From NCBI RefSeq assembly GCF_943736985.1, contig NZ_CALSFS010000002.1, positions 310,001-374,000 on the forward strand: a stretch of 64,000 nt of DNA, given 5' to 3'. Made by a program: the position numbers and the translations under genes. Below are positions 1 to 64,000 of this stretch, piece after piece. Numbering within the stretch: position 1 is the stretch's first letter; each line of letters starts with the position of its first letter. This DNA is from Clostridium sp. Marseille-Q2269 (lineage in GTDB: Bacteria > Bacillota > Clostridia > Clostridiales > Clostridiaceae). The notes beneath the pieces were generated by a model. It saw nothing but the letters and a program-made list of their open reading frames with translations, ran no database searches and was not told the DNA's origin.

Positions 1-157
1 TAGCTTCCTTTAAACCTTTATATTTTAAAACACAGTGAATTTTATCATTATATATATTAATTTTTTTATTATCATCATCATAATAGTACTTAGTTATAAT
101 AAAACTCAAAATCCCTATTAAACATACAATAGTAAGGGATTTAATAATTTTTTTCAT
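1..157 (-). CDS. Partial exported or membrane-anchored hypothetical protein (5' end only)
   Basis: Reading on the minus strand, an ATG at 155-157 is preceded by a GGAGGT ribosome binding site (complement of 161-166), 3 nt upstream. It opens a frame that runs off the left edge, leaving 52 codons visible. The product begins MKKIIKSLTIVCLIGILSF, a short positive N-terminus followed by about 15 hydrophobic residues. This is a signal peptide or single N-terminal anchor, then a Tyr/Asp-rich polar stretch. A Cys within the hydrophobic segment does not sit in a convincing lipobox. The function cannot be judged from this fragment. It lies 37 bp beyond the end of the Ca2+ ATPase gene, in the same direction, and could be cotranscribed with it. 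Confidence 0.6.
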   Translation of the reverse strand, partial: MKKIIKSLTIVCLIGILSFIITKYYYDDDNKKINIYNDKIHCVLKYKGLKEA

Positions 158-194
158 ACTACCTCCAAAATCATTGATATCCCCTCTCTTATAA

Positions 195-2744
195 TTATCT
201 TTTAATATATAAGTAAAGACTATTTATAAATGCAATGGTTCCAGAAAAGAAAACAACTATAAGCCACTGTGCTAAATTTAGAGCCACTGTATGAAATACT
301 TTTTGCATAAAAGGTATATATAAAATACTCATAAGCATGGCTATGGATAATGTTACTGCCCCTACTAAATATATATTAGTAAAAAATTTAATTTCAAATA
401 TAGAGTGTCTCTCAGATCTACATTCAAACACATGTATAAGTTGTGACATTATAAGTGTGCTTAAAGCTAAAGTTCTGCAAGTCTCTAAAGTAAATCCATA
501 ATAAGATCCCACTATAAAAGAAAGTATAGTACAAATGCCAATTAAAGAACCCCTTATAATTATTTTTTCTTTTAATCCTCTTGCAAATATACTTTCCTTT
601 TTAGGTCTAGGTTTCTCACTCATTATATCTGTATCTGCAGGATCCACACCTAATGCTATAGCAGGAAGTCCATCAGTAGCTAAATTTACAAATAGTATTT
701 GTATAGGAAGTAATGGTGTTGGCAGATATAAAAGTGAAGCTATAAACATAGTTAAAACCTCTCCTAGGTTGCAAGAAAGCAAATATCTTATAAACTTTCT
801 TATGTTATCATATATTACTCTTCCCTCTTCCACTGAAGCCACAATGGTTTTAAAGTTATCATCCAATAAAATCATTGAAGATGCTTCTTTAGTTACATCA
901 GTGCCTGTTATACCCATAGATATGCCTATATCTGCTTCTTTAACTGCTGGAGCATCATTTACTCCATCACCAGTCATAGCTACAATTTTATTTTTATTTT
1001 TAAATTCCTTTACTATTCTTAATTTATGATTAGGATTAACCCTTGCAAATACTGTAATATGATCTAATTTTTCATTTAATTCTTTGTCACTTAATTTATC
1101 TATTTTCTCCCCCTCTAATACCTCTTTCTCACTTTTACAGATATTTAATTCTTTTCCTATGGCATAGGCTGTATTTTTATGATCTCCAGTTATCATTACA
1201 GGCTTTATTCCTGCCATCTTACATTTTAGCACTGCATCTTTAACTTCTCTTCTAGGAGGATCTATTATGCCTGCTACTCCTACAAATATTAAATCTTTTT
1301 CTAAAGATGTCCCTCTTGTAAGTCCTTCTCTTTTATAAGCCCCAGCTATACAACGCAATGCTTCATAGGACATTTTCTCTATAGCTTTCTCTACATCATA
1401 CCTATGTTTATCTGTTAACTCTTCTATTTCTCCATTAACTAAAATATATTTGCATTTTTTTATAACTCTTTCTGGAGCTCCCTTTAAGTAACAAGTCTCT
1501 CCACTTCCATCTCTCACTATAACAGACATCATCTTTCTATCAGAATCAAAGGGATTATCGTAAACCCTTTTACCTTTATCCGTAAATTTTTTAATTTCAT
1601 CTTTTCCTCTAAAAAAAGCCTTAACAAGGGCAGTTTCTGTAGGATCTCCTAGTACACTCTTATTTATATCCTTTTGTTTCATATCTAGATTAAAATCATT
1701 ACAATAAGTAAAAATTTTTTTAAGTATTAAATTCTCCGGAATACTCTTCTTATCTACATTATGAATCCTATTATCATAGTACATTTTTTTAACAGTCATA
1801 TTATTTTCTGTTAAAGTACCTGTTTTATCTGAGCATATAATAGAGGTGCATCCTAAAGTTTCTACAGCTGGCAGTTTTCTAACCAAAGCATTTCTTTTAA
1901 GCATTCTAGATACCCCTAAAGCTAATGCTACTGTTACTATAGCAGGAAGCCCTTCAGGAATTGCTGCTACTGCTAGACTTACTCCTAAAAGAAACATTTC
2001 ATATTTATCTTGTCCTCTCCATATACCTGTTAATGTTACAATGACACATATTATGATACACAGAACTACAAGTACCTTTCCCAAAGAAGATAACTTTTCT
2101 TTCAATGGAGATTTTTCTATCTGTATATCATCTAACATTTCTGCTATTTTTCCCATTTCTGTCCCCATACCTGTTTCTACAACTTTTCCTTTTGCTCTTC
2201 CCTTCAAAACAACAGTACCCATATAGATACTATTATTTTTAGCATTACTATTTTTCTCTACTCCAACAGATTCCCCTGTTAAAAGAGATTCATCTACCAT
2301 AAAACTACTTTCTTCTACCAATATACAATCTGCTGGTATTCTATCGCCACTTTCTAAAATAACTAAATCACCTATAACAAGTTCTTCTGCATTTATGACT
2401 TTTACACTAGAATCCCTTACCACTTTAGCTGTAGGCGAGGATAGCTCATTTAATGCTTCTAAAGATTTTTCTGTTTTAAATTCTTGTACAAATCCTAATA
2501 CAGCATTCATTATCACTATAATAAGTATAGTAATAGCATCTGCTTTTTCTCCCATAAATCCCGAGATTATAGTAGCAGCTATTAAAACCCATATAATAAA
2601 ATCATTAAATTGCTCTAAAAATATTTTAAAAGGAGACACTTTTTTCTTCTTTTTCAAGACATTGGGTCCATATTTTCTAATTCTCTTTTGTGCTTCTCTT
2701 GTTGTAAGTCCCCTATATAAATCCATTTTAGATTCATTCATCAT
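195..2744 (-). CDS. P-type calcium-transporting ATPase (PacL/SERCA-like, P2A)
   Basis: An 849-residue P-type ATPase that would pump Ca2+ out of the cytoplasm. Visible in order: cation-ATPase N domain (about 5-60), TM1-2 (about 48-88), actuator domain with TGES at 156-159, TM3-4 with the IPEGLP ion-site motif at 262-267, phosphorylated Asp306 in DKTGT, KGAPE nucleotide-binding motif at 421-425, MITGD near 517, and the TGDGVNDAP hinge at 591-599. The C-terminal membrane half contains NLATDGLPA, typical of Ca2+ pumps in TM6. IPEGLP with NxxTDG fits P2A Ca2+ ATPases rather than Na/K or heavy-metal pumps. The length is normal for bacterial PacL/LMCA1-type pumps. The start ATGATG follows an AAGGGGG ribosome binding site. 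It is divergent from ppaC across 330 bp. The substrate is inferred from the motifs only. Confidence 0.93.
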   Translation of the reverse strand: MMNESKMDLYRGLTTREAQKRIRKYGPNVLKKKKKVSPFKIFLEQFNDFIIWVLIAATIISGFMGEKADAITILIIVIMNAVLGFVQEFKTEKSLEALNELSSPTAKVVRDSSVKVINAEELVIGDLVILESGDRIPADCILVEESSFMVDESLLTGESVGVEKNSNAKNNSIYMGTVVLKGRAKGKVVETGMGTEMGKIAEMLDDIQIEKSPLKEKLSSLGKVLVVLCIIICVIVTLTGIWRGQDKYEMFLLGVSLAVAAIPEGLPAIVTVALALGVSRMLKRNALVRKLPAVETLGCTSIICSDKTGTLTENNMTVKKMYYDNRIHNVDKKSIPENLILKKIFTYCNDFNLDMKQKDINKSVLGDPTETALVKAFFRGKDEIKKFTDKGKRVYDNPFDSDRKMMSVIVRDGSGETCYLKGAPERVIKKCKYILVNGEIEELTDKHRYDVEKAIEKMSYEALRCIAGAYKREGLTRGTSLEKDLIFVGVAGIIDPPRREVKDAVLKCKMAGIKPVMITGDHKNTAYAIGKELNICKSEKEVLEGEKIDKLSDKELNEKLDHITVFARVNPNHKLRIVKEFKNKNKIVAMTGDGVNDAPAVKEADIGISMGITGTDVTKEASSMILLDDNFKTIVASVEEGRVIYDNIRKFIRYLLSCNLGEVLTMFIASLLYLPTPLLPIQILFVNLATDGLPAIALGVDPADTDIMSEKPRPKKESIFARGLKEKIIIRGSLIGICTILSFIVGSYYGFTLETCRTLALSTLIMSQLIHVFECRSERHSIFEIKFFTNIYLVGAVTLSIAMLMSILYIPFMQKVFHTVALNLAQWLIVVFFSGTIAFINSLYLYIKR

Positions 2745-3074
2745 CTTAATTCCCCCTTAACCTGTTTTCTTATATTATGTATAATTAATATTGACCTACT
2801 TTATGAGTATTTTTGAACTAAAAAGAACAAATTCTATTAAATCCTTTCTAAAAATTATATAAATACTTCTATTAATATAAATATTAATTTTTTGTATTGA
2901 AGTATAGACATGTATTTTTATATAATAATATATGAAACATAATTTAAAGCTATGAAAGAAATTAATATTTTTAAATATTTATAAAATTTAGAAATTTGAA
3001 CTTAATATTCATTTTTATGATAAAATAGTTAATACTAAAATTTATTTATAAAATATCATTAGGAGGAAATTTAA
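2745..3074. other. Divergent intergenic region between Ca2+ ATPase and ppaC
   Basis: 330 bp of very AT-rich DNA with no credible ORF. It must hold both outward promoters. For ppaC, TTGAAC at 2996-3001 with GATAAA at 3019-3024 (17-nt gap) is the best sigma-A candidate I see, but it is weak. I could not choose a promoter for the ATPase. No riboswitch-like conserved G/C blocks are visible. Confidence 0.5.
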
Positions 3075-4718
3075 ATGAACGACCTTATTTATATAACAGG
3101 ACATAGGAATCCTGATTCTGACTCTATCTGTGCATCTTTAGGTTACGCAGATTTTAAAAAACAATTAGGATATAAAAATATAGTATCCGGAAGACTTGGA
3201 GAACCAAACAACGAAACAAAATTTGTATTAGATTATTTTAATGTTGAAGCTCCAACTCTTATAGATACAGTAAAAACTCAAGTTTCCGATTTAGATATGG
3301 ATAAAATTACTCCTATATCTAAAGATTTATCCTTAAAAAAAGCTTGGAATATAATGAAAGAAAATAATGTTAAAACCTTACCTGTACAAGATAAACAAAG
3401 CAAACTAATAGGTTTAGCTGCTCTATCTAATATAAGTTCTACTTATATGGGAGTATGGCAAAAAGATATATTAGCAAAAAGCAATGCTAATATAGAAGAT
3501 ATTATAGACACCTTAAATGCTAAACTTTTTTATAAGAAAGAAGAAAATCAAAAATTTACAGGTGATTTGGTAGTAGCTGCACTAGAGGCTAAAGATATTA
3601 AAGATTCTATAAAAGAAGGAGATATAGTTATCCTTGGAAATAGAGAAGATATTCAACAAGCAGCTTTAGAATGCAATGCTCATCTATTAGTAATTACAGG
3701 TACAGATACTGTATCAGATAAAATATTAGATAAAGCACAAGAATTAGGATGCTCAATATTAATATCTCCAGAAGACACATTTACAACTTCAGTGCTTATA
3801 ACTCAAAGCATACCTGTAAGCTATATTATGACTTCTTGTGATATAATAAGTTTTAAACTTTCTGATTTTGTAGAAGATGTTAAAGAAGTTATGTTAAAAA
3901 CAAGATTTAGAAGCTATCCTGTAGTTGATGATAATAATAGAATAGTAGGAACAATTTCAAGATACCATTTAATATCTCCTAAAAAGAAAAAAGTTATATT
4001 AGTAGATCATAACGAAATTGGCCAATCTGTCCCAGGATTAGAACAAGCAGAAATATTAGAAATAATAGATCACCACAGAATAGGTGGAGTTAATACAGCA
4101 TCACCTATATTTTTTAGAAATCAACCTGTAGGAAGTACATGTACTATAATTGCAAATATGTTCTTTGAAAATAATATTACACCATCAAAAGAAATAGCTG
4201 GTGTACTAAGTTCAGCAATTATATCTGATACATTATTATTTAAGTCACCAACTTCCACAGAATTAGATAAAACAACTTTAAGCAAACTATCTAAAATAGC
4301 AGAAATAGATCCTGAAACTTATTCTGTAGAAATGTTTAAAGCAGGTACATCTTTAAAAGGTAAAACAGTAGAAGGGTTATTTCATGAAGACTTTAAAAAT
4401 TTCACTATAGGTGGTGGAAAAATAGGTGTATCTCAAGTATCTACAATGGATCCTTCAAGCTTTGATCCATTAAAAGAAGATATGCTAACCTTAATGAATG
4501 AAAAGTTTAAAAAAGAAGGTTATGATGGTCTAGTTTTAGTATTAACCGATTTATTAAAAGAAGGTTCCTTTATATACGTTGTAGGATCTAAAAAGGAAAC
4601 TATAGCTTCAGCCTTTGGAAAATCTCTAGATAAAGATAATTCCATATATGCTGAAGGAGTATTATCAAGAAAGAAGCAAGTAATACCACCAATTACTAAC
4701 GCAATAGAGAACAAATAA
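3075..4718 (+). CDS. ppaC: Manganese-dependent inorganic pyrophosphatase with CBS-DRTGG-CBS insert (family II)
   Basis: Hydrolyses pyrophosphate to two phosphates in the cytoplasm, pulling biosynthetic reactions forward. The 547-residue protein has the DHH phosphoesterase metal motifs GHRNPDSDS at 9-17, VDHNE at 310-314 and DHH at 332-334, and a C-terminal DHHA2 domain (about 415-540). Between the first and second motifs are about 235 extra residues. They match two CBS domains (about 72-125 and 248-300) flanking a DRTGG-type domain (about 135-245). This is the arrangement of the adenine-nucleotide and Ap4A regulated clostridial CBS-PPase, compared with about 310 residues for plain family II enzymes. 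The start has AGGAGG 8 nt upstream. It is one of only two plus-strand genes in the window. No clear terminator follows it before the inverted-repeat element at 4776. Confidence 0.95.
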   Translation: MNDLIYITGHRNPDSDSICASLGYADFKKQLGYKNIVSGRLGEPNNETKFVLDYFNVEAPTLIDTVKTQVSDLDMDKITPISKDLSLKKAWNIMKENNVKTLPVQDKQSKLIGLAALSNISSTYMGVWQKDILAKSNANIEDIIDTLNAKLFYKKEENQKFTGDLVVAALEAKDIKDSIKEGDIVILGNREDIQQAALECNAHLLVITGTDTVSDKILDKAQELGCSILISPEDTFTTSVLITQSIPVSYIMTSCDIISFKLSDFVEDVKEVMLKTRFRSYPVVDDNNRIVGTISRYHLISPKKKKVILVDHNEIGQSVPGLEQAEILEIIDHHRIGGVNTASPIFFRNQPVGSTCTIIANMFFENNITPSKEIAGVLSSAIISDTLLFKSPTSTELDKTTLSKLSKIAEIDPETYSVEMFKAGTSLKGKTVEGLFHEDFKNFTIGGGKIGVSQVSTMDPSSFDPLKEDMLTLMNEKFKKEGYDGLVLVLTDLLKEGSFIYVVGSKKETIASAFGKSLDKDNSIYAEGVLSRKKQVIPPITNAIENK

Positions 4719-4775
4719 TTAAACAATTAATCTTAAAATACATTATATACTTAATCTATTTATTAATTTAATCTA

Positions 4776-5024
4776 TTGTGCTAGTTAAAGTAGCTATAGG
4801 AATCATATTTTGCTAAGTTAAACTTTAAGCCAATCTTACTGACAATTATACTGGTGTTTTAAAAATTCTGTTAGCTGAATAGGACATTCAGCTAACTTTT
4901 ACTGACAGGAAGTCAGATTAGGCATATTAGGGAATTTAAAATAAGCTAATATTACTGTCAAGTTGATTTAGAATTGGTTTAATATACAAAATATGATTCT
5001 GTAAGCTCAAATTAACTAGCACAA
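4776..5024. repeat. 249-bp inverted-repeat element with internal hairpins (MITE-like or structured RNA)
   Basis: The ends are a perfect 13-bp inverted repeat, TTGTGCTAGTTAA (4776-4788) and TTAACTAGCACAA (5012-5024). Further in, AATCATATTTTG (4801-4812) pairs with CAAAATATGATT (4987-4998), and degenerate pairing continues through TTAAAC and CCAAT blocks. The centre has two tight hairpins: GTTAGCTGAAT (4870-4880) with ATTCAGCTAAC (4886-4896) around a 5-nt loop, and CTGAC (4902-4906) with GTCAG (4912-4916). No ORF is present. It lies between the convergent genes ppaC and the Tyr/Met-rich protein. A non-autonomous mobile element is my first guess; a folded noncoding RNA is the alternative. Confidence 0.6.
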
Positions 5025-5063
5025 CAAGTTAATTTCTAATGATTCAATGTACCAAATATAACT

Positions 5064-5633
5064 CTAATCTGTTATTTCTTTTATAGGTACCTTTCTCATA
5101 TTTATTTTTATTCCTCTATAAAATTCTTTCTCTTTTGCTTTATCAAATTTATTAGCTTCCTCCATTTGTATACCTTTCTTCTTTTTAAAACCAGACTTTA
5201 AATCTGAATCTTGAATTTGTTGTTCCATATTATATGGGTTTTCTTCTTTTTCACTACGTTCATTTTTATCATTATCATCAAATGTTACTATGTCGTCTAA
5301 AGAATCCTCTTCGTAAGATCTTTGCTTGTTTTCCTGCGCTATATAGTCTTCTTCGTATTGATCTGGATGTATGTCTTCTTCTTCAAAATTATAATCATTT
5401 TCATCATAAGCTCTAGTAGCTTCACATTGAGGTCTCTTATTACAAGAGCACATATTACCGTATTGTGGATACATCATGTACGGATCCATATATTGAGACA
5501 TAAAAGGATTAATCATATAAGATGTATATGGATTCATATACATATATGGGTTAAACCACATGTTGTTTATAGGACAATAATAGGGTCTATTCTTATATGA
5601 TTGTTTCTTTCTGTCATATATATTACTATTCAT
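5064..5633 (-). CDS. Tyr/Met/Pro/Asn-rich hypothetical protein, possibly spore-coat associated
   Basis: A 189-residue protein I do not recognise by family. Residues about 15-65 are a low-complexity run rich in Tyr, Met, Pro and Asn, with repeated NPY/MNP-type units, followed by a CSC pair. Residues about 75-150 are strongly acidic (Asp/Glu runs), and the C-terminus is basic (KKKKG, then KAKEKEF). There is no signal peptide or membrane segment. A Tyr/Met-rich N-terminus of this kind is common in clostridial and bacillar coat or exosporium proteins, so a coat role is a composition-based guess only. The start has AGGGGG 7-8 nt upstream. Convergent with ppaC, it is separated from the flagellar operon by the terminator at 5752. 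Confidence 0.7.
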   Translation of the reverse strand: MNSNIYDRKKQSYKNRPYYCPINNMWFNPYMYMNPYTSYMINPFMSQYMDPYMMYPQYGNMCSCNKRPQCEATRAYDENDYNFEEEDIHPDQYEEDYIAQENKQRSYEEDSLDDIVTFDDNDKNERSEKEENPYNMEQQIQDSDLKSGFKKKKGIQMEEANKFDKAKEKEFYRGIKINMRKVPIKEITD

Positions 5634-5751
5634 TATAAATCCCCCTATAAATTATTATTAACCTTATACTTTAAATATAATTCCTTACAGCATATTATAT
5701 GATTAATTTTTTTATTTGTTTACAGAAAAATTTTCCAACACATAATAAAAA

Positions 5752-5807
5752 AGTTTTCATTACATAAAATACTCCCTATATATGAGTAATTTTACATAAT
5801 GAAAACT
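5752..5807 (-). terminator. Rho-independent terminator of the flagellar superoperon
   Basis: Arms 5752-5774 and 5784-5807 (AGTTTTCATTA paired with TAATGAAAACT, continuing to the ACTC/GAGT base) form a long hairpin. On the minus strand it is followed directly by TTTTTT. It starts 17 bp after the flgG stop codon. Confidence 0.8.
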
Positions 5808-5824
5808 CTTTTATTAAAATATTT

Positions 5825-6616
5825 TTATTTTCTCATATTATTTATTATACTCCACATCTCATCTGCTGTTTTAATACCTCGTGAACTCAACTCAAAAGCC
5901 CTCTGAGTTATTATCATATCTGTCATTTCTCTTCCAGCATCTACATTAGAATTTTCCAAAAATCCTTGAAGTATATTCACATCATTATTAACAAATACAT
6001 TCGCTCCATCTCTAGGAAGGTATAGATTTCTTCCTATAGACAAAAAATCACCTGTTCCAACAGAATTATATATATTAATTTTACCTACTATCTTATCTAG
6101 CCCATCAATATCTTTTACAGAAATAGAACCATCTTCCCCTATATTTATGTTCCTATTTGTAAATCCACCTATTCTATTTAATATGTCCGTACCCTGTGGT
6201 TGTTGTAATTGTATATCTAATGCATTACCACTCTCATCTACTAACATTCCATCTCTATCTATAACAAAATTTCCTGCTCTTTCATAAGCATAATTACCAT
6301 CTGCCATAATTACTCTGAAAAATCCTTGTCCATCTATGGCTAAGTCTGTTTTATTTCCAGTATTTAAAAGATTTCCTTGCAAATGTGTATCTCTTAACCA
6401 ATTAGTAGCCTTAACTCCTGTTCCAGTTTGGATTTCCGGTCTATCTGAAGTAGGATATCCCTTTCTTTTTAAAGTTTCTTGAACTAATTCTTGAAAAGAA
6501 ACGTCTTCTCTTTTATATCCTATAGTATTTACATTAGCTAAATTATTAGATATAGAATCTAATTTATCTTGTTGTGCTATCAATCCTGATTTACTATTCC
6601 ATAAAGCTCTTAACAA
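5825..6616 (-). CDS. flgG: Flagellar basal-body rod/hook protein FlgG-like
   Basis: Distal-rod protein of the flagellar basal body, exported by the flagellar type III system. It has the FlgG/FlgF/FlgE family N-terminal rod motif (ISNNLANVNTIGYKRE, about 22-37), the central FlgE/F/G domain (LAIDGQGFFRV), and the C-terminal helix with LENSNVDAGREMTDMIITQR. At 263 residues it matches FlgG. I chose the TTG at 6614-6616 (giving MLRALWNSKSGL, the usual FlgG start) because AAAGGG lies 8 nt upstream. The in-frame ATG at 6620-6622 is only 2 nt from that site. It is the last gene of the superoperon and a tandem paralogue of flgF 54 bp upstream. Confidence 0.88.
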   Translation of the reverse strand: MLRALWNSKSGLIAQQDKLDSISNNLANVNTIGYKREDVSFQELVQETLKRKGYPTSDRPEIQTGTGVKATNWLRDTHLQGNLLNTGNKTDLAIDGQGFFRVIMADGNYAYERAGNFVIDRDGMLVDESGNALDIQLQQPQGTDILNRIGGFTNRNINIGEDGSISVKDIDGLDKIVGKINIYNSVGTGDFLSIGRNLYLPRDGANVFVNNDVNILQGFLENSNVDAGREMTDMIITQRAFELSSRGIKTADEMWSIINNMRK

Positions 6617-6670
6617 AACCATCACCCTTTAAACATTTTATATAAATAATATTAATAATCTTAATTTATA

Positions 6671-7438
6671 TTATCTGGCTGCACCTACTTCATTAACTGT
6701 TTTACCTAAAGTTTCATCTATTGATTGTACTATTTTTTGACTTGTTTCAAAACTTCTCATAGTAGTTAACATATTTACCATTTCATTAGTTATATTTACA
6801 TTAGATTTTTCTAAAGAATTTTGTCTTACTATACCACCTGCATTTATAGCATTATTTCCTTCAAATAAATTATTTCCTATTTTTCTTAATGAATTATAAT
6901 CATTAAAATCACTTATTTCAAAAGTATATGAAGGCACTCCATTTAAACTTATATTTCCATTTGGATCAGTGGTCATTTTACTATTACCTACATATATAGG
7001 TTGTCTAGCTCTTGTATTAAAATTCATCCCCATTACATTATATCCAGAATCATTAACCAAATATCCTCTAGCATCTATATGAAAATGGCCATCTCGTGTA
7101 TAATAATTTGTACCATTATTTTCTATAGTAAAAAATCCTCTTCCTTCTACAGCAAAATCTGTAGGCTTACCTGTATCCTGAAGAATTCCTTGAGTAAACA
7201 GATTATTTACTTCATCTATTTTATTTCCCATACTTAGTCTACCAATAACATTTTTTATATTCCTATTTCCTAGCTTTTTATCATAGTTTTCCATTAATAC
7301 ATCTTCAAATTTTTTAAAGGCTAAATTAGTTGATTTATAACCTACTGTAGAAGCATTAGATAAATTAGAACTTATAGTATCCTGTTTTGCTTCTAAAGAT
7401 ATCATGCCAGAAACTGCTGTATATAAACTTCTTATCAT
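6671..7438 (-). CDS. flgF: Flagellar hook-basal body protein FlgF-like
   Basis: 255-residue rod protein with the flagellar basal-body rod N-domain (MIRSLYTAVSGM, SSNLSNASTVGYKS), a central FDFAVEGRGFF-type block (seen as FAVEGRGFFTIE) and a C-terminal rod helix (LEKSNVNITNEMVNML). The paired flgF-flgG organisation at the end of the operon parallels flhO-flhP of Bacillus, where the two proteins also lie apart from the main hook genes. ATG at 7436-7438 with GAGGT upstream. The 65-bp gap to the preceding small gene has no terminator. The assignment as FlgF rather than a second FlgG rests on position and sequence feel. Confidence 0.85.
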   Translation of the reverse strand: MIRSLYTAVSGMISLEAKQDTISSNLSNASTVGYKSTNLAFKKFEDVLMENYDKKLGNRNIKNVIGRLSMGNKIDEVNNLFTQGILQDTGKPTDFAVEGRGFFTIENNGTNYYTRDGHFHIDARGYLVNDSGYNVMGMNFNTRARQPIYVGNSKMTTDPNGNISLNGVPSYTFEISDFNDYNSLRKIGNNLFEGNNAINAGGIVRQNSLEKSNVNITNEMVNMLTTMRSFETSQKIVQSIDETLGKTVNEVGAAR

Positions 7439-7503
7439 AATATAATTACCTCATTTACTTTCTTTTATAAATTTATATTTAAATTAAATATATAAAAAAT
7501 AGT

Positions 7504-7725
7504 TTATTTATTTGTTTTATCTATAACCTTCATTTCTTGAGGATATTCCATACCTAATCCTCTAGCCTTACTTTCTATTTGACTTTTACTTAAATTATAA
7601 TTAATTTTAACTCCAGTCATAACCGCAGTACCTAAAATTATACCTATACCTATGCCTATTAAAAGCTTTCTATCGGAGAGGAAATTAATAGTTTCTTTTA
7701 TTTTGAATATAATTCTTTTATTAAT
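7504..7725 (-). CDS. Small single-pass membrane protein, probable ATT start, in motility operon
   Basis: A 73-codon frame ends at TAA (7504-7506). It overlaps the 3' end of the SwrB-like gene by 28 bp. The frame is closed upstream by a TAA and contains no ATG, GTG or TTG start before the conserved part. The only start with a ribosome binding site is ATT at 7723-7725, with AAGGGGG 7 nt upstream. The product has a basic N-terminus, a glycine-rich membrane helix (LLIGIGIGIILGTAVMTGV, about 24-42) and a tail with QIESKARGLGMEYPQEM. That tail faintly recalls the short MltG-like proteins of clostridia (an ExxxKAxxLGM pattern), but I would not assign a function. Codon use is like its neighbours. ATT starts are rare (infC is the classical case), so the 5' end needs proof. 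Confidence 0.6.
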   Translation of the reverse strand: MNKRIIFKIKETINFLSDRKLLIGIGIGIILGTAVMTGVKINYNLSKSQIESKARGLGMEYPQEMKVIDKTNK

Positions 7726-8216
7726 ATTACTTCCCCCTTGCCTATATTAAGGATTTCACATATTTCTTCTATAGTTCGACCTTCTTTAATAAGCTTACTA
7801 ACTTCATTAATCTTTACACCATTATTATCTTCTGGATTATGTTTATAGCTTATTTCCTGAGAAATCTTATTTGTATCCTTGTTATCTATGTATTTAGATT
7901 GTACTAAATTCTTATCACTTTCTTTTAGATAATTTTTATTATGTTCTCCCACTTGAAAGTTTTGAACTTCAATCTTATTTTCGTATGAATGTTTCAAAAT
8001 ATTTAGTTCTTTTTTCAAATATTCCATTTCTTTTTGAATATCTATTAGAGTTTCTGCAAACTCTTTTCTTATTAGGCCTATTTCTTCCTTATATTCATCA
8101 ATATTTTCCATGCTTCCTTTAAGAGTACTGCTAAAAGAACCATCTTCTTTTTTTATAGCTTTAACATTTATAAATATGAGTATTAATCCTATTACAATTA
8201 ATAAAAAAGCTACCAT
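7698..8216 (-). CDS. SwrB-like membrane-anchored coiled-coil/HTH protein
   Basis: 172 residues: an N-terminal membrane helix (VAFLLIVIGLILIFINV, about 2-18), a charged coiled-coil region (about 40-85), a variable linker and a C-terminal helix-turn-helix-like segment (EGRTIEEICEILNIGKGEVI, about 143-162). Position and architecture match SwrB of Bacillus subtilis, which follows sigD at the end of the fla/che operon, has one N-terminal TM helix and promotes activation of the flagellar export apparatus. Sequence similarity to SwrB cannot be established by eye, so this is positional analogy. It starts at ATG with GGGAGA upstream, 26 bp after sigD. Confidence 0.75.
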   Translation of the reverse strand: MVAFLLIVIGLILIFINVKAIKKEDGSFSSTLKGSMENIDEYKEEIGLIRKEFAETLIDIQKEMEYLKKELNILKHSYENKIEVQNFQVGEHNKNYLKESDKNLVQSKYIDNKDTNKISQEISYKHNPEDNNGVKINEVSKLIKEGRTIEEICEILNIGKGEVILIKELYSK

Positions 8217-8242
8217 ATATTATTCTCCCTATTAATATTATT

Positions 8243-8971
8243 CTAGTTATATTTTAATTTAGTCATAGCTTTCTTCAAATGAATTATAGCTCTACTATGA
8301 AGTTGGCACACTCTAGATTCAGATACACTTAATATCTTTCCTATTTCTTTTAAGGTTAACTCTTCGTAATAATATAACGTCACTACTAATCTATCTTTTT
8401 CATTTAATAGTTCTATGGCTTTAGCTAAATAATCTAACTGCTCATTATCCTCTACATGTTTTTCTGGACTTGGACTTTTTTCATCTTTTATCGTCCCTAT
8501 AAGTGGCACTTCATCTTCTGATGAAAAAATTAAATCTTCCAAAGAAATTATTGATATATAGTTTATATAATTTTCAATTTCGCTTACTTCTTTTAAAGAT
8601 ATATTTAACTCATTTGCTATTTGTATTAAATTGGGCTCTTTATTTAATTTTTTCTGAAGCTTTTCTATAGCTTCATTATATCTATTTAATTTATCCATAG
8701 CCCCTTTTGATATGGGGCTATTTCTTCTCAATTCATCTATCATAGAACCCTTTATTCTTATGGATGCATAAGTAGAAAACTTCATTCCTTTAGATTCATC
8801 AAACTTATTTAAAGCATCCATCAATCCGATCATACCATAGCTAACTAAGTCCTCATATTCTATATATTTAGTCTTTCCGATTATAACTCTAGAGGCTATA
8901 TATTTAACTAAAGGAATATATTTCTTTACTATTTCTTCTTTTACATATGAATTATTATCAGCTATTGCCAT
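8243..8971 (-). CDS. sigD: Flagellar sigma factor sigma-D / FliA (sigma-28)
   Basis: 242-residue sigma-70 family factor directing RNA polymerase to late flagellar promoters. Region 2 is clear (YIPLVKYIASRV, then YEDLVSYGMIGLMDAL and KFDESKGMKFSTYASIRIKG), followed by DELRRNSPISK, diagnostic of the FliA/SigD/WhiG subgroup. Region 3 follows, and region 4 ends in LTLKEIGKILSVSESRVCQLHSRAI (helix-turn-helix, about 205-230). The window holds seven matching promoter sites (TAAA-N16-xCGATA; see the promoter entries). It sits between pilZ and the SwrB-like gene, as in Bacillus, where the late position in the operon limits sigma-D levels. The start is ATG with AGGAGG upstream. No flgM anti-sigma gene is in this window. 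Confidence 0.96.
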   Translation of the reverse strand: MAIADNNSYVKEEIVKKYIPLVKYIASRVIIGKTKYIEYEDLVSYGMIGLMDALNKFDESKGMKFSTYASIRIKGSMIDELRRNSPISKGAMDKLNRYNEAIEKLQKKLNKEPNLIQIANELNISLKEVSEIENYINYISIISLEDLIFSSEDEVPLIGTIKDEKSPSPEKHVEDNEQLDYLAKAIELLNEKDRLVVTLYYYEELTLKEIGKILSVSESRVCQLHSRAIIHLKKAMTKLKYN

Positions 8972-8984
8972 GACCTATCCTCCT

Positions 8985-9644
8985 CTATAGCCTATGAACT
9001 TGCTTTCTCATTTTAGAAAAAATAAATCTTATTATTTTTTCTCTAGTTTTCACATCTATATTTAAAAATTTAACTCCATAGATGTATTTTTCTTTTTCAT
9101 TTTGCTTCCTAATTATTCTACCCTTTATAGCCATATTTTCATTTTCAAAAGGAACATTTACTATAATCTCTTCTCCAAATTGTATTTCTTTTTTTGTAGA
9201 GATTTTTAATCCTCCTCCACTTATATCTATAATATCAGCATCAAAAAAATTAAATTGAGTATTACATTTATTTGCATGACAAATTTCTTCTAAATCTCTC
9301 TTATCATCTATTAATGCAGCATAAGTTTTTAAAATCAAATTTATTCTTACAAAATTTCTTCTCTGAATCCTTTGCATTTTCTGTGGTTTTCTCAAAGCTA
9401 TAAGCAATATTTTCTCTACTTTTCTTCCTATTACTATAGTTCTAAACTTAAATATTTTTTCCCCATGAAAATAAAAAACAGTTATTTTATCGTTACAATT
9501 TAGTGACAAATATTTCCCTTCATTTACAGGTATATTTATATAAATACTCTCTCTATCTATATCCTGTATAATACTTTTATAATATCCATCATCCCACTCT
9601 ATTTCTACCCTATTATTAATCTTAAATTCATCTTTATTATTCAA
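8985..9644 (-). CDS. PilZ-domain protein with YcgR-type N-domain (c-di-GMP flagellar brake-like)
   Basis: 219 residues. The N-terminal half (about 1-95) resembles the YcgR/YpfA flagellar-brake domain. The C-terminal half is a PilZ domain with the c-di-GMP-binding arginines in RRNFVRI (about 102-108) and the DxSxxG motif in DIISGGGLK form (DISGGGLKIS, about 148-157). Such proteins bind cyclic di-GMP and slow the motor by contacting MotA (YpfA/DgrA in Bacillus) or FliG/FliM (YcgR). Its place inside the flagellar operon supports a motility role. The start is TTG at 9642-9644, with GGGGG about 10 nt upstream. An ATG between them is out of frame and stops at once. Confidence 0.87.
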   Translation of the reverse strand: MNNKDEFKINNRVEIEWDDGYYKSIIQDIDRESIYINIPVNEGKYLSLNCNDKITVFYFHGEKIFKFRTIVIGRKVEKILLIALRKPQKMQRIQRRNFVRINLILKTYAALIDDKRDLEEICHANKCNTQFNFFDADIIDISGGGLKISTKKEIQFGEEIIVNVPFENENMAIKGRIIRKQNEKEKYIYGVKFLNIDVKTREKIIRFIFSKMRKQVHRL

Positions 9645-9658
9645 GAATACTCATCCCC

Positions 9659-10519
9659 CTAAGAAAATATACTGAATAATTTTTTAAAAAATCCTTCTAC
9701 ACTTACATTGTCATTGTGCCTTTTATAATTACCTAAAATATTTTTAGCAATACTAATTATGTCCCTTGATGCATCGCAATTCGGATATGCTAATACAAAA
9801 GGTATTTGTCTTCTAACTGCTTGTATCGTTTTTCTATCTTCTTGTATAGATCCTAGATATTCTAAATCTATAGATAAAAATTTGTTTACAGCATTTTCAA
9901 ATTTATTATAGGTAATCTTTCCATCCTCATTATCTATAGTTTTATTTATAACCAGTTTTGCATTCTTCTTTATATTAAAATGAGATACCGCCTTTAATAG
10001 GCTATAGGCATCTGTTATAGCTGTAGGTTCAGGCGTAGTTAAAACTATGAGTTCTTCAGATGAAGCAATAAATCCTAATACACTTCTGTTTACACCTGCA
10101 CCTGTATCCATTATTATATAATCTAAATCTTCTAAAGCAGATAAATTTTTAATAAATCTTTCTATTTCATTTTCGCTTATTCCTTCTAAGTTTGTTATAC
10201 CTGTACCAGCTGGAAGAAGCTTTACCCCAAAGGGTCCCTTTATTAAAACCTCTTCTATAACTTTATTGTTAAATATAATATCATATATGCTATACTTAGG
10301 CATAACCCCCATTAATACATCATCATTTCCCATGCCTATATCTGCATCTAGTATCAATACTTTTTTCCCCATTTTTTGAAGAGTTATAGATAAATTAACT
10401 ACAAAATTACTTTTACCAACTCCACCTTTTCCAGATGTTACAGTAATTATTTTAGGAGAATTCATATTTCTATCCTTATTATTTACTAATTGCCTAAGTT
10501 TTTGTGCCTGGTCTAGCAT
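9659..10519 (-). CDS. flhG: Flagellar number regulator FlhG (YlxH), MinD/ParA ATPase
   Basis: 286-residue MinD-like ATPase that controls flagellar number and placement with FlhF. It has the deviant Walker A KGGVGKS at 31-37, switch regions LILDADIGMGNDDVLMG and DYIIMDTGAGV (the usual DTGAG of FlhG), and a C-terminal amphipathic end (GFFKKLFSIFS) suited to membrane binding. The N-terminal MLDQAQKLRQLV is the DQAxxLR motif by which FlhG activates the FlhF GTPase. It overlaps the flhF stop by 7 bp, implying translational coupling. Confidence 0.95.
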   Translation of the reverse strand: MLDQAQKLRQLVNNKDRNMNSPKIITVTSGKGGVGKSNFVVNLSITLQKMGKKVLILDADIGMGNDDVLMGVMPKYSIYDIIFNNKVIEEVLIKGPFGVKLLPAGTGITNLEGISENEIERFIKNLSALEDLDYIIMDTGAGVNRSVLGFIASSEELIVLTTPEPTAITDAYSLLKAVSHFNIKKNAKLVINKTIDNEDGKITYNKFENAVNKFLSIDLEYLGSIQEDRKTIQAVRRQIPFVLAYPNCDASRDIISIAKNILGNYKRHNDNVSVEGFFKKLFSIFS

Positions 10520-11739
10520 AATTTATTATCTCCTAATATTATCTTTGCCACTTCTTCTTTGTTTCCTTCTTTTATATCATCTGGTACATCCTGACCTGTG
10601 GTTATAAAACTAATAGGTTTTTTAGACTTATCTAGTATAGTTAATATAGAACCATAGGTACTTGTTTCATCTAGTTTTGTTATTATTATATTTTGGTATT
10701 CTAAAATTGTATACCCTTTTATTATAGTTTCTATATCCTTATTTTTAGTAGACGCACTTATTACTAAATGTACTGATTTTTCTTTTATTTTTTCTATAAA
10801 TGCTCTTAATTCTGATATTTGCATCATATTTTTACTACTTCTACCAGTTGTATCTATTAATATAATATCACAATGCTGTAGATCTAAAATAGCCTTTTCC
10901 ATATCCTTCATAGAAAACACAACTTTAAATGGGATATTCATAATATCTGCATAAGTTTTTAACTGTTCAACTGCACCTATTCTATATGTATCTATAGTTA
11001 TAAGACCTACTTTCTTTTTGTCTATTAAAGAAAGTTTTCCCGCCAGCTTTGCAATAGTGGTAGTTTTCCCCACACCAGTTGGTCCCACTAAAACCGTAAT
11101 TTTATCTAAAGAATTGGTTCTAATATCTATACTATCTTTTATTACTCTTTCTATTTTCTCTCTTTCCTCTAAATTATCCTCTAAATTGTCCGCTTTTTTT
11201 ATTATTTTTTTCATAAATTCTTCTTCTAAGTCCAAATCTTTAAAAAAATTCATTAATGAGGATTCTTCATCATCATATGAATTTTTATTATTTCCCATAT
11301 CTTTAACTATTTTTTTTAAGTCTATTATTTCTTTCATCAAATCTTCCGTATCTAAAGATTTTACGTTTTTAATATCCTGATTCTTAAAAATTTCACTTTT
11401 TGATTTTAAAATCTCTTTATAGTTATCTAATATATTATTATCATGTTTCATATTATTATCATACTTAACATCATTACTTTTTTTCTCAATCATTTTTGTT
11501 ACAGCTTTTATATTTTTCTCTTTATTAATTTTACTATGTATAATATCATTATGCTTTTTTTCTTTTGAATAATTATCTATAGCTGCAGTAACTTCCAATG
11601 ATTTTCTAGAAAAGAGGCCTAAAAAGCCTCCCTTTCTTACTTTCCTTTGACTTATTATTATAGCATCTGTTCCTAACTCGTAACGAATTTTAGTCATGGC
11701 CTCATTCATATCATTAACTACATATTTTTTTATTATCAT
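10513..11739 (-). CDS. flhF: Flagellar biosynthesis GTPase FlhF (SRP-type)
   Basis: 408 residues. The N-terminal B domain is basic and variable (about 1-200), then the NG GTPase domain has the P-loop GPTGVGKT at 219-226, DTYRIGAVEQLKTYA, DTTGRS and TKLDET. FlhF is recruited to the membrane at the site of new basal-body assembly, and its GTPase is switched by FlhG, encoded immediately downstream. The middle of the B domain is low-complexity Asn/Lys/Asp, common in clostridial FlhF. The start overlaps the flhA stop by 4 bp. The length is typical. Confidence 0.95.
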   Translation of the reverse strand: MIIKKYVVNDMNEAMTKIRYELGTDAIIISQRKVRKGGFLGLFSRKSLEVTAAIDNYSKEKKHNDIIHSKINKEKNIKAVTKMIEKKSNDVKYDNNMKHDNNILDNYKEILKSKSEIFKNQDIKNVKSLDTEDLMKEIIDLKKIVKDMGNNKNSYDDEESSLMNFFKDLDLEEEFMKKIIKKADNLEDNLEEREKIERVIKDSIDIRTNSLDKITVLVGPTGVGKTTTIAKLAGKLSLIDKKKVGLITIDTYRIGAVEQLKTYADIMNIPFKVVFSMKDMEKAILDLQHCDIILIDTTGRSSKNMMQISELRAFIEKIKEKSVHLVISASTKNKDIETIIKGYTILEYQNIIITKLDETSTYGSILTILDKSKKPISFITTGQDVPDDIKEGNKEEVAKIILGDNKLC

Positions 11740-13802
11740 TGTAGAGTAACCACCCCTTCAGTTTTTATTTCCACATCATTAGGCACTTCATTCAAAGAAA
11801 GTACGTTTACTGCTGGAAATACCATTTCTATAAGCCTTCTAAACGCTGGTCTTATATTTGGTGATACTAAAACAACTGCTTGATTATTATAAAAATATAC
11901 TTCATCTAATTTTTGCTTTAATCCTTTTAGTATACTGCTAGTAGTATCTGGATCTAAAGCTGGAAAAGATCCTTGCATAGACTTTTGTATATTATTATTT
12001 ATAGCTTGTTCAATCCCCGGATCTAAAGTTACTACCGTTATGGTTCCATTCTCGTCTATTAATGGATTACATATACTTCTAGCTAAAGAGAATCTTACAT
12101 ATTCCGTTAAGACTTCTATATCCTTTGTATTTCTTGAATTGTCAGCTAAAGATTCTAATATAGTAACCATATCCTTTATTGATACTCTTTCTTTTAATAA
12201 ATTTTGAAGAACTTTTTGAATTTCGCCTATAGTCATAAGATCCGGTATAAGTTCCTCTGTAACTGCGCTATATTTTTCTTTCATAGAATCTATTATTAAT
12301 TTTACTTCTTGTCTTCCTAAAAGTTCATATGAATGATTCTTTATTATTTCCGTTAAGTGAGTAACCATAACTGTAGTAGGATCTACCACAGTTAATCCTT
12401 TAAGCTCTGCCTCTTCTCTTTGATCTTTGTTAATCCATATAGCCGGTAGTCCAAAGGCTGGCTCTATACCCTTTATCCCGGGTATCTCTACTTCTCCTGT
12501 AGGATCCATACAAAGAAGCATATTAGGCATAAGCTCTCCACGTGTTATATTAGTTCCTCTGATTTTTATTATGTACTCATTAGTGTTGAGTTGTAAATTA
12601 TCTCGTATTCTTATAGGCTGTACTACTACTCCCATTTCGATAGCACATTGCCTTCTTACAGAAGTTATTCTTTGAAGAAGGTCTCCTCCAGAAGATTCAT
12701 CTGCTAAAGGTATAAGACCATATCCTATTTCTACTTCCATAGGCTCTACAGACACTAAATTCATAACATTTTCTGGTTCTTTGCTTTCTATTTCTGTAAT
12801 CTCCATCTGCTGTGCTTCTTCTTGCATAATAACTTTCTCTTTTGCTTCTTTAAATAAAAGATAAGCAGCAATAGCATTAGCTATAGATAATATTATAAAT
12901 GCTAAATGAGGAAGTCCTGGAATCATAGCCAAAAATAAAAGTACTACAGAAGCTATAGCTAAAACCTTAGGAAACCCTGTTAACTGTTTTCCAAGAACAG
13001 TTCCTAAATTTTCATCGCTTCCAGATCTTGTCACTAATATACCTGATGCTGTAGATATTAAAAGTGCAGGGATTTGTCCTACAAGCCCATCTCCTATAGT
13101 AAGTCTTATATAAGTTTGAGCAGCTGTAGCTGCATCCATTTTAAGCATAACTACACCTATTATTATACCTGCAATTATATTTATAAAAGTTATAATAAGA
13201 CCTGCTACTGCATCCCCTTTTACAAACTTAGAAGCACCATCCATTGATCCATAAAAATCTGCTTCCTTTTGAAGGTTTTGTCTCTTCTCTTTTGCTCCAT
13301 GTTCATCTATAAGTCCTGCATTTAAGTCTGCATCTATACTCATTTGTTTTCCAGGCATAGCATCCAAAGTAAATCTAGCAGAAACTTCTGATACTCTTGA
13401 TGCACCACTGGTTATAACTATAAATTGTATTATAACTATAATAAGAAATATTATTATACCTATTACATAATTACCTCCAGTAACAAGACTTCCAAAGGTT
13501 TCTATTATTTTTCCTGCATAGGCATCCCTTAGTATAAGTCTAGTAGAAGAAATATTTAATCCTAATCTAAAAAGAGTAGTTATTAACAATAGTGTTGGAA
13601 AAGATGAAAATTGAAGAACTTCTGTAGTAAACATAGTAATTAAAATTATAACTACAGAAAAGGTTATATTAAGAGCTAAAAGTACATCTAAGAGTGGAGA
13701 AGGAAGTGGTATTATTATCATTAATACAATTCCTATAACACCAAAAGCTGCAATAATATCTATGTTATTTTTAATCTTAAATCTTTTGTTAGTACCTTCC
13801 AC
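11736..13802 (-). CDS. flhA: Flagellar export gate protein FlhA
   Basis: 688-residue core component of the flagellar type III export gate, forming the nonameric cytoplasmic ring that docks export chaperones. The N-terminal 320 residues hold about eight membrane helices and the FHIPEP region (LDAMPGKQMSIDADLNAGLID). A soluble C-terminal domain runs from about 350 to the end. The start is a GTG (GTGGAAGG) preceded by GAGGTGA. It lies between fliR-flhB and flhF, with 4-bp coupling to the latter. Confidence 0.97.
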   Translation of the reverse strand: MEGTNKRFKIKNNIDIIAAFGVIGIVLMIIIPLPSPLLDVLLALNITFSVVIILITMFTTEVLQFSSFPTLLLITTLFRLGLNISSTRLILRDAYAGKIIETFGSLVTGGNYVIGIIIFLIIVIIQFIVITSGASRVSEVSARFTLDAMPGKQMSIDADLNAGLIDEHGAKEKRQNLQKEADFYGSMDGASKFVKGDAVAGLIITFINIIAGIIIGVVMLKMDAATAAQTYIRLTIGDGLVGQIPALLISTASGILVTRSGSDENLGTVLGKQLTGFPKVLAIASVVLLFLAMIPGLPHLAFIILSIANAIAAYLLFKEAKEKVIMQEEAQQMEITEIESKEPENVMNLVSVEPMEVEIGYGLIPLADESSGGDLLQRITSVRRQCAIEMGVVVQPIRIRDNLQLNTNEYIIKIRGTNITRGELMPNMLLCMDPTGEVEIPGIKGIEPAFGLPAIWINKDQREEAELKGLTVVDPTTVMVTHLTEIIKNHSYELLGRQEVKLIIDSMKEKYSAVTEELIPDLMTIGEIQKVLQNLLKERVSIKDMVTILESLADNSRNTKDIEVLTEYVRFSLARSICNPLIDENGTITVVTLDPGIEQAINNNIQKSMQGSFPALDPDTTSSILKGLKQKLDEVYFYNNQAVVLVSPNIRPAFRRLIEMVFPAVNVLSLNEVPNDVEIKTEGVVTLQ

Positions 13803-13825
13803 TAAATCACCTCATTTTGTATACC

Positions 13826-15658
13826 TTACTTATTTTTCTTTTTTAGAGTATAAACTACAGCTAATATCTCTGCCACAGCTTCATACATATCCTGGGGCAC
13901 TTCTGAATCTATTTCCACTTTCTCATATATCAATCTTGCTAATGGCTTATTTTCTATAACAGGAACTTCACTATTTTTAGCTATATCTTTTATTTTTATA
14001 GCTACATAATCTGCTCCTTTTGCCACAACTTTAGGTGCAGTATCTCCCTTTTCATACTTTAATGCTACAGCTATATGTGTAGGGTTTGTAACTACAACTG
14101 TAGCTTTAGGAACTTCCTGCATCATTCTTTGCATAGCCATTTCTCTTTGCTTTTGTTTTATCTTAGACTTAATTTGAGGATCTCCTTCATCTTGTTTATA
14201 CTCCTCTTTCACCTCTTGTTTTGTCATTTTCAAATCCTTATTATATTGATATTTCTGATATATGTAGTCTGCAACAGCTACAAAAAGCATAATCAAAGTT
14301 ATTCTAAAAAATATACCTACAGAAATTGACAAAAGTCCTGTTATCATGTACAAAGGTTTCAATGTTCCTAAATTTAATATTTTTAAATAATTATCCTTTA
14401 AAAACTTATAACCTATAATACCTACAACACTTATTATGGCTAAATCTTTGAAAAGCTCCATTACAGTTCTCATAGAAAACATTCTTTTGAACCCATTAAT
14501 GGGATTCAATTTCTTAAAATCTGGTTTTAATGGTTCTTTTGTAAATAAAACTCCTGTTTGTAGATAATTTGCTGCTATACCAAAACACATAACTGTTATG
14601 GCCATAGGTAGAACTATTTTACCTACCCTTAATACAGTTAGTATAGCCAATGAACTTAAATTATTATAATTTAATTGTACATTAAGATAATTATTTAAAA
14701 ATCCTGCCATAGTATCTTTAAGGACATTAGCTCCATATTCCCCTAATGCTACTAATACTAAAGTGCAAGCTAGCAAAGTAAATGCAAGAGCTAATTCTTT
14801 ACTTTTAGCTACTTGTCCTTTTTTTCTTGCATCCATTTTTTTACGCGGAGTTGCTTCCTCTGTCTTTTCTTCAGAGGCGAAAATAATTAACACAGGTATA
14901 ATCTTATAAAAACCTCTTATGGCATCCGGTAACATACCAAAAACAGAGTTTAAAATTTTTAAAAATAAAGGTAATGCAAATACAAAAGCAGTAAGCCCAA
15001 CTACTATTTTAATAGGAAGTCCTAAAATCATTATATTTAATTGTGGAACTGTTCTTGCTACTAATCCTAAGGTTAAATCCGTTATAAGTATAATAAATAT
15101 AATAGGTACCGCTATTTTAATGCTTATGTAAAAATATTGTATAAAAACATTTATAACATGTTTTATACCCTCTTGATTTATAAAAAATGCCCCTAACTTT
15201 ATGGCATTAAAACTCTCTACCAAAGCTCTTATGAGCATGTGATGTCCATCTATTAAAAAAAATACAATGATACTAAACCAATATAAAATTCTCTCCAAAA
15301 AGGTTATATTGCTATTAGTACTAGGATCAAACATAGTCATCATAGCAAAGCCTACCTGAAGATCCATCATATTTCCTGCATATCTTGCACAAACAAAAGC
15401 AGCATTGGTTATATATCCTAAAATAGCCCCTGCTAATATCTCATTAATTATATTAAATATTAATGCAGTTGAATTATTTATAGTATTTATCCCGTGAATA
15501 TCTATAGATCCAACTAACATATAAGCCATAATTAAAGCCAATAAAACCTTTCCTATTATAGGCGTTCCCTTTGGGAAAAATATAGGAACCATAATAAAAA
15601 AGATAAAAAGCCTAAAAGAAATCAAGATTATGGCTGTAGCATAGGCTGCACTTATCAA
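13826..15658 (-). CDS. fliR-flhB: Fused FliR-FlhB flagellar export protein
   Basis: A single 610-residue protein joins two normally separate export components. Residues about 1-260 are FliR (six hydrophobic helices, with MDLQVGFAMMTMFDPSTNSN typical of FliR). From about 262 the FlhB signature begins (EEKTEEATPRKKMDARKKGQ), followed by four membrane helices and the cytoplasmic C-domain with the self-cleavage motif NPTH at 525-528 in VVVTNPTHIAVALKY. FlhB cleavage there switches export from hook to filament substrates. The FliR-FlhB fusion is known in Clostridium, and the reading frame is continuous, so it is not a sequencing error. The start is TTG at 15656-15658 with AGGAGAGG upstream. Confidence 0.96.
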   Translation of the reverse strand: MISAAYATAIILISFRLFIFFIMVPIFFPKGTPIIGKVLLALIMAYMLVGSIDIHGINTINNSTALIFNIINEILAGAILGYITNAAFVCARYAGNMMDLQVGFAMMTMFDPSTNSNITFLERILYWFSIIVFFLIDGHHMLIRALVESFNAIKLGAFFINQEGIKHVINVFIQYFYISIKIAVPIIFIILITDLTLGLVARTVPQLNIMILGLPIKIVVGLTAFVFALPLFLKILNSVFGMLPDAIRGFYKIIPVLIIFASEEKTEEATPRKKMDARKKGQVAKSKELALAFTLLACTLVLVALGEYGANVLKDTMAGFLNNYLNVQLNYNNLSSLAILTVLRVGKIVLPMAITVMCFGIAANYLQTGVLFTKEPLKPDFKKLNPINGFKRMFSMRTVMELFKDLAIISVVGIIGYKFLKDNYLKILNLGTLKPLYMITGLLSISVGIFFRITLIMLFVAVADYIYQKYQYNKDLKMTKQEVKEEYKQDEGDPQIKSKIKQKQREMAMQRMMQEVPKATVVVTNPTHIAVALKYEKGDTAPKVVAKGADYVAIKIKDIAKNSEVPVIENKPLARLIYEKVEIDSEVPQDMYEAVAEILAVVYTLKKKNK

Positions 15659-15682
15659 AAAAATCCTCTCCTAGCATATTTT

Positions 15683-15952
15683 CTACTTTACAATCTGAGT
15701 TATTATTCCAAAAATTCTTTCTGTAAAAGCTAATAACTGATGTAACATCCAACTCCCTGTCAAAAGTCCTATTATAGCCACAGCTATAAGTTTTGGAACA
15801 AAAGTTAATGTTTGCTCCTGAATCTGTGTTGTTGCCTGAAATATACTTATTATAAGCCCTACTAATATAGATACAATCAAAATAGGAGCAGATATTAAAA
15901 GACCTGTTTGAATAGCATCTTTTATAATACCTATAACCATATTTTCACTCAT
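15683..15952 (-). CDS. fliQ: Flagellar export protein FliQ
   Basis: 89-residue protein with two hydrophobic helices (about 15-40 and 50-75) and the family pattern GLLISAPILIVSILVGLIIS then QEQTLTFVPKL. It forms part of the FliPQR export-gate channel. ATG follows GGAGTGA; 11 bp separate it from fliP and 24 bp from fliR-flhB, keeping the usual fliP-Q-R order. Confidence 0.96.
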   Translation of the reverse strand: MSENMVIGIIKDAIQTGLLISAPILIVSILVGLIISIFQATTQIQEQTLTFVPKLIAVAIIGLLTGSWMLHQLLAFTERIFGIITQIVK

Positions 15953-15963
15953 TTAAGTCACTC

Positions 15964-16740
15964 CTAACCAAAACTCATTACTAAAGATTTCACCAAAAGA
16001 TACCATCCATCTACCATTACAAATAATAATAGTTTAAAAGGCAAAGATATCATAACTGGAGGTAACATAAACATACCCATAGACATAAGTATACTAGCTA
16101 CTACTAAATCTATAATCAAAAATGGAATAAATAATAAAAATCCAATTTGAAAGGCTGTTTTAAGCTCACTTATTATAAAAGCAGGTACAGCTATATACAA
16201 AGGTACATTATCCTTTGTAACTTTAAAATTGGGTTTTGCTAAATCTACAAATAATTTCAGATCCTTCTGTCTTGTTTGCTTTAACATAAAATTTCTAAGG
16301 GGCTTAGCTCCTATTTCTATGGCCTGCTCTTGAGTAATCTTATTTTGAGTATATGGTTGTATAGCTTTAGTATTTATTTCACTATACACCGGTCTCATTA
16401 TAAACAATGTCAAAAAAAGTGCTAGACCAATCATTACCTGATTAGGTGGAGATTGTTGTGTTCCCATAGCATTTCTTAAGAATCCAAATACCACAATTGT
16501 TCTTACAAAGCTTGTCATCATAACTATGAAAGATGGTAATATAGTTAATACAGTTAACATTATTAATAGCTTTATATTATCAACATATTCCGTTGGATTA
16601 TTGGCATTATCTACAGAAATATCTATTTTAGGTATGGGCATGGTATTTTGAGGTGCTGCATAGGCTTTCATAGAATAAAAGAACACTATACCTAAAGCTA
16701 CCAAAACCATAAGCATTATTCTGTTATTTCTCTTTTTCAT
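15964..16740 (-). CDS. fliP: Flagellar export protein FliP
   Basis: 258 residues with an N-terminal signal sequence (about 1-28), as in other FliPs, and four membrane helices. Conserved blocks [20 protein letters not shown] and [15 protein letters not shown] are visible. FliP builds the five-subunit core of the flagellar export channel with FliQ and FliR. The start overlaps the fliO coding end by 17 bp, implying coupled translation. Confidence 0.97.
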
Positions 16741-17131
16741 ATTTATCTTCCTTTTTCAGCTTATTTAACTTAAGTTTATCATAAATCTTATTTAATTCCT
16801 TTTTTCCTAAGAATTCTTTTAAAGTATTATACTGGGGAATAGATTGAGCTTTTAAACTTTCCATTTTCTCAGTTTCTTCCTTAGATAATTCTATTATTTT
16901 TTCTACACTATGAGGGGTAGAGGTCATTATATACGCCTTTTCACCTATTTTCACTACACATACAAAATTTTCTTTTGATAGTGGTACTCTTTCTAATACT
17001 TTTATATATCTGCCATTTTGAAAATTTTGAAGTTTTCCCCCTCCTAGTTTTAATGATAAATACAAAAGTAAAAGTACTAAAACCAAGGCAAAAATAGCTT
17101 TGAAAATCATTACTATAAATTCTATATTCAT
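16724..17131 (-). CDS. fliO: Flagellar biosynthesis protein FliO (FliZ of Bacillus)
   Basis: 135 residues with one N-terminal membrane helix (about 4-30, ending in KLGGGK) and a small cytoplasmic domain containing [29 protein letters not shown] (the family pattern 'VLERVPLGKxxxLxLVKVGxKxxLLG'). A basic C-terminal tail follows. FliO helps assemble the FliP ring. Position directly before fliP agrees. ATG with AAAGGGG upstream. Confidence 0.9.
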
Positions 17132-17191
17132 AATTGTGCCCCTTTAAAATCCAAAATCACTTTTACTAAAAGCCTTTAATTTTTATATTTT

Positions 17192-17710
17192 CTATTGTAC
17201 TATTAAATCATCAAAATACATACTATTAATTCTTCCTTTTTCTAACATAGGAGTAATCTTATTTATGATTTCTATTTTTATTTTATCAATATTTTTAGGA
17301 TTTATATCTGTAGCTTTTTTAGATCTTAAAACACCTATAACAGCGTCTCTTAGAATAGGCTTCTTTGTTTCTAATTCTTTAGATAATTTCTTTTCTTCAT
17401 AACCTATATAAATCTTTGCTTTTAAAAATCTCTTTCCATCTTCATCTGCTAAATTAACTAAGAATTCATCTAAAGAGTAAGTTTTAGATGAAACCACCAC
17501 CTGTTGTGGATATACACCATTATTAACTTGTTGAGAATTTATAACCGTATTGTTTGAAGTCATTTGGTTTTGATTATTAGGTTTTTTCTTAACATTTGTC
17601 CACCACATATATCCTCCAAAAGATCCAGCTGCTACTATAGCTAAAGCAATGATTATTGCTATTACTTTTTTAAAATTTCCACCTTGTGTTTCTACATTCT
17701 TCTCGCTCAT
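17192..17710 (-). CDS. fliL: Flagellar basal body-associated protein FliL
   Basis: 172 residues: a short cytoplasmic N-terminus, one membrane helix (IAIIIALAIVAAGSFGGYMWW, about 17-37), an Asn/Gln-rich linker, then the FliL domain (YSLDEFLVNLADEDGKRFLKA and LRDAVIGVLRSKKATDI). FliL surrounds the stator units and supports motor torque. It overlaps the motB stop by 4 bp and begins the motor-to-export transition in the operon. Confidence 0.95.
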   Translation of the reverse strand: MSEKNVETQGGNFKKVIAIIIALAIVAAGSFGGYMWWTNVKKKPNNQNQMTSNNTVINSQQVNNGVYPQQVVVSSKTYSLDEFLVNLADEDGKRFLKAKIYIGYEEKKLSKELETKKPILRDAVIGVLRSKKATDINPKNIDKIKIEIINKITPMLEKGRINSMYFDDLIVQ

Positions 17711-18459
17711 TTTTTGCTACTCTCCTTTTCTTTTGAGACTATAACTATATTTACCCTTCTGTTCTTTGCTCTGTTAGCATCAGAGTTATTTTCTGCTATT
17801 GGTCTATACTCACCATATCCTGCAGCGGTAAATCTTGTTGGATTTTGTTTTTTAGTCTCAACAAAATATCTTAAAACATTAACAGATCTAGCTGTAGATA
17901 GTTCCCAATTTGATCCATATACATCATTTTTTATAGGTACATTATCTGTATGACCTTCTATTATAACTTCATTTGGTAACGTAAGTATTAAACCATTTAT
18001 CTTATCCATTATTTGTTTACTTTGAGGTTTTATATCAGCTTTAGCGGTTTCAAAGAGTACATTATCTCTAAGTTGTATTACAACACCTCTTCCATCTTCT
18101 TTTACCTTTATAGAGTCTTTAAGATTATTTTTATCTATAAATTTATTTACTTCATCATATATTTCCTTGGAATCAGATTTTCCATTTAATCCTTTTTCCC
18201 TTCCCATCTTAGTTGTTTCTCCAACTAAAGGTACATCACCATTTTTTAAACTATAATCTACAATAGTATTTCCAGATTGTCCAGTCATAGCCACCTGCAT
18301 AGCAGATGCTACCTGTTGGAATTTCTTAGCATCTACACTAGAAAAAGAATACAGTAATATAAAGAAAGTCAACAATAATGTTATAGTATCAGAATAAGTT
18401 CCAAGCCATTCATCTCCTCTTATTTCGTCTCCTCCTCCAGACTTTTTTCTTCTAGCCAT
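17707..18459 (-). CDS. motB: Flagellar motor stator protein MotB
   Basis: 250 residues. A single N-terminal membrane helix contains the ion-binding Asp (about D24 in TYSDTITLLLTFFILLYSFS), followed by the plug and linker. A C-terminal OmpA-like peptidoglycan-binding domain has VIEGHTDNVPI and NRRVNIVI. MotB anchors the stator and, with MotA, conducts the coupling ion. H+ versus Na+ cannot be decided reliably from these residues. It overlaps motA by 8 bp. Confidence 0.95.
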   Translation of the reverse strand: MARRKKSGGGDEIRGDEWLGTYSDTITLLLTFFILLYSFSSVDAKKFQQVASAMQVAMTGQSGNTIVDYSLKNGDVPLVGETTKMGREKGLNGKSDSKEIYDEVNKFIDKNNLKDSIKVKEDGRGVVIQLRDNVLFETAKADIKPQSKQIMDKINGLILTLPNEVIIEGHTDNVPIKNDVYGSNWELSTARSVNVLRYFVETKKQNPTRFTAAGYGEYRPIAENNSDANRAKNRRVNIVIVSKEKESSKK

Positions 18460-19264
18460 TTTGAGCTACTCCTTCCCCAGATACTTGTACTTTATTATAA
18501 GCTTGTCTTTCTGATGGTGAAAGATAAGTAACTAACTTTTCTTCCATTATTCTTGGGTTAACTCCTGATTGAATAGCTAAAACTCCTTCTAATATCATTT
18601 CTCTTGTAGTAGCTTCTACTTCACTTTTAAGCATCAAATTTGCTGCCATTGGATTAAATACTACATTTGCCATTAATGAACCATAAAAAGTAGTTATAAG
18701 AGCTTTTCCCATACCGGATGCTATAGCACTGGAATCTGTAAGATTTGCAAGCATTTGTATAAGTCCTATTAATGTACCTATCATACCAAAAGCTGGTGAA
18801 TATGCTCCCCAAGTTTTAAGCATATCTGCTCCTGATTTATGTCTTTTTTCCATTTCGTCTATTTCAAGTTCCATAATATCTCTTATAGTTTCTGGCTCTA
18901 TTCCATCTACCACCATTCTTAAGCCCTTTTTCATATAATCATCTGTTAAATTATTTATAGCATCTTCTAAAGAAAGAAGACCTTCTCTTCTAGCCTTTCT
19001 AGACAAATCCACAAAATTTTGGATAACATTTATATTAGACATTCCATTATCTTTAAAAGTTTGTACTATAACTACAAAAAGTCTTTTAAATTCATCCATA
19101 GGGTACGCAACCAACATAGCTGCCATAGAGCCTCCTATGGTTATAAACACAGATGCTAAATCCCAAAATACTTTAAGACTAGATCCTCCTGTAGCCATTC
19201 CCCATAGAACCAATCCAAAACAAAGAACAAGTCCTACAGGTGTTAATATATCGCTCTTCTTCAT
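18452..19264 (-). CDS. motA: Flagellar motor stator protein MotA
   Basis: 270 residues with four membrane helices. The large cytoplasmic loop between helices 2 and 3 (about 60-150) carries the charged residues that contact FliG. The MotA/ExbB signature WGAYSPAFGMIGTLIGLIQML (about 157-177) spans helix 3. It conducts ions with MotB to drive rotation. The start overlaps the flbD stop by 4 bp, and GGGGGAG lies upstream. Confidence 0.96.
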   Translation of the reverse strand: MKKSDILTPVGLVLCFGLVLWGMATGGSSLKVFWDLASVFITIGGSMAAMLVAYPMDEFKRLFVVIVQTFKDNGMSNINVIQNFVDLSRKARREGLLSLEDAINNLTDDYMKKGLRMVVDGIEPETIRDIMELEIDEMEKRHKSGADMLKTWGAYSPAFGMIGTLIGLIQMLANLTDSSAIASGMGKALITTFYGSLMANVVFNPMAANLMLKSEVEATTREMILEGVLAIQSGVNPRIMEEKLVTYLSPSERQAYNKVQVSGEGVAQNG

Positions 19265-19470
19265 TTCTTAAACTCCCCCTGTATGCCCAAAGTGATTATG
19301 TCACTTTTGTACTTTTTAACTTCTTTTATTATTTCCTCTGGTGTTTCTATAACTATGTATTTCTTCCCATTTACTAAAGTAATTAAACTTTCTGGTACCT
19401 GCTCAATTTTTTCAATATGTTCTGCATTTAAAGTAAAACTTTCACGATTCATACCTGTGAGCCTAATCAT
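19261..19470 (-). CDS. flbD: FlbD/SwrD family flagellar protein
   Basis: 69 residues beginning MIRLTGMNRESFTLNAEHIE, the FlbD family pattern (MIxLTxLNGxxFxLNxdLIE), and continuing with TLVNGKKYIVIETPEEI. In Bacillus the homologue SwrD lies in the same position just before motA-like genes and raises flagellar power. I start at ATG 19468-19470 because AAAAGGGG lies 8 nt upstream. An in-frame GTG at 19477-19479 sits directly on that site. It is the first gene after the long hairpin at 19514-19555. Confidence 0.9.
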   Translation of the reverse strand: MIRLTGMNRESFTLNAEHIEKIEQVPESLITLVNGKKYIVIETPEEIIKEVKKYKSDIITLGIQGEFKK

Positions 19471-19513
19471 TACAAACACCCCTTTTAATTTAGATACTTT
19501 TAATTTTTATGTT

Positions 19514-19555
19514 TAATGTAATAGTTAATAGTTTTATCTATTAACTATTACATTA
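19514..19555 (-). promoter_or_regulatory. 18-bp perfect hairpin inside the operon, between flgE and flbD
   Basis: TAATGTAATAGTTAATAG (19514-19531) pairs perfectly with 19538-19555 around a 6-nt loop. On the transcribed minus strand the 3' side is AAACATAAAAATT, with no U-run, so it is not a standard terminator for the operon. The U-run (ATTTTTT) is on the plus-strand side. An mRNA stability or processing element separating the highly needed hook mRNA from the motor genes is the likeliest role (inference). Confidence 0.7.
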
Positions 19556-19621
19556 TTTTTTATATATTTACTTGAAATTTAATTTTTATATTTATTGAGT
19601 TAAAGGTTAATCAATTAAATC

Positions 19622-20674
19622 TTATCTTTTTAAATTAACTAACTCTTGAAGTATTTCATCTCCTGTAGTTATCATCTTTCCACAAGCTTGGAAAGCTCTA
19701 TTAGCTACTATCATTTCTGTAAATTGTTCTGCTAAATCTACATTAGACATTTCTATCATACTCTGAACCATATCTCCATAACCTTTACTGTTATCATTTA
19801 CTGGATCAGTTCCTTTTGGACTTCTAACTACTGCATCTCCTGAATTTGCAGAAGAAGCATATAAATTCTTTCCAACTTTTTCAAGGCCATTCTCATTTTT
19901 AAAAGAAGCCATAGCTATTTGACCTAAAGCTGCTGAAGTTCCATCTGATAGTGAAGCTGTAATAATTCCATCCTTATTAATTGTAAAAGATTTAACTTTA
20001 GCTTCAATATCTTTACCAGCTTTATCTTTAGTTGGTATGGTATCTGGTATTTTAAGAGGAACTAATTCATCTGAAGTTGCTTTTAAATTTTCTGCATCTG
20101 CATTAACAAAACCCATAGTGGCATTACCTTGAGCATCATATGTAATACTAACTCCAGTACCTCCAGCATTTGCACCACTTTGAGTACTTCCAGTCAAGGA
20201 ATATCCCATTATTCTAAGTCCATCTCCATTCAAAAGATTTCCTTCCTTATCCAATGTAAATGATCCATCTCTTGTAAAAGATACATCCATATTGCTAGAA
20301 CCTAAAATTTGACCTGTGGTAGGAATTCCTCCATCTTGTCCTTTAGGTAATGATCCTTTACCTACTATAAAAAATCCTGGTCCATCTATAGCTGCATCTA
20401 AATTTCTTCCTGTAGTCTGCATGTTTCCTGTCGTAAAATTAGTATATATACCACTGACTTGAACTCCTAAACCTACTTGTCTTGGATTCGTTCCACCTAA
20501 ATTAACACTTGGACTTGTAGCATTTTGCATATTTTGACTTAACATATCTTGAAATCTAACACTTTGAGATTTAAAAGCTGTAGTGTTAGCATTAGCTATA
20601 TTATTTCCTACTACATCCAATTTGCTTTGTTGTGCTTTAAGTCCACTTATACCTGAATACATTGATCTTAACAT
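19622..20674 (-). CDS. flgE: Flagellar hook protein FlgE
   Basis: 350 residues: rod/hook N-domain (MLRSMYSGISGLKAQQSKLD, NNIANANTTAFKS), FlgE D2-type central region rich in Gly/Ser/Thr, the GPGFFIVG block and the C-terminal helix (MIEMSNVDLAEQFTEMIVANRAFQA). It forms the flagellar hook. I place the start at ATG 20672-20674, with GGAGGAA 8 nt upstream. A frame extension of 16 codons further upstream is unlikely to be translated. It lies 81 bp after the TIGR02530-type gene, and the 3' side holds the 18-bp hairpin. Confidence 0.95.
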   Translation of the reverse strand: MLRSMYSGISGLKAQQSKLDVVGNNIANANTTAFKSQSVRFQDMLSQNMQNATSPSVNLGGTNPRQVGLGVQVSGIYTNFTTGNMQTTGRNLDAAIDGPGFFIVGKGSLPKGQDGGIPTTGQILGSSNMDVSFTRDGSFTLDKEGNLLNGDGLRIMGYSLTGSTQSGANAGGTGVSITYDAQGNATMGFVNADAENLKATSDELVPLKIPDTIPTKDKAGKDIEAKVKSFTINKDGIITASLSDGTSAALGQIAMASFKNENGLEKVGKNLYASSANSGDAVVRSPKGTDPVNDNSKGYGDMVQSMIEMSNVDLAEQFTEMIVANRAFQACGKMITTGDEILQELVNLKR

Positions 20675-20755
20675 ATAAAATTCCTCCAATTTTTTAAGGG
20701 ATAATAACTTTGTATCTTTCATTCTACAAAGTAAAGCTTCCTAAAAAGGTCCAGC

Positions 20756-21166
20756 TTATATTATTACCGCACTATCTATATTTGTAAAAACATTATCCTT
20801 GCTTTCTTCTTTTGTCATAGCTGTTATTATAGTTCTATTTTTTATAGAGGTTATTAAAGCTGCATCCTTGCATAATATTAAGCACTCCCTGCTTCCCTTC
20901 TTGTAGGCTATATTTATAGCATTATTTATGTTATTCATATCTTCTTCTGATAAATTTATATTTCTAGATTTTAATCTTTCAAAAGCATGCTTTGATATTA
21001 TAAAACTCTCTTCTTTATTTCTTTTATCAAAATTATTTAGTTTTTTATTTAATAGCTCTTCAAAACTTCCTGATTTATGTTGCTGTTTAATACTTTGATT
21101 TTTTAAGGATGCAGTATTATAATCTTGAATTAATTGTAACTTTCCATTAATAATTTTAAAGGACAT
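20756..21166 (-). CDS. Flagellar operon protein, TIGR02530 family
   Basis: 136 residues. The C-terminal half is very typical of the TIGR02530 'flagellar operon protein' family found between flgD and flgE in Firmicutes: ISKHAFERLKSRNINLSE, KGSRECLILCKDAALITSIKNRT and the ending NVFTNIDSAVII. The N-terminal half is Asn/Gln/Lys-rich. The biochemical role is not established to my knowledge; position suggests hook assembly. ATG at 21164-21166 with AAGGG about 10 nt upstream. An in-frame GTG lies too close to that site. Confidence 0.88.
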   Translation of the reverse strand: MSFKIINGKLQLIQDYNTASLKNQSIKQQHKSGSFEELLNKKLNNFDKRNKEESFIISKHAFERLKSRNINLSEEDMNNINNAINIAYKKGSRECLILCKDAALITSIKNRTIITAMTKEESKDNVFTNIDSAVII

Positions 21167-21243
21167 CTTTCTCACACCCTTATTATTTTAATACATCTAA
21201 AAATTTATATAATTATTTAAAATATACGCCCTAATCATTTTCT

Positions 21244-21987
21244 TTAATTTGATGAAGTTTGTTCATCTACCCTTGTTACCCATTCAAATGGAACGTCTAT
21301 ATCTTGTTCTTTACCATCTTTTGTTACTGTTACTTTAACGGCCACTCCTAGACCATTTCTACTAACCCCTTTTACAACTCCAGCCATGTTTTCTTTTCCA
21401 TCACTCATCTGTACGGATTTTCCTATTAAATTTACTGCATTTAATAAATCATTATTATACTGAGAATTTTGATTTATATCATCTGTAATGTTTATCACAT
21501 CTTCCATAGGAAATTCTCCTACTTGTCCTGGAGAATATTCTATACTTAATTTTATCTCATCACCATCTTTTATTACATTTCTAACTACTCCTGCATACTG
21601 CTCTCCTTGTTCATTAAATTTTCTAAGTAAAACAGTTTTCCCTACAAAACTAGATGCTCCTGTCAATTTCATCATACTGTTTAGATTAGCCATTTGTTCT
21701 AAGGATGAAAATTGAGCTAATTGAGATACATATTCTGTTCCATCTTTTGCATTAGTGGGATCTTGATTAGAAAGTTCTGCAGCTAATATTTTGAAGAAGG
21801 CATTTTTATCGAGATCTTGTCCTTTTTTTACTATCCTAGTCCCTCTGGCAGTTTTAGTACTAGTAGCTTCATTTGATCTTTCTATTATTCCCTTTTCATC
21901 TTCTTTTTCCTTTACACTATCTGATTTGCTATCCAATTTAGTATTACCAGTAAATGGTGCATAATTTGAATTAATTACCGTTGGCAT
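21244..21987 (-). CDS. flgD: Flagellar hook-capping/scaffold protein FlgD
   Basis: 247 residues. The N-terminal FlgD domain is clear (LDKNAFFKILAAELSNQDPT, then YVSQLAQFSSLEQMANLN), followed by a C-terminal beta-rich half. FlgD caps the growing hook and is needed for FlgE polymerisation. I start at ATG 21985-21987 (MPTVINSNYAPF), with GGAGGTG 7 nt upstream, rather than at an ATG 15 bp upstream that overlaps that site. It sits between fliK and the TIGR02530 gene, the standard order. Confidence 0.94.
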   Translation of the reverse strand: MPTVINSNYAPFTGNTKLDSKSDSVKEKEDEKGIIERSNEATSTKTARGTRIVKKGQDLDKNAFFKILAAELSNQDPTNAKDGTEYVSQLAQFSSLEQMANLNSMMKLTGASSFVGKTVLLRKFNEQGEQYAGVVRNVIKDGDEIKLSIEYSPGQVGEFPMEDVINITDDINQNSQYNNDLLNAVNLIGKSVQMSDGKENMAGVVKGVSRNGLGVAVKVTVTKDGKEQDIDVPFEWVTRVDEQTSSN

Positions 21988-22017
21988 ATACCACACCTCC
22001 ATTCCATTATTGACATT

Positions 22018-23403
22018 CTAAGCTAAAATATTAACATTACTATCTATAGTGCTTATATTTTCTTCTTCCATTCCTTCATCCATAGATAACATGTCTATGT
22101 TGTTATTTGAGTTTGATGAATTATTATGATTTTGGTGTTTTTTATTCTCTTGTTTAAAGAAAGTTGTATCTTCATTGTATATATTTAATGAAAGTTCCTG
22201 TACTTTTATACCGGAATTTTGAAGCTTATCCTCTATTAATTGCATATTAGAATTTAATAAGTTATATGCTTCTTTGGTAGTAGCTCCTATATTAGCTTTC
22301 ATAATGCCACCTTCCATACTTAGCTTTATAATGATTTCTCCTAGTTCTTTTGGCATTATCTTCACTGTTAGATCTTTCACATTATTTAATTCCATATACT
22401 TCATAGACTTAATTATATCAGCATTCATAGTATCTTTATTAATTACTAATTTCCCTAATGCTTCTTTTGAAGATAATTGATTTACATCTGCAGAATTTTT
22501 AAGATGAGACATAAAATTAACAGTTTTGTTTATTTTTTCTCTCGCACCCTGTTCTTTATCTTCTAAAAGACCCATTAAAAGTTTTTCTTCTTTAGAATTG
22601 TTTTCTTTTAAATTAGGGAAATCTATTTTTTCTTCTGATACTAATAATTCATCCACATTTATTTTAGACTCTATTGGAAGCTTATCATTAGATTGTTCTT
22701 TCAATATATTTTGTATTTCATTTTTAATATTTCTTAATAAGCTTACCCTTTCTCCATTAACTTCTTTTCCAATTTGTATCTGAAGTTTATTTGAAAAAGT
22801 TTCTAATAAATCTTCATTTAATGAATGTTCATCTGTAACATTTAACTTACTAGTTTTATCACCCAAAATATTTTTTATTTCTATTAATAATTGTTGTTTA
22901 TTCTTACTATTCTCAGCTAAATTATTAAATAGAACTTTTATCTTATCTAATTTTGGGGCTATATCCTTAGATAAATTTATATTTTCTTTAGAATATAAAC
23001 ACTGCAGTATAGAATTAACTAAAGCTATAAATCCTTCTAGATCACCAACACTTCTAAGCTTATCTCCTAATTTTTTTAAATCTTCTAAAGATTTTATAGA
23101 ATCTAGTTCTTCTTTAGAAAATCCTTCTTTTTCTAATCTTTTCTTTATATCTTGTATATTTTCTTTATCCAATTTTGATATTATACTATTATCCTTACCA
23201 TGGATATTTTCATCCTTAATTACAGAATCTTTATTATTGTTATGAACATTCTTTTCTTGCTTTACATTAATATTTTTATCTTTATTAGAAGAAATATTAT
23301 TTAACACATCATTAAATAAACAAGACTTTTCACTTGAATCAGTTTCTTTTTTAAAAGAAGATTTATTTTCTATTTGAGTAAATCCATTTATTCTTAGTTC
23401 CAC
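22018..23403 (-). CDS. fliK: Flagellar hook-length control protein FliK
   Basis: 461 residues. The long N-terminal two thirds are polar, Lys/Asn/Glu-rich and poorly conserved, as expected for a molecular ruler. The C-terminal domain (about 330-420) has the FliK signature DLTVKIMPKELGEIIIKLSM followed by LLNSNMQLIEDKLQNSGI. FliK measures the hook and triggers FlhB substrate switching. I choose the GTG at 23401-23403 because AAAGGAGG lies 8 nt upstream; an in-frame GTG 9 bp earlier overlaps the ribosome binding site. It is adjacent to the fliJ stop. Confidence 0.88.
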   Translation of the reverse strand: MELRINGFTQIENKSSFKKETDSSEKSCLFNDVLNNISSNKDKNINVKQEKNVHNNNKDSVIKDENIHGKDNSIISKLDKENIQDIKKRLEKEGFSKEELDSIKSLEDLKKLGDKLRSVGDLEGFIALVNSILQCLYSKENINLSKDIAPKLDKIKVLFNNLAENSKNKQQLLIEIKNILGDKTSKLNVTDEHSLNEDLLETFSNKLQIQIGKEVNGERVSLLRNIKNEIQNILKEQSNDKLPIESKINVDELLVSEEKIDFPNLKENNSKEEKLLMGLLEDKEQGAREKINKTVNFMSHLKNSADVNQLSSKEALGKLVINKDTMNADIIKSMKYMELNNVKDLTVKIMPKELGEIIIKLSMEGGIMKANIGATTKEAYNLLNSNMQLIEDKLQNSGIKVQELSLNIYNEDTTFFKQENKKHQNHNNSSNSNNNIDMLSMDEGMEEENISTIDSNVNILA

Positions 23404-23408
23404 ATTTC

Positions 23409-23846
23409 TCACCTCCTTTCAGTATTTCTTATAAAGGCATAAAGAGCAAATTCATCGTTATTTTTTTGTTCTATCATATTTTGCTCTTTTTCAAATGCTA
23501 ATTTATCCTTTTCTCTTAGAATTTCCACAGTTTTTCTTTCTACCTGTTTTATTTTTAATTCTTCTCTTCTTTCTTCTACTATTCTAAGTTTTTGTTTCAA
23601 CTCATTTGCTGTTTCATTTATACAAAAGTTTAAAGAATTTAAATAACTATGCCTTATTTTTTTCTCTAATATAGAATCATTTAAATCTATATTATTATAT
23701 TTATTATAATTATTTTTAAGCCTTGATAATTTGTCTTCTGTATTATTCTTTTCCATTTGAGCTTGTTTGAAATTCATTTTGCTCTGTTCTTCTTTTTTTT
23801 CTCTTATATCTAATAGCTTTTGAAGTCTAAAGGAATAGCCCTTCAT
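23409..23846 (-). CDS. fliJ: Flagellar export chaperone/stalk protein FliJ
   Basis: 145 residues, predicted almost entirely helical coiled coil, rich in Lys/Glu/Gln/Asn, with the N-terminal FliJ pattern FRLQKLLDIREKKEE. FliJ is the central stalk of the FliI hexamer and an escort for export substrates. ATG at 23844-23846; a TTG three bases upstream is the alternative. It is separated from fliI by a 110-bp AT-rich gap without a terminator. Confidence 0.88.
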   Translation of the reverse strand: MKGYSFRLQKLLDIREKKEEQSKMNFKQAQMEKNNTEDKLSRLKNNYNKYNNIDLNDSILEKKIRHSYLNSLNFCINETANELKQKLRIVEERREELKIKQVERKTVEILREKDKLAFEKEQNMIEQKNNDEFALYAFIRNTERR

Positions 23847-23956
23847 CAAATTACCTACCTTCTATTAACAAATTAAATATATACTATTAATTAATATCTA
23901 TTAAGTTTATTTCATTTATGAAATATTTATGCCATTGAATCTATAGGGTGTATGTA

Positions 23957-25273
23957 TTAATTTTTAAAAATATTTTCAAGGATATTTATACTTTCCTCAA
24001 AAGAATAATTCTCACCTATACCTTGTTTCAAGAAAGATATTATTTGATCATAATAATGTATGGCCATATCTACCTTAGGATTACTGCCTTTAGCATAAGC
24101 TCCTATGTTTATAAGATCTTCTGAGTTCTTATAAGTAGCTAAAAGATCCCTAGCCATTCCGGCCGCATCTTTATGATCTTTTGAGGCAATCTCTGACATA
24201 AGCCTACTTACACTACTTAACACATCTATGGCAGGATAATGATTTTTAGCTGCCAAACCTCTAGATAGAACTATATGTCCATCTAATATACCTCTTACAG
24301 CATCTGCAATAGGTTCATTAAAGTCATCTCCATCAACTAGCACTGTGTAAAAAGCTGTTATGGACCCTCTATTGGACATACCAGACCTTTCCATAAGACG
24401 TGGTAATTTTGCAAACACTGAAGGAGTATAACCTTTAGTAGCAGGTGGCTCTCCTATGGCTAACCCTATCTCTCTTTGTGCCATAGCAAATCTAGTTACA
24501 GAATCCATCATAAGTATTACTTTTTTACCTTGATCTCTAAAATATTCTGCTATAGCCGTAGCAGTAAAAGCTCCTTTTAACCTAACCAAAGCAGGTTTAT
24601 CAGAGGTAGCACAAACTATAACAGATTTTTTAAGACCCTCTTCTCCTAGATCTTTTTCTATAAAATCTCTTACTTCCCTACCTCTTTCTCCTATTAAAGC
24701 TATAACATTTATATCTGCCTTTGCATATTTTGCAATCATACCTAAAGTAGTGCTCTTACCTACCCCACTACCTGCAAATATACCTATTCTTTGTCCTTCT
24801 CCTACAGTTAAAAATCCATCTATAGCTTTCACGCCTGTTGGTATAACGTCTTTTATTCTTCTTCTTTTCATAGGATCTGGAGGATCACTATCCAAAGAAT
24901 AGGGACTTCCCTCCATTAGTTGTTCTCCTTCTAGAGGATTTCCTAATCCATCTAGAACTTTTCCCAATATATTATCTGAACAAATAACACTTAGAGGTTT
25001 ACCTTGAGGTATTACCTTACATCCTGGAGCTATACCTATAAGTTCCCCTAATGGCATCAGTATAACATTTTCCTCTTTAAATCCAACTACTTCACAAGGA
25101 ATTTCTTGATTTCTTTCATTATATATAACACAAACTTCTCCTACAAAAGCCTTTATTCCTTCCACTTCTACTGTTAATCCTATAACTTTTCTAACATTGC
25201 CTTCCATGTAGTTAAAATTAGTCTCTTTAATTCTTTTTTCTATTTTTTTAAAATCTATATCTAACATGGACAT
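23957..25273 (-). CDS. fliI: Flagellum-specific export ATPase FliI
   Basis: 438 residues, homologous to the F1-ATPase beta subunit. Walker A GSGVGKST at about 168-175; Walker B in VILMMDSVTRFAMAQREIGLA; FTATAIAEYFRDQG and the ALLSRG-like ILDGHIVLSRGLA are typical of the type III secretion ATPases. It powers export and substrate unfolding with FliH and FliJ, whose genes flank it. ATG at 25271-25273 with AAGGTG about 8-10 nt upstream; a GTG nine bases earlier and an ATG six bases later are alternatives. Confidence 0.96.
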   Translation of the reverse strand: MSMLDIDFKKIEKRIKETNFNYMEGNVRKVIGLTVEVEGIKAFVGEVCVIYNERNQEIPCEVVGFKEENVILMPLGELIGIAPGCKVIPQGKPLSVICSDNILGKVLDGLGNPLEGEQLMEGSPYSLDSDPPDPMKRRRIKDVIPTGVKAIDGFLTVGEGQRIGIFAGSGVGKSTTLGMIAKYAKADINVIALIGERGREVRDFIEKDLGEEGLKKSVIVCATSDKPALVRLKGAFTATAIAEYFRDQGKKVILMMDSVTRFAMAQREIGLAIGEPPATKGYTPSVFAKLPRLMERSGMSNRGSITAFYTVLVDGDDFNEPIADAVRGILDGHIVLSRGLAAKNHYPAIDVLSSVSRLMSEIASKDHKDAAGMARDLLATYKNSEDLINIGAYAKGSNPKVDMAIHYYDQIISFLKQGIGENYSFEESINILENIFKN

Positions 25274-25312
25274 TGAATTCACACCTTATCTTTTAAAGTA
25301 ATTGTTTAATTA

Positions 25313-26077
25313 TTATTTTTCATTTATTAATAATTCTTTAATTTTATCCAAGGCAGTATCTATAGATGCCATAACTTTTCCCTGTTCAGTTTCTATAATA
25401 ACTTCTCCATCATTTAGAGATATATCTTCTATTATAAATATTTCTCCTCTATAAGGAATCTGATTTTTCCAAAGCTCTGATTTATTCTTTATTTCTTCAT
25501 AATAATTAGTGTTGCTTTTTACTACAAAGGTAGCAGATTTTTTTGCTTCTTCTAAATTTTCATATATAATATCATTCATAGAAGACTTGTCCTCAACTTC
25601 ATGTCTTAAAACTTCTTCCACTATAGTAAAAACCATAGTTCTAACTTCATGTTCTTTTTCTTTCAAATAATTATCATATTGAGCTTTGGTACTTAAAAAT
25701 AATTCATTACACTTTTCAACCATTTCTTCATAGGCTTTTTTACCTTTTTCTATATAATCTTCATAAGCCTCTTCATAACCAGATTTTTTTCCTTCTTGGT
25801 ATCCTTTATTTAAGCCTTCTTCATGACCTTTTTTAAAAGCTTCTTCTTCAACTATTTCTGCTTCAGCATAAGCCTTTGATAGAAAATCTTCAGATTTTCG
25901 TCTGGCATTTGCTAGTATATTCTTTGCCAAATTCTCATAGCTATCTATAAATTTTTTTGAATTCTCTTCTTCTATTTCTTCTTCTACAGTTACTGACTTT
26001 GTATAATTAGTTTTTATTTTTTCTTTACCTTGATTAACTACGCTGCTTTTTTTAATGACTTTATACAATGATTGCAT
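25313..26077 (-). CDS. fliH: Flagellar assembly protein FliH
   Basis: 254 residues: a charged N-terminal segment, then a helical middle with Gly-spaced repeats (AFKKGHEEGLNKGYQEGKKSG, of which GxxxG-like spacing is diagnostic of FliH), and a C-terminal domain similar to the V/F-ATPase E/delta stalk. FliH holds and regulates FliI and links it to the C-ring. Start ATG at 26075-26077, with AGAGGTGG upstream, overlaps fliG by 17 bp. Confidence 0.9.
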   Translation of the reverse strand: MQSLYKVIKKSSVVNQGKEKIKTNYTKSVTVEEEIEEENSKKFIDSYENLAKNILANARRKSEDFLSKAYAEAEIVEEEAFKKGHEEGLNKGYQEGKKSGYEEAYEDYIEKGKKAYEEMVEKCNELFLSTKAQYDNYLKEKEHEVRTMVFTIVEEVLRHEVEDKSSMNDIIYENLEEAKKSATFVVKSNTNYYEEIKNKSELWKNQIPYRGEIFIIEDISLNDGEVIIETEQGKVMASIDTALDKIKELLINEK

Positions 26078-27074
26078 CTTCGCCACCTCTTGATATTACT
26101 ATCTCCCCAGCTTCGTCTAAACGTCTTATTATGCTTACTATACCCTGCTGAGCTTTTTCTACATCCATTATTCTTACAGGACCTAAGAATTCTATATCCT
26201 CTTTTAAAGAAGCTGCAGCTCTCTTAGATTGATTTTTAAATATACAATTGGCAACTTCTTCTGAAGACCCCTTCAAAGCTAAACCCAAATCCTTTGTTTC
26301 CACTTCTCTTAATACTCTTTGAATTGCTATATCGTCCAAAGTTATTATATCTTCGAATACAAACATAGATTCCTTTATCTTTTCTGCTAATTCCGCATCT
26401 TCCCTTTGTAGTCCTTCTGTAATATTCTTTTCTGTAGTTCTATCTACTTGATTTAATATATCTACAATAGTTTGAACTCCTCCTATTGTTGTAGCATCAG
26501 ATCTAACTACTGAAGACAGTTTACTATCTAATACTTTTTCTATTTCTTTAACCACCATAGGTGAAGTAGCACTCATTGTAGCAATTCTATAAGCGACTTC
26601 TGATTGCAATTCTTCAGGCAGGGATGATAATATTTGTCCTGCCTTATCAGATTGCATATAACATAAAACTAAAGCTATAGTTTGTGGATGTTCGTTAGAT
26701 ATAGTATTTAAAAGCTGAGCCGGGTCTGCTTTTCTAGCTATAGCAAATGGTCTAAATTGTTGAGTAGCCTCTGTAACTTTCTCTAATATTTCCATTGCTC
26801 TTTGACTACCTAAAGCTTTACCTAAAAGATTTTTAGCGTACTCAAATCCACCTTCTAATATATAGTCCTTAGCCTTATTTATTTGTATAAATTCCTCTAA
26901 TATTTCTTGTTTCAATTCTGATTTTACAGAAGTTATATTAGCAATTTCATAAGTTATTTTTTGTATTTCTGAATCTGGTAATTTTTTTATTATACCAGCA
27001 GAGGCCTCGGGACCTAAAGTAATAAATAGTATTGCCGCTTTTTGAACTCCTGTTAATTTATCATCTTTAGCCAT
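26061..27074 (-). CDS. fliG: Flagellar motor switch protein FliG
   Basis: 337 residues with the three FliG domains: the N-domain (LTGVQKAAILFITLGPEASA), the middle domain with the EHPQT motif (SNEHPQTIALVLCYM, about 129-143) and the C-terminal torque helix region (LDDIAIQRVLREVETKDLGLALK) containing the charged residues facing MotA. It forms the upper C-ring on FliF. ATG with GAGGTGA upstream, 6 bp after the fliF stop. Confidence 0.97.
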   Translation of the reverse strand: MAKDDKLTGVQKAAILFITLGPEASAGIIKKLPDSEIQKITYEIANITSVKSELKQEILEEFIQINKAKDYILEGGFEYAKNLLGKALGSQRAMEILEKVTEATQQFRPFAIARKADPAQLLNTISNEHPQTIALVLCYMQSDKAGQILSSLPEELQSEVAYRIATMSATSPMVVKEIEKVLDSKLSSVVRSDATTIGGVQTIVDILNQVDRTTEKNITEGLQREDAELAEKIKESMFVFEDIITLDDIAIQRVLREVETKDLGLALKGSSEEVANCIFKNQSKRAAASLKEDIEFLGPVRIMDVEKAQQGIVSIIRRLDEAGEIVISRGGEDAIIV

Positions 27075-27080
27075 ATATTA

Positions 27081-28670
27081 TCACCTCTCATCCTCTGCTA
27101 GCCATGATTTAATTATTTCTGCCACTTGATCAGGTTTGTTCTTAGCATATTTTCTTATTTCATTTTCAACATGAGTCTTCTCATCCTGTGCTTCTAAATC
27201 AATAGGTTTGAACTTAGGAACTTGTTTAGTCTCTTCTCCATTGTCATCTATTAAAACATCTAAACCTTCTATACCATCTTCATCGTACTCATCTTCCCTG
27301 TTCTTCTTAACAAAGTAGATTACAGCTCCTGCTATTGCAGCTATTAAAAGCAATGCACTTAGGCCTATAGATGTGTATAGCTTCATCTTTTCTTTTGCTT
27401 TCTTGCCCTTTTCCATTTCCTCTAAATCTTTTTTGGCCTTATCACTAACCTCTGTATCAAACGGAAGACCTTCTATACTTATAGCATCTCCTCTTCTTTC
27501 ATCATATCCTATAGCAGATACAGCTAAGTTTCTAACCGCAGTTCTCGTTTGTTCGTCTATATTTCCGTCTAAAACTATAGATGCTGTTAATCTTTTTACA
27601 GAACCTGGAGCTTTTATACTATCTTGTTGAGTTTTTGATATTTCATAATTTTTAGTATTTTCATCTCTAGTAGAAGTTTCAGTACCATTATTGTTTTGTG
27701 TAGTTCTATTTACCATATTATTATCTACTACACTACCATTAGTATTGTTTCCACCTGCATTATTTTGATTTTTTTCTTTAACACTGTGTTCGCTAACCAC
27801 TACATTTTTGGGATCATAAGTTGTGGCGTTGGTTTTAACTGCATCAAAATCTAAATCTGTATTAACATTAACTTTAACCTTGTCTTTTCCATATACAGCC
27901 TCCAACATGCTGATTAATCTATTCTGAAGATCCTTTTCATAGTTCTTCTTAAGCTGTTGTTGTTTTTCTGCGGAAGTTGTAGCTTCTTCTAAGCTTCCTG
28001 AAGCATCAAACAAATTTTTTGTAAGAAGAGTCATATTATTATCAATTACTTCAACATTCTCTTTTGGAATATTTTTTACACTTCCACTTACTAAAGCTAC
28101 TATAGATTTAACTTGCTCTTTACTAACTGTTTGTCCTTTTTTTAAATTTAAAGTAACAGATGCTCTACCAGGCTGTGTTTCCTTTACAAAAGCAGTTTCC
28201 TCTGGAAGAACTAAATGAACTCTAGAATTTTCTACCTGTGGAAATCCCTTTATAGTTCGTTCCAATTCCCCTTGAAGTGCCCTTTGATAGTTTATTTTCA
28301 TTTCTTCATCAGTTTCTCCAAACTTACTTTTATCTAATATTTCAAATCCTTGGCTACCATTAGTTAATGGCACCTCTGAAAGCATTTCCATTCTTAATTT
28401 ATCTACATCTTCTTTAGGAACTAATATATTATTTCCTTCTACCTTTGCTTCAACTTTTTTATCCTTTAATTTTTGAAGGATGGCACCAGAATCATTAGAA
28501 TCCATATTTGAAAATAAAACTCCATACTTAGTTTTACCAAAATAAAGAGATGATGCAATAATAGATGTTATAATTCCTAAAAAAATTATAGAAAAAGCTA
28601 TTTTTTTAACTTTACTAAATTGTGTCCATTTTTCTTTTAATCCTCTAAAAAACTCCTTTAGCTTATTCAT
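27081..28670 (-). CDS. fliF: Flagellar MS-ring protein FliF
   Basis: 529 residues. Membrane helices lie near residues 22-45 and 435-455, with a large external domain between (YscJ/FliF family: LFSNMDSNDSGAILQKLKDK, QRALQGELERTI, VSLALVLPE-like HLVLPEETAF). The cytoplasmic tail that binds FliG is acidic. FliF is the scaffold on which the basal body assembles. The start is ATG with AAGGGGAG upstream. Asn/Thr-rich repeats near residues 300-335 are linker sequence. Confidence 0.97.
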   Translation of the reverse strand: MNKLKEFFRGLKEKWTQFSKVKKIAFSIIFLGIITSIIASSLYFGKTKYGVLFSNMDSNDSGAILQKLKDKKVEAKVEGNNILVPKEDVDKLRMEMLSEVPLTNGSQGFEILDKSKFGETDEEMKINYQRALQGELERTIKGFPQVENSRVHLVLPEETAFVKETQPGRASVTLNLKKGQTVSKEQVKSIVALVSGSVKNIPKENVEVIDNNMTLLTKNLFDASGSLEEATTSAEKQQQLKKNYEKDLQNRLISMLEAVYGKDKVKVNVNTDLDFDAVKTNATTYDPKNVVVSEHSVKEKNQNNAGGNNTNGSVVDNNMVNRTTQNNNGTETSTRDENTKNYEISKTQQDSIKAPGSVKRLTASIVLDGNIDEQTRTAVRNLAVSAIGYDERRGDAISIEGLPFDTEVSDKAKKDLEEMEKGKKAKEKMKLYTSIGLSALLLIAAIAGAVIYFVKKNREDEYDEDGIEGLDVLIDDNGEETKQVPKFKPIDLEAQDEKTHVENEIRKYAKNKPDQVAEIIKSWLAEDER

Positions 28671-28685
28671 CGAAAGCTCCCCTTA

Positions 28686-29000
28686 CTACAATTGCATTCT
28701 ACTTAATTCTTGATAAGATTCTACTAATTTATTTCTTACTTGAACTGCTAATTCCATGGACATTTTAGCTTCTTCTGCATTTAGCATTACATTATGTATA
28801 TCTGTTTCCTGGCCCTTTATAAAAGCCTGTGTGCTATTGTCTGCCTTTACTTGTTTTACATTTACTCCATCTAATTTATCTTTCAATATATCACTAAAAT
28901 TAACTATTTCATTATTTTGTATTTCTTTATCTTTATTTATAAAATCTTTGTTAAAATTATCAAAAACTTTAATATTGGGTACAAACTCATTTAATCTCAT
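28686..29000 (-). CDS. fliE: Flagellar hook-basal body adapter FliE
   Basis: 104 residues with the FliE C-terminal pattern (VMLNAEEAKMSMELAVQVRNKLVESYQELSRM). FliE connects the MS ring and the rod. The start is ATG 28998-29000, with AGGAG 8 nt upstream; an in-frame TTG six bases earlier is less well spaced. It lies between flgC and fliF, the canonical order. Confidence 0.94.
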   Translation of the reverse strand: MRLNEFVPNIKVFDNFNKDFINKDKEIQNNEIVNFSDILKDKLDGVNVKQVKADNSTQAFIKGQETDIHNVMLNAEEAKMSMELAVQVRNKLVESYQELSRMQL

Positions 29001-29011
29001 AATCAACTCTC

Positions 29012-29446
29012 CTATTTACCAATTTCTAGCGCTTTCCCAAACATAGATTTTTCCGCATTCATAACTGTTACATTTGCTTCATAGGTACGTACTGAAGCCA
29101 TCATATCTGCCATTTCGTTTAATACATTTACATTAGGCATAGATACATAGCCATCTTCATCTGCATCTGGGTGAGATGGGTCATACATTCTTCTTACAGG
29201 AGAAGGATCTTCTACTATACCTGCAGCCTTAACTCCATAAAGTTTTTTTTCAGTTTTTCCAATCCTCTTATTTAACTCATTATTAAGATTTTCCTCAAAA
29301 ACAGCAATCTTTCTTTTATAAGGTCCACCATTTTCTGTTCTTGTAGTGGTAGCATTAGCAATATTAGAGGCTATGGTATCCATCCTTAATCTTTCAGCAG
29401 ATAATCCACTAGCACTAATTCTCATAGTATCAAATGCTTTAATCAT
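29012..29446 (-). CDS. flgC: Flagellar proximal rod protein FlgC
   Basis: 144 residues with rod N-domain ([27 protein letters not shown] in its central part) and C-domain ([24 protein letters not shown]), both standard for FlgC. It is part of the proximal rod with FlgB, encoded 99 bp upstream. ATG with GAGGGGG upstream. Confidence 0.96.
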
Positions 29447-29478
29447 ATTATTCCCCCTCTTTTCATCCTATATCTAAG

Positions 29479-29513
29479 TTTCTAGACAATTTTTTATAGG
29501 ATTGTACTAGAAA
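29479..29513 (-). promoter_or_regulatory. Hairpin in the flgB-flgC gap
   Basis: TTTCTAGACAAT (29479-29490) pairs with ATTGTACTAGAAA (29501-29513) with one bulged base, loop about 10 nt. There is no U-run on the transcribed strand, so it is more likely an mRNA stability or partial attenuation element than a terminator. Confidence 0.45.
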
Positions 29514-29545
29514 ATTTACTATTAAAACTTATAAATTTATTTAAA

Positions 29546-29947
29546 CTACCTTCCATTAATAACATATCTAGTAGTAGCTAACCTGTTATTAGCTTGAGTA
29601 ACTAACGCATTATACATAAGAGCATTAGCTGAATTATTTACCATCTCATTATCGATATCTACATTATTGCCATCTGTTCTCATACTACTATCATTATCTA
29701 TTTCTTCCTTAGCTTGTCCAAATTCTACTCCATTATTCATATGTTTTTTTAAAGTAGTCTTTATATTTATATTATTCAAATTATCCTTTAATGTTTCTTC
29801 AAAAGTAACATAATGCCTTTTATAACCAGGAGTATTATAATTTGCTATATTATTTGAAATAACTCTGCTTCTATAAGATGATGCATCCATAGATTTTTTT
29901 AAAAGATCATTAACCAATTGACTACTAGACATATCTTCTATCCTCAT
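29546..29947 (-). CDS. flgB: Flagellar proximal rod protein FlgB
   Basis: 133 residues with the rod-domain motif VISNNIANYNTPGYKR (about 28-43) and the C-terminal helix DNEMVNNSANALMYNALVTQ. It is the first gene of the superoperon; everything from here down to 5.8 kb can be transcribed from its upstream region. ATG follows GGGAG at 8 nt. Confidence 0.95.
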   Translation of the reverse strand: MRIEDMSSSQLVNDLLKKSMDASSYRSRVISNNIANYNTPGYKRHYVTFEETLKDNLNNINIKTTLKKHMNNGVEFGQAKEEIDNDSSMRTDGNNVDIDNEMVNNSANALMYNALVTQANNRLATTRYVINGR

Positions 29948-30320
29948 GACTTACACTCCCATATTTATTTAATTAAATATAATAATATATATTTTTACAT
30001 AAATTACTTATAAATTCTCTCAATTTTATTTTACATTAATAAAATGTTTTTGTACATACATTTTCTTCATGTTAAATTTGTAATTTAAATAAATTTAAGT
30101 TTATATTATAACTTTATTTTAGCATTTATGTATCATATTATATTTTGTAGCATAATAAGTATTTATTTGAATTAAATTTCATATAATAATTATTTTCCTA
30201 TAAATATTATATAATAACAAAACAGGTTTTACTATCTAAATTTGTCCACTTTAAATTTAAATATTATATAAAAATTCAATAAATTAATTAACATAAGTAC
30301 TTAAATTATATTAAAATAAA
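29948..30320. other. Upstream region of the flagellar superoperon
   Basis: About 370 bp of extremely AT-rich DNA with no ORF. The main flagellar promoter must be here. I find no sigma-D site (no CGATA core), so an early, sigma-A type promoter is expected, but several TATAAT-like hexamers compete and I cannot choose one. No c-di-GMP riboswitch core is seen, unlike the C. difficile flgB leader. Confidence 0.5.
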
Positions 30321-30350
30321 GCATCTTTAATTCATATCTATTAAAGATGC
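30321..30350 (-). terminator. Terminator of the flagellin-family gene at 30358
   Basis: GCATCTTTAAT (30321-30331) pairs perfectly with ATTAAAGATGC (30340-30350). On the minus strand it is followed by TTTATTTTAATAT. It begins 8 bp after the stop codon. Confidence 0.75.
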
Positions 30351-30357
30351 ATTTCTT

Positions 30358-31215
30358 CTATTTAGCTTTTACATTTTCCAATATTCTCAATACATCCATA
30401 GGAAAATTATTAGTTTGGTGCATTATAGCAACAGAAGATTGATATAAAATATCAGATTTAACATAAATCATCATTTCTTCCGCTACATCTGCATCTACTA
30501 AATTACTATTAGCACTTTCCATTTTAAGAGATATCTCTCCTATATTATCCATAGATTCATCAAGCCTATTTTGCAATGCTCCATATTTACTTCTTACAGA
30601 AAATACAGTTTCCATAGCTTTGTTTATAGAGTCCAGACTTTGTCCAATTTTCTTTTCATCTGTAACATCTATTCCTTGTATGTCTAATCCATCTTTATTA
30701 CTCTTCAAATTATAGAATGGAATGTCTATTACTTCTCCTACATTAGATCCTATAGGTATAGGCTTTACCATTACGTCTTTTTTTTCATCAAATTTTTTTC
30801 CCTGAGAAAGAAGCTTAACTCCATTAAATTCTGTATAGTCAGCTGTAGTATCTATGGCAGATATAAGTTCATTTATTTCATTTTGAATTACTTTTTTATC
30901 ATGCAAATCATTTGATCCGTTAGCAGCTTGAATAGTAAGCTCTTTCACTCTAATTAGCATATTCCCTATGTTTTCTAGTCCGCCTTCTGCAGTTTGAAGC
31001 ATACTAACTCCATCCTGAGCATTTCTTGAAGCCATTTGAAGACCTCTTATCTGTATCTTAGTCTTTTCACTTTGAGCCATTATATTAGGATCATCTTTTG
31101 AACATCTAACCTTAAATCCTGAAGTTATTTTATCTAAAGCTCCACTTTGCTCTGCTAAGTTCTTTGTATAATTTCTAAACACATTTAGCGATGCCAAATT
31201 ATGACTTAATCTCAT
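30358..31215 (-). CDS. Divergent flagellin-family protein
   Basis: 285 residues. The N-terminal flagellin domain (ASLNVFRNYTKNLAEQSGAL, MASRNAQDGVSMLQTAEGGL, ELTIQAANGSNDL) and a recognisable C-terminal domain (NRLDESMDNIGEISLKMESANSNLVDADVAEEMM within its span) are joined by a short middle, so this is a short filament-type protein. The C-terminus (MHQTNNFPMDVLRILENVKAK) departs from the usual [13 protein letters not shown] ending of the main flagellin. A Cys (about C38) lies in the N-domain, unusual for exported flagellins. ATG 31213-31215 has GGAGGT 7 nt upstream. It has its own sigma-D promoter (31299-31325) and terminator. A minor filament subunit or a hook-filament junction protein (FlgL-like) are the alternatives. 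Confidence 0.85.
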   Translation of the reverse strand: MRLSHNLASLNVFRNYTKNLAEQSGALDKITSGFKVRCSKDDPNIMAQSEKTKIQIRGLQMASRNAQDGVSMLQTAEGGLENIGNMLIRVKELTIQAANGSNDLHDKKVIQNEINELISAIDTTADYTEFNGVKLLSQGKKFDEKKDVMVKPIPIGSNVGEVIDIPFYNLKSNKDGLDIQGIDVTDEKKIGQSLDSINKAMETVFSVRSKYGALQNRLDESMDNIGEISLKMESANSNLVDADVAEEMMIYVKSDILYQSSVAIMHQTNNFPMDVLRILENVKAK

Positions 31216-31298
31216 TCCTATTACCTCCAAAATAAAATTAAATATTAAAACATATATATTTAAAATTAAAATCTAATTTATACAAACATATATTTTTT

Positions 31299-31325
31299 CT
31301 ATCGTACCTAATTTATATTACTTTA
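31299..31325 (-). promoter_or_regulatory. Sigma-D (sigma-28) promoter for the flagellin-family gene at 30358
   Basis: Minus strand TAAA (31322-31325), a 16-nt spacer, then ACGATAG (31299-31305). It lies about 84 bp upstream of the start codon, between the preceding gene's stop and this gene. The spacing is identical to the other six sites in the window. Confidence 0.75.
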
Positions 31326-31359
31326 ATATTTATATAACTTTTAATGTTTATTTCGAGAA

Positions 31360-31728
31360 CTAACAATAAGTATATTTTTTTAATTTGTCATCTAAATATT
31401 TTTTCCAAATTTCGTATTTATAATAAAGAGTATCATCTATAAATGTAATAGCTTTATCCATATCTCCATTATCTAAAATACCTTTGAGTAAAGTTAGGTT
31501 ATTCTCAAAATCCTTTATTATTTTTTCATAATTATTATCTTTTATCTCCAAAAAAACTGGATTTAAAGCTTTACCCAGATATACTACAGAATCTATAAGA
31601 CCATTTAATAAACTATCCAATTCTCCATATTCTCTAAAAACTATAACTTCCTTTATATAATCTATCCCTTCTTTTAATACTTTAGATAATTCTATAGATT
31701 TTTTTATTATGTCTATATAATTATTCAT
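31360..31728 (-). CDS. Small helical hypothetical protein next to flagellin-family gene
   Basis: 122 residues, predicted all-helical, acidic in the middle and rich in Ile/Leu/Lys/Tyr, ending YTYC. I do not recognise the family. Its size, helical nature and place just before a flagellin-family gene would suit an export chaperone (FliS- or FlaG-like role) but there is no diagnostic motif. ATG has AAGGGAGA upstream. No sigma-D site is found upstream of it, and its stop codon lies 35 bp before the sigma-D promoter of the next gene. Confidence 0.65.
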   Translation of the reverse strand: MNNYIDIIKKSIELSKVLKEGIDYIKEVIVFREYGELDSLLNGLIDSVVYLGKALNPVFLEIKDNNYEKIIKDFENNLTLLKGILDNGDMDKAITFIDDTLYYKYEIWKKYLDDKLKKYTYC

Positions 31729-31966
31729 ACAAACTCTCCCTTAATATTATTTCTTAATATGTGTTATTAAATATATTAACCTTTTATAGAAATTCATAAA
31801 CTTAATTTATGCCACAACATTATATTAATTAAAGAATCCTTTTTTACACAAAACTTATTTTAACACAATATATTAAATAAGGAAATTATAAGCCAAAGAT
31901 AATTATACTGAATTTAACTTTTATAATAGATATGGCATTATGAAGTTTGTCATATTCTATCAAACC

Positions 31967-32077
31967 CAAAAATGCTTTTAGAAAAACGGATACAGAAAAA
32001 AAATTATCAGAATACTTAATTTATGATATTATATTAGTATCCTTATTCCTATTATCCTTTTACTAAAAGCATTTTTG
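31967..32077. repeat. 111-bp inverted-repeat element downstream of argH
   Basis: CAAAAATGCTTTTAG (31967-31981) and CTAAAAGCATTTTTG (32063-32077) form a perfect 15-bp inverted repeat. Inside, GGATAC (31988-31993) pairs with GTATCC (32037-32042), giving an outer stem, an internal loop, an inner stem and an AT-rich central loop. On the minus strand it is followed by GGGTTTG, not a U-run, so it is a poor terminator for argGH. Read on the plus strand it ends GTTTTTAAATTT, which could terminate. The rest of the gap, 31729-31966 and 32078-32119, holds no gene. Confidence 0.6.
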
Positions 32078-32119
32078 TTTTTAAATTTAATCTCCATAGA
32101 TTATAAAATAATGAATATG

Positions 32120-33442
32120 TTAAATATAACCCATTTCTTTTTTTATTCCTTTATTTATAGAATTTTTATAATCTATAAATTCATAAATATCCTGAGAAAA
32201 TAAATCTGAAAATTGGTTTAATTCTTGTAAAGGTAAATCTTCTATAGATAAACCCTTATCTTCACAATATATTACTATTTCACCTATGATTTTATGAGCA
32301 TCTCTAAATGCCATGCCTTTGTTTACTAAGTAGTCCGCTGCTTCTGTAGCATTTAAAAATCCTTTTTTCACAGATGTCATTAAATTTTCTTTATTGACTT
32401 TTAAAGTAGATATTATGCCTTCCATTACTTTTAAACAACTTATTACAGTATATTTAGCATCAAAGAAAGGTTCTTTATCTTCTTGCATATCTTTATTATA
32501 AGCTAATGGCAAAGACTTCATAACTGTTAATATACTCATTAAGTCACCATATACTCTTCCAGTTTTCCCACGTATAAGCTCCACCCCATCTGGATTTTTC
32601 TTTTGAGGCATTATACTACTACCTGTAGAATAAGCATCTCCTATTTGTATAAAATTAAATTCGCTGCTACTCCAAAGTATAAGCTCTTCTGATAATCTAC
32701 TTAAATGCATCATTATTATAGAAAAATTGCCTATAAGTTCTATTATATAATCCCTATCACTAACCCCATCTAAAAAATTATCTATAGTTTTTTTAAAACC
32801 TAGTAGCTTTGCAGTATATTCTCTATCTATGTTATAAGTACTTCCTGCTAATGCCCCTGAACCTAAAGGACTTTCGTTTAATATATCTAGTGCATTTTTT
32901 AATCTTTTTTTATCTCTTTTAAACATTTCAAAATAAGCCAATAAATGATATCTAAAAGTTACTGCTTGAGCTCTTTGAAGATGAGTATATCCTGGCATAA
33001 TATAATTATTTTCATTTCCAACTTTAATTAAAGAGTCCATAACTCCATTTAAGCATTCCATTACTTCTTTTGTAGATTTTTTAACATATAATTTCATATC
33101 TAACGCTACTTGATCATTTCTACTTCTTCCTGTATGAAGTTTCTTTGCTACACTTCCTATTTTATTTATTAAATTTATTTCTACAAAACTATGAATATCT
33201 TCATACTCTCCCTCAATCTTTAAAATACCTTCATTTATTTCTTTTAATATTTCTTCTAACCCCAGTAATATTTTTTCTTTTTCTTCTTTACTTATTATAT
33301 TTTGTTTTCCAAGCATTTTCACATGAGCTACACTACCCTTTATATCTTCATAATAAAGTTTTTTATCAAAATTTAGAGAACTATTAAAGTGTTCCATAAT
33401 TTTGCTTTCCTCTTGTCTAAAACGCCCTCCCCAAAGTTTCAT
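32120..33442 (-). CDS. argH: Argininosuccinate lyase
   Basis: Last step of arginine synthesis: argininosuccinate to arginine and fumarate. The 440-residue protein starts MKLWGGRF, as ArgH usually does, and shows HTGRSRNDQVALD (about 106-118), TYNIDRE and the fumarase/aspartase superfamily signature SSIMPQKKNPDGVE (about 275-288). ATG 33440-33442 is chosen because GGAGG is 8 nt upstream; an in-frame TTG upstream overlaps that site. It is 20 bp after argG and cotranscribed. Confidence 0.97.
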   Translation of the reverse strand: MKLWGGRFRQEESKIMEHFNSSLNFDKKLYYEDIKGSVAHVKMLGKQNIISKEEKEKILLGLEEILKEINEGILKIEGEYEDIHSFVEINLINKIGSVAKKLHTGRSRNDQVALDMKLYVKKSTKEVMECLNGVMDSLIKVGNENNYIMPGYTHLQRAQAVTFRYHLLAYFEMFKRDKKRLKNALDILNESPLGSGALAGSTYNIDREYTAKLLGFKKTIDNFLDGVSDRDYIIELIGNFSIIMMHLSRLSEELILWSSSEFNFIQIGDAYSTGSSIMPQKKNPDGVELIRGKTGRVYGDLMSILTVMKSLPLAYNKDMQEDKEPFFDAKYTVISCLKVMEGIISTLKVNKENLMTSVKKGFLNATEAADYLVNKGMAFRDAHKIIGEIVIYCEDKGLSIEDLPLQELNQFSDLFSQDIYEFIDYKNSINKGIKKEMGYI

Positions 33443-33462
33443 AATTTGTTCCTCCAATTAGT

Positions 33463-34656
33463 CTAGAAATTTTTTAAGGCTTTTATTTTACATGGTAATC
33501 CAAACAAATTTATAAATCCTTCTGCATCTTTATGACTATAAAGCTCACTATCTCCAAAGGATGATATACCTTCATCATACAATGCATATTCTGTATCTAC
33601 TGAACAAGGCTTTATATTACCTTTATACAATTTTAATTTTACTGTACCAGTTACATTTTCTTGAGTTTTATCTACAAAAGCGTCTATAGCCTCTCTTAAA
33701 TCCGTAAACCACAAACCATTATATACAAGTTCTCCATATTGAGCTGAAACTATTTTTTTGTATTGATAAGTATACTTATCTAAAATTACTGACTCTAATT
33801 TTTTATGAGCTGCATATAATAACGTCCCCGCAGGCGTTTCATATATACCTCTAGACTTCATACCAACTAAACGATTTTCTACTATATCTTCTATCCCTAT
33901 ACCATTTTCTCCACCTATTTTGTTTAATGTATCTATTATATCTACAGCGCTTAATGCTTTTCCATTTATTTTTAAAGGTACCCCTTTTTCAAAATATATT
34001 TCTAAATAACTTGGTTCATTTTTAGCCTTTTCTGGTGGTGTGACCATAAAATACATATCTTCTTTATGTTCATTTGTTAAATCTTCTAAATCTCCTCCTT
34101 CATGACTTACATGCCATATATTCTTATCTACAGAATATATTTTATCCTTTGTTACAGGTACTTTAACTCCAACTTTTTTAGCATAATCTATAGCATCTTC
34201 TCTAGATTTTATATCCCAAATTCTCCAAGGTGCTATTATTTTTATATTAGGATCTTGAGCCTTTACTCCTACTTCAAAACGCACTTGATCATTTCCTTTT
34301 CCTGTGCAACCATGACATATGTATTTAGCATTTTCTTTATGAGCTATTTCTACTAATTTTTTAGCCATTAAAGGTCTTGCAAAGGATGTTCCTAACATAT
34401 AATCCTGTTCATACAATGCTTCAGATTTAATGGCCTTATAAAGATAGTCTGTTACAAATTCCTCTTTTACATCTTCTACATATATTTTTGATGCACCAGA
34501 TTGAATTGCCTTTGTCTTTACACAATCCATATCATCACCCTGGCCCACGTCTACACATACAGCTATAACATCTAAATCATAATTTTCTTTTAACCAAGGA
34601 ATTATTATAGATGTATCTAATCCTCCTGAATACGCAAGTACAACTTTTTCTTTCAT
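33463..34656 (-). CDS. argG: Argininosuccinate synthase
   Basis: 397 residues. Joins citrulline and aspartate with ATP. The N-terminal PP-loop AYSGGLDTS (8-16), CVDVGQGDD, the [15 protein letters not shown] block (about 114-128) and the [11 protein letters not shown] region (about 276) are all typical ArgG. ATG follows AAGGGGG. A good sigma-A promoter lies 105-133 bp upstream (34761-34789), with a palindrome next to its -35. argG-argH is a two-gene arginine operon here; the other arginine genes are not in the window. Confidence 0.97.
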
Positions 34657-34760
34657 TAGATATTCCCCCTTAAAATTTATAAATTTATTAATAACTAGAT
34701 TTAATCCAATCTATGTTATATAAAAAGTATTAGAAAAATTATCCTTCGCTCTTTTTTATA

Positions 34761-34789
34761 ATTATACATACAATATTATAAATATGCAA
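34761..34789 (-). promoter_or_regulatory. Sigma-A promoter for argGH
   Basis: On the minus strand TTGCAT (34784-34789), a 17-nt spacer, and a perfect TATAAT (34761-34766), 105 bp upstream of the argG start. It is the best sigma-A match I found in the window. Confidence 0.6.
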
Positions 34790-34790
34790 T

Positions 34791-34806
34791 AATTTTTATA
34801 AAAATT
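34791..34806 (-). promoter_or_regulatory. Palindrome at the argGH promoter, possible ArgR site
   Basis: AATTTTTATAAAAATT is a perfect 16-bp palindrome one base upstream of the -35 hexamer. It is flanked by TG before (TGAAT...), and ATTGCA after, recalling the ARG box of Firmicutes (TGAATAATTATTCA-like). AT-rich palindromes arise easily here, so this is tentative. Confidence 0.3.
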
Positions 34807-34903
34807 CACAATATTTTTTTCACTAACACAAATAAGCCATTTGTAATATTAATAAATAGCAAGATAATACTGTAATATAAAAATAGATTTATATTTATGC
34901 ATA

Positions 34904-34941
34904 AAATAAACTCTGTTACATAATTGTAACAGAGTTTATTT
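34904..34941. terminator. Bidirectional hairpin terminator at the end of the tandem paralogue operon
   Basis: AATAAACTCTGTTACA (34905-34920) pairs perfectly with 34925-34940 (16 bp, 4-nt loop TAAT). Its right arm contains the stop codon of the gene starting at 34940. On the minus strand it is followed by TTATGCATAAAT-like AT-rich sequence. It separates the paralogue pair from the argGH promoter. Confidence 0.7.
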
Positions 34942-35278
34942 ACCAAACTATTCTTTCAAAGTTTTCCATAACTATATATGTTTCATATATTTCTCTAGCT
35001 TCTTCTTCTTTTATTTTATTGCTCATATATTTTCTATATAATATATATAATTTACTACTTAAATCTGGATTACTATTTTTTGTTTCTTTCATTTTATCAT
35101 ATATAAGTTCTTTTAAAGAAGGCTCTATTTTAGAAGCTATTTCTTCATTAGCTATATATATTAATTTATCTATTCTCTTTTTTAATTCTTTATCAGTACA
35201 AAGTATTTTTATTTCATTTAGACTGGATAAAATCTTTTTTACAGATTCTTTACTAATTTCTAAATATTTATCATCCAT
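34940..35278 (-). CDS. Hypothetical protein, tandem paralogue A
   Basis: 112 residues, soluble, helical. It is clearly related to the next gene: both contain YxKMKE, then NPxLxSKLYILYR, then KIxEExARxxYxxYI. I do not recognise the family. ATG 35276-35278 has AAAGGTGG upstream; a GTG 12 bp earlier overlaps the site. The coding end runs into the terminator hairpin. Retention of both copies and the shared helical core suggest small homologous adaptor or regulatory proteins, function unknown. Confidence 0.7.
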   Translation of the reverse strand: MDDKYLEISKESVKKILSSLNEIKILCTDKELKKRIDKLIYIANEEIASKIEPSLKELIYDKMKETKNSNPDLSSKLYILYRKYMSNKIKEEEAREIYETYIVMENFERIVW

Positions 35279-35300
35279 TAAAGATACCACCTTTATATTA

Positions 35301-35603
35301 TTAATATATTAATTTATCATAAGCTTGACTTTTAATATATACATCATATAAAATTCTCGCATCTTCTTCACTTATTTTCCCATCAGAAAGGTTTCTATAC
35401 AGTATATATAGCTTAGAATTTAATTCTGGATTATCAAGTCTTACTTCTTTCATTTTTTTATAAATTGTATCTTCAAAAGGTTCATCATCTTTATATTTCA
35501 GCATATTGTCTACATATTTTATAAGTAAATCTATCTTTTGTTGAAGTAATCTCTCTGAACTAAGGGTTTGAATATCTTTTAATTCTGAAAGCATTTTTGT
35601 CAT
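35301..35603 (-). CDS. Hypothetical protein, tandem paralogue B
   Basis: 100 residues with the same core as its downstream neighbour: YKKMKEVRLDNPELNSKLYI (about 52-71 in this frame) and SEEDARILYDVYIKSQAYDK. The N-terminal thirds differ. I choose ATG 35601-35603, with GGAGG 8 nt upstream; GTG and ATG codons up to 42 bp earlier would lengthen it to 114 residues. It forms a two-gene unit with paralogue A (22-bp gap). No function assigned. Confidence 0.7.
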   Translation of the reverse strand: MTKMLSELKDIQTLSSERLLQQKIDLLIKYVDNMLKYKDDEPFEDTIYKKMKEVRLDNPELNSKLYILYRNLSDGKISEEDARILYDVYIKSQAYDKLIY

Positions 35604-35796
35604 TAACGCTTCCTCCACCATTATATTATTACTACTACTCTTCACCTATAACACCACCTAACCATCCATTAATATAATTATATCACTTAAAAATTTATGC
35701 TTTTTTATAATTAACAGTTTGTTTAATAATATTTAATATATTATTTACATTACGCCGAACATAATGCTATAAAATCCGTTCTTTAATTATATAAAT

Positions 35797-37227
35797 CTAT
35801 AAAAGCGCTGAAAAAACTCTTGCAACACCTTCTAATATCCTACCTCTTAAAGCTTTATTTTTAAATTCTTCTTTATACACCCTTCTACTACGCCTTAAAT
35901 CATCAAAGAAAATGTTTTCTAATCTTTCTGTAGTTTCTTCATCATATATAACTGCATTTATTTCATAGTTTAATTCAAAGCTTCTTATATCCATATTAGC
36001 AGTACCCACTGTACAAATTTCCCCATCTACCATAATAGTTTTAGCATGGATAAAAGATTTTTCATCGTAAAAATAAATTTTAACTCCATATTTTATAAGT
36101 TCCTCTAAATAGGTTCTAGATGCATAATATACTACTAAATGATCATATCTCCCTGGAAATAATATTCTTACATCTATACCACTCAATGATGCTACTTTTA
36201 TAGCATTCATTATACTATCATTAGGCACAAAATAAGGAGTAGTAATATATATGTGGTCCTTAGCTAAAGTTATCATCTTAAATGCCGCTTGCATTATAGA
36301 TTGAAATTTAGAATCCGGTCCACTTTTTACTAACTGCATAACTTTCCCATCATGCTCATTCATTTTAGGAAAGTAAACATTAAAATTATGGCCGTAAGTA
36401 AACATTTCATCATTTACAGCTTTTATAGTAGCAAAATCATCCATAAACACTGCTTGAAGACCCATAACAAAATCACCCTTTATCATAAGATGGGTATCTC
36501 GCCAATAACCTAATTTACTTTTTCCTAAATATTCATCTCCTATATTAATACCGCCAATAAATCCAACTCTACCATCTATAACTACTATTTTTCTATGATT
36601 TCTATAGTTTATCTGAGTATTTATATGCCTTAAAAATGGTGCTAAGAAATAAGAATATTGAACCACGTCTATACCATTATCTTTAAGTTCTTTTATATAG
36701 GATCTTTTTATACCTATAGATCCCACTCTATCCATTATAAATCTTACTTCTACACCCTCTTTGGCTTTCTTTATAAGTATATCTTTTATTTCATTACCCA
36801 GTCCATCACTTTTTACTATATAGTATTCCAAATGTATGTGATGCTTAGCTTTTAAAAGTTCTTCTTTTAGATATTCAAATTTCTCATTTCCATCCCTAAA
36901 TATCTTAATACTATTGTCTCGAAATAAAGGAGATTCACTATTTTTGGACAGTAACTCTATTAAAGAATAATATTCTTCATTTTTAACTTTTCCCATAGCT
37001 TCAAGTACTAATTGTTCTATTTCTATATTAGTAGTATCGTGCAATTTATGTTTTTTCCAATTTCGCCCTAAAAAAACATATAAAAATAATCCTAAAGGAG
37101 GAAAAATAAAAAATATAAGGAGCCATGCTATAGTCTTCTCTGGCTTCTTTCTCTCTATTACTATTAATATTATAGATATAATTATATTTATAATAAAAAA
37201 TAAGGAGAACAAGTTTTTAAAGGACAC
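35797..37227 (-). CDS. cls: Cardiolipin synthase (phospholipase D family)
   Basis: 476 residues. Condenses two phosphatidylglycerols to cardiolipin at the membrane. Two N-terminal membrane helices (about 5-25 and 33-57, NPxxGxxLY-like PPLGLFLYVFLGRN) precede two HKD catalytic motifs: H211/K213/D218 in HRKIVVIDGRVGFIGG and H394/K396/D401 in HAKTIMVDGEICTVGTANMD. Both are intact. I use the GTG start 37225-37227, where GGGGAG lies 6 nt upstream. Upstream ATGs would add 14 residues without a ribosome binding site. 35604-35796 upstream of the paralogues and 37228-37541 hold no gene. Confidence 0.93.
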   Translation of the reverse strand: MSFKNLFSLFFIINIIISIILIVIERKKPEKTIAWLLIFFIFPPLGLFLYVFLGRNWKKHKLHDTTNIEIEQLVLEAMGKVKNEEYYSLIELLSKNSESPLFRDNSIKIFRDGNEKFEYLKEELLKAKHHIHLEYYIVKSDGLGNEIKDILIKKAKEGVEVRFIMDRVGSIGIKRSYIKELKDNGIDVVQYSYFLAPFLRHINTQINYRNHRKIVVIDGRVGFIGGINIGDEYLGKSKLGYWRDTHLMIKGDFVMGLQAVFMDDFATIKAVNDEMFTYGHNFNVYFPKMNEHDGKVMQLVKSGPDSKFQSIMQAAFKMITLAKDHIYITTPYFVPNDSIMNAIKVASLSGIDVRILFPGRYDHLVVYYASRTYLEELIKYGVKIYFYDEKSFIHAKTIMVDGEICTVGTANMDIRSFELNYEINAVIYDEETTERLENIFFDDLRRSRRVYKEEFKNKALRGRILEGVARVFSALL

Positions 37228-37541
37228 TAAAATCTCCCCTTTAAATTGTATTTTCATAAGAATCTTCACATAATAGATATATTATACTATAATAAATTTA
37301 AAATTACTATGAGTTAAGCACGCATATATTATTATAAATATATTTTATTTATTAATAAACATTGTTTTAATGTTGAGTAATTTTTTTTATTTTTGTATAA
37401 TTATTTTAAAGAATATTAATATATGTTAAAATAATTTACTTAACATATTAATTACTAAGATTTTATTAATTTAGTTTTATTTATATATAAATTTAACAAA
37501 AGCTAAATTACAATTTACAAATATTCAAAGCGAGGTAGACT

Positions 37542-38429
37542 ATGAAACCCATAGGTATGAGAAATATCAAAACTGCCATAGCAGTTACTATTTCTATATT
37601 AATAGTACAATTTTTTAAACTAGATTCACCTTTTTATGCAGGCATTGCAGCAATTATTTCTATGCAAAATTCTGTAACAGGTTCCTACAAAGCAGGTAAA
37701 AACAGAATATTAGGTACTATGACCGGTGCACTTGTAGGTTTAATAGTTTCTAGTATTTCACAAAATAATGCTTTTTTGTCCGGAATAGGAGTCATGGTTG
37801 TAATATATATATGTAATCTACTAAAATGGGATAAATCCACAAGTATTGCATGTATCGTTTGCACAGGTATAATGGTAAATCTTACAGACAAAACTCCATT
37901 ATACTATAGTATACATAGAACTTTAGATACACTTATAGGTATAATAGTATCAGTTCTAGTAAACAGACTTATTAAGCCTCCTAATTATGAAAAGCAAATA
38001 ATATCCGTATGCAAAACTATAGTAAAACATTTTTCAAAAATACCTTCAGAAGCAATCTATTTTCACCATAAAGTAGATATAAAAAAGCTTAAAAACCAAA
38101 TAAATAGCTTAGAAAATAATTTTAGTGCATATAAAAACGAGATATTAAAAAGTAAAAATTTAAATGAAAATTATATAGATACTTTAATAAAAATATTTAA
38201 TCAAACATATACCCATTTATCTTTTGTGTCTGACATCAATAGTAAATGTGAATTAAATCATAAAAATTATGAGAAATTTAAAAATTTGTATCATCTACCT
38301 GAAGAACCTCATAAATATGATGAAAATAATTTAAATGTAGTATATAACTACCATGTATCTAAAATAATTTATAATCTAGAAAGCTTAAAAAAAGAATATA
38401 AAGAAAGCAAATTAAAAATATTAAATTAA
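37542..38429 (+). CDS. Aromatic acid exporter family (ArAE/FUSC-like) membrane protein
   Basis: 295 residues. The N-terminal 145 residues contain about five to six hydrophobic helices, with GMRNIKTAIAVTISILIVQF, YAGIAAIISMQNSV and the GKNRILGTMTGALVGLI block typical of the ArAE/FUSC N-terminal domain (PF06081-like; YqjA/YgaE relatives). The C-terminal half is a charged soluble helical domain. Members of the wider family export aromatic acids or are of unknown function. The substrate is not predictable here. ATG follows GCGAGG at about 8 nt. It is one of two plus-strand genes and is convergent with the small Cys protein across a 116-bp inverted repeat. Confidence 0.8.
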   Translation: MKPIGMRNIKTAIAVTISILIVQFFKLDSPFYAGIAAIISMQNSVTGSYKAGKNRILGTMTGALVGLIVSSISQNNAFLSGIGVMVVIYICNLLKWDKSTSIACIVCTGIMVNLTDKTPLYYSIHRTLDTLIGIIVSVLVNRLIKPPNYEKQIISVCKTIVKHFSKIPSEAIYFHHKVDIKKLKNQINSLENNFSAYKNEILKSKNLNENYIDTLIKIFNQTYTHLSFVSDINSKCELNHKNYEKFKNLYHLPEEPHKYDENNLNVVYNYHVSKIIYNLESLKKEYKESKLKILN

Positions 38430-38430
38430 A

Positions 38431-38546
38431 AATAAGAGATTCTATTTATTTCTTTAAATATATAATTACAAATTATTATTTTATCATTTAGATTATCGTT
38501 ATTTATAATTATATATTAATAGAAACTAAATAAGAACCTCTTATTT
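38431..38546. repeat. 116-bp inverted repeat between convergent genes
   Basis: AAATAAGAG (38431-38439) and CTCTTATTT (38538-38546) are the outer ends. Pairing continues inward with few mismatches for about 40 bp per arm through TTCT, ATTTA, TTTCT and ATATATAATTA blocks, leaving a loop of about 35 nt. It begins 2 bp after the plus-strand stop codon, so it can act as a terminator for the convergent genes. The arm length is far more than a terminator needs, so a small mobile element origin is possible. Confidence 0.6.
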
Positions 38547-38612
38547 AACTAACCTTTATTTTTACCTACATATTCTTTTAAAATACAATATATCTGAGTT
38601 TATATACTATAT

Positions 38613-38798
38613 TTAAGTTTGATCTAAACTTGTTAATACTCTATCGTATAAGTTTTTTACACATACTCCATTTTGTAAGTTCTTACAATTTGTACAGCTC
38701 TTACTGTTTTCTGCTCCTATTGCTGAAACAAACCCTGCATCTATACTATCATATCCGTCACATACATTTGCTACATGCATCATTTGTAACTCATTCAT
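38613..38798 (-). CDS. Small cysteine-containing protein, function unknown
   Basis: 61 residues, starting MNELQMMHVANVCDGYDSID and containing CxxC (SCTNCKNLQNGVC, about 35-47), so three Cys lie close together with a fourth at residue 13. This could be a small metal- or thiol-based site. I do not recognise the family. AGGAGG lies 8 nt before the ATG, an excellent site, which is the main support for it being a real gene. It is convergent with the ArAE-like gene and separated from the next gene by about 390 bp. Confidence 0.6.
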   Translation of the reverse strand: MNELQMMHVANVCDGYDSIDAGFVSAIGAENSKSCTNCKNLQNGVCVKNLYDRVLTSLDQT

Positions 38799-39105
38799 TT
38801 GTAATACCTCCTATATATAGTTATAATACTCATAAAAAACAATTATTTTTATAAATATTATAAATTTGGTTTTTATTTTTAATGCTTATGTTGTAACTAA
38901 TCCCACTACATATTGTTTTTATAAAAAATACTAAATAGGATTTTAATAATTTTATTTTTCCCTTTGTTTTAATTACTATACAGTTTAATTGTTTTATTAT
39001 ATTTATACAATAAAGTTTAATATTTATTGTATTGTGAAATCATCTATGAAAATGAAATATTCAAAGTCCTGTGTTATTAAAATTTACTTTTAATCATAAA
39101 AAAAC
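38799..39105. other. Non-coding upstream region of the small Cys gene
   Basis: About 300 bp of AT-rich sequence with no ORF. It must carry the promoter of the small Cys gene. I see no sigma-D site and no structured element apart from the terminator at its right end, which belongs to the SGNH-like gene. Confidence 0.4.
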
Positions 39106-39145
39106 ACCTATAAATAAGATATTTTTTATATCTAACTTTATAGGT
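39098..39145 (-). terminator. Terminator of the SGNH-like/VanZ region
   Basis: ACCTATAAA (39106-39114) pairs with TTTATAGGT (39137-39145), with an inner stem around AAGATAT/ATATCT. On the minus strand it is followed by GTTTTTTT. It lies 46 bp beyond the stop codon at 39192. Confidence 0.8.
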
Positions 39146-39191
39146 AATTTAGCCTTTAAAACTGTTTTTTATTTAATTATTCTAAAAAGTT

Positions 39192-40001
39192 CTAGCTTTT
39201 TATATATAACGACTGCTTTTCTTTATGATTTATTTGTTTTTGATTTTTTATATTATTCTCTAACAATCTTATTATTTCTTCTTTATATAAATCATAACCT
39301 TTTTTGTTTGGTAGTATACCATCTGTAGTCAATGCATTATAAGCTTCATTAGAATTTTTGAAGACAGATCTCATATCTACTATATTTAAGTTATAATGAT
39401 TGGCTATCTTTATTACTGCATCTGGATAGTTTTTATCTAATCTTATAGAACTTTCTACTATTAAATATAAATCACTTTTAGGATTATTTTTTAATACTTC
39501 TCTTATTAACTCCTCGTATTTTTCTGCCAACTTTTCTGTAGGTTCGTATCCTATATTATATTCTCCTAAAGTTATAAATATCAAATCATATTTTTTAGTT
39601 TCTTCTTTTTTATAGCCATCCAAAGCTTCATTTATCTTACTTTTTTCTTTCCAAATTACTTTTGTATCCACTTTTAATTTATATGTATCTTCCAAATATG
39701 CCTTTATATTATTATACCATTTAGCTTCGTCTTTAATAGGCATACTATTTGCAATATCATCTCCAATGCTTAACATGGATATGTCTTTTTTATTCTTTAT
39801 TTTTTCATATAAAGACATATCTTTATTTTGTTTTATATTTTCACTGTTAAGAGATCTTTTAGTTTCATTTATAACCTGAGTAAATTTATTTTCTTCTTTA
39901 TTCCTATATTTTCTTTTGTCCATTATAGTTCCCGTAACCATTACAGCTATAAATATTACTATTAAAAAAAATATAGTTAAATTATATTTACGTTCTTTCA
40001 T
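39192..40001 (-). CDS. Membrane-anchored SGNH/GDSL-fold protein lacking catalytic residues
   Basis: 269 residues. N-terminal membrane helix (about 8-26), then a charged stalk, then an SGNH-hydrolase-like domain (about 74-245). The normal GDSL nucleophile motif reads SIGDD (78-82), with Asp in place of Ser. Block III looks kept as GEYN (146-149). The last block, normally DxxH, reads TDGILPNKKGY (226-236), with Leu where the catalytic His should be. Ser and His are thus both missing, so it is unlikely to hydrolyse esters by this mechanism. Related SGNH-like proteins accompany polysaccharide acetylation and surface polymer genes. ATG with AGGAGG upstream. It is followed by the terminator at 39098. 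Confidence 0.75.
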   Translation of the reverse strand: MKERKYNLTIFFLIVIFIAVMVTGTIMDKRKYRNKEENKFTQVINETKRSLNSENIKQNKDMSLYEKIKNKKDISMLSIGDDIANSMPIKDEAKWYNNIKAYLEDTYKLKVDTKVIWKEKSKINEALDGYKKEETKKYDLIFITLGEYNIGYEPTEKLAEKYEELIREVLKNNPKSDLYLIVESSIRLDKNYPDAVIKIANHYNLNIVDMRSVFKNSNEAYNALTTDGILPNKKGYDLYKEEIIRLLENNIKNQKQINHKEKQSLYIKS

Positions 40002-40048
40002 TATATTATCCTCCTAATATAGAATATTAGAATAAAATATATACCATC

Positions 40049-40507
40049 CTATTGCTTTTTTCTATGTTTTTTTATTGTATGAAAAATATATATTATAAAT
40101 AATCCTATAATTATACCTATAGAATCTATAAATACATCTCTTACTCGTCCTTCTCTCCCTGTAGTAAATAATTGATGAAATTCATCAGTACAAGCATATA
40201 ATACTGTTATAATACTTGCTTTAAGTTTAGGACTTTTGTAAAAAGTTTTTTTTAGAGCAAAATATAACAACATAAAAAGTATGAAGTATTCTGTTATATG
40301 AGCTGCTTTTCTTATTAAAAAATTCAAAAGATTATAATCCATATGATTTACCACTTCTAACTTTAATTCATTTAAAATAGTAACAACAAAGTGATTATTC
40401 TTATCAGATTCACTTCCCACTTGGCAAGAAAAAGAAAAAATAACTATCATCCATATTATAGCTGGTATAAAATATTTACCCTTTTTAATAAACATATTTT
40501 TATTCAC
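40049..40507 (-). CDS. VanZ-like family membrane protein
   Basis: 152 residues, four hydrophobic helices. The VanZ pattern is clear: PAIIWMIVIFSFSCQVG, then RKAAHITEYFILFMLLYFAL and YACTDEFHQLFTTGREGRV (about 108-126) followed by the last helix. The family member of the vancomycin clusters gives low-level teicoplanin resistance, but most clostridial homologues have unknown roles. GTG start at 40505-40507 with GGAGA upstream. It is 47 bp upstream of the SGNH-like gene in the transcript and probably shares it. Confidence 0.85.
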   Translation of the reverse strand: MNKNMFIKKGKYFIPAIIWMIVIFSFSCQVGSESDKNNHFVVTILNELKLEVVNHMDYNLLNFLIRKAAHITEYFILFMLLYFALKKTFYKSPKLKASIITVLYACTDEFHQLFTTGREGRVRDVFIDSIGIIIGLFIIYIFHTIKKHRKKQ

Positions 40508-40635
40508 TACAATGTCTCCTTTTATATATGGCTTTAAATTTAAATATGTTTATATTATAGCAGATGAGTATAAAAATTCACTACCTTTAATAACCAAATT
40601 ATATTTTAAAATTTTCATACTACCTTTTTCTATAC

Positions 40636-41622
40636 TTACCCTTTATAACCATTAGGGTGATTCTTATGCCATTTCCATGCTGTTTCTATAATTTTTTCCA
40701 ATGAGTTATATTTGAGTTGCCAATTTAATTCTTTTATTGCTTTATCCGAAGAAGCTATAAGAATTGCAGGATCTCCAGGTCGTCTTGGAGCTATTTGAGC
40801 TTTTATATCTACTTCAGTGACCTTTCTTGCTACATCTATAACCTGTTTTACTGAAAAACCTTTGCCATTTCCTAAGTTATACGAAGAACTATTACCTCCA
40901 TTTTTAAGTCTATTTAAAGCACACAGATGAGCATCTGCTAAATCTGTAACATGTATATAATCCCTAACACAAGTTCCATCTTCTGTAGGATAATCATCTC
41001 CAAAAATCATTATTTTTTCTCTTTGTCCTAATGCAACTTGAAGTATTATTGGTATTAAGTGACTTTCTGGTTTATGATCCTCTCCTATATTACCATCCAT
41101 ATGTGCACCAGCAGCATTAAAATATCTAAGTGCAGTATATTTTATTCCATATGCTTTATCACACCATTTTAATATTTTTTCTACTGTTAACTTTGTTTCA
41201 CCATAGGGATTTGTAGGTATAGTTGCATCTTCTTCTAAAATAGGTATGTTTTCTGGTTCACCATAAGTTGCAGCAGTAGAAGAAAATACTATGTAATTAA
41301 CTTTATAATCTTTCATAGCAGTTAGCAAACTAATAGTGCCACCTACATTATTATTAAAATATTTTAATGGATCTTCCATACTTTCTCCAACTAAAGAATC
41401 TGCAGCAAAATCTATAACAGCTTCAATATTATTTTCAGTAAAAATTTTATCTAATATTTTTCTATCTCTAAGATCACCTATATATACTTTATCTGATAAA
41501 ATAGCATCCTTATGACCTTTTTGAAGATTATCTAATATAACAACATCTTGTCCATTTTCTAAAATCTTAGATACCATATGACTTCCTATATATCCTGCTC
41601 CACCACATACTAAAATTGACAT
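40636..41622 (-). CDS. galE: UDP-glucose 4-epimerase
   Basis: 328 residues, short-chain dehydrogenase superfamily. Interconverts UDP-glucose and UDP-galactose for the surface polysaccharide. Rossmann motif GGAGYIGSH (7-15), YGETK (Tyr-xxx-Lys catalytic pair, about 144-148), ALRYFNAAGA (about 168) and a C-terminal RRPGDPA (about 280-286) are all standard GalE. ATG follows GGGAGGAA. It lies downstream of the truncated galU gene in the same direction. Confidence 0.95.
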   Translation of the reverse strand: MSILVCGGAGYIGSHMVSKILENGQDVVILDNLQKGHKDAILSDKVYIGDLRDRKILDKIFTENNIEAVIDFAADSLVGESMEDPLKYFNNNVGGTISLLTAMKDYKVNYIVFSSTAATYGEPENIPILEEDATIPTNPYGETKLTVEKILKWCDKAYGIKYTALRYFNAAGAHMDGNIGEDHKPESHLIPIILQVALGQREKIMIFGDDYPTEDGTCVRDYIHVTDLADAHLCALNRLKNGGNSSSYNLGNGKGFSVKQVIDVARKVTEVDIKAQIAPRRPGDPAILIASSDKAIKELNWQLKYNSLEKIIETAWKWHKNHPNGYKG

Positions 41623-41677
41623 ATTAATATTCCTCCCGTATTTTTAATATGTACAGTATAATATTACTAAAAATAAT

Positions 41678-42478
41678 TTAGTTTTTATCTGCAACAACTT
41701 CTTTTTGAGTTATACTTTGTAAATTTTGTTTTTCCCTATTAGATAAAACATCTAAACTTAAAAGGTATTCAATGAATGGATTTTTAAGGTCTTTACGTTT
41801 AAGAGCAAAATCTACAGTTGCTTGTAAATATCCAAGTTTGTTTCCTACATCATATCTTGTACCCTCAAAATCATAGGCATACATAGCTTCCTTTGAAATT
41901 AAAGTTTTCAAAGCATCTGTTAACTGAATTTCTCCACCTTTACCAGGCAGTGTATTTTGTAAAATATTAAATATTGTTGGAGTCACAATATACCTTCCTA
42001 ATATGGCTACATTTGAAGGAGCTTTTTCTATAGATGGTTTTTCCACTAAATCTTTTACTTTATATACTCTATCTTCAATATTTAATCCTTTAACTATACC
42101 GTACTTAGAAACATCTTCTTTAGGTATAGTTTGCACACCTAATACAGTTGTCTTATATTCATAATAGCAATCCATGAGTTGTTTTAGACAAGGAACTTTA
42201 CTATCTACTACATCATCTCCTAATAGTATTGCAAAAGGCTCTTTGCCTACAAAACTTTTAACACAACTTATAGCATCTCCTAATCCTTTGGGTTCTTTTT
42301 GTCTTATAAAATAAATATTTGCCATATTAGATATATCTTTTACCATGCTAAGCATTTCATTTTTATTCTTTCTTTCAAGGTCATTTTCTAATTCTACAGA
42401 TTTATCAAAATGATCTTCTATTGATCTTTTATTTATACCTGTTATAATTAATATTTCTTCTATTCCTGAGTTTATTAC
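41678..42478 (-). pseudogene. galU: 5'-truncated galU (UTP-glucose-1-phosphate uridylyltransferase remnant)
   Basis: The frame reads V-I-N-S-G-I-E-E-I-L-I-I-T-G from 42478, then SIEDHFDKSVELENDLERKN and continues to a normal GalU C-terminus (PKGLGDAISCVKSFVG, LGDDVV, RYDVGNKLGYLQATVDFALK). What is missing is the N-terminal 50 or so residues with the nucleotide-binding signature (GLGTRxLPxTK). A stop codon (TAA, 42482-42484) closes the frame right before the homologous part, and the 210 bp beyond it do not encode the missing segment in any frame. The first ATG (42353-42355) has no ribosome binding site. The remnant is therefore probably inactive, created by a deletion or recombination at the border of the polysaccharide cluster. 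A functional galU would have to be elsewhere. Confidence 0.8.
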
Positions 42479-42693
42479 CCTTTAATTATAGTTGAGAATT
42501 TACTTTTCTAATATATAGCATTCTCTTACTTACAAGACCACTACCTCATGTATTGCTTACATAAATATTTTTTTATACTATAGATTATATTTGAATAATA
42601 ATTTGAATATATTATAAATAGCATCTTTAGTTAATACCTATAAGATTTTGAAATATACTAAAAAATAATATTTTAATAATTAAAATACTAATT

Positions 42694-44172
42694 CTATAAT
42701 TTTTTACTATTTAAATCTCCCAGTATAAGTCTTATTTCTTTATTTAATTCTCCTGTTATAGCTAAAACAAAGAAATATGTAATTATACCAATAATAAATG
42801 ATATAACAATACCCCATATTCTATTGTAAATGGTAGTTATAAGATATTTTATAACTACTGCCATTATTGAAGAAGCTATAATACTCCTAACAATAGAAAT
42901 AACGTTGAACTTTATTAATAGTATTTTTCTAGACTTGTATATTGATAACATCAAATAAATCAAATAAGAAACTACCGTTGTCATAGCTGCGATTTCATAT
43001 CCATATATGGGTATAAATATAAAATTTAATATTATATTTAACATAGAAGATATTCCGATTAATATTAAAGTTACCTTTGTATTTTTAGTTAATTCCCAAG
43101 CTTTATTAGTATATTGAGCTAGTCCAAATAATAATATTGCTAATGATGATAAACAAAATATTTTATTCCCCCCTACATATTGGGAATTACTAACTAAAGC
43201 TAAAATTTCTTTTGATAAAGAACATATCCCCCAGAAACTAGGTATCGTAACAATAAAATAATACCTTATTAATTTACTTATTAACTGTTCTGTTTTTTCT
43301 TTTCCTTCTTCATTCCAGGTCTTTACTATTATAGGAAATGCACTTAACATCATAAACGTTATTATCATATTAAAAATTCCTGTTCCTAATGAATAGCATA
43401 CTGAATAAATTCCAACTTGTGAAGCTGATCCAAAAATTTTTATTATATATTTATCTGAAGTGGATAATATCCATACGGTTATAGATACACCTACTAGTGG
43501 CATTCCATATTTAAAAAGTTGGTGTAATGTACTCTTAGAAAAATACTTGAATTTTATATATGGTAGTGCATTAATATACTTAATATTAAACAAAAAAACA
43601 ATTGTATTTGCTATTGAAATAGTATAAAATATGCTCTCTACTTTAAAATTTAATACTTTAGCAAACACATATATAAGTACTATTTTGCATATAACTAAAA
43701 TAATGTTTCCTAAACTAAATATGCCTGATTTTCGATTAGCCCTAAGAATAGCTTTAGAAACATCATGAAATCCCTGAGAAATAAACATTATAAGGGAACT
43801 CAAATATAGATTGTTCATATGATTAGAGAGATTATGATTAAATATAAACAACAACATTAACACTGTGAATAATATATCTATAAAAATAATACTAATAAAT
43901 ATAGTACTATATAATTTTGATTTTTCATGAGCTCTTGAATAACTATCTGAAAATCTTATTGTTGATTCTGATAGCCACCCCACTAATATTCCTATCATCA
44001 AAGTAATTATGCCAAAAACTAAAGAATATTCACCATAACTTTCTGTTGAAAAAAAATTAGTATACATTGAAGTTAGTACTACACTACTTAATCCTACACT
44101 TATATTTCCAAACAAATAAATCATAGAGTCTTTTTTAAATTCATTTAAATTACTATTTAATTTGTTTTTCAT
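42694..44172 (-). CDS. Oligosaccharide flippase (Wzx-like, MOP superfamily)
   Basis: 492 residues with about 12-14 hydrophobic helices and few long loops. The start (LNEFKKDSMIYLFGNISVGL, about 8-27) and the pattern of polar gaps are those of polysaccharide flippases (PF01943/PF13440 type). It would move undecaprenyl-linked repeat units across the membrane for EpsG-like polymerisation. ATG with AAGGAG upstream. The cluster has one flippase, one polymerase and one priming transferase, so it can form a complete Wzx/Wzy system. Codon use is very AT-rich, like the glycosyltransferase genes that follow. Confidence 0.88.
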   Translation of the reverse strand: MKNKLNSNLNEFKKDSMIYLFGNISVGLSSVVLTSMYTNFFSTESYGEYSLVFGIITLMIGILVGWLSESTIRFSDSYSRAHEKSKLYSTIFISIIFIDILFTVLMLLFIFNHNLSNHMNNLYLSSLIMFISQGFHDVSKAILRANRKSGIFSLGNIILVICKIVLIYVFAKVLNFKVESIFYTISIANTIVFLFNIKYINALPYIKFKYFSKSTLHQLFKYGMPLVGVSITVWILSTSDKYIIKIFGSASQVGIYSVCYSLGTGIFNMIITFMMLSAFPIIVKTWNEEGKEKTEQLISKLIRYYFIVTIPSFWGICSLSKEILALVSNSQYVGGNKIFCLSSLAILLFGLAQYTNKAWELTKNTKVTLILIGISSMLNIILNFIFIPIYGYEIAAMTTVVSYLIYLMLSIYKSRKILLIKFNVISIVRSIIASSIMAVVIKYLITTIYNRIWGIVISFIIGIITYFFVLAITGELNKEIRLILGDLNSKKL

Positions 44173-44696
44173 TAAACTACTCCTTATAAATATTTAAGTT
44201 CCTAGAAAATGTTGTTCTATGGGATTCTCATGAATAGTACACAGATGAAACTGTTATATTTATAAATAGGCAACGTTATTAACTCTGAAAGTAGATTAAT
44301 TATTTCTTATCATTTATCATCCTACATAGATGTAAAACAATTATTTACTTCATTCAATTATGCTAAGAAATTTTCTTCTACCTAAACTATAGTTATTAAT
44401 AAGGTTGCATCTTATAATTTGCCAATGAAATGAACATTTGAAGATACTATCCACATAAGAGTTCCATCATTTAGAGATGCTAATATATCTACTAATATTC
44501 TTGAATCCTTTAATAAACTATTTAAATCATGGTATAGAGACTTAGTTCCTTTGATAGTGCTACCCAACTAATATCAATGTTTATTTTTCTCTGTCCACAC
44601 TAGTCACTACGTGGCTTATAACCTTCTAAAGTAATAAGAATAACTTATTTTATTACTTAACAAAACTAATATAGTTTAGTAAAATATATAATTATT
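44173..44696. other. 524-bp gap in the polysaccharide cluster with decayed coding remnants
   Basis: No intact gene. On the minus strand a short frame near 44415-44530 reads DSRILVDILASLNDGTLMW and then stops after LMWIVSSNVHFIGKL, without a start codon or ribosome binding site. It looks like the remnant of a disrupted gene of unknown family. A hairpin AAGTAATAA/TTATTACTT at about 44627-44656 is a weak terminator candidate. The gap lies between flippase and glycosyltransferase genes and marks a likely rearrangement. Confidence 0.4.
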
Positions 44697-45554
44697 CTAA
44701 CATTTATGTATCATCTTCAATATTTTTTTTAAATTCAAATTAATTAATATATAATCTATAAATGTTTTATAATTTTTATTTACTTTAAAAGCTTTTTTAA
44801 AATACATTACATCTTTCTCATCACAGTATAAGGAAAATACTGCTATTTTTCTATAATATAGCTCTAATAATTCTTTATTACCATTTATAAAATCTTTATT
44901 TTTTTCTAATATAATTTTCAAAGCTTTCAAGGCTTTTACTTTACTCTTGGTAATGCTATTTTCTTGTATATAAGCGTCTACTAGTGGTTTATTGAAAAAA
45001 TATATTTTATATTCTTTAGCTAGTCTAAGCATCAATTCCCAATCTTGAAGTCTGGGCATATTATCATCAAATTTATTTTTTATAAAACATTCCTTTTTAC
45101 CAAATATGGTCGGAGTACCAATAAAATTTTCTTTAATTAATTCATGATAAATATGCTCACTGAGTACATTTTTACCTATATAAGTTGTATTTTCATTATA
45201 GATTTGATTATATCCTGAACATACTATATCACAATTTTCTTGTTGTAATATTTGAAATTGCTTTTTTATTTTATTTTTATGCCATATATCATCACTATCA
45301 TGAAATGCTATTAACTCTCCTTTACTTATATCAATACCAATATTTCTTGCCTTACATGCACCTATAGAAACGTTGCTCTTTATATATTTGATTCTACTAT
45401 CATTTATAGAACAAATAACATTTCTAGTATCATCAGTAGAATTATCATCCACAATTATAACCTCTGAAATCATATTTCCTTGATTTAGAACACTTTCCAC
45501 AGACTTCTTTATTGCGTACCCTCTGTTAAATGTTGGTATTATTACACTTATCAT
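44697..45554 (-). CDS. Glycosyltransferase family 2
   Basis: 285 residues, GT-A fold: MISVIIPTFNRGYAIKKSVE at the start, DDNSTDDT (nucleotide-binding), GACKARNIGI, and the DXD metal motif in FHDSDDIW (about 88-95). It adds one sugar to the lipid-linked repeat unit; donor and acceptor are not predictable. The ORF is complete; ATG has GGAAATGAGATG upstream, a weak but acceptable site. Confidence 0.85.
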   Translation of the reverse strand: MISVIIPTFNRGYAIKKSVESVLNQGNMISEVIIVDDNSTDDTRNVICSINDSRIKYIKSNVSIGACKARNIGIDISKGELIAFHDSDDIWHKNKIKKQFQILQQENCDIVCSGYNQIYNENTTYIGKNVLSEHIYHELIKENFIGTPTIFGKKECFIKNKFDDNMPRLQDWELMLRLAKEYKIYFFNKPLVDAYIQENSITKSKVKALKALKIILEKNKDFINGNKELLELYYRKIAVFSLYCDEKDVMYFKKAFKVNKNYKTFIDYILINLNLKKILKMIHKC

Positions 45555-45607
45555 AAAATCATCTCATTTCCAATAAAATAACTCTTAATTATATACTCGT
45601 TAACTAT

Positions 45608-46687
45608 TTAAAAAACATGTTTTAGAAATTCAAGGTTCATTTTATAAGGAATTACTTGATCCCTTGTTACTAATGTAAAACAAAAACAAAATATTAGAAA
45701 CATAATTATACATGCCTTACTTATAATATAATATTTTTTAAACATATATTCATAAATATATGGCAATAAATAAATAGTAAAGATCAAAAAATATAAAGAC
45801 ATTCTAAAAAAAAGTTGAGACTGAAACCCTAAAACTCTTAGAAATAAACCTATTATTAAAATGTTTATGTAAAAATTATTCTTTGAATCCAACCTGATTA
45901 AGTGCTCTCTAAATACTATAGAAATAATTATTAAAAGAACTAATAAAATTAAAAGAATTTCATTTCCTGCTCCACCTATACCTTCATTTACATATTTACT
46001 GTCAATATAAGTATAATAATAAGAAGAATTAATTACCGGCAGTATTTTATTTAAAATGATTTCATATGCATAATTAGAAAAGAGCGATATTATAACTCCT
46101 AGAATCAGAAATAATTTAGAATATATTTTATTTGTAATAAAATATATGGGTAATAAACAAATAGCAGTTCTATGAAAACTAGTAGCAATTATTATTAATA
46201 TAATATATTTAAACATATTCTTAGAAAATATATACCTAACAGAATATATAAATATTGCTATAGCTATATATTGCCTTATTCCATTAAATGATGAATGATA
46301 ATACCCCAACATAATGAATAAAATTATATTATAATCATATTTAGAAAAATAATCCTTTGAAGATTTTATAATTAAAAACAAAATGAAAAATGATGATACA
46401 AGGAATATTATTTGAGCATCATTACATATATAACTAACAAATTTATTTAATATATTATATCCATTCTCCATTCTAAATGAATCACTCGAAATTATGTCTT
46501 TAATATTAAATTGATTAATAAGATAAAAATATTCTTCATACATAGAATAATCTGTTCCAATTCCTGATCTTAGACCATTTACCAACCATAATGGAATAAA
46601 ATATATTATAGACCTTAATCTTTTATTGCTTATATTTAATTTCATTATAATAATTGTATAAATTAGCAAACTAAAATAAACTATCAT
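45608..46687 (-). CDS. EpsG-family polysaccharide polymerase (Wzy-like)
   Basis: 359 residues, about 10 membrane helices. The N-terminal region (LRSIIYFIPLWLVNGLRSGI, GTDYSMYEEYFY) has the EpsG pattern 'RxxxGxDxxxY' seen in the O-antigen polymerase-like family PF14897. It would join repeat units on the outer face of the membrane. ATG with TTAGGAG upstream. It is the only polymerase candidate in the cluster. Confidence 0.8.
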   Translation of the reverse strand: MIVYFSLLIYTIIIMKLNISNKRLRSIIYFIPLWLVNGLRSGIGTDYSMYEEYFYLINQFNIKDIISSDSFRMENGYNILNKFVSYICNDAQIIFLVSSFFILFLIIKSSKDYFSKYDYNIILFIMLGYYHSSFNGIRQYIAIAIFIYSVRYIFSKNMFKYIILIIIATSFHRTAICLLPIYFITNKIYSKLFLILGVIISLFSNYAYEIILNKILPVINSSYYYTYIDSKYVNEGIGGAGNEILLILLVLLIIISIVFREHLIRLDSKNNFYINILIIGLFLRVLGFQSQLFFRMSLYFLIFTIYLLPYIYEYMFKKYYIISKACIIMFLIFCFCFTLVTRDQVIPYKMNLEFLKHVF

Positions 46688-46775
46688 TATGTTATCTCCT
46701 AACTGAATATTCTACAATTTATTGATATAATAAAACTTCAAGCTAAGTTTATTACATTCTCTTGTTAAATTTATT

Positions 46776-47717
46776 TTAAACTAGATTATTCTTATTGTTC
46801 ATACATGTACTTTTAATTAACTTAAATCCATATTCATAATATTTCTCTTTGTAGATTTGTTTCTTTATTTTTGCCAAAAATAACTTTTCAATTATTATAA
46901 TTTTATATAAATTTAAATATAAATCTTTATATTTAAATTTATCTATAAACATAAGATAGCTTTCAAAAAAACATTTTGCTTTGAATTCAGAGAACTCTCC
47001 AATAACTTGACTTCCTAAATGAACAATTGAATTACTATTAATAATAATATTTTTCTTTCCTATTTTTTTTACCCTTCTACATAAATCAGTTTCCTCAAAA
47101 TATAAAAAGAATTTGTTATCAAATCCTCCAATGATATTAAATGTTTTCTTTTTAATAAATAAACATGCACCGGAAACATAATCTACTTCTTGTTTCTTAA
47201 TATTATCTTGAATAGAAAATACTAATGGCTTTGTTATTTTAAATAACATTTTAATTTTATATAACCCTAATATTTCAAAAATATACTGAGGTAAGCAAGG
47301 AAAATTCCCACAACTAGGCTGATTAGTTAAATCTTGATTTAACAATTTAACACCAACACATCCTATATTATATTTATTTAGGCTAATTAAGCAATCTTCT
47401 ATAAACTTTCCTATTATATATGTATCTGCATTTAAAAATAATATATTTTCTGATTTACAATTTGCAACACCTATGTTATTTCCTACACCAAATCCATTAT
47501 TATTTTTGGTTTCTATTATTTTTATAAATTCATATATATTTTGAAGCTTTTTTAATTCAATTAAGTCCATTTTTGTCGAATTATTGTCAACTATAATTAC
47601 TTCTATTTTTTTATCACTTATTATTTCTCTTTCATTTTCAACTAATGAAGAGATCAGTTGCTTAATATATTTAGAAGAATTATAGTTGATAATAACAACA
47701 GATATAAGCTTACTCAT
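46776..47717 (-). CDS. Glycosyltransferase family 2, rhamnosyltransferase-like
   Basis: 313 residues: VVIINYNSSKYIKQLISSLV at the N-terminus, VDNNSTKMD, NNGFGVGNNIGV, NADTYI as the DXD-like motif, and CGNFPCLPQYI, then SGACLFIKKKTFNIIGGFDN and FFLYFEETDLCRRVKKIG. This resembles the WbbL/RfbF rhamnosyltransferases, which agrees with the dTDP-rhamnose genes nearby. ATG 47715-47717 (GGAG at 8 nt) overlaps the upstream gene's end by 8 bp; an ATG 6 bp earlier is an alternative. Confidence 0.85.
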   Translation of the reverse strand: MSKLISVVIINYNSSKYIKQLISSLVENEREIISDKKIEVIIVDNNSTKMDLIELKKLQNIYEFIKIIETKNNNGFGVGNNIGVANCKSENILFLNADTYIIGKFIEDCLISLNKYNIGCVGVKLLNQDLTNQPSCGNFPCLPQYIFEILGLYKIKMLFKITKPLVFSIQDNIKKQEVDYVSGACLFIKKKTFNIIGGFDNKFFLYFEETDLCRRVKKIGKKNIIINSNSIVHLGSQVIGEFSEFKAKCFFESYLMFIDKFKYKDLYLNLYKIIIIEKLFLAKIKKQIYKEKYYEYGFKLIKSTCMNNKNNLV

Positions 47718-48864
47718 TCTCATATCTCCTAATCAAATTCATAGCCACATCAACTCTATTGTGCCAAGTATTATTTTTAGCAACTTCTATTCGTTTAATA
47801 TATTTTATATTATTCTCCTCTTTAAGTGCTTCTTCAACCATATCTATAAATGAATTGTTATCATAAAAATATACTAATTCTTCAAATTCAAAAATCTCAG
47901 GAATTCTAGAACACACTACTGGTTTTCCGAATGCAAAATATTCATATAACTTTACTGGATTTGTGTTTAATATCAAATCATTTAATTTAAATGGTATAAG
48001 ACAAACATCCAAAGTTTCTATTAATTCTCCAACCTTCTTATGATTAATACTTCCTAAAATTTTTATGTTATCAAATTGTTTAAAAATATTTTTATCTATT
48101 CGTATAGGACCCGCTAATATTATTTCTATATTCCTACATTTTCTAGCTAAATTTAATATTTGTGAAACATCAAACCATTCATAGATAGTTCCTACATATC
48201 CTACTTTTTTTGAATTTTTCAAATTAGGTCTATTATTACTTTCAGTTTTTATAAAGCTATTTCTAGTTGCATTTTTTAGTGTGAACGTATTATCGTTAAT
48301 CACTTTACAATACTTAAATAGTTTTTTTGATGTAGTAAATACTATATCACTATCCTTAATTAAATTTTTTTCAGTATTTACAATCACTTTTTCTACATTA
48401 GGTATTGACTTTATGTCATCTATACAATCAAAAATTTTAAGTTTAAAATTATATTCACCTAATATTTGATAAATCACTGGGTGTTGTAACATAGTCCATG
48501 ATATGGTATTAGCTATGTCTATTTTGTTTTTTTTTAATATATAATTTAACTGTTTTTTTAAAATAATCTTATTTATTCTTATACTAACCTTATTAAAGAA
48601 AGGTAAAAAAAACTTAGGAGAAAGTATTACTATTTTTTCTGGCACTTCAACTGGACGATTATGTGAATTTTTTTTAAACAACCCCTTTATCTTATTTAAA
48701 ACTCTAAATACATCCTCTTTATTAAGCTTAATCTTTCTAGTTCCAATAGTCTCCACATATATTATTTTATCAATGCAACTTCTTTCAGAGAAATTTTCCA
48801 TCATATGTTGGTGTCTTTGTTTAATAAATCCCCAATCTATATTGGAAAAGCATATAATATTCAT
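47710..48864 (-). CDS. Glycosyltransferase (GT-B fold, GT1/GT4-like)
   Basis: 384 residues. The N-terminal half has a MNIICFSNIDWGF start and the C-terminal half ends in the donor-binding block typical of GT4 enzymes: KVGYVGTIYEWFD (about 225), then IPFKLNDLILNTNPVKLYEY and FGKPVVCSRIPE. The transferred sugar is unknown. ATG 48862-48864 has GAGGTGG upstream; a GTG 9 bp earlier is the alternative. The gene lies 3' of rfbB. Confidence 0.83.
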   Translation of the reverse strand: MNIICFSNIDWGFIKQRHQHMMENFSERSCIDKIIYVETIGTRKIKLNKEDVFRVLNKIKGLFKKNSHNRPVEVPEKIVILSPKFFLPFFNKVSIRINKIILKKQLNYILKKNKIDIANTISWTMLQHPVIYQILGEYNFKLKIFDCIDDIKSIPNVEKVIVNTEKNLIKDSDIVFTTSKKLFKYCKVINDNTFTLKNATRNSFIKTESNNRPNLKNSKKVGYVGTIYEWFDVSQILNLARKCRNIEIILAGPIRIDKNIFKQFDNIKILGSINHKKVGELIETLDVCLIPFKLNDLILNTNPVKLYEYFAFGKPVVCSRIPEIFEFEELVYFYDNNSFIDMVEEALKEENNIKYIKRIEVAKNNTWHNRVDVAMNLIRRYENE

Positions 48865-48876
48865 TACATCCACCTC

Positions 48877-49920
48877 TTATATTTTTATTTTATATTTTTT
48901 TATGGTTTCCACAATTATATTACTCACCCATTCCTTATTATCTAAATACCACTTAATTGTTTTCTTTATTCCAATTTCAAAACAAGTTTCTGGATACCAT
49001 CCAAGATCATTTTTTATTTTTTCAGGATCTATACCGTATCTTCTATCGTGACCTTTTCTATCTTCAACAAATTTTATTAAACTTTCTGTAACTTTTTTAT
49101 CTACATTCTCATTTATGTATCCTATAACTTCTTTAACTATTTCTATATTAGTTTTTTCATTATGACCACCAACATTATAAACTTCACCTATTTTACCGCT
49201 GTTTATAACTATATCAATAGCCTTACAGTGATCTTCTACATAAAGCCAATCTCTTATATTTAATCCATCTCCGTATACAGGAAGTTCTTTATGATTTAAG
49301 CAATTATTTATCAAAAGTGGTATTAATTTTTCTGGAAACTGATATGGCCCATAATTATTTGAGCATCTTGTTATATTTACAGGCATCTTATATGTATCAA
49401 AATAAGCTTTAACCATTAAATCTGCCCCTGCTTTACTTGCTGAATATGGACTATGAGGATCTAATGAAGTATTTTCTGTAAAATATCCTGTTTCTCCTAA
49501 TGAACCATAAACTTCATCAGTTGAAACTTGAAGATATTTAACTCCTTTTTCCCATTTATTTTCTTTAAACCATGCATTTTTAGAACAATTTAGTAAGTTT
49601 ACTGTTCCAATTATATTTGTTTTAGCAAATACTTCTGGCTCTTTTATACTTCTATCCACATGGGATTCCGCTGCAAAATGAACTACATAATTTATATCAT
49701 ATTTTTCAAATAATTTTGAAACTAATTCTTTATCACATATATCTCCCTGAATAAATACATATCTTTCATCATTTTCTACTGATCTTAAGTTTTCTAAGTT
49801 TCCTGCATACGTTAATTTATCTAAATTTATTATTTTTATATCATTATATTTTTTTAGCATATATAGAACAAAATTAGATCCTATAAACCCTGCTCCACCA
49901 GTAACTAAATATGTCTTCAT
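48877..49920 (-). CDS. rfbB: dTDP-glucose 4,6-dehydratase
   Basis: 347 residues. Second step of dTDP-L-rhamnose synthesis (dTDP-glucose to dTDP-4-keto-6-deoxyglucose). Rossmann motif VTGGAGFIGSNF (6-17), DKLTYAGN, HFAAESHVDRSI, the S-T-D-E-V-Y-G block (about 130) and YSASKAG with the YxxxK pair. ATG; it sits in an rfbA-C-D-B order on the minus strand. It precedes a GT4-type gene by 12 bp. Confidence 0.96.
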   Translation of the reverse strand: MKTYLVTGGAGFIGSNFVLYMLKKYNDIKIINLDKLTYAGNLENLRSVENDERYVFIQGDICDKELVSKLFEKYDINYVVHFAAESHVDRSIKEPEVFAKTNIIGTVNLLNCSKNAWFKENKWEKGVKYLQVSTDEVYGSLGETGYFTENTSLDPHSPYSASKAGADLMVKAYFDTYKMPVNITRCSNNYGPYQFPEKLIPLLINNCLNHKELPVYGDGLNIRDWLYVEDHCKAIDIVINSGKIGEVYNVGGHNEKTNIEIVKEVIGYINENVDKKVTESLIKFVEDRKGHDRRYGIDPEKIKNDLGWYPETCFEIGIKKTIKWYLDNKEWVSNIIVETIKKYKIKI

Positions 49921-49943
49921 TTTTATTCTCCTTAATCTTAGGT

Positions 49944-50825
49944 TTATTTGTTTATATTTTTTATAAAACTATTTAAAGCCTTTTCCCAATCTCTCATTTC
50001 ATCTCCAACAGTGCATCTTAACATCATATTATCTAGTGATGAATATTCTGGTCTTTTAGCTGCTGTTTTGAATTCTTCTGAAGTACATGGATTTACTATG
50101 CATTTTTCTCCACTTAGTCTTATTATTTCTGAAGCAAAATCATACCAAGTACATTCTCCTTTTCCCGTGCAATGATAAACACCATATTCATTTGTTTCTA
50201 TGAGTTTCAAGATATGATAAGCTAAATCATTAGCATTAGTTGGATTGCCTTTTTGATCATTAACTACATTTAAGCTTTCCTTTTCTTTAGCTAACTTCAT
50301 CATTGTATAAACAAAATTTTTTCCTACATAACCATATAGCCAAGCAGTTCTTACTATAAAATATTTAGAGCAAAAATTCCTTACAAAATCTTCTCCCATA
50401 AGTTTTGTTTTACCATATACACTATAAGGATTAGTTTCATCATATTCCTTTAGTGGATTTACTCCTATTCCTGAAAAAACATAATCTGTAGAAACTTGTA
50501 CAAGCTTTGCTTCTATTTTTTCACACACTATGGCCAAATTCCTAGCTCCAATTGAATTAACTTTAAATGATACTTCTTCATTGCTTTCACAGGCATCTAC
50601 ATTTGTAAATGCTGCACAGTTTATAACTACATCTGGATTGGCTTTTGTTAAAGCTTCATCCACTTGATTTTGATCAACTATATCTAAATCCTCTACATCC
50701 ATAAATTGAAATTTTGAATTTATAATATTTTTAGATACTTGTCCAATTTCAGCTTTTCCAGTTTCAACAATTGATTTTATTTCATTTCCTAATTGTCCTT
50801 TTGATCCTATTACTAAAACAATCAT
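49944..50825 (-). CDS. rfbD: dTDP-4-dehydrorhamnose reductase
   Basis: 293 residues. Last step of dTDP-L-rhamnose synthesis. Motifs: VIGSKGQLGNEI (5-16), NCAAFTNVDACE (about 69), VSTDYVFSG (about 103) and YGKTKLMGE (YxxxK, about 126). ATG with AAGGTGG upstream. 12 bp after rfbC. Confidence 0.95.
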   Translation of the reverse strand: MIVLVIGSKGQLGNEIKSIVETGKAEIGQVSKNIINSKFQFMDVEDLDIVDQNQVDEALTKANPDVVINCAAFTNVDACESNEEVSFKVNSIGARNLAIVCEKIEAKLVQVSTDYVFSGIGVNPLKEYDETNPYSVYGKTKLMGEDFVRNFCSKYFIVRTAWLYGYVGKNFVYTMMKLAKEKESLNVVNDQKGNPTNANDLAYHILKLIETNEYGVYHCTGKGECTWYDFASEIIRLSGEKCIVNPCTSEEFKTAAKRPEYSSLDNMMLRCTVGDEMRDWEKALNSFIKNINK

Positions 50826-50837
50826 ATTAATTCCACC

Positions 50838-51407
50838 TTATTTTATATATTTAAACGGAATATCTATTTCTTTTAATGTTTTTTGAACTTTATCTTTATC
50901 AGATAATAATATTTCATCTATTCCCTCTAATGGCCAATGAATATTAATATCTTTATCATTCCATAAAACTCCTCCATCATATTCTGGAGAATAAAAATCT
51001 GTACATTTATAATTAAAAGTTGCAGTATCTGATAATACTAAAAATCCATGTGCAAACCCCTCTGGTATATAAAATTGCTTTTTATTCTCATCTGTCAAAA
51101 TAACACCTTCCCACTTCCCAAATGTAGGTGATCCTTTTCTTAAATCCACAGCAACATCAAACACTTTCCCTTCTGTAACTCTTACTAACTTCCCTTGACT
51201 ATGTTTTGTTTGGAAATGCAAACCTCTAAGTACTCCTTTTTTAGATCGTGATTCATTATCTTGTACAAACTCCATATTGAGTCCTGCCTCAAAAAAGTCA
51301 TTCTTATTATATGTTTCCATAAAGTATCCTCTATTATCTCCAAATACTTTAGATTCAATTATATATACCCCATCTATTTTAGTTTCTTTAAATTTAAAAT
51401 TTCCCAT
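50838..51407 (-). CDS. rfbC: dTDP-4-dehydrorhamnose 3,5-epimerase
   Basis: 189 residues, cupin fold. Third step of dTDP-rhamnose synthesis. SKKGVLRGLHFQ (about 52-63, with the catalytic His), KLVRVTEGKVFDVAVDLRKG, and FYIPEGFAHGFLVLSD (about 114-129) are all conserved. I start at ATG 51405-51407, with AAGGTG about 6 nt upstream; a GTG 9 bp earlier overlaps it. Confidence 0.95.
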   Translation of the reverse strand: MGNFKFKETKIDGVYIIESKVFGDNRGYFMETYNKNDFFEAGLNMEFVQDNESRSKKGVLRGLHFQTKHSQGKLVRVTEGKVFDVAVDLRKGSPTFGKWEGVILTDENKKQFYIPEGFAHGFLVLSDTATFNYKCTDFYSPEYDGGVLWNDKDINIHWPLEGIDEILLSDKDKVQKTLKEIDIPFKYIK

Positions 51408-51420
51408 AATACTCACCTTT

Positions 51421-52329
51421 CTATCTAGTAGCAGCTACCTCTTTCTTGCTTTTTTTCATTTCCAATTCTTCTACTACATCTACCAAGTATTTACCATACC
51501 CTGTTTTCATTAATGGCTTAGCTAGTTCTATAACATTTTCTGCATTTATCCAATCTTTTCTATACGCAATTTCTTCTAAGCAAGCTATATATGTTCCTTG
51601 AGTGCTTTGAATAGCTTCTACGAAATTAGATGCTTTAAGCATCGATGTATGAGTCCCTGTATCAAGCCATGCCATTCCTCTTCCTAAAAGATTAACTTTT
51701 AATGTACCCTCTTCCATATATAATCTATTCAAATCTGTTATTTCTAATTCACCTCTAGGGGACGGTTTTAAAGATTTTGCTTTTTCTATTACTGAGTTAT
51801 CATAAAAATATAATCCCGGAACAGCGTATTTTGATTTTGGATGTTCTGGTTTTTCTTCTAATGATATCACTTTATCATTTTGATCAAATTCAACTACTCC
51901 AAAAGCTTTTGGATTTTGTACATAGTAGCCAAAAACATAAGCACCCTTTTCTAATCTAGAAGCTTTACCTAAATGGTTACTGAAGCTTTGTCCATAAAAT
52001 ATATTATCTCCTAAAATCATAGCGACACTATCTTTACCTATGAATTTTTCACCTATAATAAAAGCCTCTGATAAGCCATTTGGCTCTTGTTGAACTTCAT
52101 ATTTAATATTCAACCCTAAATGTGAACCATCTTTGAATAATTCCTTAAACCCAATAATATCTCTTCCTGTAGATATTATTAATATATCTTTTATACCTGC
52201 AAGCATAAGAACAGACATTGGATAATATATCATTGGCTTATCATAAATTGGGGCCATTTGTTTTGACATTGCCTTTGTTACAGGATACAATCTTGTCCCA
52301 GATCCACCAGCTAAAATTATTCCTTTCAT
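51421..52329 (-). CDS. rfbA: Glucose-1-phosphate thymidylyltransferase
   Basis: 302 residues. Makes dTDP-glucose, first step of dTDP-L-rhamnose synthesis. Start [59 protein letters not shown] and [10 protein letters not shown] are standard RmlA. ATG with GGAGGAA upstream. It completes a full rhamnose set (A, C, D, B) in one operon. Confidence 0.97.
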
Positions 52330-52332
52330 AGT

Positions 52333-53259
52333 TTATTCCTCCGAATCCATCATTTTATTATCCCAATACAACTTATTAAGTGAAAACTTTTTAATTAAAT
52401 TCTTAGATATTTTTTTGTAATTTTTCCCTAACTTCATTCCAATAAATCTTGACGCAAAATTAGGTAATATATTGAAAAATATTCTATATTCCCTGGAAGC
52501 TAATGAATTTTTAGCAACATCTTTAAGTAAAGAAAATCCGCTTTTATTTTCTCCATATTTATTTAAATAATTATTGTTTGCAAAAAATACTCCCGTATCA
52601 AAATATCTATTAAACAGCTGCTTCAAAGTAAATTCATGAGAATGAATAACCACAGAATTAGAACAATACTTTATCTTATAACCATTTTTAATCAATTTAT
52701 AGGCTATATACATATCCTCACTTATTATTAAATTTTTATTATCGTATCCATTTAATTTCACAAAAATATCTTTCCTTATAGCAGCAGAAGCATCTGAAAA
52801 AAAGAATGTCATTAGCCCATATCTATCAATATCCTTATTGGATACTATTCTAGACTTATTAGGATAATTTTTAGGTCTTATGTAATGCTCTATTCCTTTG
52901 GAGTTTGACACTTGCCTACTAAAGCTAGCATGACAAATTCCATTAGATATATCTTTAGTCAATTCGTATAGCCAAACATCATCTTGTATAATTATATCTT
53001 GAGTTATAAATACTATTATTTGTCCCTTTGCCTTCATTGCAAATTTTTCTCTAGTTAAGCTATGTGAAAAATCCTTTTTACTTATTTTTGAATAATTTAA
53101 ACTGAAATTTTTCAGAATGATCTCTGAATTATCTTTACTTTCTGTAAGAATATAGGTTATGTCTTTTATGCATACATTCTTTTGTTTTTCTAAACTTTCA
53201 TTTAAGCTTTCTATATACTTTTCTCCATTATATATAGGACAAATTATACTAACATTCAT
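52333..53259 (-). CDS. Glycosyltransferase family 2 (rhamnosyltransferase-like)
   Basis: 308 residues, GT-A type: SIICPIYNGEKYIESLNESL at the start, a TQDII motif in place of a classic DXD (VFITQDIIIQDD), DASAAIRKDIFVKLNGYD and EDMYIAYKLIKNGYK. It resembles rhamnosyltransferases of the RfbN/RfbF type, and lies directly upstream of rfbA. ATG with GGAGATAAG upstream. Fourth glycosyltransferase of the cluster. Confidence 0.83.
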   Translation of the reverse strand: MNVSIICPIYNGEKYIESLNESLEKQKNVCIKDITYILTESKDNSEIILKNFSLNYSKISKKDFSHSLTREKFAMKAKGQIIVFITQDIIIQDDVWLYELTKDISNGICHASFSRQVSNSKGIEHYIRPKNYPNKSRIVSNKDIDRYGLMTFFFSDASAAIRKDIFVKLNGYDNKNLIISEDMYIAYKLIKNGYKIKYCSNSVVIHSHEFTLKQLFNRYFDTGVFFANNNYLNKYGENKSGFSLLKDVAKNSLASREYRIFFNILPNFASRFIGMKLGKNYKKISKNLIKKFSLNKLYWDNKMMDSEE

Positions 53260-53306
53260 CTTATCTTATCTCCATTATAAAAATTATGATTATATAAACT
53301 TTGGTA

Positions 53307-53984
53307 TTATCGTGCCCCTTTTTTATTAAGAACAGATATTATTGTTTGAAATATAATTTTAATATCTAACAAAAAGCTTCTATTATCTATATACTTCATA
53401 TCCATTTGTACTCTTTCTTCATATGTAGTGTCGCTTCTACCATTAGCCTGCCATAATCCTGTAAGTCCTGGTTTAATCATTAAAAGCTTGACTCCATGGA
53501 CACCATACTTTTCTATTTCCTTTTCCACTATAGGCCTTGGTCCCACCACGCTCATATTTCCTATAAATATATTTAATAATTGAGGTAACTCATCTAGACT
53601 AGTTGTCCTTAAAAAATTTCCTATATTAGTTATTCTAGGATCAAATTCCAACTTGAAATTTTCTTCAAATTCTTTTTTTTGATCCACAGTCAAACTTTTC
53701 AATAAATCCTCTGCATTTGATTTCATTGTTCTAAATTTATATACCTTTATCTTTTTACCTTTTAAACCTAATCTTGTGTGAGCAAAAAATATAGGTCCTT
53801 TAGAATCTATCTTAATTACTATTGAAAAAATTAAAAACAAGGGAAAAAAAACTATTAATGCACATAAGGAACTTATCAAATCAAAAATTCTTTTTAAAAA
53901 ATTATAAAAAAGTTTATTTTCTATTCTTTCAATTTCTTTTTGTTGTATACTTTTAGTAATCATATCTCTTTGTAATTCCTGCAT
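53307..53984 (-). CDS. Undecaprenyl-phosphate sugar-1-phosphate transferase (priming glycosyltransferase)
   Basis: 225 residues of the polyprenyl glycosylphosphotransferase (PF02397) type. One membrane helix (LCALIVFFPLFLIFSIVI, about 36-53), FAHTRLGLKGKKIKVYKFRTM (about 67-87), LRTTSLDELPQLLNI and NGRSDTTYEERVQMDMKYI. It starts the repeat unit by moving a sugar-1-phosphate to undecaprenyl phosphate. The large N-terminal membrane domain of WbaP is absent, as in EpsL/CpsE-short forms. The identity of the first sugar is unknown. ATG with AAAGGAGG upstream. Confidence 0.92.
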   Translation of the reverse strand: MQELQRDMITKSIQQKEIERIENKLFYNFLKRIFDLISSLCALIVFFPLFLIFSIVIKIDSKGPIFFAHTRLGLKGKKIKVYKFRTMKSNAEDLLKSLTVDQKKEFEENFKLEFDPRITNIGNFLRTTSLDELPQLLNIFIGNMSVVGPRPIVEKEIEKYGVHGVKLLMIKPGLTGLWQANGRSDTTYEERVQMDMKYIDNRSFLLDIKIIFQTIISVLNKKGAR

Positions 53985-54408
53985 AAGTTTCCTCCTTTTG
54001 AATTTATTATAGATATTACTTTAGTAAATATTTTATTAAATATTTGTTCACAATTATATTACAATAAAAATATTGCATAGTTCCAATTCATATAAATTGA
54101 TTAATGTAAAAATATGAATTAATGCCTATAGTTTTCTATAAATGCCTCATTTTTTAATAGTATATAGTATTTTTTACTTTATTAAGAGTTCATTATCATT
54201 TTTTAATACTATTATAAAACTCATTAAATATATCCTGATTTTTATATGCTTTTTAATATAAAATCATATATTATGGTATTTAATAAAAAAACTAATAATA
54301 TATGATTTTTTGTTATATTTAATTTTAAATAAAAGTTTTGCTTAATATAATCTTTATATTATTTCTGTTTTTTTAAGTGATCATATTGCCACTTTTACTA
54401 TTTTTACC
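53985..54408. other. Intergenic region between priming transferase and cpsD
   Basis: 424 bp, no ORF, extremely AT-rich. The right part carries a terminator hairpin (see next entry). The left part probably holds a promoter for the transferase-rhamnose-GT genes, since transcription from cpsD would be stopped by the hairpin. I cannot choose the promoter. Confidence 0.45.
54261..54308 (-). terminator. Putative terminator after cpsD
   Basis: AAATCATATATTAT (54261-54274) pairs perfectly with ATAATATATGATTT (54295-54308), 14 bp, 20-nt loop. On the minus strand it is followed by TATATTAAAAAG, a weak U-tract; on the plus strand by TTTGTT. It lies 101 bp past the cpsD stop. Confidence 0.5.
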
Positions 54409-55119
54409 TTATTTTTTACTTCTTTTATTCTTATTTCCATCTTCTTCGTAATAATAATTATAATATCTATATCCGTTTCCAGAATCTGTATCCACCTTAT
54501 TTAATACTACCCCTAATATTTTCGCATTTACTTTTTCTAGAAGTTGCTTTGCTTTTATGGCTGATTCTATTTCTACTTGTCCAGATGCTGTTACTAAAAC
54601 TCCTCCATCTGAATATTGAGATACTAATTGTGCATCTGTTACAACTCCAACAGGAGGGGTATCCAATATTATGTAATCATAGTAGTTCTTGCTCATTTCT
54701 ATAAATTTTTTCATCTTTGTAGATGATAGCAATTCTGAAGGATTTGGTGGTTTTAACCCTGAGGTTAATATATGTAAATCTTCTATTCCACTTTGTTGTA
54801 CAATTTTATCTATACCATTTTCCTCTATTAAAAGATTAGATAATCCTCTTGTGTTTGATATATTAAATAATCTATGTACATTAGGCTTTCTAAGATCACA
54901 ATCTACTAAAATAGTTTTAGCTCCGTTTTGTGCCATAGTTATAGCTAAATTTGCTGAAGTTGTGGATTTTCCCTCTCCTGGCGTAGAACTAGTAACAAAA
55001 ATCACTTTTATTTCTTTATCAAAGGATGAAAATTGAATATTAGTTCTTAAAGTTCTATATGCCTCTGATATTGGTGATTTAGGTTCCTTTATAGTTATTA
55101 AATCTAGATTTTTATTCAA
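54409..55119 (-). CDS. Tyrosine-protein kinase CpsD/CapB family (BY-kinase)
   Basis: 236 residues. Walker A in SSTPGEGKSTTSANL (GEGKST about 48-53), Walker A' VDCDLRKPNVH, Walker B YIILDTPPVGV, and a C-terminal Tyr cluster (YRYYNYYYEEDG) that would be autophosphorylated. With the CapA-like protein and CpsB phosphatase upstream it controls polysaccharide chain length and amount. TTG start at 55117-55119 with GGAGTGA upstream. Confidence 0.94.
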   Translation of the reverse strand: MNKNLDLITIKEPKSPISEAYRTLRTNIQFSSFDKEIKVIFVTSSTPGEGKSTTSANLAITMAQNGAKTILVDCDLRKPNVHRLFNISNTRGLSNLLIEENGIDKIVQQSGIEDLHILTSGLKPPNPSELLSSTKMKKFIEMSKNYYDYIILDTPPVGVVTDAQLVSQYSDGGVLVTASGQVEIESAIKAKQLLEKVNAKILGVVLNKVDTDSGNGYRYYNYYYEEDGNKNKRSKK

Positions 55120-55142
55120 CTTGTAATCACTCCAATGTTAAA

Positions 55143-55910
55143 TTATATTTTTAGAAAGCTAAAAATTCCTTTTTTCTTTTCTATTATCCTATAGCTTGTA
55201 CTAACCTCTTCATTTTTAAGAATACTCTTTGAGTTATCAATTATTTCATTATAAAGATCTTCATCTATAGTTTGTAAAATCCTTGCAGCTTCCCACATAT
55301 TAGGGTTTCTCCTATTTATACTATGAGCATCTGAACCTATAAAGTTACATATTCTATTTTCTATAAGTTTCTTTGATATTTTCTGAACCTGTTTTCCAAA
55401 TATACCTTCTATACTTCCTGTATTTATCTGGAATAAATAACCTTCTTCTATAAATTTATTTATATTTAAAATATCTTCATATATGAATTTATATCTTTCT
55501 GGATGTGCTATTATAGGTTTTATTCCTCTTACCTTTAATTCATACAGTACATCCATATAATAATCTTTCCAAACAGTCATAGGGAACTCCACTAACATAT
55601 AGCTTGTATTATTTATAGTCCCTATATATCCTTTTTCATATAATTCTATAGTTTTTTTATGTATAAGAACTTCTTGACCCCATAATATTTCTATATGAAT
55701 ATTATTGTTTTTAGCAACATTATTTAAATACTCCACCTGTTCTTTTACCTTAGAATATTCTTCTTCATATCTTCCTATATAATAATGAGGTGTAGCAACT
55801 ATCTTTTTTGTTCCACCTTTTTCTGCTATTTTTAACATATGCAAACAATACTCTAAATCTTTAGAACCATCATCTATGTTAGGTATTATATGACTATGAA
55901 TATCTATCAT
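55143..55910 (-). CDS. Tyrosine-protein phosphatase CpsB/CapC (PHP fold, YwqE-like)
   Basis: 255 residues. Metal-binding PHP motifs MIDIHSHIIPNIDDGSKD at the N-terminus, KIVATPHYY, IIAHPERY (about 152) and FIGSDAHSINRRNPN (about 208-222). It dephosphorylates CpsD, closing the phosphotyrosine cycle. 23 bp before the cpsD start, same operon. Confidence 0.94.
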   Translation of the reverse strand: MIDIHSHIIPNIDDGSKDLEYCLHMLKIAEKGGTKKIVATPHYYIGRYEEEYSKVKEQVEYLNNVAKNNNIHIEILWGQEVLIHKKTIELYEKGYIGTINNTSYMLVEFPMTVWKDYYMDVLYELKVRGIKPIIAHPERYKFIYEDILNINKFIEEGYLFQINTGSIEGIFGKQVQKISKKLIENRICNFIGSDAHSINRRNPNMWEAARILQTIDEDLYNEIIDNSKSILKNEEVSTSYRIIEKKKGIFSFLKI

Positions 55911-55923
55911 ATAAATTCTCTCC

Positions 55924-56601
55924 TTATTTTATTTTAGGTATTACAGCTATTACTGGAAGTTCTAAGTATTTGTCTATATCATTTTCTGTCTTTATTGTTT
56001 TATCCATGTATTCTTGTATAAAAGCTATTCCTACAGATATTAAAAGACCTAAAAATAAGGCTATAGCTATATTAAGCAATTTTTTGGGTTTTATTGGCTT
56101 ATCTGGTATTACTGGCTTATCTAATAATTCTATAGTATTGTTTGGATATATCTTCTTGCTCTGAGATATAAATTCGTTACATACTGTTGTAAGTACATTA
56201 TATGCAAATTGAGCATCCTTATCTTCTATTTTTAAGTCTATAATTTGTGTATCAGCTTGAGGTGTTATACTTAATTTTTTTTGTAGCTCCTCTGGTTTTA
56301 ATTTTCCTGTTTTAGCTACTACATTTTCTGATACAGTTCTGGAATTAGCGATCTGAGCATATGTTTTAACTAATTTTTGGTACATCATTACATCATTATA
56401 GTTATTTTTATTATCATTTTTCTCTTCTGCGGCTTTACCTATAACCACACTAGCTTTTACTTCATAGGTAGGTGGAATAACAAAAAAACTTAACGCTGCA
56501 GATACTATGCCAAATACTAATATTGTTATTAAAATCATTTTCTTTTTATTTTTCAGCACATTAAAAATCCCTTGTAAATCTAAGTTTACTTCTTCATTCA
56601 T
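55924..56601 (-). CDS. Polysaccharide chain-length regulator, Wzz/CapA family (CpsC-like)
   Basis: 225 residues with N- and C-terminal membrane helices (about 26-48 and 175-195), a Wzz domain between, and the proline-rich motif KPVIPDKPIKPKKLLNIAIA typical of the second helix region. It is the membrane adaptor that activates the BY-kinase encoded two genes on. ATG 56599-56601 has GGAGGAG 9 nt upstream; the ATG 18 bp earlier is part of that site. Confidence 0.92.
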   Translation of the reverse strand: MNEEVNLDLQGIFNVLKNKKKMILITILVFGIVSAALSFFVIPPTYEVKASVVIGKAAEEKNDNKNNYNDVMMYQKLVKTYAQIANSRTVSENVVAKTGKLKPEELQKKLSITPQADTQIIDLKIEDKDAQFAYNVLTTVCNEFISQSKKIYPNNTIELLDKPVIPDKPIKPKKLLNIAIALFLGLLISVGIAFIQEYMDKTIKTENDIDKYLELPVIAVIPKIK

Positions 56602-56638
56602 TTTAAGAATCTCCTCCATTGGTAAATAAAATAAATAA

Positions 56639-57601
56639 TTAATTAGGTTTTATATCTTCAAATATATATTTATGCATTTGTTCTATAGTCTTATTTTCAT
56701 TGTATAATAGATAATAAACACCATCTATAAGCTTTCCTTCGCAATAATCATCTAAAGGAAATCTTTGTTGTTCTATATTATCTCCTCCCAAAGAAAAAGC
56801 TGAAGTACCTTTTTTCATGATTTCTGTAGAAGAAAGACTAGTTTCTACATTAGGTAATAAAGCAGTAATTACTTTAGGTAATTGTGTAGGTCCCAACTTC
56901 TTAACTTTATTCATAATAGCTGTTAAAACAGTCCTTTGTCTTTCTGTTCTCTCATAATCTCCACCATTAGTGTATCTTATTCTTGCATATGCAACTGCTT
57001 GCATACCGCTTAAATTTTGAAGTCCTGAGTTTTCTACTACTTGTACGGTTTTTCCTTCAATCTTAGAAGTTTCTTGCATATAATCATTTATATACTTTAT
57101 TTCATCCGCTCTTACAGGTATTTGTATTCCTCCAACGGTATCTATTATTTTTTCTAATCCATAAAAATCTACCGCTACAAAATCTCTAATATTTAATTTA
57201 TAATTTTTATTTATAGTTTTTATGGCTAGCTCTGGTCCTCCATAGGCATAAGCATGATTTAATTTAGTTTTTCCATGTTCATCTATATTTACATAGGAAT
57301 CCCTCATTATAGATGATATCTTTACCTTGTTATGCTTTTTATCTAAAGAAACTATCATAATGGCATCAGATCTTGAAGGTTCATCTTTTTTTCTTCTATC
57401 CAATCCAAAAAAAGCCATATTTATAACATCTTCTCCATATTTATCTGCACTTTTATCTATTTTTAGTTCTTTAGTATTCTTAGATATTGATATTTTTTTA
57501 ACCTTGCTAAGTTGATTATAAGCATATAATGTTCCTATTGCCCCTATAAGCACAATTATTGTGACTACTACCAATATTAATTTGCTTTTTTTACCTTTCA
57601 T
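56639..57601 (-). CDS. LytR-CpsA-Psr (LCP) family phosphotransferase
   Basis: 320 residues. N-terminal membrane helix (ILVVVTIIVLIGAIGTLYAY, about 9-28) and an extracellular LCP domain: FGLDRRKKDEPSRSDAIMIV (arginine and Asp of the active site), SIMRDSYVNI, KLNHAYAYGGPELAIKTIN, VDFYGLEKIIDTVGGI and ARIRYTNGGDYERTERQR. It would transfer the finished polymer from undecaprenyl phosphate to peptidoglycan. ATG with AAAGGAG upstream. A sigma-D site lies at 57720-57746, so the cps genes below may be read partly as part of the motility regulon. Confidence 0.94.
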   Translation of the reverse strand: MKGKKSKLILVVVTIIVLIGAIGTLYAYNQLSKVKKISISKNTKELKIDKSADKYGEDVINMAFFGLDRRKKDEPSRSDAIMIVSLDKKHNKVKISSIMRDSYVNIDEHGKTKLNHAYAYGGPELAIKTINKNYKLNIRDFVAVDFYGLEKIIDTVGGIQIPVRADEIKYINDYMQETSKIEGKTVQVVENSGLQNLSGMQAVAYARIRYTNGGDYERTERQRTVLTAIMNKVKKLGPTQLPKVITALLPNVETSLSSTEIMKKGTSAFSLGGDNIEQQRFPLDDYCEGKLIDGVYYLLYNENKTIEQMHKYIFEDIKPN

Positions 57602-57719
57602 ATAATAGCTCCTTTCAAAACAAATCTATTAATAATAATACCATATATGAACATAAAATATAATATTATATTAAAGATAAAGTATTTTCCTACATTACTT
57701 TCTGTTTCTAATAATTATT

Positions 57720-57746
57720 TTATCGATTATTTGCTATTATTCTTTA
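57720..57746 (-). promoter_or_regulatory. Putative sigma-D promoter upstream of the LCP/cps genes
   Basis: On the minus strand TAAA (57743-57746), 16-nt spacer, TCGATAA (57720-57726), 119 bp before the LCP start codon. The -10 core is identical to that of the fliB promoter. Spacing equals all other sites. It is the only one facing a non-flagellar operon. Confidence 0.6.
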
Positions 57747-57927
57747 TACAAAATTTAATATTATGCTGAGTTCTTTTATTATTTAAATAAACTTATAGAC
57801 ATTTTTTTGTTAATATAATTATTTTCGACAACTATTTCTATGCATTTATACATATATATTTATCATTGTATTACAAGTTAATTTAATGCTTTTTAACATA
57901 TTCCAATATTTTCTTAGATATTAAAAT

Positions 57928-58026
57928 AGGAGCTGTCGCACTAAGAATAAATCCTACAATATATTGTGTTAACTTTAAACTGTAAAACAATATATTGTAC
58001 TTAAATTCTTTAATACGACAGCCTCT
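57928..58026. repeat. Palindromic repeat copy 1 (IS-end-like MITE)
   Basis: AGGAGCTGTCG at the left (57928-57938) mirrors CGACAGCCTCT at the right (58016-58026). Then CACTAAGAATAAATCC and AATTCTTTAAT blocks pair imperfectly, and CAATATATTG occurs on both sides of the centre. About 99 bp. It is related to copy 2 at 58344. The CTGTCGCACTAA end looks like the terminal repeat of an IS1182-type element, but there is no transposase. It may also terminate the Spo0E-like transcript. Confidence 0.6.
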
Positions 58027-58046
58027 CTGTTTAAATGTTTATATGT

Positions 58047-58214
58047 TTATTTATATTCGTTTTTCATATACTGTACTATTAATTCATCCATTTCTCTACT
58101 TAAATCTAATATTTTCTCTTCATCCCTATCCTTCTCTTCTAATGTAATACTTATTTCATATAAATCTTGCCTTAATTCACTCATTTCTTCAAATAAACTC
58201 TCCCTAGTTTTCAA
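58047..58214 (-). CDS. Spo0E-like sporulation regulatory protein (small aspartyl-phosphatase family)
   Basis: A 55-codon frame that is easily overlooked. The last 45 residues read MSELRQDLYEISITLEEKDR then a stretch ending LSREMDELIVQYMKNEYK. That end matches the Spo0E family C-terminal pattern SxxLDxLIxxY (SREMDELIVQY), and the two-helix hairpin layout and length (about 50-60) fit. Spo0E-like proteins dephosphorylate Spo0A~P and delay sporulation. Start: TTG 58212-58214, with GGAG 5-6 nt upstream; the ATG at 58182-58184 has no good site and would give 45 residues. It has a sigma-D site 58 bp upstream and lies between two palindromic repeats. Recognition rests on the motif, not on a search. 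Confidence 0.65.
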   Translation of the reverse strand: MKTRESLFEEMSELRQDLYEISITLEEKDRDEEKILDLSREMDELIVQYMKNEYK

Positions 58215-58271
58215 TCAGTCTCCACTCTCCCATATACTGTAAGTAAAATACAAATTTAATTAATATTATAA

Positions 58272-58298
58272 ATATCGTTACTATACTGGAAACTTTTA
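58272..58298 (-). promoter_or_regulatory. Putative sigma-D promoter for the Spo0E-like gene
   Basis: On the minus strand TAAA (58295-58298), 16-nt spacer, ACGATAT (58272-58278), 58 bp before the TTG start. Same spacing as the flagellin promoters. Confidence 0.65.
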
Positions 58299-58343
58299 TA
58301 TATAAATTATATTTTTTGTTAAATATTAGGTGAATATATAATT

Positions 58344-58434
58344 GGGGTGTCTCACTAACAATAAATCCTACAATATATTGCTTTAAACTTGTAAATCAAT
58401 ATATTATGATTAAATTCTTTAGTGCAACATTCCC
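58344..58434. repeat. Palindromic repeat copy 2 (IS-end-like MITE, decayed)
   Basis: Shares AATAAATCCTACAATATATT and the CACTAA, TTAAATTCTTTA and CAATATATT blocks with copy 1 in the same order. The ends GGGTGTCTCACTAA and TTAGTGCAACATTCCC are more diverged. Together with copy 1 it flanks the Spo0E-like gene and its promoter. From 58435 to 58597 I see only AT-rich sequence without a gene. Confidence 0.55.
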
Positions 58435-58597
58435 TTAAATTTTTATCTTAATTTTTATTTTTCGTTTGAAATTCTTTATTACATATTAGAATCATTTAAT
58501 TTACCAAGTTTCAATTCTCTAATTTTTAAATTATGTATATTATTATCAAAAGACAATAAAATTAATCTTTTAATTTTATTACTTAAAGTATTATAAA

Positions 58598-58669
58598 AAT
58601 AATAAACTGTACCCTGCATGATATTCACAGAAAGAAACTGTGTTATTTTACAGAGTACAGTCTACTATT
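58598..58669 (-). terminator. Terminator of the chemoreceptor gene
   Basis: ACTGTACCCTG (58606-58616) pairs with CAGAGTACAGT (58651-58661), one mismatch, and an inner hairpin CACAG/CTGTG lies within. Flanking AT bases extend the stem. On the minus strand it is followed by TTATTATTTTTATA. It begins 12 bp after the stop codon. Confidence 0.75.
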
Positions 58670-58681
58670 TTATTATATCTT

Positions 58682-59530
58682 TTATTTGTGGTTTTCTACA
58701 AATTTTTGTAGATTTTTAATAGTTTCATTAAGAGTTTCTATTCTAGATAAAATCTCTTCCGTAGAAGCTGCTTGTTCTTGGCTAATGGCTCCTACGCTTC
58801 CTATGGTGTTATTGATCTCATTTACACTATTGTTCATTTCAGCTAATATTTTTTCTATATTTTTTACAGCCTCTTGAGATTGGTCTGATAATTTTCTAAC
58901 TTGTCCTGCAACTACCGCGAAGCCACGACCAGATTCTCCTGCCCTTGCAGCCTCTATAGCTGCATTAAGTCCTAACAAATTAGTTTGAGTAGCTATACCC
59001 TTTATAAACTCTAAAATTTCAGAAGTATCATTTTTCTTATTATTTAATTCTTCTACCATAGCAATAGCATTTTGTCCGGATTTTGCTAAGCTTTCTGCTG
59101 ATTCTGACACCTGAGCAGTATTCTCGGTTACAAGCTTAATATTATCTGCTAACCTTTGAACACCCTCTATTAATTTATGATTATTTTCTACATCTATTCC
59201 AGAGCTAAAAGTACCTATAACCTCATTGTTTATACCATAAATAGGAGTCAGTGTGCTTTTTATAGCTCTTCCATATACATCTTTAGGGACATCTTCACAT
59301 ATATCCTTTTTATATCTAATACATTCTTCTATAGGTTTTATGCCAGTTATACTTTTACCCTCTGATAGTTCCAATTGAAGCTCTTTAGATTTGCTAAACC
59401 CAATATATTTGTCTAAATCTGTAATAGCTAAAACTATATCTTCATGAACAATTTTATTTATGTAAGGTAATACTATTTTAAAGGCTTCTAATATCTCTTC
59501 ATTACTTTTAAACATTCCACTTCTATCCAT
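58682..59530 (-). CDS. Soluble methyl-accepting chemotaxis protein
   Basis: 282 residues with no membrane helix. The C-terminal half is the MCP signalling domain: [20 protein letters not shown], then the tip hairpin [20 protein letters not shown] (about 191-210) and [11 protein letters not shown]. The N-terminal 115 residues form a small sensor domain (PAS/Cache-like) with Cys70 and Cys78 and [14 protein letters not shown]. It is shorter than membrane chemoreceptors, as in the cytoplasmic YfmS-like class. It could signal to CheA elsewhere in the genome. ATG with AAAGGGAG upstream. No own sigma-D site is seen, but a flagellin-family gene lies upstream in the same direction. Confidence 0.88.
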
Positions 59531-59591
59531 TTATTACTCTCCCTTTTCCAAATTTTCCTTTGTTCAACATTGCTTCTATATTTATTAAAAC

Positions 59592-59641
59592 AAAAGCTCT
59601 TGTTTATAGTAAACCTTTTTTACCAAATAACAAAAGCTTTT
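59592..59641 (-). terminator. Terminator of the flagellin-family gene at 59685
   Basis: AAAAGCTCTTGTT (59592-59604) pairs with AACAAAAGCTTTT (59629-59641), one mismatch, with extra pairing inside. On the minus strand TTTTGTTTTAATA follows. Confidence 0.7.
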
Positions 59642-59684
59642 ATATTATAATCTGTTTATATTTATATAGTAATTTATTTAAGAT

Positions 59685-60494
59685 CTAGCTAAATAATAAT
59701 TTATTTACAACAGAAGCTAAAGATTGTTGCTCTGTTCTTGAGCTTACTAATATAGAATAACTACATTTTTCTAAAATCTGTCCCTTAATTAAATCTATAG
59801 CTGACATAGCCATATCAGTATCCTCTATCTTTGATAAAGCAGCAGTGGTACTATACTCAGAATTATTACAATGATTATAGGAATGATACAAATTATTATA
59901 ATCTCCACCTAATTGATTTCTATAGTCTGCTATTTTAGAAACAGCATTTTTTATATTATCTATGGAATCTACTGCATTAGATAAATTTGTTACAGAACTA
60001 TTATCTAAACCTATATATGATAAATCTACAGATTTTAAATCAATGGTATATGTAGTATATGGGTTATCTCCTGTTTGTATATTTATCTTTTCAGCTCCAC
60101 TTAATAATTTTATATCATTAAAAGAAGTGTTCTCCATTATTTCGCTTATAGATGTCTTTATACTTTGGAATTCTTTATCTAAAAGTTTTCTATCTTTATC
60201 TTCTAAAGTATCATTCGCTGCTTGTATAGAGATCTTTTCCATTCTCATAAGTTGATTTGATATATTAGAAAGGGCTCCATCTACAGTTTGAAGCATGGAT
60301 ATACCTTCCTCAGTATTTCTTTGTGCTCTAGAAATACTCCTAACTTGTGCTTTAAAGCTTTCTTGGATAGCAACATCTGCTCCATTGTTTACCCTCTTCC
60401 CTGAGCTTATACCTTTCATTAACTTAGCACTTTTTGTTTTATTTTCTCTTACTTTGCTAAATAAATTCAACACATTTTCATCGTTAACTATCAC
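59685..60494 (-). CDS. Divergent flagellin-family protein (short)
   Basis: 269 residues. N-terminal flagellin helices (KLMKGISSGKRVNNGADVAI, RAQRNTEEGISMLQTVDGAL, EKISIQAANDTLEDKDR) and C-terminal helices (SKIEDTDMAMSAIDLIKGQI) are kept, with a short middle. The end is VSSRTEQQSLASVVNKLLFS rather than the [14 protein letters not shown] of the main flagellin, and it has two Cys (in HCNNSE and EKCSYS), unusual for a filament subunit. GTG 60492-60494 is chosen because AAGGAGGTGG lies 4 nt upstream. Frame extension beyond it lacks a site. A minor flagellin or a junction protein is possible. Confidence 0.82.
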   Translation of the reverse strand: MIVNDENVLNLFSKVRENKTKSAKLMKGISSGKRVNNGADVAIQESFKAQVRSISRAQRNTEEGISMLQTVDGALSNISNQLMRMEKISIQAANDTLEDKDRKLLDKEFQSIKTSISEIMENTSFNDIKLLSGAEKINIQTGDNPYTTYTIDLKSVDLSYIGLDNSSVTNLSNAVDSIDNIKNAVSKIADYRNQLGGDYNNLYHSYNHCNNSEYSTTAALSKIEDTDMAMSAIDLIKGQILEKCSYSILVSSRTEQQSLASVVNKLLFS

Positions 60495-60535
60495 GCTTCC
60501 ACCTCCTTGTGTAAAATCATAGTTTATACATTTTA

Positions 60536-60562
60536 TTATCGTATGATTCCCTCTAAAATTTA
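60536..60562 (-). promoter_or_regulatory. Sigma-D promoter for the flagellin-family gene at 59685
   Basis: On the minus strand TAAA (60559-60562), 16-nt spacer, ACGATAA (60536-60542), 42 bp before the GTG start. Confidence 0.75.
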
Positions 60563-60662
60563 TATTCAATATGTAAAAGGTGAAGTATGAACTCACTTCT
60601 TTTGATGATTATAAATTTATTTTTGTTTTATAATTATTCCATTAGGAGCTATAGATTTATTA

Positions 60663-61892
60663 TTACTTTATAAGCATTGCCATGTAAGCCATAGTATTCA
60701 TATTATTATCCTTTAATATTTCATAAACATTTTCTATAAATGAATCACTATGTTCAACTACTCTACTAAAACTTTGTATAGTGCTTACTACTTTTTCCTC
60801 ATTAAATTCCTCTTTGTAAAATGAAGCCAATCCTATAAGATGCATCCTAATTATTGCATATTTAACTACTAGTATTTCATAATTCTCAAATAAATCTTTT
60901 CTCTTTAAAGGAAATACATCTTTAAAAACATCATTCACCAAATAATTTTCTAGTATATATTCATATTTTTCTTCAAAATTTTTATTATAATAATCATATG
61001 CTTTTTCATAGGATTTTAATTTGTCTTTCTTTTCTCCTTCATTATTAAACTCCATGCCTTCCATGGATTCTTGTAGCATATTTATATATTTTTCATTATT
61101 TATGCCCATAGAAACTCTTTTATTAGTTAAAGCAGTAGTTATTAAAGATTGAACTTCCATATTACATGGTATTTTTAATAATTCCTCTTTATACAATCCT
61201 TTCTGGATATTTGAATTGTAGTTTGCTATTATATTAATTGAATCAATAAGCTTTGATTTACTAACTTTATTGTAAAATAAACCTAATATAGTTACCCTTT
61301 CCCACAATCTATAATCTCTGTTTTGCAAAAGAGATATGGTAAAAATTCTAAAGTCCCATAAATATCTATTTACTTTGTTTTTAAAATCCACTTTACTTGT
61401 ATCTATTGTCTTTCTTAATCCACCCTTTATTTGTTTTTCTTCTTCTATAACATCAAATTCCATAGGCTCTTTATTTAATAGTGCACGTCTAGCTGCCTCT
61501 GGACAGGACATAGTAGCTGATATCTCCAAACAATCATCTATATTATTATAATTTCTTGGATATATAGTGCAGGTTACACTTAGTCCATCTTCTCCTAAAT
61601 GTTTATGTATATTGCAAAGTTTATTTTCATCTAAAAAAGGACATTCTCCATTTTCTCTTAATATTATCTTTGCATAATTAGCATAATCGCCTTTGCTTCT
61701 CCATCTGGTTATATTAGTTGAAAACAAATCTTTTAACTTTTGATTTTTAGTCTCCTTATATTTTTTGTAAGTATCTTTATCTATAGATATACTCCATTTA
61801 ACACAACAACTTTCACTACATTCTTTCCCTATACATTTAAAATCTTTCATATATTGGGGTAGCAATACTTTATGAAATTTATGTCCCTCCAT
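60663..61892 (-). CDS. fliB: FliB-family flagellin lysine-N-methylase
   Basis: 409 residues. The N-terminus has a cluster of cysteines: C20, C25, C29 and C30 in FKCIGKECSESCCVKW, followed by ECPFLDENKLCNIHKHLG and TCTIYPRNY (more Cys), then SCPEAARRALL. This matches FliB (lysine methylation of flagellin, cofactor and mechanism incompletely defined, Fe/Zn-cluster type Cys motif). In this window it lies directly downstream of a flagellin gene and has its own sigma-D site, so target and enzyme are likely co-regulated. ATG with GGAGGT upstream. Confidence 0.9.
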   Translation of the reverse strand: MEGHKFHKVLLPQYMKDFKCIGKECSESCCVKWSISIDKDTYKKYKETKNQKLKDLFSTNITRWRSKGDYANYAKIILRENGECPFLDENKLCNIHKHLGEDGLSVTCTIYPRNYNNIDDCLEISATMSCPEAARRALLNKEPMEFDVIEEEKQIKGGLRKTIDTSKVDFKNKVNRYLWDFRIFTISLLQNRDYRLWERVTILGLFYNKVSKSKLIDSINIIANYNSNIQKGLYKEELLKIPCNMEVQSLITTALTNKRVSMGINNEKYINMLQESMEGMEFNNEGEKKDKLKSYEKAYDYYNKNFEEKYEYILENYLVNDVFKDVFPLKRKDLFENYEILVVKYAIIRMHLIGLASFYKEEFNEEKVVSTIQSFSRVVEHSDSFIENVYEILKDNNMNTMAYMAMLIK

Positions 61893-61937
61893 TTATAATA
61901 CCTCCATTTTTTCTTTTGTATAAAAACATTTAATACT

Positions 61938-61964
61938 TTATCGATATATTTCTTTAATACTTTA
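61938..61964 (-). promoter_or_regulatory. Sigma-D promoter for fliB
   Basis: On the minus strand TAAA (61961-61964), 16-nt spacer, TCGATAA (61938-61944), 46 bp before the ATG. Its surrounding sequence is close to the distal flagellin promoter at 63637. Confidence 0.75.
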
Positions 61965-61980
61965 TTTTAAAATAGGAAAT

Positions 61981-62014
61981 AAAAAAAGCCGAAGAATATT
62001 TCTTCGACTTTTTT
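61981..62014. terminator. Bidirectional terminator between flagellin and fliB
   Basis: CGAAGAA (61990-61996) pairs with TTCTTCG (62000-62006), extended by A-run and T-run flanks (AAAAAAAGC and ACTTTTTT). It lies 11 bp after the flagellin stop and before the fliB promoter. Confidence 0.85.
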
Positions 62015-62025
62015 AAATAAATTAA

Positions 62026-63249
62026 TTATCTTAATAATTGTAAAACACCTTGTGGTTGTTGATTAGCTTGTGCAAGCATTGCTTGTGCAGCTTGTTGAAG
62101 AATGTTATTTTTAGAGAATGTCATCATTTCATTTGCCATGTCAACGTCTCTTACTCTTGATTCAGCTGCTTGTAAGTTCTCGCTTGATGTTCCTAAATTA
62201 TTTATTGTATGTTCTAATCTATTTTGGTAAGCACCAAGTTTAGATCTTTCAGTTGATACTGTGTTTATAGCATTATTTAAAACTTCTATAGCATTTGTAG
62301 CATTATCATGATTTGACACATCAAGAGCACTTTCTGATTCATTAGAGTCTGTTCCATTTGTAACTCCTTCTTTTGCAGTGAAAACAACACCTGCTGCTCC
62401 TGTTTTTCCTGTTCCTAAAGATATTTTTAAAGCTTCTGATCTCATATCTTCAATTGTCATTGTGAAAGCTTGACCTTTGTTTGCACCAATTTGTAATGTA
62501 GCTGAGAATTCTGTGCTTGGCATGTCATCTCCTATTTTTATCTCTTTTACTCCAGCTGTTGTTACAGTTACCGTACCTGAAGATGTTGGTTGAATAGAAT
62601 CTTCGTGTCCTGCTTTTTGTTTTACAGTTATACCTTTAGTACCATCCGCAACAATATCATATTTAGCTTTTAAAGTAGCATTATTACCTAATTTTGTAAC
62701 TAAATCTGCTAAATCCCCAGCTCCTTTTATAGTTTCACCATCTAATGTAAAGTCTTTTGTAGCATCTGCAATTGCTACTTTATATTCTCCTGCTTTTGCT
62801 GCAACTACATCAGCTGCTGTTGCTTTTTTAACTCCACCATTTAACATTTTTTGAGTATTAAATTCAGTAGTGTTTCCTACTCTGTTTATTTCAGAAGTTA
62901 ATTGATTTATTTCTTTTTGTATTTGATCTCTATCTTCTGTTGTGTTTGTATCATTTGATGCTTGAGTTGCAAGTTCTCTCATTCTTTGAAGAATTGAGTG
63001 AGTTTCGTTTAATGCACCTTCTGCAGTTTGTATCATTGATATACCATCTTGAGCATTTCTTGATGCTTGATCAAGACCTCTAACTTGTGCTCTCATTTTT
63101 TCTGAGATAGCTAGTCCTGCTGCATCATCTCCAGCTCTGTTTATTCTTAAACCTGAGCTTAATTTTTCCATTGATTTTCCTGCGCTTCTTACATTACCCA
63201 TCATATTTCTATGAGCGTTCATTGCATTCATGTTATGATTGATTATCAT
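62026..63249 (-). CDS. fliC: Flagellin, major filament subunit
   Basis: 407 residues. The N-terminal D0/D1 part (MIINHNMNAMNAHRNMMGNV, then AGDDAAGLAISEKMRAQVRG and ASRNAQDGISMIQTAEGALN) and the C-terminal part (NLQAAESRVRDVDMANEMMT, then [19 protein letters not shown]) are fully typical. The middle (about 145-325) is a variable, Ala/Thr/Gly/Asp-rich exposed domain. No Cys and little aromatic residue, as expected for exported filament protein. I start at ATG 63247-63249, with AAGGAGGA 7 nt upstream; the extension MSKDAHFNLKLKEEFK is leader RNA and not protein, because its ATG is a stem base of the CsrA-type hairpin. Two sigma-D sites lie upstream. Confidence 0.97.
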   Translation of the reverse strand: MIINHNMNAMNAHRNMMGNVRSAGKSMEKLSSGLRINRAGDDAAGLAISEKMRAQVRGLDQASRNAQDGISMIQTAEGALNETHSILQRMRELATQASNDTNTTEDRDQIQKEINQLTSEINRVGNTTEFNTQKMLNGGVKKATAADVVAAKAGEYKVAIADATKDFTLDGETIKGAGDLADLVTKLGNNATLKAKYDIVADGTKGITVKQKAGHEDSIQPTSSGTVTVTTAGVKEIKIGDDMPSTEFSATLQIGANKGQAFTMTIEDMRSEALKISLGTGKTGAAGVVFTAKEGVTNGTDSNESESALDVSNHDNATNAIEVLNNAINTVSTERSKLGAYQNRLEHTINNLGTSSENLQAAESRVRDVDMANEMMTFSKNNILQQAAQAMLAQANQQPQGVLQLLR

Positions 63250-63299
63250 TTTAAATTCCTCCTTGAGTTTTAAATTGAAATGAGCATCCTTGCTCATTT
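63250..63299 (-). promoter_or_regulatory. CsrA-type translational control site in the flagellin leader
   Basis: On the transcript AAATGAGCA pairs perfectly with TGCTCATTT (63278-63299) around the loop AGGA, an exposed GGA in a GCAAGGATGC context. The Shine-Dalgarno AAGGAGGA carries a second GGA site 20 nt later. Two such sites, one in a hairpin and one on the ribosome binding site, are how CsrA blocks hag in Bacillus (FliW-CsrA switch). The csrA and fliW genes are not in the window. Confidence 0.75.
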
Positions 63300-63426
63300 T
63301 TTTATTTTAAGCATATAGCTTAATTGCAATTTCTTTGTTCATATTATAATACTATATTAAAACATAACTCTTAGATATGATTAAAATATAATATTTATAA
63401 ATTAGTTTATACTAATCATATTTTTT

Positions 63427-63453
63427 ATATCGGAATATAAAAACAATACTTTA
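63427..63453 (-). promoter_or_regulatory. Sigma-D promoter (proximal) for the major flagellin
   Basis: On the minus strand TAAA (63450-63453), 16-nt spacer, CCGATAT (63427-63433), the best match to the Bacillus sigma-D consensus in the window. It gives a leader of about 170 nt. Confidence 0.85.
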
Positions 63454-63636
63454 TATTTAAACTGAAATTTCTTATATATTTTTAAAATACCTAAAACATT
63501 GTGTTCATAAATTAATTCATATTAAATACCCTTTATATATAACCTTAAATTTCTCATATGCTTTTTAATATCTAAAATATTATATTTTTAATATAATTAT
63601 AATATGATAAATTACTTTAAATTAAATACATTATAT

Positions 63637-63663
63637 ATATCGATATATCACTATAATACTTTA
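63637..63663 (-). promoter_or_regulatory. Sigma-D promoter (distal) for the major flagellin
   Basis: On the minus strand TAAA (63660-63663), 16-nt spacer, TCGATAT (63637-63643), 210 bp upstream of the proximal site. Its flanks resemble those of the fliB promoter. Apart from the two promoters, 63300-63824 is AT-rich with no gene; three degenerate repeats of about 100 bp begin at 63397, 63507 and 63607. Confidence 0.6.
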
Positions 63664-63824
63664 CATTAAAATTAAAAAATTTTACATAAATGTATTAAAA
63701 TTTATATGCTAAATTCCATATACTAAACTACCCAAACTCTACAAATATTTAAAACAAAGCAACTTCTCTTTTTAATTCAAGTTAAAAAGATTAATTAAAT
63801 AAATTTTAAAATCTATAAATTTAT

Positions 63825-64000
63825 TTATCTCAATAATTGAAGTATTCCTTGTGGTTGTTGATTAGCTTGTGCAAGCATTGCTTGTGCAGCTTGTTGAAGA
63901 ATATTATTTTTAGAGAATGTCATCATTTCTTGTGCCATATCAACATCTCTTATTCTACTTTCAGATGCTTGTAAGTTTTCACTTGATGTTCCTAAATTGT
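63825..64000 (-). CDS. Second flagellin gene, 3' end only
   Basis: 58 codons before the right edge: [20 protein letters not shown], then [20 protein letters not shown] and [17 protein letters not shown]. Almost the same as the C-terminal end of the major flagellin (few substitutions), and a 56-bp stretch near the 3' end is identical in DNA. This is a tandem flagellin paralogue. Stop TAA at 63825-63827. A hairpin CTTTTTAA/TTAAAAAG (63768-63789) beyond it is a weak terminator without a U-run. Confidence 0.95.

What the first reader, a model, noticed from the sequence alone, without database searches (positions are those of the whole stretch)
58047..58298. Hidden Spo0E-like gene under an apparent sigma-D promoter
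A 55-codon frame with TTG start ends in SREMDELIVQY, the Spo0E C-terminal pattern. A TAAA-N16-ACGATAT site lies 58 bp upstream. If real, the motility sigma factor would drive a protein that lowers Spo0A~P and so delays sporulation while the cell swims. I know of no described direct sigma-D to Spo0E link of this kind in clostridia.
Basis: partly seen in the sequence, partly recalled or inferred. Interest (0 to 1): 0.8.

Follow-up and report, generated by a model that had tools for sequence, protein, structure and literature searches.

The report
Spo0E-like gene behind motility promoter
A small, easily missed gene for a Spo0E-type sporulation brake lies among the flagellar genes behind what looks like a promoter for the motility sigma factor, which would let swimming cells hold off making spores; the gene looks real, but its control and effect are still a prediction.

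Summary
The 55-codon frame at 58047-58214 (-) is a full-domain Spo0E-family match (PF09388, E 5.8e-9, 36.2 bits, cut-off 23), with the SxxxD signature, gene-like codon usage and a predicted two-helix fold. The site at 58272-58298 is as described and is one of 8 TAAA-N17-CGATA sites in the window, against 0.5 expected; five of the others precede flagellin or flagellin-methylase genes and one an LCP gene. Four of 11 published C. difficile SigD promoters share the N17 spacing (PMC3865298). A strong hairpin separates the unit from the upstream gene. Against: matrices built only from C. difficile promoters do not single the site out window-wide, and no relative with the locus was reachable, so conservation is open. 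The wiring has partial precedents: SigB drives spo0E and SigD is listed for rapB in B. subtilis; in C. difficile Spo0E restrains sporulation and motility. A direct SigD-to-Spo0E link in clostridia was not found in the library searched. Verdict: real gene, probable SigD promoter, new wiring of known parts.

The parts
58047..58214 (-). Spo0E-like protein gene, 55 codons, TTG start; SxxxD signature SREMD near the C-terminus
   Evidence: PF09388 E 5.8e-9, 36.2 bits, cut-off 23; codon score; two-helix model, mean pLDDT 78.7
58272..58298 (-). sigma-D-like promoter: TAAA (58295-58298), N17, CGATA (58273-58277); 58 bp before the TTG
   Evidence: 8 sites of this form in the window against 0.5 in shuffles; only N17 enriched; modest score with C. 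difficile matrices
58215..58264 (-). inferred leader of about 50 nt, with a GGAG ribosome-binding-site-like stretch 5 nt before the TTG; an in-frame TGA lies directly before the TTG
   Evidence: sequence; start of transcription inferred, not mapped
58590..58690 (-). strong intrinsic-terminator-like hairpin just 3' of the chemoreceptor gene, separating it from the Spo0E-like gene
   Evidence: -35.1 kcal/mol, z -8.2, 0 of 200 shuffles as stable, T-rich 3' side; the simple terminator scan did not list it
57925..58030 (.). imperfect-palindrome repeat element 3' of the gene; long hairpin, possible terminator
   Evidence: fold -37.9 kcal/mol, z -7.3 on the - strand; repeat pair
58340..58440 (.). second copy of the same repeat element, same orientation, 5' of the promoter; the two copies bracket gene and promoter
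   Evidence: repeat pair, 79% and 90% identical in two matched stretches; fold -24.7 kcal/mol, z -4.0; alignment
8243..8971 (-). FliA/WhiG-family sigma factor (presumed sigma D) in the same flagellar cluster
   Evidence: TIGR02479 E 7.9e-80, above cut-off
63427..63453 (-). sigma-D-like site before the flagellin gene 62026-63297 (a further one at 63637-63663)
61938..61964 (-). sigma-D-like site 46 bp before the flagellin lysine-N-methylase gene fliB (60663-61892)
60536..60562 (-). sigma-D-like site before the second flagellin-type gene (59685 to a likely start near 60494, inferred)
31299..31325 (-). sigma-D-like site 69 bp before the flagellin-type gene 30358-31230
57720..57746 (-). sigma-D-like site 119 bp before the LCP gene heading the polysaccharide genes (a weaker one at 57822-57848)

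Best explanation
The frame is a real Spo0E-family gene transcribed on its own from a sigma-D promoter. When the flagellar sigma factor is active, the cell makes this small helical-hairpin protein along with flagellins and FliB. The protein binds Spo0A and removes its phosphate, using the aspartate of the SxxxD motif, so that motile cells are held back from sporulation. Shown here: the gene, its family, the signature motif, the promoter-like site and its local set, and a hairpin that separates it from the upstream gene. Inferred: that sigma D reads the site, that Spo0A~P is the target, and that sporulation is delayed.
For: PF09388 match over nearly the whole domain, 1 of 44 small ORFs scanned; SxxxD motif, the signature named in PMC11115286; gene-like codon score; two-helix model. 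Site in a set of 8 against 0.5 expected, N17 only. Four of the 11 C. difficile promoters of PMC3865298 Table 3 have the N17 spacing (CD0226, flgM, flgK, CD3527), two of these four with the same CGATA core (CD0226, flgM). Neighbouring sites precede flagellins and fliB. A FliA/WhiG sigma gene lies in the cluster. Terminator-like hairpin before the unit.
Against: The base after TAAA is A, where the six other gene-linked sites used from this window have G or T; in C. difficile Table 3, 3 of 11 promoters have A there (CD0230, fliQ, tcdR), so this is unusual only locally. Matrices from C. difficile alone do not single the site out window-wide. A sigma-A-like 10-of-12 match overlaps it (58292-58265), though such matches are near chance level there (31 found, shuffle mean 24.1, sd 4.9). 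The adjacent chemoreceptor gene has no TAAA-N17-CGATA site directly upstream. No conservation evidence could be had. In C. difficile a sigD mutant sporulated like wild type (PMC3865298, passage).
Confidence: 0.5

Rival explanations
1. The Spo0E-like gene is real and acts on Spo0A, but sigma D does not drive it: a sigma-A (or other) promoter is used and the TAAA-N17-CGATA site is a chance or relict match.
For: Overlapping sigma-A-like site 58292-58265, 10 of 12; locally atypical base after TAAA and modest score with the C. difficile matrices.
Against: Exact 9-base core at the only enriched spacing; 6 of 5000 local shuffles; sigma-A-like matches are near the shuffle level.
Confidence: 0.25
2. 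The protein is sigma-D driven but its main target is a motility regulator (an RstA-like partner) or another response regulator, giving negative feedback on the motility programme rather than, or besides, a sporulation delay.
For: In C. difficile, Spo0E binds both Spo0A and RstA, and its loss raises motility and toxin output (PMC11115286, abstract and passages). The same paper suggests diverse, species-specific roles for Spo0E-like proteins.
Against: No RstA-like gene was looked for, in the window or elsewhere; the family's best-studied target is Spo0A.
Confidence: 0.18
3. The unit is a decaying or mobile passenger between two repeat elements with no present role.
For: Two similar hairpin elements in direct orientation bracket gene and promoter; non-ATG start.
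Against: Intact family-length frame, full motif, gene-like codon usage.
Confidence: 0.07

Closest known systems
Spo0E / YisI / YnzD family of Spo0A~P phosphatases (PF09388), Bacillus
   Same: Profile match over nearly the whole domain, SxxxD motif, small two-helix protein
   Different: Here in a flagellar cluster with a sigma-D-like promoter; activity untested
C. difficile Spo0E (CD630_32710, 53 aa)
   Same: Size and signature; links sporulation with motility (PMC11115286, abstract, one section and passages)
   Different: There Spo0E restrains motility and toxin, through RstA as proposed; control of its gene by SigD is not mentioned in the passages read
SigB-driven spo0E in B. subtilis
   Same: An alternative sigma factor drives a Spo0E phosphatase to hold back sporulation (PMC7522486 and PMC11633097, passages)
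   Different: Stress sigma factor, not motility sigma factor
rapB of B. subtilis, listed as SigA;SigD
   Same: Motility sigma factor listed for a phosphatase that drains the Spo0A pathway (PMC5540618 Table 2, passage)
   Different: RapB acts on Spo0F~P, not on Spo0A~P; clear Spo0F and Spo0B orthologues are said to be absent in C. acetobutylicum, C. botulinum and C. difficile (PMC3533761, passage)
spo0E-like genes beside RRNPP quorum-sensing genes in C. saccharoperbutylacetonicum
   Same: Clostridial spo0E-like genes placed under a regulatory system that also affects motility (PMC7206700, passages)
   Different: Five of seven lie downstream of RRNPP-type genes, not in a flagellar cluster; no SigD link in the passages read
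C. difficile SigD promoters (PMC3865298 Table 3)
   Same: TAAA, spacer, CG core; 4 of 11 with the same N17 spacing
   Different: None of the 11 listed genes is named as a Spo0E gene

Membership tests
Spo0E-like (PF09388) | Score above the curated Pfam cut-off over the domain | tested here: met
   36.2 bits, cut-off 23, profile 2-42 of 42
Spo0E-like (PF09388) | SxxxD signature | tested here: met
   SREMD in the translation; signature as stated in PMC11115286
Spo0E-like (PF09388) | Small two-helix fold | tested here: inconclusive
   Single-sequence model with helices 4-24 and 31-52, mean pLDDT 78.7, pTM 0.50; no PDB fold match with E at or below 0.001 and no PDB sequence match
Spo0E-like (PF09388) | Dephosphorylates Spo0A~P | not testable with these tools
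   needs biochemistry
Sigma-D (FliA) regulon | Promoter of the TAAA-spacer-CGATA class upstream on the coding strand | tested here: met
Sigma-D (FliA) regulon | Site stands out window-wide with a matrix from another species | tested here: not met
   29 places score at least as high, shuffle mean 20.5, sd 4.9; 27-28 against 17.1-20.2 with ten promoters; local chance 0.0135-0.0225
Sigma-D (FliA) regulon | Site conserved in relatives | not testable with these tools
   no relative with the locus found or reachable (6, 15, 26)
Sigma-D (FliA) regulon | Transcript lost without sigma D | not testable with these tools
   needs an experiment

The most novel reading that the evidence does not exclude
A motility-gated sporulation brake: the flagellar sigma factor directly makes a Spo0E protein that both holds Spo0A~P low in swimming cells and feeds back on the motility programme. 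The unit sits between two direct repeats, so strains could gain or lose the brake as a block.
Probability: 0.15. Interest if true: 0.7.

Novelty: new variant of a known kind. Interest (0 to 1): 0.45.

Why it matters
How clostridia, several of which are reported to lack clear orthologues of the Bacillus sporulation kinases and relay proteins (PMC3533761, passage), decide between swimming and sporulating is open. A Spo0E gene under the motility sigma factor would be a one-step link between the two programmes, parallel to SigB-spo0E in Bacillus, and could be tested by transcript mapping and gene removal in a harmless relative.

Tried and rejected
Conservation: the Spo0E protein and the FliB protein found no relative in genome contigs, nor did the Spo0E protein in viral contigs, plasmids or phages; a DNA search of 57600-58700 against plasmids was empty. 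The window's genome is not held. These searches say nothing about conservation, since even fliB found no kin.

Structure: fold search of the model against PDB gave 13 matches, the best at E 3.0, uninformative for a short hairpin. PDB sequence searches were empty. The NCBIfam scan gave only a match far below its cut-off. No Rfam family over threshold at 56500-64000.

Repeat elements: searched for in viral contigs with two exact patterns, no match; whether they are mobile (MITE-like) stays open.

Considered and rejected: read-through from the chemoreceptor gene as the sole source of the transcript (strong hairpin); a chance frame.

Organism: the low G+C (27%) and gene content suggest a Clostridium. 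A closer resemblance to the proteolytic C. botulinum / C. sporogenes group is recalled only and was not tested.

Full report
What is there. On the minus strand at 58047-58214 is a 55-codon frame with a TTG start, directly preceded by an in-frame TGA and by a GGAG stretch 5 nt upstream. The product matches Pfam PF09388 (Spo0E-like) with E 5.8e-9 and 36.2 bits (cut-off 23), over profile positions 2-42 of 42. It holds SREMD, an SxxxD motif; SxxxD is named as the family signature in PMC11115286 (section read). NCBIfam gave no match above a cut-off. As a control, the 44 ORFs of 35 aa or more with under 30% overlap with the listed large genes were scanned: 1 of 44 matched PF09388, this one; others matched known small flagellar families, so the set is not pure background. 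The codon score (0.50 bits per codon) lies with gene segments (mean 0.44, sd 0.17) rather than with the rest (mean -0.10, sd 0.26; 95th percentile 0.37, maximum 0.66, a set that includes small genes and this one). A single-sequence AlphaFold model gives two helices (4-24, 31-52), mean pLDDT 78.7, as expected for the family; the PDB fold search gave nothing significant.

The promoter-like site. Written as TAAA-N17-CGATA, this form occurs 8 times in the 64 kb on both strands; 200 dinucleotide shuffles give a mean of 0.5 and a maximum of 4. Over spacings N8 to N26, N17 has 8 and every other spacing 0 to 3. Seven of the 8 are on the minus strand: two before flagellin 62026-63297, one before fliB 60663-61892, one before the flagellin-type gene with a likely start near 60494, one before the flagellin-type gene 30358-31230, one before the LCP gene 56639-57601, and the present one. 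The eighth (+, 61921-61946) overlaps the fliB site through a palindromic core and is probably incidental. The window also holds a FliA/WhiG sigma gene at 8243-8971 (TIGR02479, E 7.9e-80). Published C. difficile SigD promoters have a like layout (PMC3865298, section read): 4 of 11 have N17 between TAAA and CG, the others N15 to N18 by the paper's own range.

How strong is the site? With a matrix from the other six window sites on core positions, 8 places reach its score against 0.3 in shuffles; with flanking bases 11 to 13 against 2.8 to 3.7. The own-set matrix is partly circular, since the set was chosen by the same core. The independent tests are weaker. Six C. difficile promoters give the site 11.0 bits, reached by 29 places in the window against a shuffle mean of 20.5 (sd 4.9), while four of the other window sites rank first to fourth. 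Ten of the eleven promoters give 27-28 places against 17.1-20.2. The four N17-type promoters on core positions give 11 against 5.1, maximum 11. The low score comes from the bases around the core, such as the A after TAAA; that A is absent from the six other window sites but present in 3 of the 11 C. difficile promoters (CD0230, fliQ, tcdR). Locally, shuffles of the 150 bp upstream reach the C. difficile matrix score in 1.35 to 2.25% of cases and the exact motif in 6 of 5000. I put the chance that sigma D reads this site at about 0.7.

Setting. The upstream chemoreceptor gene (58682-59530; MCP signalling domain) is followed by a very stable hairpin with a T-rich 3' side (-35.1 kcal/mol, z -8.2), so the Spo0E-like gene is probably its own unit. 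Two copies of an imperfect palindrome of about 90 bp (57925-58030, 58340-58440), in the same orientation, 79% and 90% alike in the two matched stretches, bracket gene and promoter. They occur nowhere else in the window at up to 3 mismatches in a 21-base core.

How it most likely works. Sigma D, active in flagellated cells, makes the protein; it removes phosphate from Spo0A~P and so delays sporulation. Only the sequence features are shown; the rest rests on the family. Three published facts frame it. In B. subtilis, spo0E has a SigB promoter and blocks sporulation under stress (PMC7522486, passages; PMC11633097, passages). In B. subtilis, rapB is listed as SigA;SigD (PMC5540618 Table 2, passage). 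In C. difficile, Spo0E binds Spo0A and RstA, and its loss raises sporulation, motility and toxin (PMC11115286, abstract and passages); a review says RstA inhibits Spo0E function there (PMC11210211, passage). The last makes feedback on motility a serious rival. Against a strong sporulation role of sigma D, the C. difficile sigD mutant sporulated like wild type (PMC3865298, passage).

Literature. A 2012 comparison says that clear orthologues of Spo0E were not found in C. acetobutylicum, C. botulinum or C. difficile, yet lists spo0E among genes of all bacilli and most clostridia (PMC3533761, passages); C. difficile Spo0E has since been studied. In C. saccharoperbutylacetonicum five of seven spo0E-like genes lie downstream of RRNPP quorum-sensing genes (PMC7206700, passages). 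Searches of the held open-access library listed no paper describing direct SigD control of a Spo0E gene in clostridia, judged by titles, abstract starts and the passages read. Of the 20 papers listed, 7 hold both Spo0E and SigD by its counts; passages of all 7 were looked at, not the whole texts. The other 34 of the 54 papers of that search were not listed. Subscription papers and preprints are outside the library.

What is missing. Whether existing annotation already marks the gene could not be checked either, so 'hidden' is unverified.

Verdict. By sequence a regular member of the Spo0E family in an unusual place, with a probable sigma-D promoter: new wiring of known parts, worth a conservation check first.

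Noticed in passing
57925-58030 and 58340-58440: Two direct copies of an imperfect ~90 bp palindrome bracket the Spo0E-like unit; possibly small mobile (MITE-like) elements, which would make the unit removable by recombination.
   Followed up: partly
57720-57746 and 57822-57848: Two sigma-D-like sites (TAAA-N17-CGATA and TAAA-N17-CGAAA) precede the LCP gene that heads Wzz, CpsB, CpsD and sugar-transfer genes, suggesting the polysaccharide or flagellin-glycan genes may also be under sigma D.
   Followed up: partly
62019-62199 and 63818-63998: An 89% identical 181-bp repeat: the 3' end of a further flagellin-like gene lies at the window edge, so flagellin genes appear in tandem, next to a flagellin lysine-methylase gene (fliB).
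   Followed up: no
13826-15658: One 610-aa frame carries both a Bac_export_1 (FliR-type) and a Bac_export_2 (FlhB-type) domain, a FliR-FlhB fusion.
   Followed up: partly
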